Assembly: GCA_037833965.1 (NCBI GenBank)
Contig: AP031355.1
Location: 11,681,501-11,745,500 of the forward strand
Length of the DNA stretch: 64,000 nucleotides
Origin: Marchantia polymorpha subsp. ruderalis
Lineage: Eukaryota > Streptophyta > Marchantiopsida > Marchantiales > Marchantiaceae
Reading direction: 5' to 3'
Both the position numbers and the translations under genes were made by a program. Positions 1 to 64,000 of this stretch are shown here, in pieces (position 1 is the stretch's first letter; every line of letters starts with the position of its first letter). A model generated the notes under the pieces. It saw nothing but the letters and a program-made list of their open reading frames with translations, was not told the origin of the DNA and made no database searches.

Positions 1-2760
1 CTTCTAGTAGTGGATTTAGTCCACTTTAGCTTTAGCCTGGTGGCAAGTGGTTAAGATTCTTAGAAAGATTCGGCTCTATTGGATATCAGATTTCGGCTTT
101 TATTTTCGAGTATCCATCATTGGTGAAATGGCTACGATGGTATTCTTCTGCATCCCATGATATTTCATCCCTCATAGGTGGCACGTATTATCAGGCTCTT
201 TGAATATGCATGTCAAAATGACTCAAATGGCACGACCCAGCTGTTCATCCAACATGCTTATAAAGGCCGGGGATGCAAAGATAGCCATCACAAAGGACCG
301 AGTCAGTTTCAGAAGCATATGTTGCTTACAATAGCGTGCAAAAATTGCCAACAAATAGTACAGAAAGCCTCTACGAAGTCTCAAGGGAGAGAACTATGCA
401 TTGTTTGGTGTTGTCACCACGTGGACAAAGATAGTATGGTAAAGTGACAGTTGTGAGCCTTCAACAAGGCCATTTATTCTCATTCTACTAGTCGTTGCAC
501 TACGGGAATGGCAAGATTTAGATAAGAATTGTCAGGATGGATGAAATAGCGTCATTGGTCGCTTATTCTCTAGCTCCATATCTTCGGTCTTCTTTGAAGT
601 GACGATCATATGTCCTTGCAACATCTATGGTGTAAAGATCTTATATGTAAAGATTCTGAGGCGAATGGGATGGTCACAGCTTGGCTACGATTTGGGACCT
701 ACACAGTCCAACATTTAGGAAGAAACCCTATTGCCACTGCGTCTGGGCCAGGAATTTTGTGTTTCCCTAGATCGTGTAACTCTTGAGGCAAGTACGGTTA
801 TTTTCATCATCTTGAGACTTTTGCAATTAAGTCTAGCGAAGCCAAGTGCGCTCTTGGTCGGGAAGCTGTGTGAAGGAGTTGAACTGAGGGTGCTCCTGTT
901 CTGCCTCTGCTCTGTTCCCGACACTATTGGGACATACGGAATAAAGAGCCACGCCAAAATTGCATTCAGTCGTAATAATGAGTTACACCTATAGACCCAG
1001 CCCTAAGGTTGGTAACCTCCAGGTCAATTACAAAATCGTTCCTTGTCTCCAGTCCGGGACGGAGTTCTGAGTAAGCAATTTCTCCGAGAAAGATAATCAG
1101 ACAATGAAATCTTAAATTTCATAATTTGATTGACGAAAAAAAGTTAATGGACACGGATAAAGAAGTTGTTAGCAACCATCAAGTATTATAAGTTTGACAG
1201 AAAATATTGATCAAGTCAGTGAATTTTATGAAAAGAAATATTCCCTGCTACTATGAACAATAGTATAATGAAATCTATAACTAACAACTAGTTATCTTAT
1301 TAGTAATACCAATATACTATCTATGAATCTTTCAAATGTAAACACGTGACAAAAACAAAAGATTAGAAATGATATTACTCAGATGAGTACACTATTTTGT
1401 AATCTCACATACACGTCAAAATTTGCTTATCTAGTTTTTTGTTATTCAAGAAGTAAAGTTAACACATTTGTGACCTTGATTAATCATAGAGGTTTGAACG
1501 CTCATCTATAAGGATGAGTTGTCCAACTCTCAATGACTTTTTTCTATGTGTTGTTGATTACCGTGATGTCTGCAATTCAACCGGAATTGTAGGTTACTAC
1601 AACGTGTACCAACATCCACTCTAGCTAAAATAATACTCATTATTATTCTTAACATCAAGTCACATGTTGCATCTCTATTGATATCACACAGATAATAAAA
1701 AAATGTGTGTCATCATACAATATGATAGTTGTAGAAAAGAAGTAAATATTGACATTTGAAAAGCTCTAATGTAGAATGGAATCAACATTTAGTAACTTCC
1801 ATTTTCGTTGGAGCAAGAATCTAAGCAAATCCTGCTAGTACTAGAATGAAAAAAGAGTGAATGTAAAATTTATGAAAAATATCAAATTCGATTGTCAGCT
1901 TTTCATTTATTTTCAAATATAGAGTGGGTAAGCTAGAGCAAATGCAAGTACCAATACAAACGAAAAGAATCAAGAATTGTGATAATAATTTCATGTTATA
2001 TAGAATAGTCGACTTAAGGAACTTGTGGTGAATCTGGGATTACTCTAGTCCAGCCCTAAAGATCGTGTTGTACTCTCTCATTCATTTAGTTGCATATAGG
2101 CTGCTTAAGATATCCTTGTTGTTAAACCCTCGGTCTTTCACCTTAGTTACATAAATACGAATGTGAACGCCCTCGTGGTGAATCAGGAAACCATGCCTAC
2201 TCCTGACGGTACATTTACGAGCAGCTTCCGAATCACGTGCAAGGAGACAAATCGGACGTGTCGGGAGTCTTTTGAACCACTTGCGAGTGCTAATGTCCTC
2301 ATGTTGGCATGCTAAAACAACTTTAGCTCAACCTGCCGTCCTAGATGACAAAGTCGAGGACCAACTCCCTTACAGGGCGGCTGACACAAAACAAAGATTC
2401 ATGGAACAACCAAAGTTGCATTCGGTGTACGGTGCTGAGGTGAAACAATTTCGCCCACCTCTCTGAAAGTGAACGAGGTTCATGCCTTCGTAGGCGGGAC
2501 TTTGTTTCAATTGTGATGCTTACAATTCTGGTCTCAGCATACTAACTCGTAATAATAATTCGCAATAATTTCGCAGTTTCTTTCCTGATCGTGACTAACA
2601 ACTAAGCTGAAACCCGTGCCTGCAGGAGAGAGAGACAATGGAGCCCGGACAAGGAAAGAATTTGAAACTGGGCAACATTGGTCTGCTAATCTGTCCCCAA
2701 ATCTTGTTTAAGAAAGTACTTTTTCAATGCCAGGCCGTAAGTGACTCGGCTGACTGATTT
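1..2760. other. Intergenic, no gene recognised
   Basis: The first 1 kb has near-average composition and 1.08-2.16 kb is AT-rich. Open frames on both strands are under 100 codons, with no recognisable domain, splice pattern or repeat structure. A 12-base palindrome around a CCACCATGG sits near 2770. I see nothing else that can be supported. Confidence 0.5.
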
Positions 2761-3600
2761 CGCAGCTACCACCATGGTGGAGCAGCACTAATTTCGTTGA
2801 AGTCCGTTGTCTATCTGAAGTTTACTTTATTCCTCCGTTTGGAAAACGCGGAGCGACATCGCTCGTCCCACCGACGTGCTTTTCATGTTGCGTTGCGGGC
2901 CTGTACTCCACTGCAGAGTTCTTCCGAACGTTGTTCATGTTCTGATGCCACCACAGGGTCGCCTCCACCTTGCCTTGCTCGACGAAGAGTCCATTCTAGA
3001 GACGCCGCCAGTCTCCCAAGTTCCGGGGCATGCTCCGTTGACTCCCCCCACACACATGCGGCGATGGGGAAAGTTCCTTGAAGTCTCCGCAGCTTCTCCA
3101 CCGCCAGGTCCCTGGAGGGGTCGCCACTGGTCGGCGATTGCAAACTCTCCTGCGACAAAATGAAAGCAGGCCCCTAGCGGAGGGAGGGAGGAGTTAATAT
3201 ATTTGCTGAGATGGGCTGCTGGTGCGTGCGTACGTAGAAGGAGAGACTGAATAAGTTCGGATTCTTCTTTGACACGTGAGGATTCGATGCTCACCAAATT
3301 CTTCTGCATACTTCTCTTTTGGCACCACGCACACGCGAGAAGATACTCTTTCGTCACGGACACCTCGTCCGGTACAGGCAGAATTCTGAGCAGAGTGACA
3401 TCGCAGTTATCCTCCACTTTCTTCTTCTGCACTACTTCTGAATTGACCCACAGCCATAGCGGTCAAACAATGGTATATTATTCAAATCCCAGGCCATCTG
3501 GCGAGCCCATGCATAACATGCCGTACCAGACCTCGGTACAACATTCCGCTGCTAGAAGTTCTCAGTTACAATGTTAGAAGCAAACTCTTTTGTTCCTCCT
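2760..3600. other. GC-rich island with an unrecognised coding-like frame
   Basis: This island is clearly more GC-rich than its flanks. On the minus strand the frame 3158-2883 reads like protein (it contains RLQGTFPIAACVWGESTEH) and follows a plausible acceptor (tttgtcgcag). No upstream exon with a matching donor and start could be joined. On the plus strand a frame beginning at 3287 starts with a signal-peptide-like run (MLTKFFCILLFWHHAHA). Neither matches a family I know, so neither is called a gene. Confidence 0.25.
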
Positions 3601-6600
3601 ATTATTCGCCTTGGATGAATCCTCGGCCAAAACCTGGAAGACGGTCTGGAGTTGTACGACTAGTGTATAGGGAGGGGTGATACATCTCAAAGCGAGGTGA
3701 CGAAACGAGCCGCATTTTGATTCCTAAACACTCATTCGCTGCCTGGAATTCAGCAGGTTGTGAGAGCCCAAAAGTTCACTTCGGAGCAGCATGCTTCTGG
3801 AGAGAATGCCGGTGTCATTTTTTCGAAGAAACATTTATGATAGCTCAGCGACAGCTGCAGATTGTCTCTTCTGAGAATCTGCATCCTGTGATCGAAGCCA
3901 CATGTACGTGATGTTCGATCACGGTACCGTGATGGTCGGCTACTGCTCTTGCTAGAGCTTCAGGGAATTCCAGAGCTGTTCTGTCAACTCTTTAGAAAGG
4001 TCTTTAGCTACAAAGGCGCCACATATATGAAAACGGACCTGAGTGCTCAAATGTGAGACACTGCTTTTCTAGAGAGGCTTTTGTAAAGTTAAGCAATCGC
4101 ACAACCAGAGAAAAATCGAAAGGAATTTCTTTCAGAAAGGATGGACAAGTCATCGGTCCAGGTAAGCACGCAAGGCTGAAATAAAGATCTCTCGGCTCCA
4201 ATCGCAACCACCAACTCGCTGGATGAATGTCAAACACTATCTCTGACATCCAAACAGAATGATTGCTGGGTTTCGCCCAGCTCCTATCATTATCAGTCCC
4301 ACACGCGAACCATTGCACAGTAAGGTAACTGATAGATCATAGAATTGAAGCTCAAGTGACCCACAGAAAGTTGGTCAGACCTATGTGGCAGTTTCATGCG
4401 GTAGATTTTTATGACCGAGTCCTGCGCACAAGCTAAAGCAGAAAGGGCTTTAGCTTGAGGATGGTTGTGTTCGGAATTGTGCTGACGTCTCTCCATATCG
4501 AAGGCTTTGGTCGTTTTAAACTGAATTCTTCTAAATTAAGTTCGAAGTGACTATGAAGTTGGGTGTGGAAAAGCTCAGACTATTCTCAGGTTATTCATCA
4601 CCAAGTCCCGTTCATGTAACCAGATCTCGTAAGTCTCCAGACACTCCAAACCGATCGAGCTGACACGAAACTGGCCGTCGCTCCGGCATGAAAAACTTTA
4701 GGACGGAAAATCCTGGCTTACTGCAAAACGGTTTATCATGTCGTTTGCCTAGATTTCGACTGCAGCAGCTTCATTTTGAAACCGATTTAAAATTATGGAA
4801 ACTGGAGGGTCATTTCAGCGTCGATGTCAACGGCCGCTCTTTGTCTAACATGGTGCTGTCATATTAGGGAAAGTATTGCCCATGTGATTTAAGTTCTGGA
4901 AGATTTAGGAGATCTTGCATTCATCTGTGCACATCTTGTCTTTTTTACATGGAGCGACAAAAACTAAACTTGCCCAATATAGAAGGCTCTGAAAAGTTTA
5001 ATGCATTATTTACCATGGATATGTTACCTGCGAACATTTAGGTACATGGCAAGATGTAAATGGGCGGTACGAGTAAATGGGCATCGCTAATTGATGTGTG
5101 ATTGCAATTGAGTTGTCGCGAGACAAAACGACATTCTGTACAGTGACTTGAAAGAGACAGCAACGGAATATCAATCATACGGTGACAAAATAAATGTCCC
5201 TAAGCATGATTGCAAATTTCAGCTTTGAGTTGTTTCATCAGCAGGGGTAAAAAGATCAGTTCCACCGATCATGAGCGATTGAGAACAGGCGTCGTGAATG
5301 GCTGAGGGGCACCGAGAAAATTCTCACTCATGAATGTGAGAACTCTCACTAGACTGATGAATGTGCACACGCAATATTTTACCCGGCGTAATAGAGATGT
5401 AAAGTTTTTGAATGCTATGCCTGCCTTCTAACAACAGTCGGATGTGGGTGGTGCTAAAACAGTAGAAACTCAACTTTTGAATTGAAAGAGAAAACAATTA
5501 TAAAATGCACATGCCAACTTTCCAGCAAACTCGGACGTGGATAGCGTCCAAATCATATAGATTCTCTTGCTCTGTTTGCAGTGTACATTGGTGGCATGTA
5601 TAAATACAACGCATGCCATGTGTGGAAAATTTCTCCACTCTCTCCTCGGTTCTCACGATGATATTCAAGTCCTGACCATCTCATACGATCCCATCAATAT
5701 TCCCGAACCCGTGAAGCCGTCGGTATTTGCTCATGCGTGCAGAGTATACTGTCCATGTCATGCCGCTTTTTGCTTTCCTCAGACTGTAGGCGCACTTATT
5801 GTCCTCGCTTTCCTTGTCAAGAAGAATGAGGCCAGAGCAGGATTCATTCATTCAATATTCATGGGCTCGTTGAACACACTGGGGTGTCGTGGCGTCCCAT
5901 TTGGGACATGACATGGTTCACCAAGCTTGTGGGTTTGGCTACTGCGGAAATCTCCGCCCAGAAGACAGAAAAATCGCCTACCGACTCGATGGCATACAGT
6001 GCATTGGGTGCATTGGGTTCAGAAATACGTCAGGAGTTGATGAGCATGAATAATATTTTACTCGTTTTTTTACTGTCCCGGCTACTGGAGTAAGTGAGCT
6101 GAGAGATCTTTCCATACACATTTTAGGTGGAGTGGAGAACTGTGAGGTCTTCTGATGACGCAGTTCCCGTCCACGTTTGGCCCATTCGCCAATATTGGGG
6201 GCGTAGGAAGATTGTCATGACTGACGTTACGTCTACAGAAGGCCCTCCAAAGCAGAAGGAAGATCACGTGAGCACGAACGGTTTCAGGTTGTCAATGTTT
6301 GAGGCCAAGTTTAACTCTGTTCATGCTTGGCAGTCGACACCGAGAGAGTAACCGCAAACCTCGCCTTCGACGAGGGAGATCCTTTGCATGCGGCGAATTT
6401 TCGTCATATGGGTCACACAGACAGCCCTGCAGGACTCTCATCCGGCCATGCAAGTATTCATGTTAGATTTCAGCCTCTTCGCACCGTGGATCATGCTACA
6501 TTTTAACCAGTTGTGGACTCTTTGATGACGGATGTTTGGTAAACGTCCCAAGCTCTTTATAATAATTCTGCCTACAGCATCATCGGGTTTCCATGGTGCT

Positions 6601-7440
6601 TAACATCAAACAAAGATTTGATTTCTTGTTTGAGACTCTAGAATTGATGATGCTGTAATTTCTGTAGTCTCTCCATTTCACCCTACTTCTGCTTTGTGCT
6701 CCAGCGATGTCCAGATTCCTCTCGGAGCTCAAGCGATTCGCACCCAATTTTGTTTATGTTTATATTGAAAGCTTTTGGCACGTTTGTGCCTGTGGCTGCT
6801 CCTATTGAATATATTACTCTTTCTTCAAATCATTTTCAGTCATCCATGGTCAACGATAAACGATTAGAAATGTTGAGTAAATACATGGAGTGGCCATTAT
6901 AGCTTTTTTGTCCATTCTGTTAACTCTCGCAAGTGTGTCTTCATGATGCTTGTTAGGAACCGTATATGAGCATTTGCTCATAACTTTCAATTGGAGACAT
7001 TCGATCCATCTAATTTCCCACGAATCTATTTCAACTGGGTGCATAAGTTGTTATAGTGTAGATGAGTACGGGCATGAGCAAGATAGATAGCTTTGATCTT
7101 CTTGGGAAGTACAAAAGAGGAATTATTTAGTTGTAATGTGATTAGAAACCTACAAGGAGATAATGTCACGTGTTTTATACTCAAAATCATTGTTGTGATG
7201 ACATCACTTGGAGTCATGATCCATTATAAGAAGTGAGAGATTTGAAACTTTGCTTTGCTAAACATAATGTCTTGTCATGACAGCTTCATTTGGATATAAC
7301 AACCTCTTTGGTCAATGAAGTAATCTCATTTAATAATCTAATCATTTTGCACTATCGTCATGTTTCAAATATCACAGCTTACAATTTGTGGTATCTTAGT
7401 AACATCATGACTCATACAATTAATACATTTGAGTTAAAAA
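3600..7440. other. Intergenic, no gene recognised
   Basis: There are several unrelated short frames, the longest 114 codons at 5567-5911. That frame has a possible acceptor (tttgcag) inside it and a hydrophobic stretch, but no family signature. I find no terminal repeats and no RNA gene here. Confidence 0.45.
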
Positions 7441-7456
7441 AAATTCATATCAATTA

Positions 7457-8241
7457 TAGTATATACTCGCTTAAGTCCGCAACTTGATCCAGGAGGTATG
7501 GTGCAGACTTAACTGAGATGCGGACCTAAGAAAAATTAGGGTTAATACACATGAAGATTAGAGTTAGCACATATGAAACGAAGTTTTGAGTTCATTTGCA
7601 ACAATGAGTGGACGTGTGATGAAACGCAAAGGTCAGGACCAACATCTGTGAAGATCCATTCTGCATTCCAATTGTTGACCATGTCAACAACAATGATGAA
7701 ATTGTGTATAAAATTGCTCGTTTGCTGAGCAATTGTCATATCTTGAGTGACAATCACGAAATTGACATTTATGGTGAAATTGAGCAATGTCTGATCGATG
7801 ATAACAATGATTCAGAGCTATTCAAAAATACTCTTCTTGAAGAGATCAAACAAACAATGGGTGCCGTCCTTGTTTAGAAGTCTGTCATCGAATCCGAAGG
7901 CGATGAACTCGAACCAACCTCGGCTCACAACGACATTGATCAGCGCGATGTTATACTTCAGTCTTTAGAGAGTGCAATCAGTCTCGATTTTAGTATGAGT
8001 GACCTGAATTCTTTGCCATATTTGTCATCCGATCATATAAATTAGGCCAAGGCAGCACTATTCAAAGTCCGTAGCATTTTACAAACTGTACGATCCGCGA
8101 TAGCTCGGGAGCGAATTGAAAATAGCCGCAAAATGACTCTAGTTGATTTTCTGTAAAATACACTCTTGAGAATTGATCCATGAATTTTGCGTTGTGAAGT
8201 GTGGGTTTAATTGAGATGCGGACTTAAGCGAGTGTATATTG
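7457..8241 (+). mobile_element. Pogo-like (Tc1/mariner) element, decayed
   Basis: The element has 25-bp terminal inverted repeats, left 7457-7481 and right 8217-8241. Both contain ACTCGCTTAAGTCCGCA, and the outer bases differ at only a few positions. Each end is flanked by TA (7455-7456 and 8242-8243), the target duplication expected of Tc1/mariner elements. Inside, the plus strand from about 7640 to 8156 reads as a stop-interrupted protein that ends SRKMTLVDFL followed by TAA. A K-x-T-L-x-D-F-F-like tail is typical of Tigger/pogo DDE transposases, so this is probably the C-terminal remnant of the transposase after internal deletion. A second copy of the right-end motif (gagatgcggac) lies at 7516-7526, which suggests a rearranged left end. 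The element cannot be autonomous. Confidence 0.75.
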
Positions 8242-10120
8242 TACTCTTAATAAGACTACTATTTTGACAAAAATATACCAATTCAGCTCTTTTTTACCTT
8301 CATGAATTACCATAACAAAGAGTCAACATTCCAATGTAGATGATTAGATAAAAACAAGAAGAACTATAAGTAAAATGTTTGTCACCGAAACATCTTTAAC
8401 AATCTTTCTGGGAGGAATAGACTTATTATAGATTAAGAAACCAAAACATGCCAAACTTTGAAATATGTTGACATTTTTTTTATGATTTTGATATCTTCTT
8501 ACCTTAGGTAAGAAGATATCACAATCTCATGTTTGGCTCTGAAATATGTTTGCAGTGTTTTTTGGAGGAATAGACTCAGTGTAGATTGAAAAGTGTATAC
8601 ATGCGACATTTGGAAATAGCTTAGATTTTGAATCTTTGTGATGTCTTCTTACCAACAATCTATATTAGAGATGTATGAGAGGTAAACTTATTATGTAATA
8701 TCGTTTTTTAATTCCACATATGAGAGATAATTAGTCTCTCCAAGCATTACTAAACTAAAATCGTTTCGTTTTTTCTATAATTCAATTGGACTAGACACGT
8801 ATAGTCCACATGATGGATAATCTTAGAAATAATATATTGAATCCTAGTTCTTATCACTCTTTGCATTACTAAAGCTTTTTCATGTAATCGTTTGGGCAAC
8901 TGCATAATCTTGTGGATCTTAGTTTCTCCGTACATTAGTTTCTCACCCAAGTCAAGTACCTTCTTTACATTGATGAGTATCAGCATTGCTTTGAGCACTT
9001 AAAACTTCCCAGGTTCAGAAGCTAGAAGGAAGAGAGAGTAGAAACTACTTACCACAAGCATTGAGGACAAACAAAACGCTCGGTTTCAATGTATAGACCA
9101 CAAAGTGAATATGGCATGCACTGGGTGTAATATTAGGTCCAAAGACGTATTCTTAGGAAAGAAGATGTGGAAGCGGAAAATGGATGCAAGGAAAGTACTA
9201 AAGAGTCGTGAGAGGCAGCTGCACCAGGGCTTGTAGCATTGGCTCGCTTCTATTTATCTCATGTTAGCATCTTCTCTATTAACATATGAGTGTGTTATTA
9301 CCTTGAATGCAATGGAGCTATGAGCAATTTGTTGTTACCGTAATATGATAAAGTATAATCACTAATGGTGATATTAGAGATGTGATATTAGTACTTCATA
9401 CAAATTATAATTGATTTTAGATATCACATCTGTTATTATACAAGACACGGTGGATCATACCATTCATATGGGAAAAAAATTATAAAAAAAATTAATGTAC
9501 ATTATTCTGATATCATAAGTACATTAATACATATTTTCTTTGTGATACTGCTGGATAGTAATCTTGACCTACCCTTTGATTCAATCTTTCCGACTTGATA
9601 GTTCTTTCTATGGTTCTTGCTATACAATGTTTGTCTTATTATATTTCCCATCTGTAAAGAGAGAATGATATCCTTCATCATAGATGTATGAAAAAATAAA
9701 ATGATTCCCAATATGGAAATCTATGGGAAGAAAGTTTGATATAAATTATTTCACAGTCATGGACCTGAATGATTAGATGCAATTACTTCTAAGAATCTTA
9801 AAGTAATTATATAATAAGCTTCTTACAGCAATAACGAGTAAGTGGGATCGAAAAGAAAGAAGCAACCGTGATTGATACATCAAATTCATAACCGACCGTT
9901 TGCTAGAATAGAATATGACATTACCATAAAGGTATTGTTTGATAGCCAGTTTATAATTGGTGTAATAGCCACGTTGCTAAGTTGTTCATGATAAACTTAA
10001 AATGAACACAAAAACCACACCATCAATGTGCTCAACGAAAATAGCATCTTTGCAAATGCTGGTAAATGCTGGTGAGCAGGCAGTAACCAGTTCGCAAAAG
10101 TGAATGGACGATAATCTCCC
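8242..10120. other. AT-rich intergenic DNA with a degenerate duplication
   Basis: No gene is visible. A degenerate tandem duplication with a period of about 153 bases begins at ggaggaatagact (8411) and recurs at 8564. It ends each time near a gat(a/g)tcttcttacc motif (8490 and about 8641). Confidence 0.4.
8490..8520. repeat. Perfect hairpin, 15-bp arms, 1-base centre
   Basis: The arm GATATCTTCTTACCT at 8490-8504 is perfectly inverted at 8506-8520 around one unpaired base at 8505. The left arm matches a motif of the surrounding 153-base duplication, so the right arm looks like a new inverted copy of it. Confidence 0.9.
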
Positions 10121-11179
10121 CAACTGGTCACCACCTCGAGGACCTGGATGGAAACCCTAGACGACTAGGGACAAGATTGAAGACGACATTCTCAACCATG
10201 CAGCATGCCGCGGAAGCGAGAGGGGAGATTTCAGAACTTAGTTCCACCGATCTGGACACGACCTGGTTATGACCCATGCGTGCCACCTGGAATTTCCTCG
10301 GAGTTAGATCTGGGCAAAGGGTCGTCCTTTGAGGCACCAAGAGGAGGCCTCGCAGACTCGGGGTTCCCGAGCGACCGGGCCCGGACCTCGTAAGGGCCGG
10401 GTGACGACGGAGTTCGGCCCTTGTGAGTGGCGGACACGCTCGCGAGTGTGCAAGAGTATAACTCAAGGCACACGCAGTGATCTTTTCACTTACGGAAAGC
10501 ACCGTCCGTAATTGCGCGACTCGGCCCGGATCGCTCTTGGCAGCGGGGCGAGGCCTCGCGAGGGCGACGCGTGCAGGGTCTCCTCACTACTCCCGCTCCG
10601 TAACCGTCCTAACCTCGGCTACACGTAGATATGGTCCCTTTGTCCGCCGCGGTGGTGCTGACGTGGACCGGCGCGAAAGTTCTAACGTATTTCAGGCGAT
10701 CGGTGTGCCAAAAGGTTCAGTGTCCTGCAGCGAGCGTGGAAGTGGGACGAGGAGGCGCATAGAAAAGAATAAATGAACAGAAATGTTGGCAGTGGCACGC
10801 GGAAGGGAGGGCCCTTCTTCTTGAGTGGCACACCTGAACCCAAGTAAACAAATGAAAAAACAAAATGTCCAGTCCTTGCGGATACTGTTTGCTTGAGCTC
10901 GGTGCGTTTGGTGTTTTAATATACAAGTCTCCTATCCTTTCATTATTGCAAGGTCACTACTGGGGAGGAAGATCGAGCTCATGATTGATGAGCTGAGGGC
11001 AAGAGGGGAAAGGGAAAGATCTCGAGCTCGGGAGACCCTTCCCCGTCCTCCTCCTCCTAGTCACTCGTTATCCAAGCGTCCGTAAATAGGGGGGAATCCT
11101 ACACATTACACAACCAAGATGGGATGATGGGACAAATCAAATCAGAAATAATATATCTCGAAAATATATATTGGCTTTT

Positions 11180-11281
11180 GGGCACCCGTCCTCTCGGTGC
11201 AAGCACAGCTGAAACGCTGCTGCTACTCTCAAGGCTCGAGGAAGCGTTTCAGCTGTGCTTGTAAAGAGAGGACGAGTGCAC
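11180..11281. ncRNA. Candidate microRNA-type foldback
   Basis: Bases 11180-11218 pair with 11243-11281 over 39 positions. There are four mismatched positions (two of them adjacent) and one G-U pair, leaving a loop of about 24 bases. The inner 18 bp (AAGCACAGCTGAAACGCT with its complement) pair without error. Arm length, a few dispersed mismatches and the small loop meet the usual structural expectations for a plant MIR precursor. Either strand could be the transcript. I do not recognise the arm as a known conserved plant miRNA. The alternative is an inverted-repeat transposon remnant, but no flanking target duplication is visible. Confidence 0.4.
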
Positions 11282-12196
11282 CTTTTTCTACTCCGGGCTT
11301 GAGCTACCCGAGACCAGCGCCAGCGAACTCTCATCTGATCATTACTGGTCTCGTCGCAGGAGCCGGTGTAGCTGAGGCGAGTTGGTGTCTCGGTGGAGGG
11401 CCTTGTCCTCTCTCGCAGACCTGTCTGTGGTCAGTCAGACTTCAGGGGAGCTCCGATTCGGTCGGCCTCGGTTGCTCACTGGCTGGCTAGCTAGATAAGA
11501 TAGATAGCCGTCCAGCAGCTTGAAAAGCAAGGAATGTACTCATGAATGGAACAGCTCGATTAGTTAGAACAGCACAGAGTTTGATGTGTGGGAACTAAGT
11601 TGGCGAGAGCGATGGATGAGAGCGTGGCTGAGCCCGGCTTGGGCCGGCCCGACCCAGCCTAGCCCAGCTAGCTGGCCCGTCGCTGCTGGAGCTGCTGGCC
11701 CCTGCTACTCGCAAAGCACACACACGATGAGGAGCCCCTTGCTTGAATGGACTCTTGAAGCTTGGCCATTCGGTACTCGACTACGTCATGATGCTGCTAG
11801 TCAGACGGCAAGTCATCTCTAGACGTGTCTGGTCACCGAGCGCCGAGACAGTGTCCGATGGCCGCGACTGAGCCACCATCAACGGCACGTCCATAATGGG
11901 AAGTGCGAGAGGGGGAGTATCAAATGTGGATCAAGACGACTCCGAGGACTCTTTTTCAGGAGCCTGAACCATTGGCTTGAGTCCAGGCCTGGCTTGGGCT
12001 GGCCTGGCCTCGGGAATCTGAGCTTCTTCGCACTGCCCGCTAAAAATGTCTGCAGCTGGGGCCTGGCATGGTCCACTGCCTGGTCGAGTCCAGGTCAGTG
12101 GTGGACTTGAGTTAGAGGCATCGCCGGTGGCTTGAGTATTGAGGGGGATTCCGGAATGGCGATCTCGCCACATAGACAGGAGACGATGCATGCGGT

Positions 12197-12224
12197 GCAG
12201 CAGCAGCAGCTGCAGCTGCTGCAG
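12197..12224. repeat. Short CAG/CTG palindromic repeat
   Basis: Four CAG units run directly into CTGCAGCTGCTGCAG, giving a self-complementary triplet run. Confidence 0.8.
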
Positions 12225-12577
12225 TAGTTGAAAGCGAGTGAGCTAGATCTTCGCCTCCCGCGGGTTTGTAATTTACTTATCCGCCCATGTTTTATAAAAT
12301 CCGGAATAAGGGATAAAGTGACAAAGGAAAATTGTAACACGAGGCTGTGGATCGAGGGCTGAATCAAGGAATCAATGCGGACTATATAAGAAACAAGAGC
12401 GCCCAGTAGCATCCAGATTTGCCGGACGCTCCGCAGGCCGCCCGCAGGCACCTTTCACTCGAACAGCTGTTTGTTTCAGCTCGATATACATCGAAAATAT
12501 TTTATGTTGCTGAGCACTCAGACTGAAAAATCTCCAAATTTGGGGCACTTAAAGAGTCGATTCTTCAACGCTTTACA

Positions 12578-12585
12578 TTATATAC
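12578..12585 (+). promoter_or_regulatory. Possible TATA box of the EamA transporter gene
   Basis: TTATATAC lies about 450 bases before the transporter start codon. It is the only TATA-like site in the otherwise GC-balanced upstream region. A transcription start near 12610 would leave a 5' leader of about 420 bases. The assignment rests on position and motif only. Confidence 0.25.
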
Positions 12586-13031
12586 TTGAGAGAGTTCTGT
12601 TCTTCAAGTGTTGATTGCCGGCTACAGACTGGTATCAATCATCCTCAAGTACAGGAACCGCTCTTTACAGCCAGCCAACCACTGCGGATCCATCGATATC
12701 TCGTCGAAACGTCGAATCGAAGTCGACTGCAGTAGAGATTGATTGGGCACCTCCTCCGGCTGCTTCCAACCGTGATCGGACGACAGATCCGACTCGGCTT
12801 CGAGAACCACCGCCTGACCGATCAAGAGGTTTGTGGCACATCTGTAGGCCTGTGGTGGTCGAGGTTGTCACCTGGTGAAATTCAGCTCGGCCTCAACCGA
12901 GCTTTCTTTTGTTGGGAGAACCTTGCGGACTTGCAAGCATCGGATATCGGTTTATTCGCTAGTGTTATAAATCCCGGTTGTCGAAATCCTCCTTCAGCCT
13001 CTTCGATTCCGACTTGGGGTCTTCCGGTTCG

Positions 13032-16000
13032 ATGGAACACTCGGTGCCTTACGACGCTGCTGCGGTGGTCCCCGTCAGTGACGATGACTACTCGAAGCTC
13101 AGTGGAAGCGAGGACGAGCAACTCGAAGAGAAGCCTGGAACCCCATGGTTCGTCTGGCCAATGTTGGCCTTCTCCCTGGTCGCGTCCTCGGCATCTGGAG
13201 CGGTAAGCAACCTCGCTCTGTCGTCCATTTTGGACTTGTACTGACATTGAGCTGGCCGGTGGACTCGATGCACCACCAAAGATCGGGAGAGGACCTGTGA
13301 TTCGTTTCATTTCTTTGCATACATTTCTTCGTTGTCGATGCTCGGTACTCAAGTGGGTCTGTTTGGCGAATTCACACTGCAGATTATGAAAGAGCTGGAG
13401 ATTGAGCATGCCGGGGCTGTCAGCGTTGCCGGCTGGCGATTTCAAGTGACTGCACTGGCGCTGCTTCCATGCTTCCTCTGGCAATGGGCTTTCATGACCT
13501 CGCAAGCCCGGGCAAAACTATTCCAAAAAGGAAATCTTATACAAATTTGCATTAGTGCCGCCGGCCTTACAGCTTACTTCGGCCTCTGGGTAAGAACACT
13601 GCACCCAACAAGCAAAATCCTTCCCTGCTTGTTCTTATGGGAGTGTATGAGTAATCACAGTCCTTGTCAATCGATAGAAACATCGGTCCACTGATTTCAG
13701 ACCAGACACCTCAACTTGAATCAGGTCCCGAAAAGAACAAGATTCTCTGATTTTGTCGATCTAGCTACAAAATATTGGACATTGTGCGCCTTAGAATTCA
13801 GTCTGGAGATACTGCGAATAGGAAATCGCTGTAGATGCTAAAGTAGTCGAGCGCTTGAGAAGTTTTCTCTGCATTCTTTCGGCACCCAGATAGGCCTCGT
13901 ATACTGGACGATCGAGCCTCTACAAGTCACTGATAATGGCAAAGCTGACTGGCTCAAAAGGATGTTCTCGAAGTGAAGTCGGGAAGTGTCTGCATATAGA
14001 ATCTGAAATGAAACCACAGGCCTCTTGGGAAAGGCGAGAGTATCCAGCATTATATTGGGTTGTTTTTGGATATTGGGGTCGTTATTCCTGGCTGTGGAAT
14101 TTTGGAAGCACCCAAAAATTACTTAGAAAAGGAGACTGTGCCTCGTCCTTCTAGCCGACTGGTCAGGGGAGATACTGATGGGTTTTCCTGCTTCAAATCA
14201 TGTAAAAGTGAGTTTTGCAGCATAAGAAATGCAAGTGCGTGCATTTCAAGGGTTCATTACCCTGACAGAAGGAGAATATAATCAGAGAAAGCTCGATAGT
14301 AAACTCATGATGATTAAAGAGACAGGCAATTCTTCCCATTCCAGATCCTTCAAAGATTTTGGGAATTTCACTCCACAATCCGGAGGAGAGCATTAGCATT
14401 AATTTCCGAAGCCTTGTTCGAAAGCTTCGTATCCGAGAAGCGAGAAGGAAGCAACCCGTCTCATCAATGAGCTGCAGGGAGCATCGAAGGGTCTTAGCTT
14501 TTCAAGGCTCGGTGAACGAAGAAATGAAGTGGAGGGAGGTTTCTGGAGCTGTGAAAGATGCTTGAAAGCATTGTTTGATTCGTGATACGATTTTGTCGCG
14601 TTTCTGATCAATTGGCTGATTTGTATGACGCAGAATTGGTCGCTGCAACACACATCTCTGACGCACAGTCTCTTCCTCTCAGTCATGTCCCCGCTGTACG
14701 TGGCGTTCGCCACAGTACTCACGGGTGGAAAAATCACGAAAGTGGAGGTTTTCGGCGTGGCTCTGGGAATCATCGGGTCTCTCATCCTTGCCACCGGCAC
14801 GCAGGCTGAGCCAGGAGCAGAGGCTACTCTGCTGGGCGACGTGGTTGCATTCATCTCCGCCGGTGGCTTTGCTCTCTACCTGGTCGCTTCTCGCCATTGC
14901 AGAGGTGCGTAAAGCTGCAGTAACTCTCATTGAACCATCTCCGTGTTGAGTCGCTGTGACAAGCACGCATCACTCGAGCCCTCCAATATGCGGAGCGTGA
15001 ATTCTGTAATATTATTCACTCGCCTCACTCCCCGCGTTTTTCCCGGCCCGGGCCGAATTACGAGGCCCACCGGAGCATCGGAAGCGATGACGTAATCGTT
15101 TGTGAATCTGGAATTTTGAGGAGCTGGAAAGAATCGAGTCCATGGCAGCTGCAAGGACGGTGTGAGAGGTTTCATTTGAAATTGTGTGTATTAAATTGAC
15201 AAATCGGTGGACACTGTCGATCTGTTGCGCAGCTTCCATGCCGGTCTACGTTTACATGTTCCCATCCACGGTGTTGGTGGCTGTGCTGCTCGGAATAGTC
15301 GGAATTTTCGTGGAAGGGTGGGGATCGTGGATTCAGGGAGCGCCCAACGCGATCAATGGGCCATTCGGCTGGTTCGCCAACGAAGGTACGCTGCACAGAA
15401 TGCCATTCATCGCACGCTTCGACAACTAATCTGCGACTCTTTCTTCCAGAGCTCACCGTGGGAATCCATATTCTATTCCTTCACGTTCCTGCCTGCCTGC
15501 CATTCGCAAGCGACCTCTCTCTCTCTCTCTCTCTCTCTTCCATCGGCGTCAGCGACGATTCCGCGCTCGACTGTCCCCGTTCCTCAGTGGGGACAAGGCC
15601 CACTGTCCCACACTAGCGCAGTGGCAGGATTCATGTCCCGCACTGCCCGCGCGCCGCACCTCTTCTGACTGCGGTCCCGTCCAGAGAAGACCGAGCGAAC
15701 TGCGCTGGATCTACGACTCGACGTAGTGCACTGCAGTGCAGCTGAGCTGAGCTGGTGGGCTCTGCCGTTCGCGGACATGCCGCGTCTCCGGAGTCCGGAA
15801 ACACTCGCCGTACATTCATGTGGACGTGAATTCCAGCCACTGCCGTCATTATCCGCCAGGCTCGGTTCAGTCCGCTTCTCCTCATCAGCTGCTCACGCAC
15901 GTAGCCGTGCTCTAGACTCCTCCGCAGCGTTGCGATCCATTCCTTCCGTCCGCGCGGAATCTTCCCGGAGCTTCCGGCACAATCTCTCGGTTGCAGCCGG

Positions 16001-17070
16001 ATGCGTCCGAAAGCCGCGGGGCAAATTGACGGCCCATGGGCATCGCAATCATGAGTTACGCTCCTCCTTACGTAACGGATTGCGCGTCGATTCGAATGAT
16101 TCCCGAATCCGCCCGACCTGTGGCTTGACGGGGCGGGCGTGATTCGCGTGACCCCACCCGCGAGCTCGGGCTGTCACTTCGTCGGTCGGTTCGAGGGCAG
16201 GGTCGAACATTGTGCTAATGCCTTTGCTTGCGTGCTTGCATGGCGATCACGTTCAGAGTTTCTGCTGTGGACGATATTCCTGGGAATCGTTCCTGGCTTC
16301 CTCTGCTACATCGGGTACAATGTGGTCTTGGCGTTCACGAGCTCTTTGGTGGTGTCCATGGGCCTTTCTATCTGCCCACTCACGGGATCTCTTCTGGGCT
16401 GGTTTATGGGCCTCACCAACTTACCCAAGTGAGTATTCCTTGCTTTTCGTACTTCACTCTCGGATCTCAATACTTCCTGTAAAGGTCCCGACTGTCCGAA
16501 GATTTGGATCCTTTTGCACCCTGGTTTGGTCGCTTTGTTCCAGCTTTCTTCATGACGATTCCGTCTGCATCTCATCAATGATCGATGAAGTGGAACGGGA
16601 AGTTCTGACGCAAACGCGCCTTTCGTCTTTCCCTCTTTCTCCACTATCGGAATCAACTGACCTTCTTGATTGGTCGTGTGCTTTTGCAGCATTTACACGA
16701 TCGTGGGAGGATCCTTGACTATGGCTGCGACGATCGTTGTCAGCTGGGGCACTCACCCTGATGAGGACAAGAAAGAGGTAAAGCCATTTTTTAGGTTGCC
16801 CTCCTCTTTTATTTTTCAAAGATTTAAAAGTTAAGTAGATGTCTTGATTCTCGCCGTTCTGGTTGTTTGTACGGGTTGCATTCGATCGGAATAGTGGGAC
16901 ATTGAGGAAAGTTCAGGAAACACTCCATACTCATCTTGTAGTAGCCTATCTAACAAGCCAAGCGTTTGTGTGACGTGCAGGCCGAGAAGATTGATATCGA
17001 ATCAAGAGGGTCCAAAGGCGAGGATGTGGAGGACAAAGTGCCCTTATTGCAAGATCAAAGACAACCGTAG
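13032..17070 (+). CDS. EamA/DMT-family membrane transporter, seven exons
   Basis: The exons that keep one frame are 13032-13202, 13383-13589, 14634-14904, 15233-15385, 16257-16428, 16690-16777 and 16981-17070. All introns are GT-AG. Exons 1-2, 2-3 and 6-7 join in phase 0, 3-4 and 4-5 in phase 1, and 5-6 in phase 2. The product is 383 aa, a usual size for this family. It has an acidic N-terminal tail (residues 1-36) and about ten hydrophobic spans between 39 and 345. The first EamA half covers roughly 40-180, with GWRFQ at 74-78 and a conserved-looking NWSLQHTSLTHSLFL block at 127-141. The second half covers 194-345, with SICPLTGSLLGWF at 305-317. The C-terminal tail is charged and ends in a possible dileucine sorting signal (VPLLQ). 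The start is the first ATG after in-frame stops. Family members export or import small metabolites; the substrate cannot be read from sequence. Exon joins are inferred from splice sites and hydrophobic pattern, not from transcripts. Confidence 0.85.
15515..15538 (+). repeat. CT microsatellite in intron 4 of the transporter gene
   Basis: Twelve CT units lie within the 871-base fourth intron. Confidence 0.9.
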
Positions 17071-17356
17071 AAATACCAAAAAATTAGATTACATACAGAA
17101 TTGGAAGTGTGAGTTAGTCGAAATCAAGAAAAAAGGAAGTCGTGGCAGACGTAACCAGCCGCATATCCATGCTGTACTGTAAAACATAGTCATGTCAACT
17201 TCTTGTTGGTTTGACACTTCCAGCCGAGTTTTGTAGTATACGTAGGAATAGGAGAATCAGTACATAATTTGTATCTAGAATCTTAGCGTAGCTAATTTGT
17301 AGGCAGTGAGAATTGGTTCACATTTCTAGAAAACAGGTTTTGCCGGGTGTGGGAAT

Positions 17357-17362
17357 AATAAA
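17357..17362 (+). terminator. Possible polyadenylation signal of the transporter gene
   Basis: AATAAA lies 287 bases after the stop codon. It is the first exact match downstream and at a plausible 3' UTR distance. Confidence 0.35.
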
Positions 17363-17753
17363 CGCAACAATTTTGCAGGGGTTCTCATCACACACAAAAA
17401 AGCTCTCTTTCTCATCTTCTGTGTTCGACCGAAATTGTGAACTGCTTTATGAAAAGGTCCTCTTTCGTATAGTAGCTAAAACTCCCATTTCGAAAGATCG
17501 ACCAAAGAACGTCATAGAGATTGTGGCTTCTCACATTACCACAGATCGTGACTAAATGTTCAAAGTCACATGGTTGGGGATAATATTACAGCTTAAGCCT
17601 TAGCTTACGGGATCGTAAATACCACAAGGGTTGATCATGATGAGAATCGCCAAGCCCAATTCTGGAATGGTTGAGGTACTCCTGCATAGTACAGATGCCA
17701 ATTTCAGACGCCCTGGCGTTTGAGTCGCCAACGTGATTAACATTCTCCTTGTC

Positions 17754-18506
17754 CAGTAGTCTCCCGGTTAAGTACGCACGTTGAACCCGGGAGTGCTGTG
17801 CTTACTTACCAGAGAGGTGAGTATTTAAGAATATTGATTTCCTACTCGTTTGATTTGAGTGTAATGTCAAAGGAACCTTATATGAACACTCCTAAATGAC
17901 TCGGCGCTATTTGATATCATATCAAAATCATGATTCCATTGGAAGAGCTCGAACTTGCAAGTGACTTGATCCTGAAGATGAGACAAACGGAACAAATCAC
18001 AAAGCTAAATTGAGTTAATGTATGATGAAGTTAAAGAGAAGACTTTGTAATCTCACTCTTCTAACATCTATTGACAACGCCAAATAAAAAAATATTGCAT
18101 TGAGTTTATTGATTTCATATATGGACTCCAGCACATATTTGTAAATACCAAGTCGTATTCAATTGCCAAGTGAATTGTATAAGGTGTTGCTTCTAGGAGT
18201 GATTTGAGATTTTATCATGGACTCTGTGAACTGTTATAGCCCAATATAATCTAAAACCTCAAAAAGAGGATATAATCTTTTAGTGGCTTGCTTTTTTCTC
18301 TATTATGAGAGTTTGTCTCTATATACAAGTATATATCAGCCACTAGAGTTTCACGCTTCTAATCAGATATGAGACAACCACTAGGAGGCGTAACAATTTT
18401 TGACCATAAACCAAATGGACGACATGTCATGGGTTGAACCCTATTTTTTCTTTTTTGCAAAAAAATGCGTATCTAAACGGGTGCGTACTTAACCGGGAGA
18501 TTACTG
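17754..18506. mobile_element. Pogo-like non-autonomous element (MITE-like)
   Basis: The terminal inverted repeats are about 26 bp, left 17754-17779 and right 18481-18506, and differ at one position. Both contain TCTCCCGGTTAAGTACGCAC and begin CAGTA, the usual start of plant pogo/Lemi-type ends. The right end is followed by TA. The matching left dinucleotide is TC, so the left target site is mutated or the repeats extend a few bases further (the outer ten bases are also 8/10 alike). The interior is AT-rich with no coding capacity. Its GGTTAAGTACG core resembles the CTTAAGTCCG core of the element at 7457-8241, which suggests related families. Confidence 0.7.
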
Positions 18507-19845
18507 TACAGGGATTGTAAGAAACTTGATGGGTGACATCACTCTTCAACATTGGGAGGAACACATCACCTCTGTTGTCACTGTTTATTTTTTACAGTGG
18601 CATCACAAGTGAGGTAGGTGTGGGCACGCACTTGAAAGAATTGGGGCCTACAATGTAGTTATTGTCTAGCATCATCACATTAATCATGCCCCTAGAGCAT
18701 TTAGGAGAGGCTTATCAAGAGAGCGACTTTGAAGATACTTTCAGCATAAAAGAAGATATTTGTTTAAAAAAAAATTCATGATAATATATGTATCACCCAA
18801 AAAAAAAGACATCAAAACCTAGGCTTTGCTTTAGTCAACTCCATACAATTGGAGACATAAAAAATGGAAAATATGCACAAACGCAAAGAATTTCTATGTT
18901 GCTCACTCCCTTGATTAGTCACAAAATATCACAAACTCAATACACTTGTACAAAGGCTCCACCATGGCCAACAATATGATTAATGAGACATAACCTGACA
19001 AATTTAAATCCCAAACATTATATATATTCTACGATTCAACATATGATAATTCATATGCTGTCATTCAATACTTTTGGGAACTTTTCATGTTATCATGAAA
19101 CCATGTAAAATCTATATTTGTAACAAATAAACTATGAAATAGAATAGAAAATTTCTCAAAAGGAGTATACATACCGATCGGTCAGAATAAAATCATAATT
19201 TTCCTAGAATAAAATACTCTCCATAATTTCGTTGGGTAAAGGAATTATGTATCAAACGATGTACGCCGTTCGTGTTACTCCTTTTCTCCGTGGCTCTTTA
19301 GCGTATCAGATGATGCCTTTTACACATGTACTTCGTGGTCTAACTCTGGATCGCTGTGTCCGAAAAGCTATGACATAAATAATTTCAACGGAAGTCCACC
19401 GAAATATGCCCAGCTGTGGACGAAAAGTGCACGCAGAAGACTAACCGTCTGCTTGCTCTTCGTACTATTCCAATTTGAAGGCATACCATGTTCTATTCTC
19501 AAAATATCGGTATGAAATTGTCAGCAGGCCTTATCAATTCTGATGTTGGTCCTTGACTTTTGATACACCTGGTTGAAGTTTATTGCAATTATGTCAACGA
19601 TGGTCTTCCAAGTTATAGAGTTCGGTATTACCCTTTACATATCTTATTATTCGCAAGTTCTGATCTACTGGATTTCAGTCAACGACGTCTGCATGATTCC
19701 AGTGCTTTGAAATTCTACATCATCATACTTTGTTGGGTTTCCAGTATGTAAAAGATTGGTGACATGGTCAGATACCAACTATTCTCTTGACGATCCTGAA
19801 GAAGTTCCGTTGTCGTTGCCTACACAAGTCCTCGGTGTTAGTTAG
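18507..19845. other. AT-rich intergenic DNA
   Basis: I see no gene, RNA or terminal repeat here. Short runs of A and of AT dinucleotides are common. Confidence 0.4.
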
Positions 19846-20099
19846 CATCAAAACTTTCTTGGAAATCAGGGGCTGTATCGGGAGGAAGATGCCTTAGCAT
19901 TAAAACTGCTTGTCACGCTCATGTCATAAGCAGACCAGAAGTCTGGGTGCTTTAAATGTTCTAAATACAACACATCAAAAGTTTATTAGAAATCAAGGGC
20001 TGTATCGGGAGGAAGATGCCTTGGCATTAAAACTGCTTGTCACGCTCATGTCACAAGCAGACCAGAAGTCTGAGTGCTTTAAATGTTCTTATTACAACA
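19846..20099. repeat. Tandem duplication, two copies of 127 bp
   Basis: The copy at 19846-19972 is repeated at 19973-20099 with few differences. Examples are GGGCTGTATCGGGAGGAAG at both 19870 and 19997, and CAGACCAGAAGTCTG in both. The second copy keeps an open plus-strand frame (ATG at 19910, stop before 20105). The first copy is interrupted, so coding status is doubtful. Confidence 0.9.
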
Positions 20100-20399
20100 C
20101 GTGAACGGATATTTTATATCACTGAGGGATAGCCATCGGCATTGCGAGTGGTTCCTTTCTACAGTGCAAACGCATCGGTGGTCGAAGGGACCATACTGCT
20201 CACAGGAAAAGCAAATTGCACCTCTTATTGTTCATATATCATAGTTGTCAAGATATTAACCGTTGAAGTGATGACATCACTGGAGGGCAAGCTTTTTGCA
20301 TCACTTGATCAAATGTTACATGTGCACAGGAGACGGGAAAAAATCACTGGAAGGTTCAATAGTTATATCTTGACTAGTAAAGTTGGTAATCATATATAA

Positions 20400-23300
20400 T
20401 AGCAAGAATCAATCTACAAGTACTAATATTGATGTTCTAATGAGATACTGTAATCAACATTCATAAAGGTGACATCCATTCACACTTCTTGATTTCCTTA
20501 CCTTTACTCGATACCGTTTTATCCCCACACAAAAAAACGTTGCAAACTACTTTTCATACTCATCATGTTGACTTCACATAACAGCAATAGCTTTCGGCTT
20601 CTTGATATGAGTGTAGGTACTATGCAATAGTACACAGGTTTCATGAATGTAGAGAGAATTCAATAGTCGATTGTTATTTTGTAAATTGGGGTCAGATATA
20701 CTAAATAATTTTACCATGAAAGTAATGAAGTTAGAACTTAAACAAGTGCGCATAACACCACATCAAGCAAATCTATCTTTTGCAAGTCATCACCTATAAT
20801 ATTCTAGCATGATTTCTTTGTAACTTTCGCATTGATGGAAAAAAATCGTAATTGTAATGTGTATTTATCACACAACTTGAAATTACACTAAAACATCAAT
20901 TATGGTGAACATTTAACACAATCACATTGTACAATTTTTGTTTGAGATGACTATATTTTCAAATATTACTAACGCACTAAAGGTTATCAAGCCAAAAGAT
21001 GTAAATGACATTGTCAGAGAAACCAAATTTAAACGTTTCAATTTCATATCTATTAAATACTCTATTCTTTGCAAACTAAATCCATGCTTGCAAAAAAAAA
21101 AAATCTTGTATTCAAACTCAAATAACCTTATAATAATGCAAATGCAATAATATCGACCTATTTTTTCAAACAAATCCTAAATAATTTGATGGGTGCAATT
21201 CTTTTTCAATCTGAATATCATCATTTGAAACAAAAGATCGACATATCTTCTTATCAATCAAATTTTAAATATCAATACTTATAAAATTCTCATACCTAAC
21301 ATTGAAATAGTTTCTAAATTTTAAAAATTTTATTTTCAATTTGAAAAACATCAAAAAATTATTTAAACTTATTTGGAATCCAACAAATCAATCTTGAAAA
21401 TCCTAAGTTTTGATCCTAATGACCTAACTTACTTGTAATTGAATGATTTGAACATTCAATACAATAAATCTATACAATGTGACACATTTAGCATTATGAT
21501 ATAGTATAAACGATTAGCATTATTGCAATAATTGATCATACTGAAATAATATTTGTATTAATAAATGTCAAATATAAATTAATATCATGAGGTAATTTTC
21601 AAAAACCAATTATCTGTTTACATATTTTTCAAAATAAAAATAAAAATAAATATTTATGCAGTTTTCATCAATGTCATTTTGAATCCGCTAGGAAAGTATT
21701 TTACTTCCGCTTGGAAATCATATCAATTTTTAAATTAATATTTGAAAGCTCTTTCATTATTCAAGAATTTTATTTCCATCACCATGTACTGTATGCACTC
21801 TCTATTGTCAATAAATGCTACTTTTAATTCTATTATATTCTGCATTATATTTGATGCTAATTTTATTTAATTATTTTATAATCATATACTTATTTTTTAT
21901 GAATATTCTATATAAATATATTTTTTAGAGAATCACATCAATTTTTTTTATCTAATAAAGGAAACAAACATCATTCATGTGAAATTTTTTTGCATTGCAG
22001 AGATTCAATTCGAAAAAATTTATCTCTTATATAAAATTTAATGTTCTAAGTAAAATCTTTATATAATTTACCACAATGTGATGTACAATGATAATATTAT
22101 TATCTTTTATTAATATTTAATATAACAAAAATATAAGATAAATGATAAAAAATCCATATGTCGATTTCCTAACTTTGTAGTGATAAATTAAACCACAAAT
22201 CATATCTGATAGCATTGATTACTATCATTTTTATACATATTTATCATATTTTGATCATATTAAAAGTGGATTATTTTTTAACATCTATCCAAAATTCAAA
22301 TACACTCTTAGTGAATATAGTATATTTGATATAGAATCCATTCCAAAAACTATATTTTAGTTAGAAATGTTTTTATGTAACATACAAGATTTATTGTTGC
22401 TCCTGTAGAAATTTTAGACAAATTATACGAAAAAAATATATTATATCACATATGTTACAACTCATGTATGAATTTCTTGTTTCAAAGCATAATAATTAAT
22501 CATAAAGCACAGATTATAATTTTTCAACCATTTGATATTCACTAATATTCAATGTGTCTTTATTTCAAAACACATATTTTTTTTGAATATTCACAAGTCT
22601 TTGTTAACATTTTTAAAGATCATAAAATATTGTTAAGCTATGCCAACATAAATTCATGACAAAAGTATTTGATTTGGTTTAATTATTTAATCCAAATATA
22701 TAGAAATGTATAAATATTTCATTCAGATATATTTTCTTCAATGACATAAAGCATCTTCAAATGCTATTGGATATGTTGTATCAAAAAAAAAATCTTATCT
22801 TATTGTTAAAATTTTGCTAATTTTATTTTTTTATGGATTACAAGTAAAATATAAATAGAACATCAGTAAATGATACACTCATACGTTAATTTTTTTTTCA
22901 GAATTTTGATTTTATTAGTTTTACACCTTTGTCACATAATCAATTTAACACAAATATCATGGACACATACATCCACACCTAGGCACAATTTTGATTATAT
23001 TCTATTGTTTTCATCAGAATCTATGTATTCTACGAACAGAATAACTTAAATAATAAAAATTAATTACAAGATTGTAAAATATTGAAATTAATTTTTTTTG
23101 TTTCTTTGGAATTCTTTGACAATAATGTCAAAATATAGATACTTCTTTTTAATAGAAAATTTTCTGAAATATTAATAATGAATTTTTGATTTTATTTTCT
23201 GCATCAAAATCCAACAATAACAGATTTTTTTCTACAATTGCATCAAATTCATCCTCTAAATTTTATTTTAAAATAACATGTAAATTTGAAAATAGACATG

Positions 23301-24350
23301 TTTGTTTTGTGACATTGACATATGAATTGGAATTCTTAATTTTCATTTACAAGAATATTTTACATTGTGGTTATGTTCAAAGTAGTAAGCATGGTTAATC
23401 TCCAAAATATAGCAGAATAGAGCACTATGCTTATTTTGAAAATTTCAATAACCTTTATATTTAAATGTGATATTCATTAACTAATTAGAATTAAAATAAA
23501 GATATATTTTTTTGGAATTTAAATTTAAAATGAAATATTTATTATTAAAAAAAGGTTTTTCAACTTTTTCAAACCAAATTTTTAACCATTTTTAGCTTTT
23601 TGAATTTTAAATATTTTTTTAAAGGATTTATTATTTAGATATCCAATTGTTGATACTTGACTAAGTATGGAATTTGACGTTTTTAAATTTTTATATTATT
23701 TTTAGATTGAAATTTAATAAAATATAGAATTTATCGAGTGTGAATATTTCTCAATATTTTTTTTACCAATTTTAATCTTTAAATGGAAATTTGTATTTTT
23801 TTGAAAGTCTAAGACATGATATGAATTCTCTCAAATGGTAATTTTCAAATATATGTTTTTATTTGGTTCAATAATGATGTGTTAAACATTTGGATGACCG
23901 ATTTTTAATATAAATATGAAAACGTCAGTTTTTATGATAAATCGATTCAACATTCTATCTTGTAGCTTTTTTGGTCATTTTTTCTTGTGGATAAGTTCAT
24001 ATTTCATATGATTCTTTGTGATACCGATATGAATATTTTTGAAAAATTCCAGTACATTTTTTGAAATGTTATTGGTATTTTGATTTCATTATTTAAATGT
24101 AATATTTATTTTTCAAAACGCCAAAATTGCAAGTAATGCAAATATTTCAGTAAAATGAATCGTAGATTTTATCTTTTCTTTTCTAATAATTTTAATCCAA
24201 CTTGTATTCTGACCCTACAATCTTGAACCTTTGATGATTTTATTTTGACTTAACATATTCTATCCATATCTGATTTTCCTCGAATTTTAATACGAGAAAA
24301 GTCACATTTCCAGATAGAATATATATGGATAGACCAGAATATTTAATGCA
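20400..24350. other. Very AT-rich gene-free block
   Basis: Nearly 4 kb is dominated by A/T runs, densest from about 21.2 to 24.3 kb. No frame exceeds about 85 codons and no terminal repeats were found. The composition differs sharply from both flanks. Confidence 0.6.
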
Positions 24351-24364
24351 AATTCATAAGAGAA

Positions 24365-24660
24365 TCATATTTTTGGAACGAGGACCTCGACCGATCGTCT
24401 CTTTGCTGCTGCTTGACCCTCGCTGCGCCTGATATCCGCATGATTCTGTGCATGATGTTTTTCGGATCGAAGAGTGCAATGACGTTGACTTTTCGGATGA
24501 GAAGGGAGACAATTTGCAAGTCGGCCGCTTGGAAAATTGGTGGGATTTACCGCGCTGCGAGTCGTATGTTGGGTTTCGTCCCACCTTTTTGCCCGTGTCA
24601 AATCTCGACGAATCCGCAACCCATCTGGACCGACGACATCTAGTCTAGAGATTATTTCCA
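24365..24660. other. GC-rich island inside AT-rich DNA
   Basis: About 295 bases with near-even composition sit inside very AT-rich DNA. Frames are open across most of it on both strands, up to 100 codons on the minus strand, but no family is recognised. The flanks share a similar motif: tagaatatatatggatag on the left near 24317 and tagaatatatatagata on the right near 24694. An inserted or captured fragment would explain both facts. Confidence 0.4.
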
Positions 24661-24699
24661 TTGACAAATGTCACGGCCGGACGCATTTCTTTAGAATAT

Positions 24700-26960
24700 A
24701 TATAGATATTTAATGAAAAGTGTAACAGAAAACATGATTGAATTTTTTTGCTGGACACACATGTCATGTTATACAAACTTGAATTTATTACTTTTTCTAA
24801 AACAATGTCAATCCTAACACCAACTGCTTTTTAATATACATAAAATTTTATTCTGATCATGCAGAGGTTGGAAAAATTGATGAAAGAAATGATGCTTTCT
24901 TATTGTTGAAAATCTTAAGAAGTTCATGACATCTTTTACTAAGTATCTCAAAAACGTTGGTGTGAAATGACAGTGTCAAAAATTCATTTTTTATAAGCTT
25001 GATAATCTTTGAAACTGCTTATAGTCTTTGATGTTGACGATTGCTGATAAAATAGATCAAAGATATGTCTAGAATATACACACATAAAGAAAAATCGAAA
25101 AATGCTTTTTATATGTATATATATATACACACTTTCCATACTCCACTAGTTTGATTTCGATTTTAATATCTTGTAAAACCTATACATGAGCCAGTTCTCA
25201 CATTTCTAAGTTTTTCTAATCGTGTGCGAACACTTCCAACGTAATACTCACAAACTTTAGAGCTCATCGGATGGTTAATCTATGTGATATAGAACTGCAA
25301 TAGATTCGGTGCAAAACTATGCACTTCGCTGGAATGAAAATCGTTTCCAAGCAACCCGGACTCGAATTCTACAAGCTAGAAAAGAGCTAACTATTGAAGT
25401 ATCACAAAATGACTCATAGGAAGTAGAAGGACTTAATCGAAAGTCATCCTACATGATTTGAAGATTCAAGATAGTCACATGTGTCATTTGTGGGGTATGG
25501 ACTCCAGATTCTAAATTGATGCAATCTAAGTTGTATGCAGCCTCGTGGATGGGCGTGCAAATTTGACCTGGATCAAATACTGATCACGAGTCTATACAAC
25601 TGAAAGAAATCAACAGATATGTGCAGAGAGATTTAGGCAAGTCTTTCGCTCTGACACTGTCTTCTCCTCTGTACTACATCCTCGCTCTCATCTGATTTCT
25701 ATTATGAATTTGAGTTCGTCCACGAGATTGCATACGCGTTCAGTCTTTCCTTGTTTATTTCCGACGTCCAGTCCTTCATGAATGCATGTGCCAGAATTAT
25801 CTGGCGCATGCATTTTCTCTTCCTTTGAGACACTCACCTGGCCGCACAAGAAGGGGAAATGCAGGGCTTGCAACAATTGGCAGTCTCAGATCCGGTGCAT
25901 GAGTACGGCTTCTCTGGAGAGTGTGGATTTCTTCCTTGCATCGTAAGCCTCATCACGGTTCATCTCGAGGATGTCGGAAGCATCTGGAAGGGTTCTTGAG
26001 CCAGCTGAACAGTTTCAGGAGAAGCAGAGTAGTGGGATTTTTTTTAAGCAGAGTAGTGGATTCCATAACGACACTCTCTCCAGAGGAATGGCTGAGCTGA
26101 CTGTAAATTCCTGTTCTCTCGCAGGATGACAGACATCTATTTCCCCCATAAGAATTTTCATATCTCTCTGAAGCGAGTCGCTTCAGAGCGACGAGAAGAT
26201 GTCGGGCGACTCTTCTTCGTTCAGCCTTTCACTGATTCCATTCATCATTCACATGTCCATGGAAAGGATGCAGCGAGTGAGTTACGAAGTCGGGCGTCGT
26301 CCTGTGACATTCTGATGCGTCTGTATGAATCTCATGAGAGCACTCATGTGCTCAAGTCTCCAGTATTACGAAAAGTCTCAGCAACAGCAAGCTTTAGGAA
26401 GTTTGCATTCAAAACTTTAAGGCGCGAGTTATAAGAACCGACAGAAACATGAGAACGCAATACAAATGCTATACAGTCTTTTTACACATTGATATTTCTA
26501 GGCATTATATTTAACAAATCTTGCTCTTGGCTCTGCCGTCCTAAATTTCGCCTACATCAGAACGACATATGCGGTAACGCCTTGGGGAAAGTCGCGTCCG
26601 CTGGAGAACGAATTCGGATACTTCCGTACAAAGTGGTATTATGTAGCCGTCTATATGGTGTAGAATATACCTTCCTTCATTGAACTGCCAGTTAATTCCG
26701 GATGTCTGTGCCATACGCATCTCGACAACTTTGCAAGAAGTTAAGAACACTTTCAGCCTTGGAGTGCTGCCACCGCAAGCTGTAAAATGCCTTCACAAAT
26801 TGGGGAGCCAGATTCAATTCTGCTTCAACTCTGTTGCAACATGTTATTTGTGTTCAACGTCCTTCTCATTCCCTGTCCGTCCATTTCTCAAAGAAGAAAT
26901 ACACAAAATGTACAAACGAGCAGAATGACATGCTCACATTTCCTTCATCTAACGAGAATC
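24700..26960. other. Intergenic, possible cysteine-rich exon on the minus strand
   Basis: The minus-strand stretch 25953-25838 reads MRLTM and then SCTGSETANCCKPCISPSC, and ends at a strong donor (CCAG then GTGAGTG). This could be one exon of a small secreted cysteine-rich protein. Neither a signal-peptide exon nor a downstream exon could be joined with confidence, so it is not called as a gene. Nothing else is recognised. Confidence 0.3.
26166..26188. repeat. Perfect hairpin, 11-bp arms, 1-base centre
   Basis: CTCTGAAGCGA at 26166-26176 is inverted at 26178-26188 around a single base at 26177. Confidence 0.85.
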
Positions 26961-26965
26961 TGGGC

Positions 26966-27462
26966 TTAACACCTCAAGGCGGGACAGATTCTTGGACCAC
27001 ATTCAACGAAGAAATCTGCCACCCATCCGAACTCGTCTATCGATGGCACGTACACATAGAGCCACCATGGATCCCTGGACACTTTTTGACCCTTTGCTCT
27101 GCACTGCACTTCTACTTCTGTGTTTATGGGGATGGGGGCTATGATATCACAACAGCAATCCGTCTCACAATCAGTACTGGGCGAGCAGAAGCTGTCGGAA
27201 TCACCGCAATTGCGTAGATAGACCTTCTTGGCGTTGACAAGAAACACATTGTCCTCACCATAAGCGCAGTCAGCTGCTGCAACCAGTATCATCACTGCAA
27301 CATGACAAGCCAGAGTCCTGCAAGAATTCAATCGACCACCCAGCCTCCAGTCAGGTTTTAGTGAGGTGGCGAAGTTGTCTTCGTTTGAACCTCGATAAAC
27401 GTGAAACCATTCATCAATTTGCAAGTTGAAGTCATGGATGCATACCTAACTCGAGCAGCCAT
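26966..27462 (-). CDS. Secreted cysteine-rich protein with bacterial-SH3-like domain
   Basis: The two minus-strand exons are 27462-27446 (ATG plus 14 bases) and 27317-26966. They are joined across a 128-base GT-AG intron (donor GTATGC, acceptor ttcttgcag). The product is 122 aa. Residues 1-26 form a classical signal peptide: the basic start MAARVR, then LACHVAVMILVAAA, with likely cleavage after AYG. The mature 96 residues hold ten cysteines (43, 50, 56, 60-62, 78, 112, 117, 122), an even number suited to disulfides. Residues about 37-112 follow the pattern of secreted SH3_3-type domains: VYLR near the start, a TEVEVQCRAKGQKV strand, then DPWWLYV and FGWVADFFVECG. Such domains usually bind wall polymers or peptides. 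The function here is unknown, and the extracellular location is inferred from the signal peptide. The intron is inferred from splice sites and from the signal peptide that the join creates. Confidence 0.7.
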
Positions 27463-30400
27463 TCTCACTTATTGTGAAATTGCAGGGTAAATTCTGGCGC
27501 GTGAAGGTCTTCGCAGCTGAGTACCTGTGGCCTCCACCACCTCCAGTTGTTATGAGGAGAATGGAAGACAATCCTAACACAGCTTCTCTTCAAGTACCAC
27601 AAGTGTGGAGAAATTAATGAATAGTGATGCATGCTGATCTCACATGCATCACGCACGACTACGAATCCTGTAATGCAGAGACTTGTGCTGTTGGCTGTTG
27701 ATGCTCGCGTCCAGTATTTTAAGTGCCTAAAAGTTGTGCATTTCCTTCCCATTATCACGAACAAAGTTAGTGATACTGTGCGTAGCTGGACTTGATTGAG
27801 GACGATTGCATAGGCTTTGAATATCAATTGGAAGAGCACGTTCTAATTCATAATAATTGGCAAAGATTACCTTGGCCTTCGGCTGTGTTCTCGGTTTCCT
27901 GACTCAACCCAATATGGAATGTCACGCATCTCAAGTGACCATGCAGCCTGCGTCAAAAGTCTAAGATTTTTCGGACACTGCCTGCATCTCGAGACAGTCT
28001 GCTGTACCTATTCATGCTCAAGAGAGTAAGACACTCTCTCTTTCACGTGGAAGCGTCACCAGAGAACAGCGATGCTTTCTAGGCATGAACAGTGTGAAGT
28101 CAGCATGTGAATATTGGGGTCAAACGGTTCTGAACTGTTGCATGACTGTGAATTTGCTCATGATTATTGCATGCTCTCGGATTCTCATGGCGTGTGCTGC
28201 AAATCTGCGATGCTGTTGTGTGAAGAATGAAGATTACGCTCAATTTCAACCATTTCACTCTGTGTGCCATTTCCTTACTGCATAGAATCTTTGTGGCTTA
28301 AAATATAATCATCTTGCAAGACTTCTGAGGTTTGCGTAGTTTGTGGGTCTCCACCCAAGTCTCCAGCTGTTTTGAGCCATTTGCTTCGTATATTCTACTC
28401 ACCGAGCATCGGAGAGCTCGCTCCGAAGGGCGTTGAACTTTAGCAAGGCCGGAGCAGATGGCCTGGCCTCCACGGAGCTATGCAGCTTGCTGGTTCTTGC
28501 AATCTTGCGTTTCCCAGTGGGAAATGGGGAACGGGCGGCCACAACTTCACTGACACTCGGCCCTGCGTGTTTACACATTGGCGTCCATTGCTGAGATGAG
28601 GCTCGGGATCAAATTATCATCGAAATGTGGAGCTTGGTGCCGCAAGATATTTCAGGCTTCGTAGGGCTTGTCGCAAACACGATTCACAGTCTTTGGGACG
28701 AAGGTGACGAGAAGAAGTTGAAGAGCTTCCTGACGAGGTGCTGAAGAGCTTCATCTACTATCCGTTCCCCTTCCTGCTGCTGCTCTGCTTTTGGACAATT
28801 CCTCTTCCATCTGAAGTACATCACAAGCTTCACATTTCCTCCGTGCATGGTCTTCTCAGCGTCTGGCCCTCGCATCTCAACACCATGCGACGATCAAAAT
28901 TAATTCTGTCACGCACATCCGCACGAACGAGTGAATCGTGCAGAGGACCAACCGCGAGAGAAGAGGCACATCCGCTCAGCTGCGTCTCGCGAAACTCTGT
29001 CCTGTGAGTTGCGCCATGCAGAATGGACTTCAAGATCGACTGAGAAAAACATTAATCTCTTCTTTTTTATCTCCCAAAAAAGGACCGCCACTCCGTCTTC
29101 CTCCCTGGAAGCTCTGTGCCGGCATGCGGAGGCAGCACATGCACGTCGCAAATGTTCACGGACGGCTTTTACGCGATCACGGTCCTTTGACAGACCACGA
29201 GCACGAGGTGGTACAAGGCAACCGTTCCGAGCTCGTCGTTATCATGCACATGTCGGGCATCCGATAGTCAGAAGTGCGCTTTGTAGGAAGGTACTACATC
29301 CGCCATGGGTGAAGACTTAATTGTCAGGGGGCCTTTGCTCCTCCTATGGGGTTTCACGGATGGTGACGTTTAGATTACTGATCGAGGGGCAAATCCGGGC
29401 GATTTCTCATCTGTTACTACTGGCAAGGTACATACAAACGTCGATCTCAGACCGAAGTACTCTGATCTGTACGTACCTCCAGACAAGAGGAGAGATTTCC
29501 TTTTTCCTGGTGGAGTAGGTGTGACTATGACTGCTTTACAGGGGATTTCGTACGTGCGATCTCATAGCTACAGTTTCGTGGCTCGGACGGAGGAATGCCA
29601 TGGCACGGCATGGTATCCTTCCTTTTGGACCGTGATGCTTAATCATGCTGAAATTGAGTACCACATCAGGAAGGTCGAGTGAACCGGCTTTCCCCGAACA
29701 TTGTCACTGTGTGTGAGTGTCTCAGGTCTGTTTCTTGAGCTGCTCCAGAGTTTCGACAAGAAGTCAGCTGCTGCTGGTACATGCTTGCCCCAAAACTGAC
29801 AAATCTAGGCTAACCATTAACACGCCTTCCATTCCTCAGCTGTCAAGATGGGCCAGATCCGATCGATCGGCTTCAAATGTTGATCTTTTCACACGTGCTC
29901 GCTCGCTCGATCAACTCTGTCTTTTGTCACTGGTCAGCGGAAGAGAAATGTCATGGGCAGTCTTCTAGCTCTCCTCCTGTCATCGAAATCTCATTTATCT
30001 CGCACTCAATAATGATCATATGATTTAATAATCGTCTGCGTCGAGGAATTTTCCATACAGGGTTTTCTACAACACGTAGAAACTTGCAGTTGTTGATAGC
30101 TCATCTCGTGGGTCTCGGCCTTCACTCGTGCAATCGTGGTCTCACGATGAGATCAATTCGTGTGCCTTAAACGGTCACAGAGCAATCTGTACCCATAACT
30201 GCAAAACGTGAAGTCCATGTGCCGTTGTCGACCTCAACGACCTGAAAGCTGGTTCAGGGTGGTGTGAATGCAGCCAGAGTGGTACGCTAAAGTCCGAATC
30301 GTTGTCGATATATATATGTGAACTAGCCTCGTCACATTTTCCCTTTTCTGCGCACGCATGATTAAAACCGATTCACTCGCCTGAGCAATTCTATCGTCTC

Positions 30401-31400
30401 CTGCAGACTTCCCAGAGTGCCAACTAAGAAAAATCAATATCAAGGCAATTTCCATTGATGTGAAAGTGAGCTTCATCGCCAGAAGAAACGAGTCTGTCAT
30501 TCCGAGAGATGACAGACGTCTTCTGCCCCCAAAAGAATTGAGTTTTTTTCATATAGCAAGGAGCTGCTAGATTTATGGAGGATAATCACCATTATGAATG
30601 TCCATGCTCTCATGAATGCTTCAAATAACCACTTGCGTCTCCAAGTCGCCCTCTCAACAGTATTAAAGATTTAGACAACAACAAGGAAATAGTGGGAAGT
30701 GATAAGTTTATCATTCTCTAATATATATATATATATGAAAGTGTGTGCTCTGAAAGACTTTGCACTGTCATGCGAAAAGAACAAATTTGAAAATTATTAA
30801 CGGTATTTCACTCTATGCAAACATCGACCATAAAGATGTTACGTTCTATAGAAAAAGCAGGTGGACAAAAGAGCAAGGTGAATGTGAAAGCATTGCAATG
30901 AATTCAAACTAGAATCCGTCTAATGATTGCTCGCATTATAAAGGAGCAACAATCAGTCACTAAGGTTGGCAAACTGTTTTGAAAATAACAATTAGAAGAC
31001 TTCATTGCACGTGAAAAAACAAGTATTAAACTTGGTAATATAATTCCAGGGAAATGTGTTCCAAGTACGGAAGCAAAAAATCACGCGAACTGGCAGATTC
31101 GATCTAGAACAGATTAGCTAAGTTAACCTTTCATCGCTCCAACCAAATGTAAAATCTGATTGCAAAATCCACACAGCGGACACATCAAAATAGGAACGAT
31201 GGAAGAGATGTGTGATTCATCTCTATGAAATTTACGTTCAAAGTAACTCAAATGCTTTACTAAAAACTTGTGTTTCAAAGAGTATTGATCAGTTCTCTAA
31301 GTTCTACTAACTCTGATTAGTTTATTTACTAACCTGACTTACCAAAACTTGAATAAGCAACTAACAAAATAAAATTTTAAGGTTTAATATTTCAATCATC
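27463..31400. other. Intergenic, no defended gene
   Basis: The minus-strand frame 30500-30234 contains a signal-peptide-like start (MKLTFTSMEIALILIFLSW, then HSGKSAG), but no continuation into a domain was found. Around 28625-28737 a plus-strand stretch (MWSLVPQDISGFVGLVANTI) looks protein-like and ends near a GT, but it cannot be extended. No RNA genes or terminal repeats were seen. A TA run lies at 30719-30736. Confidence 0.35.
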
Positions 31401-31847
31401 ATCATCATTTCAATGATGTAATTAATTTCATCAAAAAACACTTTAACATTCAAAACATATTATAAAATGTTCATTGATAAATTTTAGAATTTAAAATTAC
31501 TCGAAACGAAGAAGGAATAAATCTTTTTAAAATATAATTCTTGACATGAATTTTCTTTTTCAGTAATATGGATGTCAAGATATTTCTAGTTTTTATTTTT
31601 AGAAAAATTTAAAATTTTTATAGATTTATTTCTATATATTTAATTGTATAAAAAATACGTAAAATTTTTCATTATTTAATATTTATCATTTTAACAAATC
31701 TTCTTACTATTTAAGATTTAAATTTATCAATTTTTTAAGAATAAATTAACTTGTATTTATAAAAGGATATAAAATATAAAATTAACTATCCATTATATTA
31801 ATTATCACAAAGATCTGAAGATTTGATTGAAATATATTTTATCATTT

Positions 31848-32150
31848 AAATAGCTACCCGGCGCTGCTATTGGCATAACAATAGGTTGACCCCAACCCCA
31901 ATTCTCTCGTACTATGGTCGACTTCTCGCAGTTCTCTCTAAAAAACAATAGATAGATAAGAACCGAATTGTCTCACGACGTTCTAAACCTAATTCACTTA
32001 CCACTTTCATCCGCAAACAACCGTTGAAAGTACCTAAACCACTTTCATCGTTCTAAACCTTGGGACCCTTCTCGGAGGGCGGGAGTGAGTGAACTGAGTT
32101 TCCATGAAGGTGAAAGTACTTCTCCCTTGAGAGCAGGGTATCAGCGTATT
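31848..32150 (-). pseudogene. Decayed bacterial/organellar-type 23S rRNA fragment (domain V-VI)
   Basis: Read on the minus strand, this segment carries in order the landmarks of the 3' part of 23S rRNA: GCTGATACC, GGTCCCAAGG, AAAGTGGTA, GGTTTAGAACGTCGTGAGAC followed by AATTCGG, the sarcin-ricin core AGTACGAGAG, and TTATGCCAATAGCA followed by CGGGTAGCTA. The total span is close to the roughly 280 bases expected. It is damaged: several stems no longer pair, and a GGTTTAGAACG...AAAGTGG unit appears twice around 31970-32070. The sarcin-ricin loop lacks the expected GACC after GAGAG. The GTTATGCCAATAGC stretch resembles proteobacterial-type 23S more than the plastid 23S I know. The source could be an AT-rich mitochondrion, an endosymbiont or another bacterium. 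It is not functional rRNA. Confidence 0.75.
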
Positions 32151-34148
32151 TAATTTGAAGAATAAAAAATCTGTGTAAATCATAATTGATAAATTCATAT
32201 TAGAAAAGAGATATAATTTAAAATAATGTTAAGCAAAAGATATATAGTTGATGATGTTAATCTGAGCAATATGAAATTTATAGCATCAATCTTAAAATAA
32301 TATATGCTAGTGATATTAATACAAAACCTATTTAGTAACAAAGATTTCAATAATTAAGATTTCCATGTTTAATAAAATTCTATACGAAAAGACCATTTTT
32401 AATGAAAATAATTACTTAAAGAAGCTTTTTATCTTCTATGTGTTAAGTCTATCGAGTAGAATTAGCTGCCACCTTTGGATTAGGTTAGGTTAAGTTTCAG
32501 CTTCTTTTCTATAAACTCAAATGTGAGCCGTCTGCAAATCCTAGTAGCAGTATAGAGAAAGTCATCATTTTTATGGTCAGCTATGCTGTCAGGATGACCA
32601 CGTGCTAGTGTGAAAGCTTCTTTGTTATCACGATCAGGTTTTGTTACAAGATACTAGTATCAAAACATTTCATCTTTCAAGATGACGATATATTTTGTGG
32701 AAGATTTAATTTATGATTTTTATTTTAATATATAAATTCTGTACAAAAATTTAAAAGAGTAAAGATAGTAATTTGGATACCCTCAAACAATTAAAAACAC
32801 TAGTAGCAATGTAAAATAATCAGACGATCAACATTCTTGGTCAAACAAGGGAAGAGAGTACACTTAATTCATCAAGTTGTGACAAGAAAAGTAAATTCAT
32901 TGCCACATGATTTGAGTTGACACTCCAGATTAGAATGGAATGGAAGAGAGACTAAACATGAAGCTTAAAGAGATGAGAAGTCTTCTCTATGCAGGAAATA
33001 TTCTATATGTTCCATAATTCTACAAAATAAGGATTGTTATCAAATCAAAATACGGAATACGCAGAGTTCAATTAAAACCTTTAATATTTTTTTCAATAAT
33101 TGTACAATTTGACAGCAATGTAGTACTACTTCAAGGAATATTGATGTTATTTTTTATCTATAGAAATAGTTTTCCCATTTCAGAGTTGAAAATTTGCTTT
33201 CTAGTGTTCGGAAGTGTATAGGCTAATACTGCAAAAAATTTGATAAGTTGAAAAAACCTGTACTTAATGCCTGGAATACTCCAAGCCTCACTGAAGTCAA
33301 ATTGTTCTGAAAGACAATTTACGTCATTGTGAATTTTTTATTCACGGTGCATGGCAACTAAAAGCTGCTTGTGTTGTTTCACTATTTTATAAATGGAGTT
33401 TTGTTGCAAAGAAACTGCCAAACCATCTTGATAATTCAAAACTATTTGAACGACATTGTGCTTTCAACACTGTAAGTTCTTGATATAAGCAAGGAGTCAA
33501 AGTGTTGTAACTTGTTTGGTTGACCTCATTCCGTGTGTCATCTATTGTGCTCAAATTGTAAATTGTTTTTAAAAAATAATTTTTAAGTGCATGCAAAATT
33601 TCAAGTCTTGAAGTGGATAGCAAAGAATCTTTGATAAACAAATGGATAGCAAAGAATCTTTGATATTGAACTATTCTGATCAAATTGGCATGACTAACTT
33701 GCCATCGTTCAAATGTAACGCTGAAATTAACTTAAGATTGTCAACAATGCATTCCATGAATGCAAATCGCTATAAACTAATCCTCAATTATTAGAAAACT
33801 AATTTTTACTATGTAATGTGATTCTTCGTCCTTGCAAACTTTCAACAAATTAGTTGAAATGGTCAAAAAATTCATTATGACTACAACCAAAATCCATGAA
33901 CACAATGTGGATCTCTCACTCAATTATTGAGGAGCATCAGTATCATTAAAATAAGTCATGATTTTATATCGTCTTTTGTTCAAAAATTGTGATACGCAAA
34001 CATCAAGGTCCAGCGGGTAGGAGACAAATTTGGGCAAACATCTTACATTTTGCCAATCTAAATCCTCTGACAAAGTAGAAAGAAAATCAATGAGGTATGT
34101 ATCTAAAAGAAATCTAAAACCTGATGTTTTGTAAACTTTTGTATCACG

Positions 34149-34183
34149 ATATAGATCTGATGTAGTATACATCAGATCTATAT
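34149..34183. repeat. Perfect hairpin, 16-bp arms, 3-base loop
   Basis: ATATAGATCTGATGTA at 34149-34164 is perfectly inverted at 34168-34183 around GTA. Confidence 0.9.
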
Positions 34184-35007
34184 GAAATATGGTCTAAAGA
34201 TTATTTGGATACACTTGACAACTCCAGATAATTGTCTGATCATATTGATAGCACCATTAATTAAACATCTGATTAGCTTGTCCTTCCATCAAAAAATTTC
34301 AAAAACATATCAAACATGGACAATACAATATGTCAATCAGAAAAAAAAATATAATAATAAGAGGAAAATTTTCAAGAGATGATTTTGATAGATCAAATCC
34401 TGACATCAATCCAAGATATTTTTTGCAAATCACAATATGCATCAAAGACTACATAATATTCTTCTCATTTGGAATGTAGAATCTGTGCAATGTTCTCAAT
34501 TGATATTGCGCATGCAATTCTAACATCTCAAGCAACTAGATATTTTTTGCAAAATTCAAGTTTTGAAATTTCACATACCTTTTTTTATCTTGAACGGCAT
34601 AAGCATAACAAAAAGACAATTTTATGTTCACACATGTCGTCTATATTTAGTGTCGTACTAGGGTTAGGAATCACTCTAGTTGTACAGTATATAGTCGGAG
34701 AAACTCAAAAAGCGTTACGTTCTTTGAGTTGAGCCTTTGCGCTTTGGTAATAGCTTGTAGTGGACTAGCTGTGATGTCACCGTTAGCTTCGAGATGTGGA
34801 GTGGATTTGGCTCAACCTGATATGACTGTTTGTGTTTGAATCAATGAAATTTGCACAATACAATTCACTTAAAGAATTCACAGTGTATGATTACAGGTTT
34901 AGGTTACTGTTATCGTTGTACTGAAAGTGAAAAGTGGAATTCGTTGTTGGTGATTTCATTTTTTGTCGATTGTGTTTGTTGGAGTTGTTATGTTTGTGTT
35001 AATCCGG

Positions 35008-35830
35008 ACTGTAAGACCGGGTGTTGCACATATGTACTAAGTCTTAGAAGTGGTCAAGGGAATAAGGATGATTAGCCAAGGCATAGCTAAGACTAGCTAG
35101 TTATGACTAAACTAGTTAGTTATAACTAAGTTTATCTAGTCATGACTAAGTTTAGCTACAATGTCTATAGTTGGCGGAATAATTAGCGGAGTTCTAGAAG
35201 AATGGAGTGAGCACTTCTATTTTGTCTTTTACAAGGAGTGAGCACTTCTATTTTGTCTTATACAAAAATTCTAGATTCCAAGTGATTAGATATTTGACTA
35301 GAAGCTTGGATTTGATTGGTTTGACTAAATGTATGAAAGATGATTGGCTAGACTAAGTCTAATGTTGACTTAGTGGCTAGGAAGCTTGTAGAAGTTTAAA
35401 AGCTTCAAATGGCATGTCGCCACCTCAACCTTGGATTCCAGAAGCTTCTAGAAGGTTTAGGTAGGCCAATGGCATGTTGCCACGTAGAGAAGCTTAGTCA
35501 AACTTACCTAGGTAAAAGTAATTTAGGAGAAATTACCACACGTTACTATGGTAACTTCTCAAGTAGTATAAATAGAGAGGTAGAGTAGCACCTCTCAAGC
35601 AAGTTTGGAGAGTCATGTGTGAGGACTTGTTTCAGTAATGAAGGAGTGAAGTTTTTGAGTATCTTGGAGTATCGACGTGTGTTTGCGTTTATGTGAAGAG
35701 AGTGATGTGAGGAGAGTTTGTGTATGAGTTGGAGTGATACATGGAGAGTTTATGAGAGAAGGTGTTTGGGATATGAGCGAGATGATGAATCCTAGTCTTC
35801 TGGAACCATGATGCGCTACCACAAAGCCAT
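35008..35830 (+). mobile_element. LTR-like stretch, unproven
   Basis: This stretch has features seen in plant LTRs: a TATA box (TATAAATA, 35567-35574) followed by a transcribed-looking leader, and dense short repeats. The repeats include palindromic ctagttatgactaa units at 35095-35155, two copies of a 31-bp repeat at 35204-35265, and AATGGCATG(T)(C/T)GCCAC at about 35407 and 35468. No second LTR, primer-binding site or polyprotein was found, so a solo LTR or an unrelated repeat is possible. The boundaries are approximate. Confidence 0.3.
35204..35265. repeat. Tandem repeat, two copies of 31 bp
   Basis: GGAGTGAGCACTTCTATTTT begins at 35204 and again at 35235; the two units differ at one or two bases. 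Confidence 0.9.
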
Positions 35831-36194
35831 CAGAGGTAAACCTGAGTGAGAGTCAGCTCGGAGGTTGAAGGACCGGTACACGTTCGAGTGTGGATTTGTT
35901 TTCCAAGGTGCGATGATCCGGTGGTGCCAATCATGGAATGAATCTGGTGGCCAGATTGAAACTTTCCGAGGATTTTGTTCTCAAAGATCGAACAGTGAAG
36001 TGAGACGGATTTGAAAATTCAAAACAGTTCGCGTGTGCATGAGATGGTGTGACTAGTCGATATTTGGAAGGGTTGAGAGAAAGAAAAGGTTGGAAAAGGG
36101 CTAGCGACGGGAGTAGGGGAACAAAGGACAAGAGATAACGCGATGCTTATGAAAAGCGAGGTGTGAAAGATGATACAGAGGAATTATCTTGTTT

Positions 36195-36713
36195 AATTGG
36201 AAAGAGGTTTGGCTAGATTCAAAGTCGTTGGAGACAACAATGGACATGTTGGCTTGGATGTGAAGTGCAGCAAGGAGTTCGTCTATGACATCTGTGATGC
36301 AATCAGGTTTGTTAAGTTGTCCGTCATCACCGTACGAAGAGGTTATTGGGGTATTAAGATCAAAAAGCTCCACACATTACCTTGCAAGGTAACTGGAAAG
36401 TGTGGTTTGGAAAGCCGCACACAGTACATTGCAAGGTAATTGGAAAATGTGGTTCCATCAAAGTGCATCTGATACCTGCCCCATAGGTTCTAGAATTGTT
36501 GATGCACGTATTCCCAAGAAGTTTTTGCAGTTTGTTGGTATTGATGATGTGTTCACTTCATCTCGGGGCTCCACAAAGACTCTCGGAAACTTTGTTAAGA
36601 CCAACTTCGAGTGTTTGTTGAGAACTTATGGATTTTTGACTCTTGATTTGTGGAAGTAAACCCGCTTCTCAAAGTCATCCTTCTAGGAATTCGATGAACT
36701 CTTGGTGAAACCT
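36195..36713 (+). pseudogene. RPS2: Ribosomal protein uS5 (RPS2) pseudogene
   Basis: The plus strand carries the C-terminal two-thirds of cytosolic ribosomal protein uS5 in order. It begins [15 protein letters not shown], continues RRGYWG, KVTGKCG and [15 protein letters not shown], then [14 protein letters not shown] and [11 protein letters not shown]. The tail is stop-interrupted but still readable to LLVKP. Several breaks are visible. A degenerate 47-base tandem duplication (36371 and 36418) shifts the frame. A second shift lies between the IPAP and GSRIVD segments near 36485. Stop codons occupy positions 36657-36659 and 36693-36695. No introns are present in the region, which suits a retrocopy, but no poly(A) tract follows. 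It lies just downstream of the LTR-like stretch. It does not encode a working ribosomal protein. Confidence 0.9.
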
Positions 36714-36979
36714 CACAAGATCAGACTATTGGAGGAAGTGGACAACACCTCCACTTCTTAAGTTGCCAAACTAGTTTCTCTATAATCAACCGTTATGGAC
36801 GAGGAAAGTATGAGGGGAGATTTTGGATCTCTAATTGTATTTAAATTCTATCAAATTTTTGATAATTTTTTATTTGAGCCTATACTCTGTCTTCAGTGGG
36901 CTGCAAGACATATTTTGGATTCTCTTGTCGATTGTTGAAATTGGATGCAGTGAGATTGGACATGTCAAAGCTTAGTGGT

Positions 36980-37240
36980 ATGTAATTTGCACGTGTAGTA
37001 ACATGGCAAATAACTGGTTGAGCATCTGACGTCAACTCAGCAAGTTGGATATGGACATACGTTATTTGAAATATTTGAAGGTAAAGGTTCCAGAGAGTTT
37101 CATAATTTCCACGTAAAGGAACATGACAAAGAACTGGTTGAGCATCTGACGTCAACTCAGCAAGTTGGATATGGACATATGTTATTTGAAATCTTTAAAG
37201 GTAAAGGTTCCAGAGAGTTTCATAATTTCCACGTAAAGGA
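36980..37240 (+). repeat. Tandem repeat of 120 bp, about 2.2 copies
   Basis: A 120-base unit starts near 36980 and recurs at 37100 and, in part, at 37220. Shared blocks include GGTTGAGCATCTGACGTCAA at 37016 and 37136, and GGTAAAGGTTCCAGAGAGTT at 37080 and 37200. The first copy is the most diverged at its left end. Confidence 0.9.
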
Positions 37241-37346
37241 AGTTACAAGGATACAAAGAATTGCTGCTCATGGGGAGCGATTACAAAAAGTAGAAACTGT
37301 AGGTGGCCTAATTTTTCATAAGAAGAAACAAAGTTATCAACAATAG
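37014..37346 (+). pseudogene. Unrecognised frame with a 40-residue internal repeat
   Basis: The frame is open for 110 codons from just after a TAA to a TAG, because the 120-base repeat unit equals 40 codons. Each unit reads LVEHLTSTQQVGYGH, then a LFEIF(E/K)GKGSREFHNF segment and HVKE. The frame lacks an ATG at its start, and the first copy carries two in-frame TAA codons, so it looks like the tail of a broken gene. I do not recognise the family. It follows the uS5 pseudogene on the same strand but in no demonstrable continuity with it. Confidence 0.4.
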
Positions 37347-37490
37347 GCTTGGCCACGGTCCGGTTAACGGTTAACCGGTCCGGGAAATGTGCGGACCGGT
37401 TAACCGGTCCAATTAACCGGTTAACCGGTAAGTTAACCGGTCCGGCATTTTGCCATATCGGTTAACGGTTAACCGAGGTTTTAACCGGAG
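37346..37490. repeat. Cluster of GGTTAACC/GGTCCGG self-complementary repeats
   Basis: Within about 140 bases the motifs GGTTAACCGG, CCGGTTAACC and GGTCCGG recur many times in both orientations. The cluster begins with TAGGCTTGGCC and a GGTCCGGTTAACGG run. Such subterminal palindromic clusters are common at the ends of hAT-type elements. The opposite end was not found, so the element is not delimited. Confidence 0.6.
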
Positions 37491-37499
37491 AAAGTACAG

Positions 37500-39560
37500 A
37501 GCGCGCGCGGATTCTGCATTTGTGACGAGACCGAGGGGCGGAGGCAGGCTGCTTTGAGTGAGGGAGCGAAGGAAGAATCGGGCGAGGAGTGCCGGGAGAG
37601 GAAAGTGAAGATGAGAAGCAATTGGCTGCTTTTTAAAGACTCTCGGCAGAGGCGAGAGAGATGTGCCGAAACCTGCTGGGTTTTTGATGTGAAGAAATAT
37701 TTAGATGAAAACCATGTAATGAAATTATCTGCTGGCACATCTTCGTAATTTGTGTGCATTTCGAGATTACTCTAAGCTTTTCATCTTTTTTTGTCAAGCC
37801 TAGCAATTATTTGTCATATGAATGTTAGGTATCACATTCGTCACATTTTCTTAAGATAAAAATGAATTTGTAACCTAGGATGTTCCATGTCAGGTTATAG
37901 TGAGTCTTTCCTAGACTAACTGTCTCTTTGATCTGAGTGTACAATGCACATAGGGAGAAGAAGCATACTTTTTCTTCCTATATCCACTCCTTCAATTGAT
38001 AATTCAGTTATATCTCCCGTGAATACTAAATCTCCTTTTCAATACAGAGTGTGGTAACATAGTTTTTCATTTTTTTTGAATACTGAAGTTTGAGGAGTAG
38101 ATGAACAGAAATTTATACTTTTAGGATAAGAATAATTAGAATTGAATTAAATAAAGGATTTTATAACAGATCACAAGTTATGAATAGTTGGAATACTTAT
38201 TAGATACCTCTCTGTTGGAGTTAGTGTTCTTACTTGCAGGCAATAAAGTTAAATTAGATGGGTTGTGATCTACTAGATTCAATGCTTCATAACTTTGTCA
38301 CTTAGTGGTAACTTAACTTAATCAGGATCTTCATAGATAGAGCTCAAAAAGCTCGTTCTAACGAGCCTAAGAACTCCTGAAACAGATAAGGAGTCACCGA
38401 GTTATGAGTGTAGGAAGTGATTGGCATGATAAGGCGAAGACGAAGGAGAGCCTTCGGACTTTGGCTTTGACACCTTCCGCTTTATAGCAGAAGAACCTTC
38501 GGCTTAGTGAAAGACGGTGTTGATAGGAGGGAAACTTTGACCTTGGTACCACCAATTCGCACGAGTTCACGATGCGGTTAGGACGTTGAGAGACAATAAT
38601 AGAAACGAAAGTTCCGCGCCAACATTTCGGGAGAGTGCATTTTCAAAATGGGAGTTTAGCAAGTATTGCGAGTTGAGAAATTGAGAGCGCAAAAATGGGA
38701 CGAGCTTCGTAACTTCGATTGAAGACATTGAAAGTCCTGGAGTTTGGATTGAGAGCGTATCACAATGAGCTGATAGTTGCCAAGCTCGATTTCTTGCTAT
38801 AGAGTTGGAATTGGGTATCCGCGGCAATTGTGAAGGAATGGCAAGAGGAACGCGCGCCATAAGTCAATGGGATTTGCGATAAACCTGAGAGTTGGACGAT
38901 TGATCAATGGGCTCAAATCTTGGAGCCGTGTGCACGTCAAGCATGGTAGAAAAACACTTCTTAGAATGGTGTTGTTGCTCGTAGAAGTTACACAATGACA
39001 TTTTGGATGTCTTCAATGCTGTAGAATAAATATCCATTGTGATGATGTTGAAGCTGGTAGTATCATACACATTTGAATTCATTCTTGTAACTATTGAATG
39101 TGTGTTTTCTTTTTTATGCTATGTTTCTTGGCCTCATGATATATTCAATACTTTGACATATTAGTTACATAATTTCCATCTTAATGATATTGGTCCGGAC
39201 TCTAGCTTCCCTATTGGATTCATAAATCTCCCATTTGATGGGCAATATAAGAACTTCTTGTACCCTTGCGATGCTGGCTCTGACAGAATTTCCTATGGCG
39301 ATCTCTGATCCACATGGAGTCGAAGTAGAGCAGTAAGGCCGTGATAGTGAAGTTACGAGAGTCCCGTGCTGAGGGTGCAGGCCCCCGATAGAGAAACCGG
39401 GACTCACACCGCACCAAAAGGTCCTGTCGGTCGTGCACCGCACGGTCCGGAACCCGTCCCTAAGCAGGGCCCACCAGAAGCGGAAACCGATCCATCCCAT
39501 CGAATCAGAATAGCGAAAGCGCCGCTTCAACTTTCGCGACCCGGCGGGCGGGGGTAGTTA
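37500..39560. other. Intergenic, no gene recognised
   Basis: The left half is AT-rich without features. From about 39180 to 39540 the composition changes, with tracts such as GGAACCCGTCCCTAAGCAGG and a 121-codon minus-strand frame, but no family was identified. An organellar insertion is possible and not shown. Confidence 0.35.
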
Positions 39561-39692
39561 GTTACATTTACGTCGATGGCCATGTCCCGCAGCAAGACAG
39601 AGCCAGCACGAGCACGAGCACGTTGTACAGAGTTCCTCGACGGAGGGAAGTCCCCCTCCCGAAGACAGAGTGCGGTCAACCAGTCGAGGGTG

Positions 39693-39722
39693 CGCTGAGC
39701 TGAGCTGAGTGGAGCTGAGCTG
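39693..39722. repeat. TGAGC short tandem repeat upstream of the membrane protein gene
   Basis: Repeated (C)TGAGC units, with one variant, lie in the GC-rich region upstream of the gene at 40170. Confidence 0.75.
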
Positions 39723-40169
39723 AAGAAACTCCTCCCAGAGAAGGGCCGGGAAACTCTGAAGATTCGGATTGATCCCCCCACCCCTCCCTCGCTGTTCCTC
39801 CCTCGGATCAGGTTTGGGTTTGCTCTTCGGAACGTGGATCCGAAGGTCTCGCGGTCGTTGCCAGGTCGCGGAGGTTGATGGAGGAGGTTGATTCTTTCCC
39901 GAGTATGGCTCGCAGTTGACCTGTGAGCTGCAGCTGTTGCTGCTGTTGCTGCTATCGAGCTCAGAGGTCTGGGCAGCTTCGCAATGTGGATGAATTCCGA
40001 CCCGGGGAATGCTAGAATGATCGTTCGGAGGGGAGTAGGAGGATTTTGTGCGCAGATTTCTGGCTCTGAGCTCCAGGCGTTGGATTGAATGGGTCCGGGC
40101 AGCGTCTGTCTCTGTCGTAGCATGGGCGGAAGGAGCATGGCCTGGAAGGGGAACGCTTAGGGTTCAGAG

Positions 40170-40979
40170 ATGAATCGGGCGTCGCTGTCGCCGCTGCGCG
40201 GGCGCAACAACACGATGGAAGTTCTGATGATTACGGAGTTTGTGAAGTTCGTCAAGAGAAAGGCTCTGTTCTGCTGGGAATCGGCCGTCGGCGCGAAATG
40301 GAGAGCTCACACGTGGACCGTCTCCTTCTCCAAGAGATTGCATCCTTGGCTGCGCATTCCCGTGGTCCTCGCCACGGATTCGCTGGCATGGATCTTGCTC
40401 ATGGAAGTGGGAATTTCGCTCGTCTTCATCTCTCTGGCGACGGTCTACTTCAACGGAATGTTCGTCCTGGCCCCATACCTCGCCGTTCTCTTCTGGCTCC
40501 TCTCCTACTTCGCGCCGCCCCTCTGGAATCTCTCCCATCCTCCGCCCGACATCACATTTCTCCTCGCCTTGTGTAGCGTTTGCATGTTCTGCATTCTTTC
40601 GTTCATTCAGAGCCGGATAAAACACAAGGATCCCAGTTTGGATGTAGGGGACTTCGTGACGAGCTTTCTGTTGCGGATCCCAGCTTTTCAACAGCTCGTC
40701 GTGGGATATTCAATTTTCTCTCTAGGGAGTGCGTGCGCAGCTGTTTTCACTTTGGATTTGTTCCTCGCAGTGTACTGGGGCTTCTTTGGTACTTTCTACG
40801 TGTTAGAGGTTTGCTACTTGCTGCTCTGTCGTCTTCCTTGGTTTGTATTCATACCGGCGGGTGTCGCCCTTCCACTCTTGTCTGTAGGACTGCTTCGAAA
40901 GCTTAAATCTCATCGAAGTCGTGTGATGGACAGTGAGAGGCAGATGATTCAGCAAAGTAGTTTTCGGAGCCCAGTTTAG
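40170..40979 (+). CDS. Multi-pass membrane protein of unknown function, intronless
   Basis: A single uninterrupted frame of 269 aa begins at the first ATG after an in-frame break; a second in-frame ATG is codon 16. The N-terminal 60 residues are basic and contain MEVLMITEFVKFVKRKALF. Hydrophobic spans lie at about 63-92, 97-116, 127-146, 173-201 and 203-241. The loop 147-160 is charged (SRIKHKDPSLDVGDF). The C-terminal tail 243-269 is basic-polar (RKLKSHRSRVMDSERQM), probably cytosolic. No catalytic or transporter motif is recognised and I cannot name the family. The region upstream (39570-40160) is GC-rich with TGAGC repeats and probably holds the promoter and leader. GC-rich third positions and sustained hydrophobic pattern argue that it is real. 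Confidence 0.75.
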   Translation: MNRASLSPLRGRNNTMEVLMITEFVKFVKRKALFCWESAVGAKWRAHTWTVSFSKRLHPWLRIPVVLATDSLAWILLMEVGISLVFISLATVYFNGMFVLAPYLAVLFWLLSYFAPPLWNLSHPPPDITFLLALCSVCMFCILSFIQSRIKHKDPSLDVGDFVTSFLLRIPAFQQLVVGYSIFSLGSACAAVFTLDLFLAVYWGFFGTFYVLEVCYLLLCRLPWFVFIPAGVALPLLSVGLLRKLKSHRSRVMDSERQMIQQSSFRSPV

Positions 40980-41105
40980 TGGCTCGACTATTGTAATCTC
41001 TCAAAAGAAGATTGCTTCACACGTCGATTGAATGCAGCGAGGGCCCTTGTAAATACGCTGGAAGGTGTGGCTCTCGTCCTTGAATCTGTCATTCAGAGGT
41101 TCGGT

Positions 41106-41111
41106 AATAAA
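41106..41111 (+). terminator. Possible polyadenylation signal of the membrane protein gene
   Basis: AATAAA lies 127 bases after the stop codon of the 269-aa frame, a typical distance. Confidence 0.45.
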
Positions 41112-41259
41112 TATTGTACATATGATTGTTTCAGCCAATACAGATGGTTGGTGCCCCATTCATATAACGTAAAGTCCGAGAATTTAGAGTTTTTCGTGTG
41201 GCTGTCCTGTTTTCTAAGTTCATGTGATTATTGTACGGAGCAATATTTCGTGTGCTAGC

Positions 41260-44200
41260 TGCTACTATACAATTGGAACGCTGAGGTAGCCAAGGGAGCT
41301 GGCCACAGACTTGTGGTGAGTATCACAGATGATCCACGAGCAGGTTAAAGGAATTTGGGTCAGGTGTTGAAGGATAGAGGGCGAGAGATTGAACTCGAGA
41401 AGGTTCATTCCATGGCTAAGAGTCAATGTTTTAAACGCTATGTTTTTGGTCGCCAGCCGTATTTTCTTTCTAGGGCTTAGGCAGGGCTTTGATGCTGACC
41501 TCCGATGTCTTGAAAAGCTCTCACAGATGTCAAAAGGATGTGTATTTTTCCTCATCGAGGGCATTGCCGTTCTCATAACAGGATAATGAAGACTCTTGAT
41601 GAGCACGAACTGAAAAGGAAATACTTCTTAACAATATCCATCATTATATGTAGATTTTTTTACTGCCTCGCAGCTAGCACAGAAAACCTCCGTCAAACTT
41701 GTGACTAGTGGTTGAGTCTATATCATTGATCCAGAGGCACGAAAGCTGCGTGATTCGATGGAGGAATCACTTGAAGGCGAGTAATTCGTAGAAAATCTGA
41801 ACACTCGTCTGGAAAGAGCGAAGCTCGCCACGAAGTACGCTGCCGGCATGTACCAGAGATTCCATGTAATCGGTTTCTGCAGAATATATTGCGGTCCATA
41901 GATTTGGTAGGGAGCACGGGCCCGGGGTCATGAGATGTGGCTGAGAAGGTTCACCACTGAAGGTGAGTTTTGAGGTCCATTCATTCGCACTTTCTGGATA
42001 TCAGTCAGTAGCATTGGATCGCGCCTAGAATGTGAAGATGTAAAGAATTAGCACATTGTAAGGTGTTGTGCATCGTAGAGGCACTCTTCACTATTGTAAG
42101 CCGTGTTAGTACATGTGCCAAGCAGGTAATAGGGTCAAGTCTTTGCTCGATGTCCATGTGGCCAAAAGACAAGCAGTTGTCAAGTGCGGAGAATGCAGAA
42201 ACACTCTGGAAATGTTCGAAATGTACACACGCACTCTTCACATGCAGAGACGTGCAGTGAGGCCTTGTGTCCAACTTCTCAACCAGCGGTCCTCGAGGTT
42301 CACTTAGAAAATCCTTGTCAAGGTGCAGGTGGTCGAGGGCTAGCGGAAGTGTCACGAGAAATCCCAAAATCTATTGTTCGACAAAGCTTGAAATCAGTAT
42401 CCCGAGTTTTCCAACATCGATTCTTTCGGTAACTAATCCGAGACCACTCTAAGGCAGAACATTGAATTGCGGTGTGACTTCAAGCGACAACAGGAAAACG
42501 TTTCTACTGTCTGTCGAGAGCACACTCTGTCCTCAGGGATCCTGTTCTCCATCGGACCTGGACGGCGACCGGGTTATTGCGCTCTTACAGCGTTAGGAGA
42601 CCGTACATGGAGCACTGATAATCGTACATGGAGCACATATTGTGTTGCACAGGATGCCCACATACGCCACTGTGAATCTTCAAAGAAGTTCATTCTATTA
42701 CTGCCTGTTATCATAGAGAGGTATCAACGGGGACTGCTAGAATGTTCATGACAAACATGATTCTTAAAAGTTTCCTTAAAAGAGCCTGCGCGTGCCATCG
42801 GAAAAAATGGGCATTGTCTCTGGACTTGGTCATGGTATGGAGAAAGTATCGATCCCACATGGAAAACGAAACTGCTCCTTCAGTCTGACGTGCTTGAACT
42901 CTGAACTACCATGTCCTCTCAGAACTACGAGTTTGTTCAACACCATCATTGTCCAGCAGACATCAGATGATCTGGCCAAAAACCACTTGGCCGAGTTTCA
43001 AATCGGTCAACTTGTGTTTCAATTCGCTAGACAGCATTGAAGAAAACGCTGGAAGCATTTCCTCAAGATATGTGTCTCAGAGAATTCTGTGGATATGATT
43101 CCTGTGCCGCAGGTTACCGCGAGTGCCAAAGTTGTACGAACTTTCGACTTCATCATCCTCATCTGAACATCCTCATAATGCACCCTCCCCATCTTGACAG
43201 CAGTTAGAATCGCCTTTGAGCTCCGCAATTTCGAGTCTGTCCATTTGTTTAGGAGCCTTGAGAGGATGTATCTCAATCGTGGCCTTAGCCTCATTCGTGA
43301 ATATATTGGTCTGTGAGTAGCCATCCACTTACTCAATATTAATAATCCCTAAACGAAGTCCATACTTTGTCATAATAAAGAGTGGCAGAGCGTGGGGATT
43401 CCTGAAGGTTGGTCTTCAACGACAAAGGCTGTCCAGGAGTCCAGGTTGAGCTTCAAGACCTAAGGTTGTGCCTCAATAGGGAGAGATCTGGACAGAAATG
43501 GATCGGAAGGTAACACAATGTAGTAACAAGGCAATGTTCGATAGTAGATCTGCTGAACGAGATTGCTTGCTGGGATTGGTCGGCACTTCTTCACTGTAAG
43601 CACAGCAGCAGAGAGAAATCTTCGCTGGGGTAGAAAATCCATGTGATCAGCCATGGTACCAGCTACATGATCGACGAGATCAAACATGTACTCAGTGCTC
43701 GGACAGTGCGAACGCTATGAGACATTTGCTTTAAGAGCAACTATCGTTCTTGCATATGTTTAATATATTCTGGACATCCAAACTCCTCAGGCTCCGTAAA
43801 TCACTAATGGCATGGATCCGTCTGAAATTGTGAATCCTTCTTCGGAGCAACTGCAGAACCTTATTTAGAATTCTCTTATTTTACAACCTTGGAAGAACAT
43901 TCGTGCAACATTATCACCTGCTTCCCGTCGGTAGAAAGAGGGTTCTTTGGACGTAGAGGCTAGTGAGATCTAAGGGGAAACATGGAGGGTTTTTCTCTAC
44001 TTGCAGTCGGGGGGTCAGGTAAGCCCATGGAAACAACGAGGAAAATGTTATTTTTGCAATCTTCAAGGGACTCAATTTTTTCTATTAGCAGCAATTTTAT
44101 ATCATTCCACTCTATCAACTTTGGAAGATAGTGCAAAATGGACGGCGCTATGATACACCCTATGGGAAACTTTACAAGGTGTTCATCAGCTGATATTTTG

Positions 44201-45100
44201 TGAATCTTGATCATCTAATGTAAACCCTAAGATATATTTGAAAATCTTCGGATGAAAAAAATTTTGTGTTTTAACCTTCTGTACATTCATATCCAGGTAA
44301 AACCGGAGTCCCCTTAAATTTCATTAAGAATAGTCTCGATCAGATAAAACCCATCACTGGTCGCACAATCAGAAGGAAAGCATATTACAATGTAACCGAA
44401 AATACAAAATGTGAATGTGCAGAGGTTGTTGTAGTCAGCTTATTTATACTATCCCATCATCTTAAACAATATTAAAAATATAATATCATTTGAACCACTT
44501 TCAGTTAGGAACGGAGGGACGATGTGATTCATGAGATCTGATCGTAGGAATCCTGCGACCTGAAATTTTATTCTTGTGTGGTCAATAATGTAGGGACATT
44601 TACTTATATATTTAACTTTGGACTCCTCCGACTGTCACCCTTTAAAGTACTAATAAATCTAGAAACGTTCTTCAAAATGCGTTGTTGGCTATCATCTAGC
44701 CCAGTCTGCTTAATAGCATACCATTGCCGTGTCATCAAAAGGAAGCAGTACTCTGTATCATCGTTATTGATTCATGCGGTTTGCTACAGCATATAGTAAT
44801 ATTATTAGGCTGGAATGAAAGTTGATGCACATGGATATGTTTAGCATGAACATAGTACTGGAACCATATTGCTAGATTATTGTTGATGGATACCAGGTTA
44901 TAGAAAGAACACCGACCAAGATATTTCAAAGTCGATGATTGCGATAACAAGTTCGTTGGAGAGTGCTAAAACCACTAACATTTTACTAGCCAACGGGTAT
45001 CACTCTCTTTGACTTCTTTTATACTCTAGTTATGTACAAACTTTCCATTTCTATGAAGTAAGCACTAGGTAGTGTTGACATTAGGGGAACAACCTCTTTG
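41260..45100. other. Intergenic with scattered leucine-rich minus-strand frames
   Basis: Minus-strand frames at 44214-43960 (LPKLIEWNDIKLLLIEKIES), around 43270-43200 (MDRLEIAELKGDS), and 41606-41265 (TLTLSHGMNLLEFNLSP) look protein-like and leucine-patterned. They are in different frames, interrupted by stops and not joined by clear splice sites. A decayed leucine-rich-repeat gene would fit, but no NB-ARC or other anchoring motif is seen. Confidence 0.2.
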
Positions 45101-45676
45101 TTTTAGTGAGCAAATAGTTATTCTAATTAGCCCTCACTCTACTACAGGCTCTTATCTCATTGGTAGATGCAGGGTTATAGGTTCCTCGGATAAGTAGCAC
45201 TCAGGATAGAGTGTAACATGTTAGACCAATCAGAGAGTCATATATACTAGGGTAAAGGCTAATTAACCCTAAGTGAGGATAACTAGTACTCTTATTGTTT
45301 TATTATGCTCTTATTGTTTATATATAGTTCTATTGAGATATTTCTTATTTACAAGACATAGAAAGACGTGATTACCACAATTCGTGCCTAGCCCCATGGC
45401 CCTATTTGTCGTCTTGACGGGGTCTTGTTGTACTTTTTGTTACTTTTCCGTTCACATTCATTTTTAATATTTATGGATACAAGAGAATAGTAACATTCAC
45501 AGAGAGACATACTGGTTTTTGTTTTGGAATGCTACTTTCTTTGAAAGATGGCTCTCCGTGTCCCATATATACTCTCCCTACCCGAGAAGTATCTTTTGGC
45601 TATGGGACACGAAAAGTGGCAGGTCTAGGATTGACTTGTGGGGCAATGCTGAATAGGCTTCCAACCTGACCATGAA

Positions 45677-46370
45677 ACACATGGGCCGCTGGATCAAAAC
45701 AGAACTCTGAGCTATATTCCAGGCAGATGAATCCAACATCCCAAATAGATGGGTCATCTTACGGGTGATATATTTATTCGTAAACCAGGCATGATGTCGC
45801 GATGATTGGAAGTTCAGGTTGGGATTTCTTGATCCCGTTTGAAAAAAGGTCATCCATCCTGTTGCTTGAGTATCGTTATATCACGTGCTGCTAGCCAATA
45901 CGACTTTGAAATTTTGGCACATGCTGTCCTGTCATAGATGAACAGACCGAGCAGTTAAACAAGGAGCAAAAATGTCCTATTACACGTCCAGATTCACAGT
46001 CAACTCTTTCCACAATGTAAACACATGGGTCGCTGAATCAAACAGAACTCTCACCAAAACCCCATGCAGCTTAATATATCATCCCAGTCCTCTTACGGGA
46101 GATATTTTTTATTCAAATAAACGTCTAATGATCGCAAGATCATTATGCGCTTACGTTCTTGGAATTTCTCAATCCCGTTTGAACAAAATTCCTCTATCCT
46201 GTTGCTTGTGCATTGTTATATCACGTGCAGCCACCAACTCCGACTCTGAAATTTATATGTTACGTTCTCCTGTCATATTATGTAGACCAGGCAAGCAGTC
46301 AACAAAGAGCAGAAACGTCGTACTACACGACCAGATTTGCTGTCATCATATTCCACCCTAAACACAAATA
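45677..46370. repeat. Tandem duplication, two copies of about 340 bp
   Basis: ACACATGGG(C/T)CGCTG begins at 45677 and 46021, and a partial third start (ACACAAATAC) is at 46362. Both full copies contain the TATATCACGTGC(T/A)GC(T/C) block and the block ending in ATTTCTTGATCCCGTTTGA (second copy TCAATCCCGTTTGA). The second copy keeps a 129-codon plus-strand frame (45972-46361) and the first a 91-codon minus-strand frame. As they are on opposite strands, neither is likely to be a gene. Confidence 0.85.
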
Positions 46371-48507
46371 CCGAGACAACTATCAGAACCATGTGCAAGC
46401 GTTCGACTGTTCAGTTCTTCGTAAGAGATGACACATATATCCACAGCAGTATTAAGGACTAATGGCAATAATCATTGGGGACAAATCAAGGGGACGCATT
46501 TCCCATGGAAGACAAAGCCAGAAGGAAAAGGGAAAGCTAATCACTAAGAGGATATGAAGCATACTAGCAAGTTCCCTTATACAAGGTAACTGATAAAATT
46601 CTATAATATGCGTATTATTAGCAATTTAGCAATATCACCACCACAGTCTTCTTACAGCAAGTTTTTCAGTTTGTTCCTTGAGTCATGTTTAGACATAGAG
46701 CCTTTTGTTCTTACGGAAGTAAGAGCCTCTTACTTTCCCCGCATCCCCTACTTTATCTGGCTGTGAAGGCAAGAGGATCCCAGCGCTCGTACTATAGAGG
46801 ATAATTTCCAACACAGTGAAGATATTTGTTTCAAATTGGGATCAGGGACGGTAGAAGTGACGGCTAACTGCAATGAAAACTGGATGGGACTGACAAAACC
46901 CCAGAAAGGACGAGTATGCCGGCAGGTGCAATGAATTTTTAATGGCATATTTAATTTGATGCATTACTAAACTAACAGTCGAACTTTTGCAAGTGCACGC
47001 AAATGAGAAAGGTTTTTGTCACAACCTTTCTTTGTAGCATAACTCTTTACAGGTTCACGAGGAAAATGTGTGAGTCTAAGAGACACCATAAAAGGATTTC
47101 AAGTGATTCTTTCGGGAGAATTATTTCACCTTCCTGAACAAGCATACAATTTACTAGGAGATACAGGTGAACTGTAAAAGCAGCTAGTTGTGGATCTTGA
47201 TAAGAGTATCAAATCATCAATGCTTATGTTTACAATCTTTCACCTTCTCCAAGCAAGACTTGAAGCGAAGTTCAAATCTTATTAGTAAATTGTTGCATTG
47301 TGATGACTGTCATGAGATTATTGAACTTTGCCAAATCTTTGGATCAAAAAGTAGAAAAATTCCACTTTTTCCAAAAAAATTGGATTAGATTTTAAACATC
47401 AGAAAAAAATTTCACATGATATCTTTGTAACTTTGTACTCATGAAAATTTGTAAAATGTTTAGAATCTTTTACTATGAAGCGTTGAACCCAACTACTATA
47501 ATAATAAAGCAATGCAAGAACATGCAAGTCTTGTCACAACGGAGCTACTATGAATAACATGAATAATCTTCAAAACCATTGATGCTTAAACGGATGACCG
47601 ATTGCAAGTAGTGTCACAACACAATTATCTTGAAGTTTTTGATGACATATATCATATTTCTAATCATCTATCTGAGGAAAATTTCATAGGTTAAGTTGAA
47701 AATCATCTCATTGAAATATTACTAAGAATCCATAATTCGATCAATTTTAAATTTCTATTTTTTTAAAAAGCTCTAAGAAATATTAAATGAAATTTAACTA
47801 AAATACTCCTTTGCGTAAAAAATTTAGGAAAGAGATTTTTTGGTTAATATGAAATTTATTTGATGAAAAGAGGATGTACATTTTTGTCTTGTACATATTT
47901 GTAATAAAATATTTAATAAATGATATGAATTTTTATATCAATTATCAATAATCTCATTCTCATATATACTATATATCCTATAGGAAATACAGATGAAGTT
48001 TCTTTAAAAGCAACTACTTTTCATTAACCTATAGCTCATCTATACAGTTAATTAACTTTATAAATAAATATTCATATATATATGTTTATAGATATTTAAT
48101 ACTCTTAGAATCTCCATCTTTTTTGTTAATATTTTATGTATAATTAATTTATTATGTCAATCATACATCTTCAACTTAATAATAAGATAATTCAATCAAA
48201 ATAATAATAGAAAATTCTCTATATGAAAATTTGAAACTGAATAAATAGTTTCAAAATTTTCTATATTCAAAAAATTCTGAAATAATTGATTGCTACATAT
48301 TTTTACGACTGAAATTTTAAATAAATAAAATTGAAGAAAAAAAATTATTGCACTGAAGAAGTAGGGCCTATAATGAAATACCAAAAGAGTTTTCTGTTCG
48401 ATTATAATAAATTTCTAAGAGGCCTAGATTAGAGAATTGTTAATAGTGCAAGAAGAGTGGATATCAATTCTTTCATAAATTTCAATTTCAGATAATGATC
48501 TAAACTT

Positions 48508-48701
48508 TTCATGTCTGAACTCTATACACTTTGATGAGTACACAAAGAAAATTTTGGAACAGAATTTATATATATATATATATATATATAATAGGATATT
48601 TCTTCATTAAAGAAAAGGGAAAAAGAAACAGTGAAAGCCATCTACGACACTTACAATTTGATTGTGACGATTGAGAATTGAGACTGGAATGTAAAGCCGT
48701 A
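48508..48701 (+). repeat. Dispersed repeat, copy 1
   Basis: This matches 52071-52281 in the same orientation, from TTCATGT.TGAACTCTATACA to GGAATGTAAAGCCGTA, with intervening blocks such as GTGAAAGCCATCTACGACA shared. It includes a TA microsatellite that copy 2 lacks. Confidence 0.85.
48567..48592. repeat. TA microsatellite
   Basis: About thirteen TA units lie inside the first dispersed-repeat copy. Confidence 0.9.
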
Positions 48702-50042
48702 GTTTTCTCACGAACAAGAATGTAATTTACGTCATTCAATCCATTCGTCATAAGGTTTTTTTTTTTAATTTCACCCAGCTTTCACCTCAAAGTATTCATA
48801 TAACCTTTGTGTCCCTAACCCATAATATCACCTGTGCTCACAAATGTACATCTCCCTCATATTTAATTGCTCAAGGCCTCTCTGCGTTTCGGCGCAGGCT
48901 GGCTCCAAGCACCAACTAAATATTCTTCCCTGCAGCTGTGGCAGTAGTAGCGAGTTGCGGCTAAAAATAACTCCTTTTTTCGTTTGAGAAGCTTCGGGAA
49001 AATGCAGGCTCGCATGAGTTTTCGAAAGTTTTTGACGAGACACAGCAAAGCAGTCCACCAATCTGACAAGTAGGAGAGATCCTCGACTGCAGAACAAATA
49101 ATTCAGTTCATGTATGGACAGGCTGGTCGAGTAGGACGGTCAGAAAGGACGAAACTGTACTTCGCAATTGGCTTCCCCCCTGGTTTACGACGCAAGCTGC
49201 AGGTCTATGATAGCAACCACCATAAGTACCATATGATACACTGAGAGAATGATTCTTTGCAGAGCCCGGCCTTTTGTATAACTATAAATCCTTTCGCTAC
49301 TTTGCCAGAAATAATGTAGGTAAAGTGGAATAATTACAAATCATTTGGTAAAGAGAGAAAGACATGGAGGGGAGTACTGAATTAGGGTAGGAAATTTAGA
49401 CGAGTAACCGTCGTGAATTGCTTCATGACCTAAAAAGCGTGCGTGACAGAGTCCGATTTAGTTAAGCTAGGAGTGCAAACATGACAATGGAGTAAGTTAA
49501 ATGATAGGACATCGAAGAAAGATCAATGCAACACATGCCAACCCTCAAGTCTTCGCACTGAGTGCCTCCTTTCGTCAAGGAGTGAGCGGAAATGGCTTGA
49601 CGATTTTCCTTATTTGGCTTTAAAAAAAAGGGGTTTAAACAGCCAAATAAGTGAGACTTTATTCATTCATGTGAAACAATTGAAAACGCACAAAAGTATT
49701 ATCACTAGCCATAGACAAAAACTAATGAAATGAAGATATTCATCTAAGAAATGCAATTATTTAATTGTTTTTCATTCATATAGAAAAATTTTATATTTTT
49801 CTACCAATTCATGTTTTTTATACGATTAACTATCAATTTATATTGCTTATAATTTAATTTTTCACCCAGAGTTAAAATCGCAAAGTTTTAAGAAACGCAA
49901 AGTTCATTATTTTCATATCAAAACACATTCTCAAAATTAAATCAATTTTGGGTAAATTTGGCATTTACCAGATTTCGCTTTAACAAGCTTTTAACCGGTC
50001 ATGAAAGAAGAAGCTTTACCGTTATGAATAAGAACATGAGGA

Positions 50043-50290
50043 TCAGGCCTCGGCAAGGTAAGGTAAAAGGTAACCGGGTAAGTCATGGACTTTATCTTTT
50101 CCTTATCTTTTAAGCCATTACTGTCCACCTTTACTTTTTATCTCTACCTTAGAGTAATTACCCGTTTACCTGGTATGGAATGTTAAATTTTTAAAAGTTA
50201 CCTTTAACTTAGGGTTACTCAGTAAATCTACCTTTTAGGGTAAAAAGTAGAGGCGATAGAATAATTTACCATTTAATAAACTGGTAAATT
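50043..50290. repeat. GGTAA/TTACC self-complementary cluster
   Basis: The cluster starts CAGGCCTCGGCAAGGTAAGG and is followed by many GGTAA(A/C), GGGTAA and TTACC motifs in both orientations. This resembles a hAT-type subterminal region with a CAGG terminus. No matching opposite end or target duplication was found. Confidence 0.4.
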
Positions 50291-50394
50291 GTCAAACTAA
50301 AATCCTCTAAGTTGTCTAGAGAACATGTATAAAAACTTACATTCTGACCTGCTATACCCTTCAACTATAAACCCTATATGGAGAGACCAGAAGA

Positions 50395-50655
50395 TTACTT
50401 GCAACTAATCTGAAAGAAAAAATAAAAATTAGCAAGTGACAACAGTGCAAAATGCAAATTGCCATTAAAAAGCTCATCAAGCACTTCATTCTCTTCTTGT
50501 ACTCTTTTTGGTTCCGTGATGGAATGGAAACTCTCCATATCATCTGTGTGGGAGGCCATCATGTGCAAGAGCTTAATCATTAATTCCTTATCTACACTTT
50601 GTGTTTTCACGAGATTTTGCAAAATAAGGATTGCGGTCGTCATTTCCAATTCGGG
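50395..50655 (-). other. Coding-like frame ending at an intron-like acceptor, unrecognised
   Basis: The minus-strand frame from 50649 reads MEMTTAILILQNLVKTQSVD and continues through KLLHMMASHTDDMESFHSI to ELFNGNLHFALLSL. It then runs into a pyrimidine-rich tract ending ttttctttcag. The composition is protein-like and the tract looks like an intron end, but no donor or following exon was confirmed and I do not recognise the family. It may be a captured gene fragment beside the GGTAA cluster. Confidence 0.25.
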
Positions 50656-50879
50656 TTAAACCTGCATTGTTATTTTCTAGATACCATTTCAGTGCAGAAT
50701 TACATTCTGAGAAGTTTCACGTTTTTGTTTTTTGACTCTACTTTTACGTTACCCTCTAACCAAACCTCTAATTTTTACCATTCTACAAGGTTCTGCCCAA
50801 ACTTAATGAGCATTCCGGCCTCGCGAACTGGAAGGATTCCGGACCAGTCGACCAAGGTGCGTTGAACTTTATTGTAAAA

Positions 50880-53200
50880 CGTCTTCCGTATCTTCGTTAC
50901 ATGCCACATACTACAGTTGGCATCCGCTTTCTTCTACGAGAGTACCTTTTCATTATACGCTTTAGGACTTTTTGTGGAGAATGCAGTACTAAAGGTTGAA
51001 GCTATTCGAGTATCTCCGAGCATAACCACGGTGATAGGTGGGTTCACGACAACATGGCACTTTGGTACCCGTTCGTTTCTCTGTTTCTTTATGCCTCACA
51101 AAAATTGGTGCATACACTTCCTAACCGTGTAATAAGAGATACTCGTGCTATGTTGTGATTACTGCAGTCAAACTCCACTTTTATCCCCAGATAAAAGTGA
51201 TAAAAGAAGGGCCACACTTATAGTTACAGACGGGCGACTGTTCTAAATTTTAGTTATATCTGAAAATTTAAAAAAAAAATATTTATTATTAAAGGTAACT
51301 AGAATCCGGAATTATTAATTTCAACTTACTTTTCAAATTTGTAGAAATATAATGAGACAATATCATTTTGATGTTTCGGTTTATGATTTTTGCAACTTGA
51401 AAATTTTTAGTCAATTGCAGGGGAACACTTTATAAAGGGCTATGTCAATTTCAGACGAAACTGACGAGAGGAAAAAAAATAATGTATGTATGTAAAAATA
51501 AATAAATAAATAAATAACAAATAAATATATATTTGGGGTGTTCTGAACATTGTACTTTGAGCAAAGAGTTTGCATTCAATCATCAAATGATGAAGCAAAT
51601 CTGGTTTCCATTTTACCCAGTTTTGTGACGAGAAACTATACCCTCTCTTCACCGTTAAAATCTCATTATTTACAATGAACGGACTTATCTGGGTCTTAAT
51701 TTTCTTTAAGGGATTGATATACGTCTTCGACATTTTTTATTACGACCGAAGGGCTTTGTCAAAAAGCTGAACAGTGACACCAAGCATGGAAGACAACAAG
51801 ATTGAGTGGTTGGCAGAGCCCAACATTGGATGCCCGTGGGTTTTGGATGACATTAATTTTCCATGGGTGGGCACAAGTAATGCTAACGGTAGGGTTTGTC
51901 AAGTTCCAACCAAGTATTGGTGTAACCGGGTAATAGACATAGCCTAATTTGAATAGCATGGGTGGCTTTAGGTCGATGCTGATGGTTATGGTCTGGGTGC
52001 AGATTTGAAGTAAAATGTTGGACTCTTGGTGGTTGGCTCTATGAAGGGTGGTCGCGTGGAATGAATTTTGTTCATGTTTGAACTCTATACACTTTGATAA
52101 ATACACACAGAAAATATTAGAATAGACTTAATGAAGAATGTATGTATTTTTATATATTTTGAAGAGGTATCAGGATATTCCTTCATTAAAAGAAGGGAAA
52201 AAGAAAAAGTGAAAGCCATCTACGACAAATAAAATTGGATTCTGACAATTTTGAGAACTGAGATTGGAATGTAAAGCCGTAAATCCTTGACCACCCTTCA
52301 TCAAATAAGGAAAATAGAGAAAGAAAAATTTATTTATTTATTTACACGTGTAAGGGAATAGAACGCATGCCCTCACAGAATTTAAATAACCGGCAAAACC
52401 TTAGAATAATCGAAATAATTCGTGTCGCGCTACGTGTGTTATTGAATTGCAGTCCCGCAAATTTTGACGATGAGCTGCAACGTAATGATTTATCCTGGCA
52501 CAGTTGCTTGATGCATGGAGAAGTCTTCGCTTCGTGGAAGAACCACTTGCGACGCTTTTCGCAAGGTCTCGCTGCATTCTCCAAGCACCTCCGAGCCTTG
52601 AAATAATCATCAAAGGTAATGTCTACGTCTGCACTCGAAGGTTGTTCCCCATTTTTGCTCTCCAAGTTGTAACCACATTTATCTCCGAGTTGGAGTATCA
52701 GTGCCTCCGGATGCATTCTAGTGACATAAAACTTCATCGTCTTACGGGGCTCACAACTTACATCCTTTTCATGACTAGACGATCGTGCGAACGCTTCTGC
52801 AGGTGCTTATTGTTTCCCGCCCTCCTACATTTACATATCTTCAAAAGGGCAGCAATCAAAGTGGAAACATGAGAGGCATAAAGCGATGAGGATCTAAATT
52901 AGGAGACAGGATTTCCTTTGGTCTCTGACTATCTTCCGCTGTCTCAGAGCGCTCACGATCTCGCCTTTAAGTCCTGCATCGGTGTACGTGTGATGATTTC
53001 CCCATACGGACAGGGACCTCGACGAGAGACGACACAAAGACTTGGCCTGTCCTCTACCAAGCCAGGACTTGGTCTGCATGTACAGTACATCGGATTGGTT
53101 GGCGATGTACGGAGAAATCACGTGGCATTTGTTGGTCAAGTATTGTCTTTTTCATGGTACTGTGCAGCGAAGTGAGACCGTTAGGTCAGGCTCTGTTGTT
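50880..53200. other. Intergenic with one dispersed repeat copy
   Basis: No gene is defended. The minus-strand frame 52737-52342 (131 codons, with DITFDDYFKARRCLENAAR) is fairly protein-like but matches nothing I know and has no splice context. Confidence 0.3.
52071..52281 (+). repeat. Dispersed repeat, copy 2
   Basis: This is a direct-orientation copy of 48508-48701, about 3.56 kb away and visibly diverged. The copies could be old LTRs or copies of a short interspersed element; neither is shown. Confidence 0.85.
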
Positions 53201-53212
53201 TGTCGTAGACAT

Positions 53213-53243
53213 TTGGCGTACACGGATGGTCCGTGTACGCCAA
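53213..53243. repeat. Perfect hairpin, 14-bp arms, 3-base loop
   Basis: TTGGCGTACACGGA at 53213-53226 is perfectly inverted at 53230-53243 around TGG. Confidence 0.95.
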
Positions 53244-53264
53244 GATATGTGTCATATGTATGAT

Positions 53265-53341
53265 GAAGATTTGTGTACACTCACTAAAAATATCTGGTCC
53301 GTGACGGACCAGATATTTTTAGTGAGTTTACAGAAATCTTC
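53265..53341. repeat. Long hairpin, 38-bp arms, 1-base centre
   Basis: Bases 53265-53302 pair with 53304-53341 around a single G at 53303, with only two mismatches. The inner 24 bp, which include CTCACTAAAAATATCTGGTC, are perfect. It follows the 53213-53243 hairpin by 21 bases, and the two share the sequence GGTCCGTG near their centres. Confidence 0.95.
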
Positions 53342-53344
53342 CTG

Positions 53345-55285
53345 ACCAAACTCTCTTTGAATGCAATTTCGTTTAAAGACTACAGGTTTTATGCGAGAAA
53401 TTTGTTTGATGTGACCCCATCAATACGTTGATTGCTTGATGGACCCAATACTTTTCATTTTACCCCATGGGACTCTCTCGGACATGTCACCGTTAATTAT
53501 GTTCTTGTAAATGTTTTGTTTCCACTTCAATGAAGAAACAAAACTTATTCTCGAATTTAAATTAATAAGATTTCCCATGGCTTCCAATCTTCAAGAGCTC
53601 AATTTCTCATGTCCCATCATGATTTTACAGTTATAATGTATGGGCATAATTTATTTATTCCTTACTTTCTTTTTTAAAATTCTTGGCTCAAGTCACGTAA
53701 GTTGTGTATTTTTACGTGGGCTTGTGAGTATCGTGGTCCAGAGAATTAAATTTATAATGTGAAGTTTGTAAACTTAATTAATAAATTATGGTAACAAGTT
53801 GATTCACAGTTTCAATAACAGGTTAATTTAGGCACCAGAATTAATAATACTTAAGTTAATTTAGACACCTCGATATATGATCACCTAAAATAACCATGAC
53901 TACTGATGACTATACAACTTGTGTAGAATTGTTGGATAACAATCATTTGGTGTAGAATCAGACCAGGATGGATGAATTTCATGCTGAAGTCAGATGATAT
54001 AGAGCACACGACCGATGTTTTGATCAATTGCTGAAGACAGTTTTGATGAGAGCTATCTATTGCAGAATTAGACATCTCGTCTGACTTGTTCATGAGGCAA
54101 AATACCTTCGCACGACGAAACACAGCCGCTTCTGGAGGGAATCTCGATGTCTGTGATGTTGATACGCAGAGATAATACGATCATGAGGAGGAAAAAGAGG
54201 TCTGACTCGACTCGTAACTGAGCAGACTCGGGACGCAATGGTCAGAGTTAACTCTGAAACCACGTCGGCTACGAACAAGAAACTTCTAACTGCTGACTGC
54301 TACAAGGAAAGATGTGAACCCGTAGGAGCAAAAGAAGATTACGCGAAATTGCATGTCGAGTGTATAGTATTTATCCGTCGTGGTATACGAATCGATTACA
54401 TATACAAGAGCTGCATCGCAGTAATAAAAACCCACTGAAGGAACAAGCGTGCCGACCGTCTCGACTGATTAAAACGCCGTGAACCCAATCAACGAAATTC
54501 AGGTGAAGTACAAGAAGTCAAGGTATTAAGCAGACAGGACAAGAGGAATGTTCTGAAAACCTTTGGAACAAGGGACGGACCAGTTATCCCTCACTTTGAG
54601 CTAAATAGACTGCAGGCTAGTATACGGTGTGCGAGGATTCGTCGAAAATTATAGGTGTCAGTGGAATTAATTGGATGGTTCTTCTAAGTGTTCCTCTCTG
54701 GGTTAATTCGCGCACCACGTCAAACTTGCCACGATTAAAGTGAGATTTATTTTTGAAAAGTTCGTGGCCAGTTTGGTGTCACTTGACTTGGAACTTATCT
54801 GGAATCTCACCGCCCTCCGAGAAGTAGAAAGCGCAGGCTCAAGCAAAGTTGTCGAGAGGTGGGAAAAGGCTCTCAAAAGCTCAAAAGCTCAGCACCTCCC
54901 GAACTCTTGGAAGGCTGGACGAGGCGAGTCCCCTGCATCCTGGCGTAGTAGGAATGGAGAAAACTCAATCGCGATCGCAGCACAAGCCTCTGCCTTACAT
55001 CCACAGGACTGTCAGAACCAGCAGCTGATTCCACCGGCCAGCTGAGCGGATTCATCACAGCAGTGGGCCCCACGGCGGTTGCCATATTGCATCCCACGCA
55101 CCAAAGTCACCTGATGCTCGCCCAATGCTCTCAAATCCACACATTGAGTTCTTCAATCGCCTCGCGCGTACAGCAAATTCGAAATCAAATCGATAAGTCA
55201 AATTGCATCAACCACGAGTTGCCATTACAGAATGATGCAGTCGGAGTTGCGATCGAGCTCACTCACTAGAGATGGATCCGAGGCG
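53345..55285. other. Intergenic, no gene recognised
   Basis: AT-rich to about 53900, then mixed composition. I found no domain, RNA gene or terminal repeat here. Confidence 0.4.
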
Positions 55286-55288
55286 CGA

Positions 55289-55296
55289 ACGATGGG
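55289..55296. repeat. Left 8-bp target duplication of the hAT element
   Basis: ACGATGGG stands immediately before the left terminal repeat and is identical to 56304-56311. Confidence 0.9.
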
Positions 55297-55518
55297 CAGG
55301 CCTCTCTATACGGGCGAATTCCTTATGTTCCTTATCTCGTCAAAATAAGGAATATTTTCAGAACAAAATAAAGAACATACGTAACATGACATAAATCTGT
55401 CATGTTTTCTTTAATAAACTTCGAATTTGACTACAGTGTAATATACCTTCAAGAGAAATGGGAGTTATATTGGACCTATGAATATCTTTCTCCCATTTCA
55501 AAACTGAAAAATCACTTT

Positions 55519-55773
55519 CTACCGTTGTAGTATAAGGCTTGAGTCCAGGTCTTGGAGGCTCTGGAGCAGAAAATGTATTCGGTTCACTCCAGCGGTCCTT
55601 GAGCCAGGAGAAGGTGAAGTGGGATCTGGAGCTAGAAAGAAGGGATCCAACACGAAGCTAGAAAGAAGGGATCCAACACGAAAACGGGAAAAACATGAGA
55701 CGCATCTTCGCGTCGCAGCTTTATGCAGAGCAGGATTGTCGTGTAAGCGCAGCCCCTTCCGAAACCACATCAA
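55519..55773 (-). pseudogene. UVR3: Fragment of a (6-4) photolyase (UVR3-like), captured by a hAT element
   Basis: The minus strand encodes the N-terminal part of the antenna-binding domain of a photolyase/cryptochrome: [15 protein letters not shown], then [12 protein letters not shown], then [19 protein letters not shown] and QDLDSSL. The AGVNRI..LL.SL.DLDSSL block matches plant (6-4) photolyase best. It is broken. One base shift precedes the FVLDP segment (the alternative frame reads [13 protein letters not shown]). A 26-base tandem duplication (the reverse complement of TTCGTGTTGGATCCCTTCTT plus six bases) repeats the same segment and brings the frame back. The flavin-binding C-terminal domain is absent, so no repair activity is possible. 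The fragment lies wholly inside the hAT element, which indicates gene capture. The parent gene is not in this window. Confidence 0.85.
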
Positions 55774-56098
55774 AGAATGCTAACCATAGTTCTACTTTCT
55801 CCGACTCCGCAAAGATGCCTCGCCCGACTCACAGAGGTGCGGATTCTAATTCTTGACACTGCAAAAGGTGGCAGAATAGTCGTGCACTTTAAAACCAAAG
55901 GCATTTGTTGCACCGCCGAATTTAACCAGAAATCTTGTAAATTGATCCCCCTCTCTGTAGATTATCAATTCGATTCGATTTAATTCGATATAATTCGAAT
56001 GGGAGCTTTAGTGTCTGGGAAGCAGGTCATGCCTGGCAACTCCGTGACATCTCCTTCGTGGGTGACACCGACGGGACTGATTTCACGAAGAGTGCGCG

Positions 56099-56138
56099 TG
56101 GGAAGGTTATCGAAACAGGCGTTTCGATAACCTTCCCA
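56099..56138. repeat. Perfect hairpin, 18-bp arms, 4-base loop
   Basis: TGGGAAGGTTATCGAAAC at 56099-56116 is perfectly inverted at 56121-56138 around AGGC. It lies in the right subterminal part of the hAT element. Confidence 0.95.
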
Positions 56139-56169
56139 TACCGTTTCGAACGACTGTTTCGAAACGGTA
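56139..56169. repeat. Hairpin, 12-bp perfect arms, 7-base loop
   Basis: TACCGTTTCGAA at 56139-56150 is inverted at 56158-56169. It directly abuts the 56099-56138 hairpin and shares its CGTTTCGA core. Confidence 0.95.
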
Positions 56170-56303
56170 CCTGCAGTTTAAGTTTGTTAGTAGCGCCTCC
56201 AAAGTGAACGAGGTCATTTATGGTCCAAATACGGAACTTTAAAAAAACGTAATACGGAACTTTGACTCAAAAGTTCTGTATGTGCCGAATATAGAGAGGC
56301 CTG

Positions 56304-56311
56304 ACGATGGG
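56304..56311. repeat. Right 8-bp target duplication of the hAT element
   Basis: ACGATGGG directly follows the right terminal repeat and is identical to 55289-55296. Confidence 0.9.
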
Positions 56312-57940
56312 GTTTCTTACAAGCCTTGACGCGGTTCACGGAGAGCACACGAAGGCCTTAGAAGAATCATCAATTTAATTACACGGACATCTATAATTTT
56401 TGACGAATCCTTGCAGGCCTATACTAGGGTGAGGGCTAATGAGGGATAACTAGCCTTCCCTTGGAACAAAGGGGATCTTACAAAATCATTTGGAAAAAAT
56501 ATGTGGAAGTTATGCTGATGATATACTATGAAACAAACTAAATGCATCAATTTTTTTTCTCTTTTTTTAATGGGAATGTCATGAAATGGTTCGAGGGGTT
56601 CGTTGTTTGGTCATGCCAAGTGACAAGATTGTTGCCTTGCCCCACATACTTTTTTTCAGACAGATAAAATGTTCATTACAAGATTTTCGCAGTCTCTTCG
56701 GAAGTTTATCGTAAGTGAGCTAGCGAAGCCAACACTGACTTCTATCCTCGACCCGAAAGTCAAACTAAGTTTAGTGATTAGATTTTCTAACACAATGTCA
56801 AGCCGTGTTTGTAACGGATTCTTTGGTGAAACATTTATTTTGACATCTCTTTACAGCCAAAGCTGTGTGACTTAAATGAATCACGAATAGAAACTGCGAA
56901 TATAAATGGTGATAGTAAATCTATTCTGGAAAAAATTCCCTCCGTGCATCCGTGAAAAAACACTATTTTGTTTTCATATGAATAGGGTTTTTGGTTTAAT
57001 ACAATAAGACTAGATTTTTTTGATAAAAACCAAGGTTTTCTTGACACGTGGACGTAGATAGACATCCACGTGTATATTTATTACACAGGCTCGTATTCTT
57101 TAATTGACACGTTGGTATCTATGTGTCAATATAAAAAAGCGAGACTATGAAGCGTAGATACCAACGCAGGGATATAATATTATTATAATAATATTGATGA
57201 TACCCGATTAAAACCGAATAAAACCTGATTTTTTGGCCTCACATATCGCAGGGTTTTATAATAAAACCCGATTGTTAAAAATCAGCGCCCTGCCATCGAT
57301 CGATCGATATTATTCGTCTAGCGGAACAATAGTGCGGGCTGGAGGATTTAGAGATGATGCGCTTCGAAGTGTTGGCCTCGGCGGGAGTTCCCTAGAACCT
57401 GCAGTAGAGCTGGGTTGCGGTTAGACTGGATCCATCTGCTGTTGGTCCGCGAAGGAAAGTATCTCAAACCATGAGCTCGGTCCTACTCCTGCTCACGGAC
57501 TGCAATGCTGGGCCGACTGCCACGTCCAGCTGATTCTAGAGTCTAGTCATGGAGCACTAAGCGCGGCAGTCCGCATAACTCTCCACTGAATCTCGAGGAG
57601 CTGCCGTGGGGTGCTGGATACGACAAGGGCCATCGGCCGTCGGCCTTGAGGTCCGTCTGAAATTGGCAAGCCCCTGTCCGATAGGGCATGGAAGTCCAGC
57701 CCTCTGCCGCATGGCTCCAAGCAATCTCGCTCGAAAAGGGAGAACGCGTACAAATGGCGTTCCAGAGGAACTTGAGCTTTAGGATGGTCGACTTTGTTCT
57801 GAGGTCGGGGTCAGAGGCCGGAGGTGCTTGGCGGTCGAATGATGATGGCTTGGATGGAGGAGAGAGCTGCTCTGGCGACTGAACTGGCCGAGGCATCAAA
57901 TAAACGTGACACATCCTTGGCGATGATTTGTCCGTCGTCT
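56312..57940. other. Intergenic region upstream of the P450, with short palindromes
   Basis: AT-rich to about 57230, then GC-richer toward the P450. Palindromes cluster at 57040-57280: ACACGTGGA arms at 57044-57052 and 57065-57073, TTGACAC/GTGTCAA and TTGGTATCTA/TAGATACCAA pairs, and an ATAATATTATTATAATAATATT run. No gene was recognised. Frames at 57543-57914 overlap on both strands and have no domain. Confidence 0.4.
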
Positions 57941-57958
57941 GCCCGGTCGACTCGTCGT

Positions 57959-57965
57959 TATAAAT
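57959..57965 (+). promoter_or_regulatory. TATA box of the P450 gene
   Basis: TATAAAT lies 52 bases before the P450 start codon in GC-rich sequence. This would place transcription start near 57990 with a leader of about 20 bases. Confidence 0.6.
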
Positions 57966-58010
57966 GCGGAGCTGAGACCGTAGACTCTCATTTGGAGCAG
58001 GCTTCGAGCC

Positions 58011-59792
58011 ATGGAGTCTACGAGCCCGGTCCAGGCGATCGACAATCTCATCTCAGAGCTACCATGGTGGGGATGGGTTCTGGTGGCAGCCTTGGGCTAC
58101 CTGGCGGTCCAGGTGTATCAGTCCGTGCACATCAGCTCGAAATTACCTCCGAGCCCCGGTGCGTTTCCCGTGGTGGGATCGTTCCCGCTCATGGGAGCAA
58201 AAGACGGGGAGCCGGCGCACCAGATGTTCGCCAGGTTGGGTGAAAAATATGGCCCGATCTGCTACCTCAGAATGGGAAATGTTCCGAGCATAATTATTTC
58301 CGACGGCAACATCGCCAAAATTCTGCTGAAGGATCAGGATCATATCTTCGCTTCTCGACCATGGATGTCAGCTGGGAAGTACATGGGAATGGATTTCCAG
58401 AGCGTCGTGTTTGCTCCGAGCGGGCCTCACTACAAGCGCCTGCGCAAGATTTATACTCTCGAGCTGCTGTCCAATAAGCGCGTCATAGCATCTCACGGCA
58501 TCCGAGAGGCGCGATTGTACGGGACTGTTAAATCGATGCACGAGGACATGGAGCGAGGCGAGGCGACGAATCTGTCGTCCGCGCTGAAAACCCTGAGCCT
58601 CAACAGCTTGATCGGTTTGATCTTCGGACTGACGGAGGATACGGTGTCCAAGAAACTCGGAACGGTGGACATGGAGGAAGTCAAGGACGTCGTGCGTTGC
58701 GCCGTCGAGCTCGGCGGCGAGTTCAACTTCGGCGACTACATCCCCATCGCGCGTTGGCTCGACCTGCAGGGCGTCATCAAGCGAATGAAGGACCTCACGA
58801 AGCGCATGCGCGTCATTGCGGCCGGAGTGATCGAGGAGCACCGGAAGCTCGCCGCGAGCAGAGGCCCATCGAGCCCCGACGACCTCACCATTCTGGACGT
58901 GGTGTTGAATCTCGACGGCGACGACGTCCTGAGCGACGATGCGATGGCCGGAGTCATCTTCGTGAGTACCGGGAATCCCATGCATTGCAGATTTGGTGCA
59001 TGATATTCTGTTTACAGCAGTTTTGTTCTGCCTCGTTCAGGCTGTGGATCTCAGAAGCCACGATGGACATCTGCAAGTTTTGTCGAGAGAAAAAGTGCGG
59101 ATGTTGTAATTAGAAAAGCTCTGTGTCCGATTCTAATCGTTTGACATATTTGGTTTCTGCAGGACATGATTATCGCTGGAAGTGATACGACGGCGGTGTC
59201 ATCGGACTGGACAATTGCAGAGCTGCTCCGGCAGCCGAAGCTGATGAAGAAGCTGCAGGACGAGCTGGACGCCGTGGTAGGCAAAGACAGATTAATGCGA
59301 GAATCGGACATTCCTAATCTGCCCTACTTGCAATGCGTGATCAAAGAGTCGCTCCGTCTGCATCCGCCCGCACCTCTGGGCATTCCGCATTGTAGCATTC
59401 AACCGACGACGGTGGCAGGGTATGAGATCCCTGCGAAGACGACCGCGCTGATCAACCTCTGGGCCATCAACCGAGACCCGAAGAATTGGAAGGACCCGCT
59501 GCAATTCATCCCCGAGAGATTTGAGAAGCTGGACGTGAGCGTCTTCGGTCAGGACTTCAGCCTGCTTCCATTCTCCGCCGGACGTCGAGGCTGCTCCGGC
59601 ATGCTGCTCGGTCTGACGATGGTTCAGCTCATCGTGGGCACGCTGTGCCACTCGTTTGACTTCCGCACGCAGGGAGTCAAGGAGACCGAGGTCGACGTGA
59701 TCAACGAGAAGCCGGGCTTGGTCTCCATGCGAGCCCAGGACATCTTCGTCAAAGTCACTCCTCGATTGTCGTCCCACCTCTTCAAGAAGTGA
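58011..59792 (+). CDS. Cytochrome P450, CYP71 clan, CYP98-like, two exons
   Basis: Exon 1 is 58011-58961 and exon 2 is 59163-59792. They are joined in phase 0 across a 201-base GT-AG intron (GTGAGT...TTTCTGCAG), giving 526 aa, normal for an A-type plant P450. It has an ER membrane anchor at about 18-36, a proline hinge (LPPSPG, 45-50), I-helix AGSDTT (322-327), ExxR ESLR (379-382), PERF (434-437) and heme loop FSAGRRGCSG (454-463) with ligand Cys461. It is therefore expected to be an intact monooxygenase on the cytosolic face of the ER, fed by P450 reductase. The C-helix reads PHYKRLRKIYTLELL with Tyr141 in place of the usual Trp. This spelling, the I-helix context DMIIAGSDTT and the C-terminal PGLV...PRL pattern resemble CYP98 (phenolic-ester 3-hydroxylase) more than other families I know. 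Substrate and subfamily are inference. Confidence 0.93.
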
Positions 59793-62700
59793 CGTGCTTT
59801 CGTCCGAGCTCTCGAAGACTCTGACACCGGTGCAAGGCACCGTGTTCCGGCTGAGACTGATGATTCCATTCCTCTCCTATAGTAAAGCTGCAAGTGCCGT
59901 CAGGACACCGAGGGCCCCGGGGCTTCGGTCCTGTGTAGTCTCAGTGTGAAGTATCTCCCAAGCGACACACGTCTTCTCGGGTGCTTTTGCAGGCTGCGAA
60001 TCAGAGTCGAGGCATAGTCATCGAACGGCAATTGATAATTGTAAATGTCCAAAGTGATCGGACGCATGATCCATCGGAGGAAAGGCGGAGATGCGGCCTG
60101 GATAGCATTTAGTTGGATAGCAATGTATATTGTTAATGTCTAAACCAGGTCAAGGATTCTCACTGACTGCATCATGCTCTTCATGTGCCCGCTTTGCGCC
60201 CTCGGAACTTACTGGAAGATGATTTCTTATTCAGAAGATGAAGATGACGAAGCGGAGTGACATGATCGTAGACTCCCTTAAAATCACAATTTGTTCGTGA
60301 GCCAATTTCTAGTGTAATGATACTCCTCGCCATAGTCACGACGAAATGTCAGTCAGCGATTTTTGGAAAACTTTCACTTCCAACCCATTACATATGTTAG
60401 CATCTTTTCATGATGACTTCACATTTTTTAATCGAGCTAATGAAAAAAGTATCAATGTTTAAATAGCGGTTTCGTGTTTTAATCACATTTCGTCTTTTAT
60501 GCTTCCTTTCTCTTCTAGAGGTGGATACAGATCTCGTGAAGATTGTGTACTCAAAGTCAAAGTAAACATATCTCATTGACTCAGGCTGTCGTATATTTTA
60601 GATCAGCAGCATATTTTGAGAATCATGCGAGAAACATTTGAACAATGTGACAACGAGGTTTTAGTGTGGGGATTACCAATCACGAGGAATGGGACCCTTA
60701 GTGACATTCTCGTGGAAAGTGCACTTTCGGACCCACCAGAGCACGGGTGTCCCTAGACTCTGGGTATCGCGAACTGCCGCTGATACACCACCTTCAATCC
60801 AGAAGAGACTGGATTTGCATGCCGAGCTTATCTCTCGTTGCACGGCGCTGTTTTCAGTGGCCCAGATTTGAATATCTATTCAGCTTGGGAGCGAGTCCGT
60901 GGTAGAGGCGAGAATGACGCAACCTTGTCGCTGACGTGTGCATGAAGAGCACGGCTCCATCAGCAAGGTCTCGTAGACCTTCGAGAATATATGTCTCATT
61001 TTCAGTCGAGTGTGATTATGTTCCTAAGGCTATGTGCTGGCTATAAAACACTTCTGAGTGCTCAGATTCCACTCAGCTCATCTCGACCTGCAGGTGGTAA
61101 TCGCCGCGATTGTAGAAATTCGCTGGAAACTTGTTCTAAAGAAAATGCAGCGGCTTGCATATGAAAATTTGATATTGAAAATATCTAATAATAATTGTTC
61201 ACTCTTTTTTATTAGCTGGCTCGCTCGATAATATCACGCCGTTCCTACCTCTGCAGGGGCTGAGATGATGATAATTTTCCTCACGATCGCCACGTCCGGA
61301 GCGCTCGACGAATCGAGTCCAGAACGGAAGAGACTAATGATTTAAAAGGTGGAGGATGTGAGATACAAAGGGGCATCAAAGTGACATTGCGCGACAACAT
61401 GATGTCTCCATCACTTGTTGCGCAATCTGAAATTCGTCCAAATGTGAAAAAGCCTCGTGAGGTGATGAGAGCATCATCACACCATTAAAATATCTTCGGG
61501 CTTTTACTGGGAGGCAACGTAGGCCTCCTGGTTCGTGCAGATCCTATCATTCAGGCAATTTCCTCACCTTTCTGCTCTTTCCTTTCGGTGGCCTCTCGAC
61601 TCATCCACCCACCCCATCTGAGGGTTTTCATTCCGAGCTCGCACAGTCGTGGACTTCTTACAGAGCACACACGTTTGGGATTGTTGTATTGTAGTGAAAC
61701 AGGCCAAACCCTTGGGAGTCTGTAACGCGAACTATCAAAGGTCATACATTTGGTAGGTGCATGCTTGTGTAGATTGCGCTTGTGTTCGTCGAGGTTGGAA
61801 TGTGTGAGCTTCTCATGACGAGGTGTAATATTGTCATCCGAGCAACGGAGACCACCGGATGAACATGTGCTTGTGGAACGAAACTCTGCCATCGAACGCC
61901 CTTGCAGAGATGTCACCGCAGAACGATGCACTTGCGCCAGTCCCTATTCTGACGACTATCTACACCATTGCCTGTCCGAAACGGCCAGACTGCAAATAAT
62001 CTTCCATCCATCATTTAAAACTATTGATCAAAGCTTTTTCACGCTGAGGTCTACTCAGCGTAAATCACCTACCGTCCCGCGGCTCTGCACCTCTGACCGT
62101 AACTTCTCTCGTTCAAGGACGTGAGCACGCATAATGACTTATAATCGGCGTCAGCGACGAGAATTCGATTCAATTGCTACTGGTCAATCATGGATAGAGG
62201 GAAAGGAATATTTAATGCAATTGCTATTGGTCAATCATGCATGGAGGGAAAGGTACATGTCATGTACACTTCAGAAACTTCGAATAGGATAAAGGTTTGT
62301 AGCACGCAAAGCTTAAGCCTGTTCACCCGATTATCTATCTATACAGTATCAAGCAATCTATGCACCAACTTCAGTAGATTGCAGAGTAGTCGGAATATTT
62401 ATATTAAAATGTGCCGGTTGTACTGGGATTTGCAAAATTAGATGAGTGAAAGAGAATAATAATTCTCAAAGCTCGGATATTCCAATGAGTTCATCGTCAC
62501 TGTACATAGTATATAATGTACTCTCAGTCATCTGAGGGTTTCGTAGATGTCGGGCGTCATTGTTCCTGAGTTCTTTAGCTGAGTACGAGAACATATTATA
62601 TTTGTACTTGTCTTGAGAGACAGGATATCTTCATCTGTCTCTTTTGGCCCATTTGGTATCTCCTTTGTCTCCTTTCCCATGGCGATTTCATTCCATGTTT

Positions 62701-63160
62701 TCACCTACCATGGATGTAACCAAATTCAAGTATCCAGTGCGTCCGCGAACTTCCACTTTCACTCGTCTGAATCATATCGTCATAATATACATGACTGATT
62801 TCAATATTGAATTATCTACGCAATCTATATAATAATTTTTGAGTAAAAGCTATCACGTGTCAATAATTTTTGCCACAGATTATAAATAAAATTATACTAT
62901 ACAGGAAATTTTTCGTATAACCGTGTCTAATTAATAAACGAACCAACGTCTGTACCCTACAGCTCCACTCGCGGCCAATCAAGGCCAACGAGTAATCACG
63001 AATCATAAATACGAAGAAAAATAATATATAAAGGTATGTCAAGTGGTCACATGGCCCCAACAAGGAGTATAATTCCACGAGTGAAGTACAGTATTCTGAT
63101 ACGCAATAGTTCCACAAATTCACAGGGCTGAGTGGCGTCCTTCGACTTCTATGGCCGAAC
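59793..63160. other. Intergenic, no gene recognised
   Basis: There are short frames only. A two-copy 47-bp tandem repeat starts with CAATTGCTA(C/T)TGGTCAATCA at 62171 and again at 62218. No domain, RNA gene or terminal repeats were found. Confidence 0.4.
62171..62258. repeat. Tandem repeat, two copies of 47 bp
   Basis: CAATTGCT at 62171 recurs at 62218. The units share TGGTCAATCATG and GGAGGGAAAGG-type blocks with few differences. Confidence 0.8.
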
Positions 63161-63352
63161 ATTCCGCCGCAGGTACTTGGTACGTACCTACCATCGCCAC
63201 CCTGGGCTTTCCCCGATCCAATGATCTTCTACGGGTCCCACGTTTAGCTCGGAAAGCCCCATCATGACAGATGGTGTACGTAAAAAAGGGTCGACCAATG
63301 GAATGTTGTCCTGAATTCCGATGGGCGATCGGTGTTGCACGAAAATCTCATA

Positions 63353-63585
63353 GTATCATACGTACGAGTCGTACGTATGATACGCAGGGTTTGACAGGCA
63401 CGCAGGGTACCGTACCCTGCGTGCGGTACGACTGAGATTCTCAGTCGTACGGTACGACTGAGATTACAGGAACGACATTTTCCGAAAGCCTTCGCTCGTA
63501 AAGCGACTCCACATCTGTCAGGTTCAGTTCCCATGACGGTATATTCCCTCGGGGAATGTACCGTCGTCGGGGAATTTCCCCGACG
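63353..63585. repeat. Cluster of five short hairpins
   Basis: The five hairpins, in order, are as follows. 63353-63383 has arms GTATCATACGTACGA, 15 bp, 1-base centre. 63398-63424 has arms GCACGCAGGGTAC, 13 bp, 1-base centre. 63426-63450 has arms GTACGACTGAGA, 12 bp, 1-base centre. 63535-63565 has arms of 14 bp with one G-T mismatch and a 3-base loop. 63565-63585 has arms CGTCGGGGAA, 10 bp, 1-base centre. GGTACGACTGAGATT is also directly repeated at 63425 and 63451. Unrelated arm sequences with the same architecture argue for one generating process and not copies of one motif. Confidence 0.95.
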
Positions 63586-63589
63586 CTAC

Positions 63590-64000
63590 GGCCGGTGCAT
63601 GCAGACGGAAGTCGGTGATCATGAAACGGAGATTCACTGGCAAAGTTCGATGATTCTACTCGAGAACCATTGACCTTGCGATTCACGTCAGAACGCAGTC
63701 TCCGGTGACTTTCTGGCGATCGGAATCGTCGATAGGCAGTTTGGGAGGTACGACTAAAACTGGGCGAATTGTGCCACAACTGCCAGATGCTTGCGAGCTT
63801 TGCGATCTGATCTGATCGCAGATTGAATCCGAAAATCACAACGAATCGTGAACCGTCTTTACAATTTACTCCGTCGGCTAGAGAATGGAGCCCTTTCTTT
63901 CCACAGTAAGCGTATCGGAGTATCACTGTTCATAATTACGATTGTCGATTGATTGGATCTCTGTTGCTGCTATACCGTACACCAATGTTCTCATGTAGCT
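63590..64000. other. Right edge, no gene recognised
   Basis: A 161-codon minus-strand frame (63926-63441) runs through two of the hairpins and has no recognisable domain, so it is not called as a gene. Confidence 0.4.

Follow-up and report, generated by a model that had tools for sequence, protein, structure and literature searches.

The window analysed here is a 64,000-nucleotide stretch (G000:C6:11681501-11745500) of a genome that was searched as nine contigs totalling 241 Mb. It contains a 1007 bp element (55297-56303) whose 14-bp inverted ends and 8-bp ACGATGGG flanks are both perfect. A scan of the whole window for perfect 14-bp inverted pairs lying no more than 3 kb apart with perfect 8-bp flanks returned this element as the sole case, and 20 mononucleotide shuffles of the window returned no inverted pair with 8-bp flanks. 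First-pass annotation held that these ends and flanks define the element exactly, and the coordinates are confirmed: the photolyase fragment it reported inside the element stops within the ends, and the flanks are not part of a longer duplication. That annotation overlooked a second host-gene piece in the element, a phospholipase D (PLD) remnant (Table 1). The subterminal hairpin repeats near the right end consist of GGTTATCGAAAC / GTTTCGATAACC and their neighbours, and this inverted match occurs in at least 8 copies. Elsewhere in the window, a second transposase remnant of the same family (33088-34605, minus strand) is 33-58% identical in pieces with broken frames, and a copy of a ~770-bp repeat lies at 35098-35867. 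Other copies of this repeat host insertions of three relatives of the element (L009, L017, L056) and one copy is nested in a fourth (L010, 5420-6190); the repeat is possibly a preferred target of these elements.

Table 1. Features of the window element and donor loci of the captures found across its family
Feature	Position	Strand	Relation or identity
Left target-site duplication (TSD) ACGATGGG	55289..55296	.	
Left terminal inverted repeat (TIR) CAGGCCTCTCTATA	55297..55310	+	
Element left end, common to longer relatives	55297..55537	.	~95% to L009
Last ~45 codons of transposase, including VESDFS motif with putative catalytic Glu	55403..55537	-	
3-bp AGG at internal-deletion junction	55535..55537	.	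L009 763 joined to 4703; also in sister L021
Broken capture from 5' part of (6-4) photolyase gene, covering upstream region and some of exon 1	55535..55976	-	parent L047 481-893, 91%
26-bp perfect tandem duplication	55630..55681	.	absent from parent and L021
~20-bp filler of local ATTCGAT-type repeats, right edge of photolyase capture	55977..55996	.	
79-bp PLD gene remnant, earlier capture	55997..56075	-	98.7% to L048
Element right end, with subterminal hairpin repeats at 56099-56180	56073..56303	.	
Right TIR TATAGAGAGGCCTG	56290..56303	-	exact complement of left
Right TSD ACGATGGG	56304..56311	.	
PPR donor, L055	C2:7937693-7938587		93%
C3 donor	C3:27165549		95-97%
C4 donor, two pieces	C4:26730654-26730878 and 26731946-26732116		86-93%
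C2 donor	C2:3656258		93%
PLD donor	C4:11606 kb		95%
MLO donor	C4:19647506-19648790		96-98%
Photolyase donor	C6:12473880-12475598		98%
C9 donor	C9:21844147-21845987		98-99%

The photolyase piece of the window copy, 91% identical to its parent over 443 aligned positions, is a broken N-terminal fragment on the minus strand, as first annotated. The parent gene sought genome-wide was found on the same contig at ~G000:C6:12474069-12478414, with a start codon near C6:12474069 and hits to the FAD-binding domain onward to 12478414; the best photolyase match outside the elements (C6:12473880-12475598) is 98% identical over 1719 aligned positions. The capture is longest in L009 (3405-5114), where it comprises ~190 bp before the start codon, exon 1, and sequence beyond; the exon there, less damaged than that of the window copy, matches Pfam DNA_photolyase at E 1.4e-27. 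The 1719-bp match runs unbroken past the end of exon 1, indicating copying of genomic, intron-bearing DNA, and a retro-copied origin of the fragment was rejected because the match continues into intron sequence. All six photolyase copies that cover the start codon have the same two substitutions and the same missing base at codons 2-3, so this break in the frame is older than the window copy, and on the same ground we rejected photolyase as a working cargo gene of the larger elements. The annotated history of capture followed by a base shift therefore stands as regards the damage to the frame, but not as regards a later event in the window copy. The tandem duplication annotated there, a 100% identical repeat (55630-55655 / 55656-55681), is private to that copy, as are its other indels. 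We infer that the captured piece is a passenger without function.

A genome search with the window element returned at least 52 matches (40 of 124 candidates scored). Photolyase sequence occurs in eight elements (the window copy, L009, L010, L013, L014, L015, L021 and a copy on C9, L022/L023), and PLD sequence in 13 of 16 copies compared with the donor L048, namely these eight and L011, L012, L016, L017 and L018; among the 16 it is absent from L019, L020 and L056. Longer copies carry a transposase gene read right to left, which in L010 and L013 is a 716-codon stop-to-stop open frame, and the larger photolyase elements carry their photolyase sequence upstream of it. Photolyase and transposase sequence occur together in L009, L010, L013 and L015. 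This places the capture in a larger transposase-bearing ancestor, and the first-pass view that the window element itself made the capture is rejected. Four of the copies (window, L014, L015 and L021) are deletion forms. The one on C4, L021, matches the window copy in composition and in its internal-deletion junction but has a different TSD, and as non-autonomous elements with TIRs, a TSD and a copied gene piece inside, both are Pack-TYPE by definition. The window copy arose by an internal deletion that joined the transposase tail to the photolyase piece via the 3-bp AGG match.

Two further sets of copies lie beside this series. The C9 copy (L022, L023; G000:C9:23149373-23188058) spans 38.7 kb with the same TSD, ACCATGTT, at both ends and with photolyase and C9-donor pieces inside; its two ends were the parts read, and it is apparently swollen by insertions. 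L062-L065 (C2, C3) represent a further short family, ~830-890 bp long, that has ends of this kind and consists in part of transposase pieces; they contain none of the captures named for the window family, and their TSDs are perfect with a central AT in two of the four, 7/8 bases in one and none in one.

Assignment to the hAT superfamily, made at first annotation, is probably right. Of 19 copies inspected at both ends, 14 have perfect 8-bp TSDs and L065 matches in 7/8 bases; the remaining four, L015, L018, L020 and L063, have no clean TSD. The short TIR CAGGCCTCTCTATA starts with CAG and has 240 genome matches at one mismatch or fewer, versus 28 for a reversed control pattern. The landmarks of hAT transposases are the D, D, CxxH, W and E of the catalytic core together with a BED-type finger. 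In the family, D253, D320, C349xxH352, TRW402, E678 and a CxxC...HxxxxH motif are invariant in six of six aligned proteins, two of which are 98% alike (L061, its frame in two pieces, was omitted). Local hhalign comparison with canonical hATs of the same genome aligned 425 columns and kept the landmarks in register, yet E was 0.046 and the probability 1.1%; a global run aligned 34 columns (E 0.96), and a run with fewer sequences aligned the C-terminus only (E 0.032, probability 1.6%). The models tried do not recognise the transposase: no match was obtained from Pfam at E up to 1 (L010) or 5 (four paralogues) or from NCBIfam (two proteins), no transposase relative was found in PDB, where a profile-search match at E 0.83 was taken as chance, and none of the family loci is among the matches listed (best 150 of 295 candidates) in a genome search with PF05699. 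All 12 perfect TSDs tabulated, and two further ones, have a central AT (nnnATnnn), a pattern that agrees with neither the Ac nor the Buster consensus. The Ac consensus is nTnnnnAn. That of Buster elements is given as nnnTAnnn (PMC3517528). With its landmarks in order, the transposase probably represents a divergent hAT branch. That placement rests on architecture and is the weakest link of the name.

Captures in this family are layered. Eight donor loci were found, comprising PPR, PLD, MLO and photolyase genes and four that are unnamed; eight frames taken from the C9, C3, C4:26.73 and C2:3.66 donors and scanned against Pfam gave no name to any captured stretch, and one of the four adjoins a zf-DNL exon. 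A further candidate, C3:21619101, was rejected since transposase sequence adjoins it, making it another element copy. L056, 90-92% identical to the long copies, has only the transposase and the two ends in common with the others; of the eight donors none was seen in it, with ~0.9 kb of its interior lying outside the comparison. L020 contains 1.0 kb reaching from the last codons of the PPR gene into its flank (L055). Later copies retain 121 bp of this PPR stretch; next come ~50 bp of the C3:27.17-Mb locus, with another 277 bp of it at the far side. Between the C3 pieces sit two pieces of the C4:26.73-Mb locus, separated in the source by 1.1 kb, and inside these, in L016 and L017, are pieces of the PLD gene and the C2:3.66-Mb locus, which may have entered in either order. 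L018 and its relatives are without ~1.4 kb of the older captured series. In L011 and L012, 1.3 kb from inside the MLO gene is sited within the PLD piece; Pfam Mlo hits flank this stretch on both sides in the donor. In L009 the MLO stretch is cut down to its first ~130 bp, the remainder having been replaced by photolyase sequence across the MLO-PLD border, and in L010 and L013 1.6-1.8 kb of the C9:21.84-Mb locus separates the older pieces from the photolyase. In three cases (C4 in C3, PLD and C2 in C4, MLO in PLD) an earlier capture survives as remnants on both sides of a later one.

The inferred order was compared with transposase phylogeny and with donor identity. A first tree of 12 rows was nearly star-like. 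A second, of 11 copies, was built from transposase and end columns with captured columns removed and with the short copies (window, L014, L019, L021, L022) excluded; on it the seven capture states need 6 changes, the minimum, in a lenient test, three of the seven states being single copies. In the best tree the post-PPR (support 86/94), post-deletion (92/91), photolyase (63/83) and C9 (45/75) copies each form one clade, none of them starred. The MLO-bearing copies do not form one clade, and their monophyly is not rejected (AU p 0.072). The transposase tree is thus compatible with the capture order, with weak support. Donor identity climbs roughly with the inferred order, from 93% for PPR to 98-99% for C9, with the two-piece C4:26.73 donor (86-93%) out of line.

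Joins of the MLO, photolyase and C9 captures and of the deletions, read by eye, show 0-4 bp of microhomology or short filler. MLO joins share ATC on the left and TC on the right. The photolyase capture has TA on the left and, on the right, the 20-bp filler of local ATTCGAT repeats, while the left C9 join is a re-start in which AGTTAGCCAT is present twice and the right has no clear microhomology. The deletion joins are AGG in the window copy and ACT in L014. These joins fit what is expected of interrupted, template-switching repair of an excision gap.

Very probably, then, the window element is a non-autonomous copy, shortened by internal deletion, from a hAT-type cut-and-paste family whose transposase-bearing members serially captured pieces of at least eight host loci. 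Excision of an element would leave a gap, and repair would copy inward from both ends with a sister copy as template. The copying would sometimes dissociate and, using a few matching bases, prime at an unrelated locus, so that 0.3-1.8 kb of genomic DNA, introns included, would be copied before rejoining. The captures went into the region upstream of the transposase gene, and products sparing both ends and the transposase would stay mobile and open to further hits, which accounts for the way later captures interrupt or straddle the older ones. The last step, an internal deletion, removed most of the transposase and produced the ~1-kb form, which then moved at least once, presumably with transposase supplied in trans, given one deletion junction in two copies with different TSDs. 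We infer gap repair as the route, and mobilisation in trans, from these products. The open frames of two copies make present-day movement possible.

Interrupted gap repair yields replaced sequence and internal deletions with short matches. Both products occur in this family, several captures being replacements rather than insertions and the same elements having internal deletions with 3-bp matches, and this speaks against a rival route that needs no excision gaps, in which the captures were made when replication forks stalled and switched template (FoSTeST) and were then spread by transposition. We regard that route as unlikely. In its favour, the subterminal repeats of the element are hairpin-forming, and the re-start at one junction fits template switching under either model. 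FoSTeST is the explanation offered for multicopy Pack-TIRs in animals in PMC8277862. Replication-based switching would leave similar joins, and nothing here separates the two models.

A different reading, which we find doubtful, is that the captures were selected, with host segments upstream of the transposase renewing its promoter or leader or evading homology-based silencing; the photolyase piece would then supply a promoter and first exon. The inclusion of sequence before the photolyase start codon as well as exon 1 is in keeping with this, as is the presence of the latest capture in both copies with open 716-codon frames. The four nameable donors (PPR, PLD, MLO, photolyase) are all in the transposase's orientation, though four out of four is not significant (two-sided p 0.125). 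The position of the captures is explained without selection if only transposase-sparing products stay mobile, and the PPR and PLD pieces come from the ends of genes rather than from promoters. We give equally little credence to an extension of this idea, in which a divergent hAT-like lineage marked by nnnATnnn evolves by serial 5' replacement with host gene DNA, renewing its promoter or evading homology-based silencing, in a haploid-cycle plant that leaves only the sister chromatid for gap repair.

Still less probable, and in our view very unlikely, is that the fragment acts as a functional chimeric gene or yields small RNAs that regulate the parent photolyase. L021 is 97.8% identical to the parent over ~413 bp, enough for small-RNA targeting in principle. 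The frameshift shared by every copy covering codons 2-3 speaks against this reading, and private substitutions of exon 1 in five copies, 12 replacement versus 7 silent, give no sign of coding constraint at a power that is low (counts exclude the window copy, unsure around indels; L013, in which the start is uncovered; and position 306, beyond exon 1). Together with further indels in the window and L010 copies, these counts resemble drifting DNA. That the donor loci instead gained these stretches from elements is scarcely credible: no supporting evidence was found, Pfam hits fall on exons within the photolyase and PLD stretches, an Mlo-hit exon stands on either side of the MLO stretch, element homology ends inside all three loci, and no family TIR pair with TSD was seen at donors L046 and L047, the direction being less secure for the four unnamed donors than for the named ones.

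Ds elements arise from Ac by abortive gap repair, which leaves internal deletions, short matches and filler. The window family resembles them in its deletions with short matches and in its filler, here extended to gene-length stretches and several rounds. Maize Ds2 (two elements) and Ds-l4 (nine) hold filler copied from intron-bearing genes, a feature its authors call rare in hAT elements (PMC3260210); they share with the window family their superfamily and their gene-copied, intron-containing filler, but the text available from that report describes no nested donor series in transposase-bearing copies. Among metazoan Pack-TIRs, 208 of 370 are in hAT (PMC8277862), likewise with host pieces between TIRs, microhomology at joins and a gap-filling model; in contrast to the window family they are mostly single-copy, and the available portion of the paper describes no serial series in transposase-bearing copies. 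Pack-TYPE elements, including Pack-hAT of maize and rice, are similarly TIR and TSD elements holding a gene piece copied from a donor at another site, but as presented in PMC8903248 they are defined as non-autonomous, whereas here transposase-bearing copies captured and kept host DNA with several donors stacked. The word 'hAT' is absent from the main text, as available, of a 2026 review of plant gene capture (PMC13317346). Titles and abstracts of the open-licence literature yielded no such series for Marchantia hAT capture, photolyase-hAT capture, or autonomous or multi-locus capture. Gene capture by hAT elements is thus already known and called rare; serial capture by a transposase-bearing lineage is a new form of it.

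Debate over how cut-and-paste elements pick up gene pieces still relies mainly on isolated end products. The present family preserves a series, with eight donors, copies at several stages and readable joins, so that the record of its history is largely readable, the capturing is shown to have been done by transposase-bearing copies, and gap-repair and replication models become testable within one genome. If the liverwort host holds, gene capture by hAT elements would be extended beyond flowering plants.
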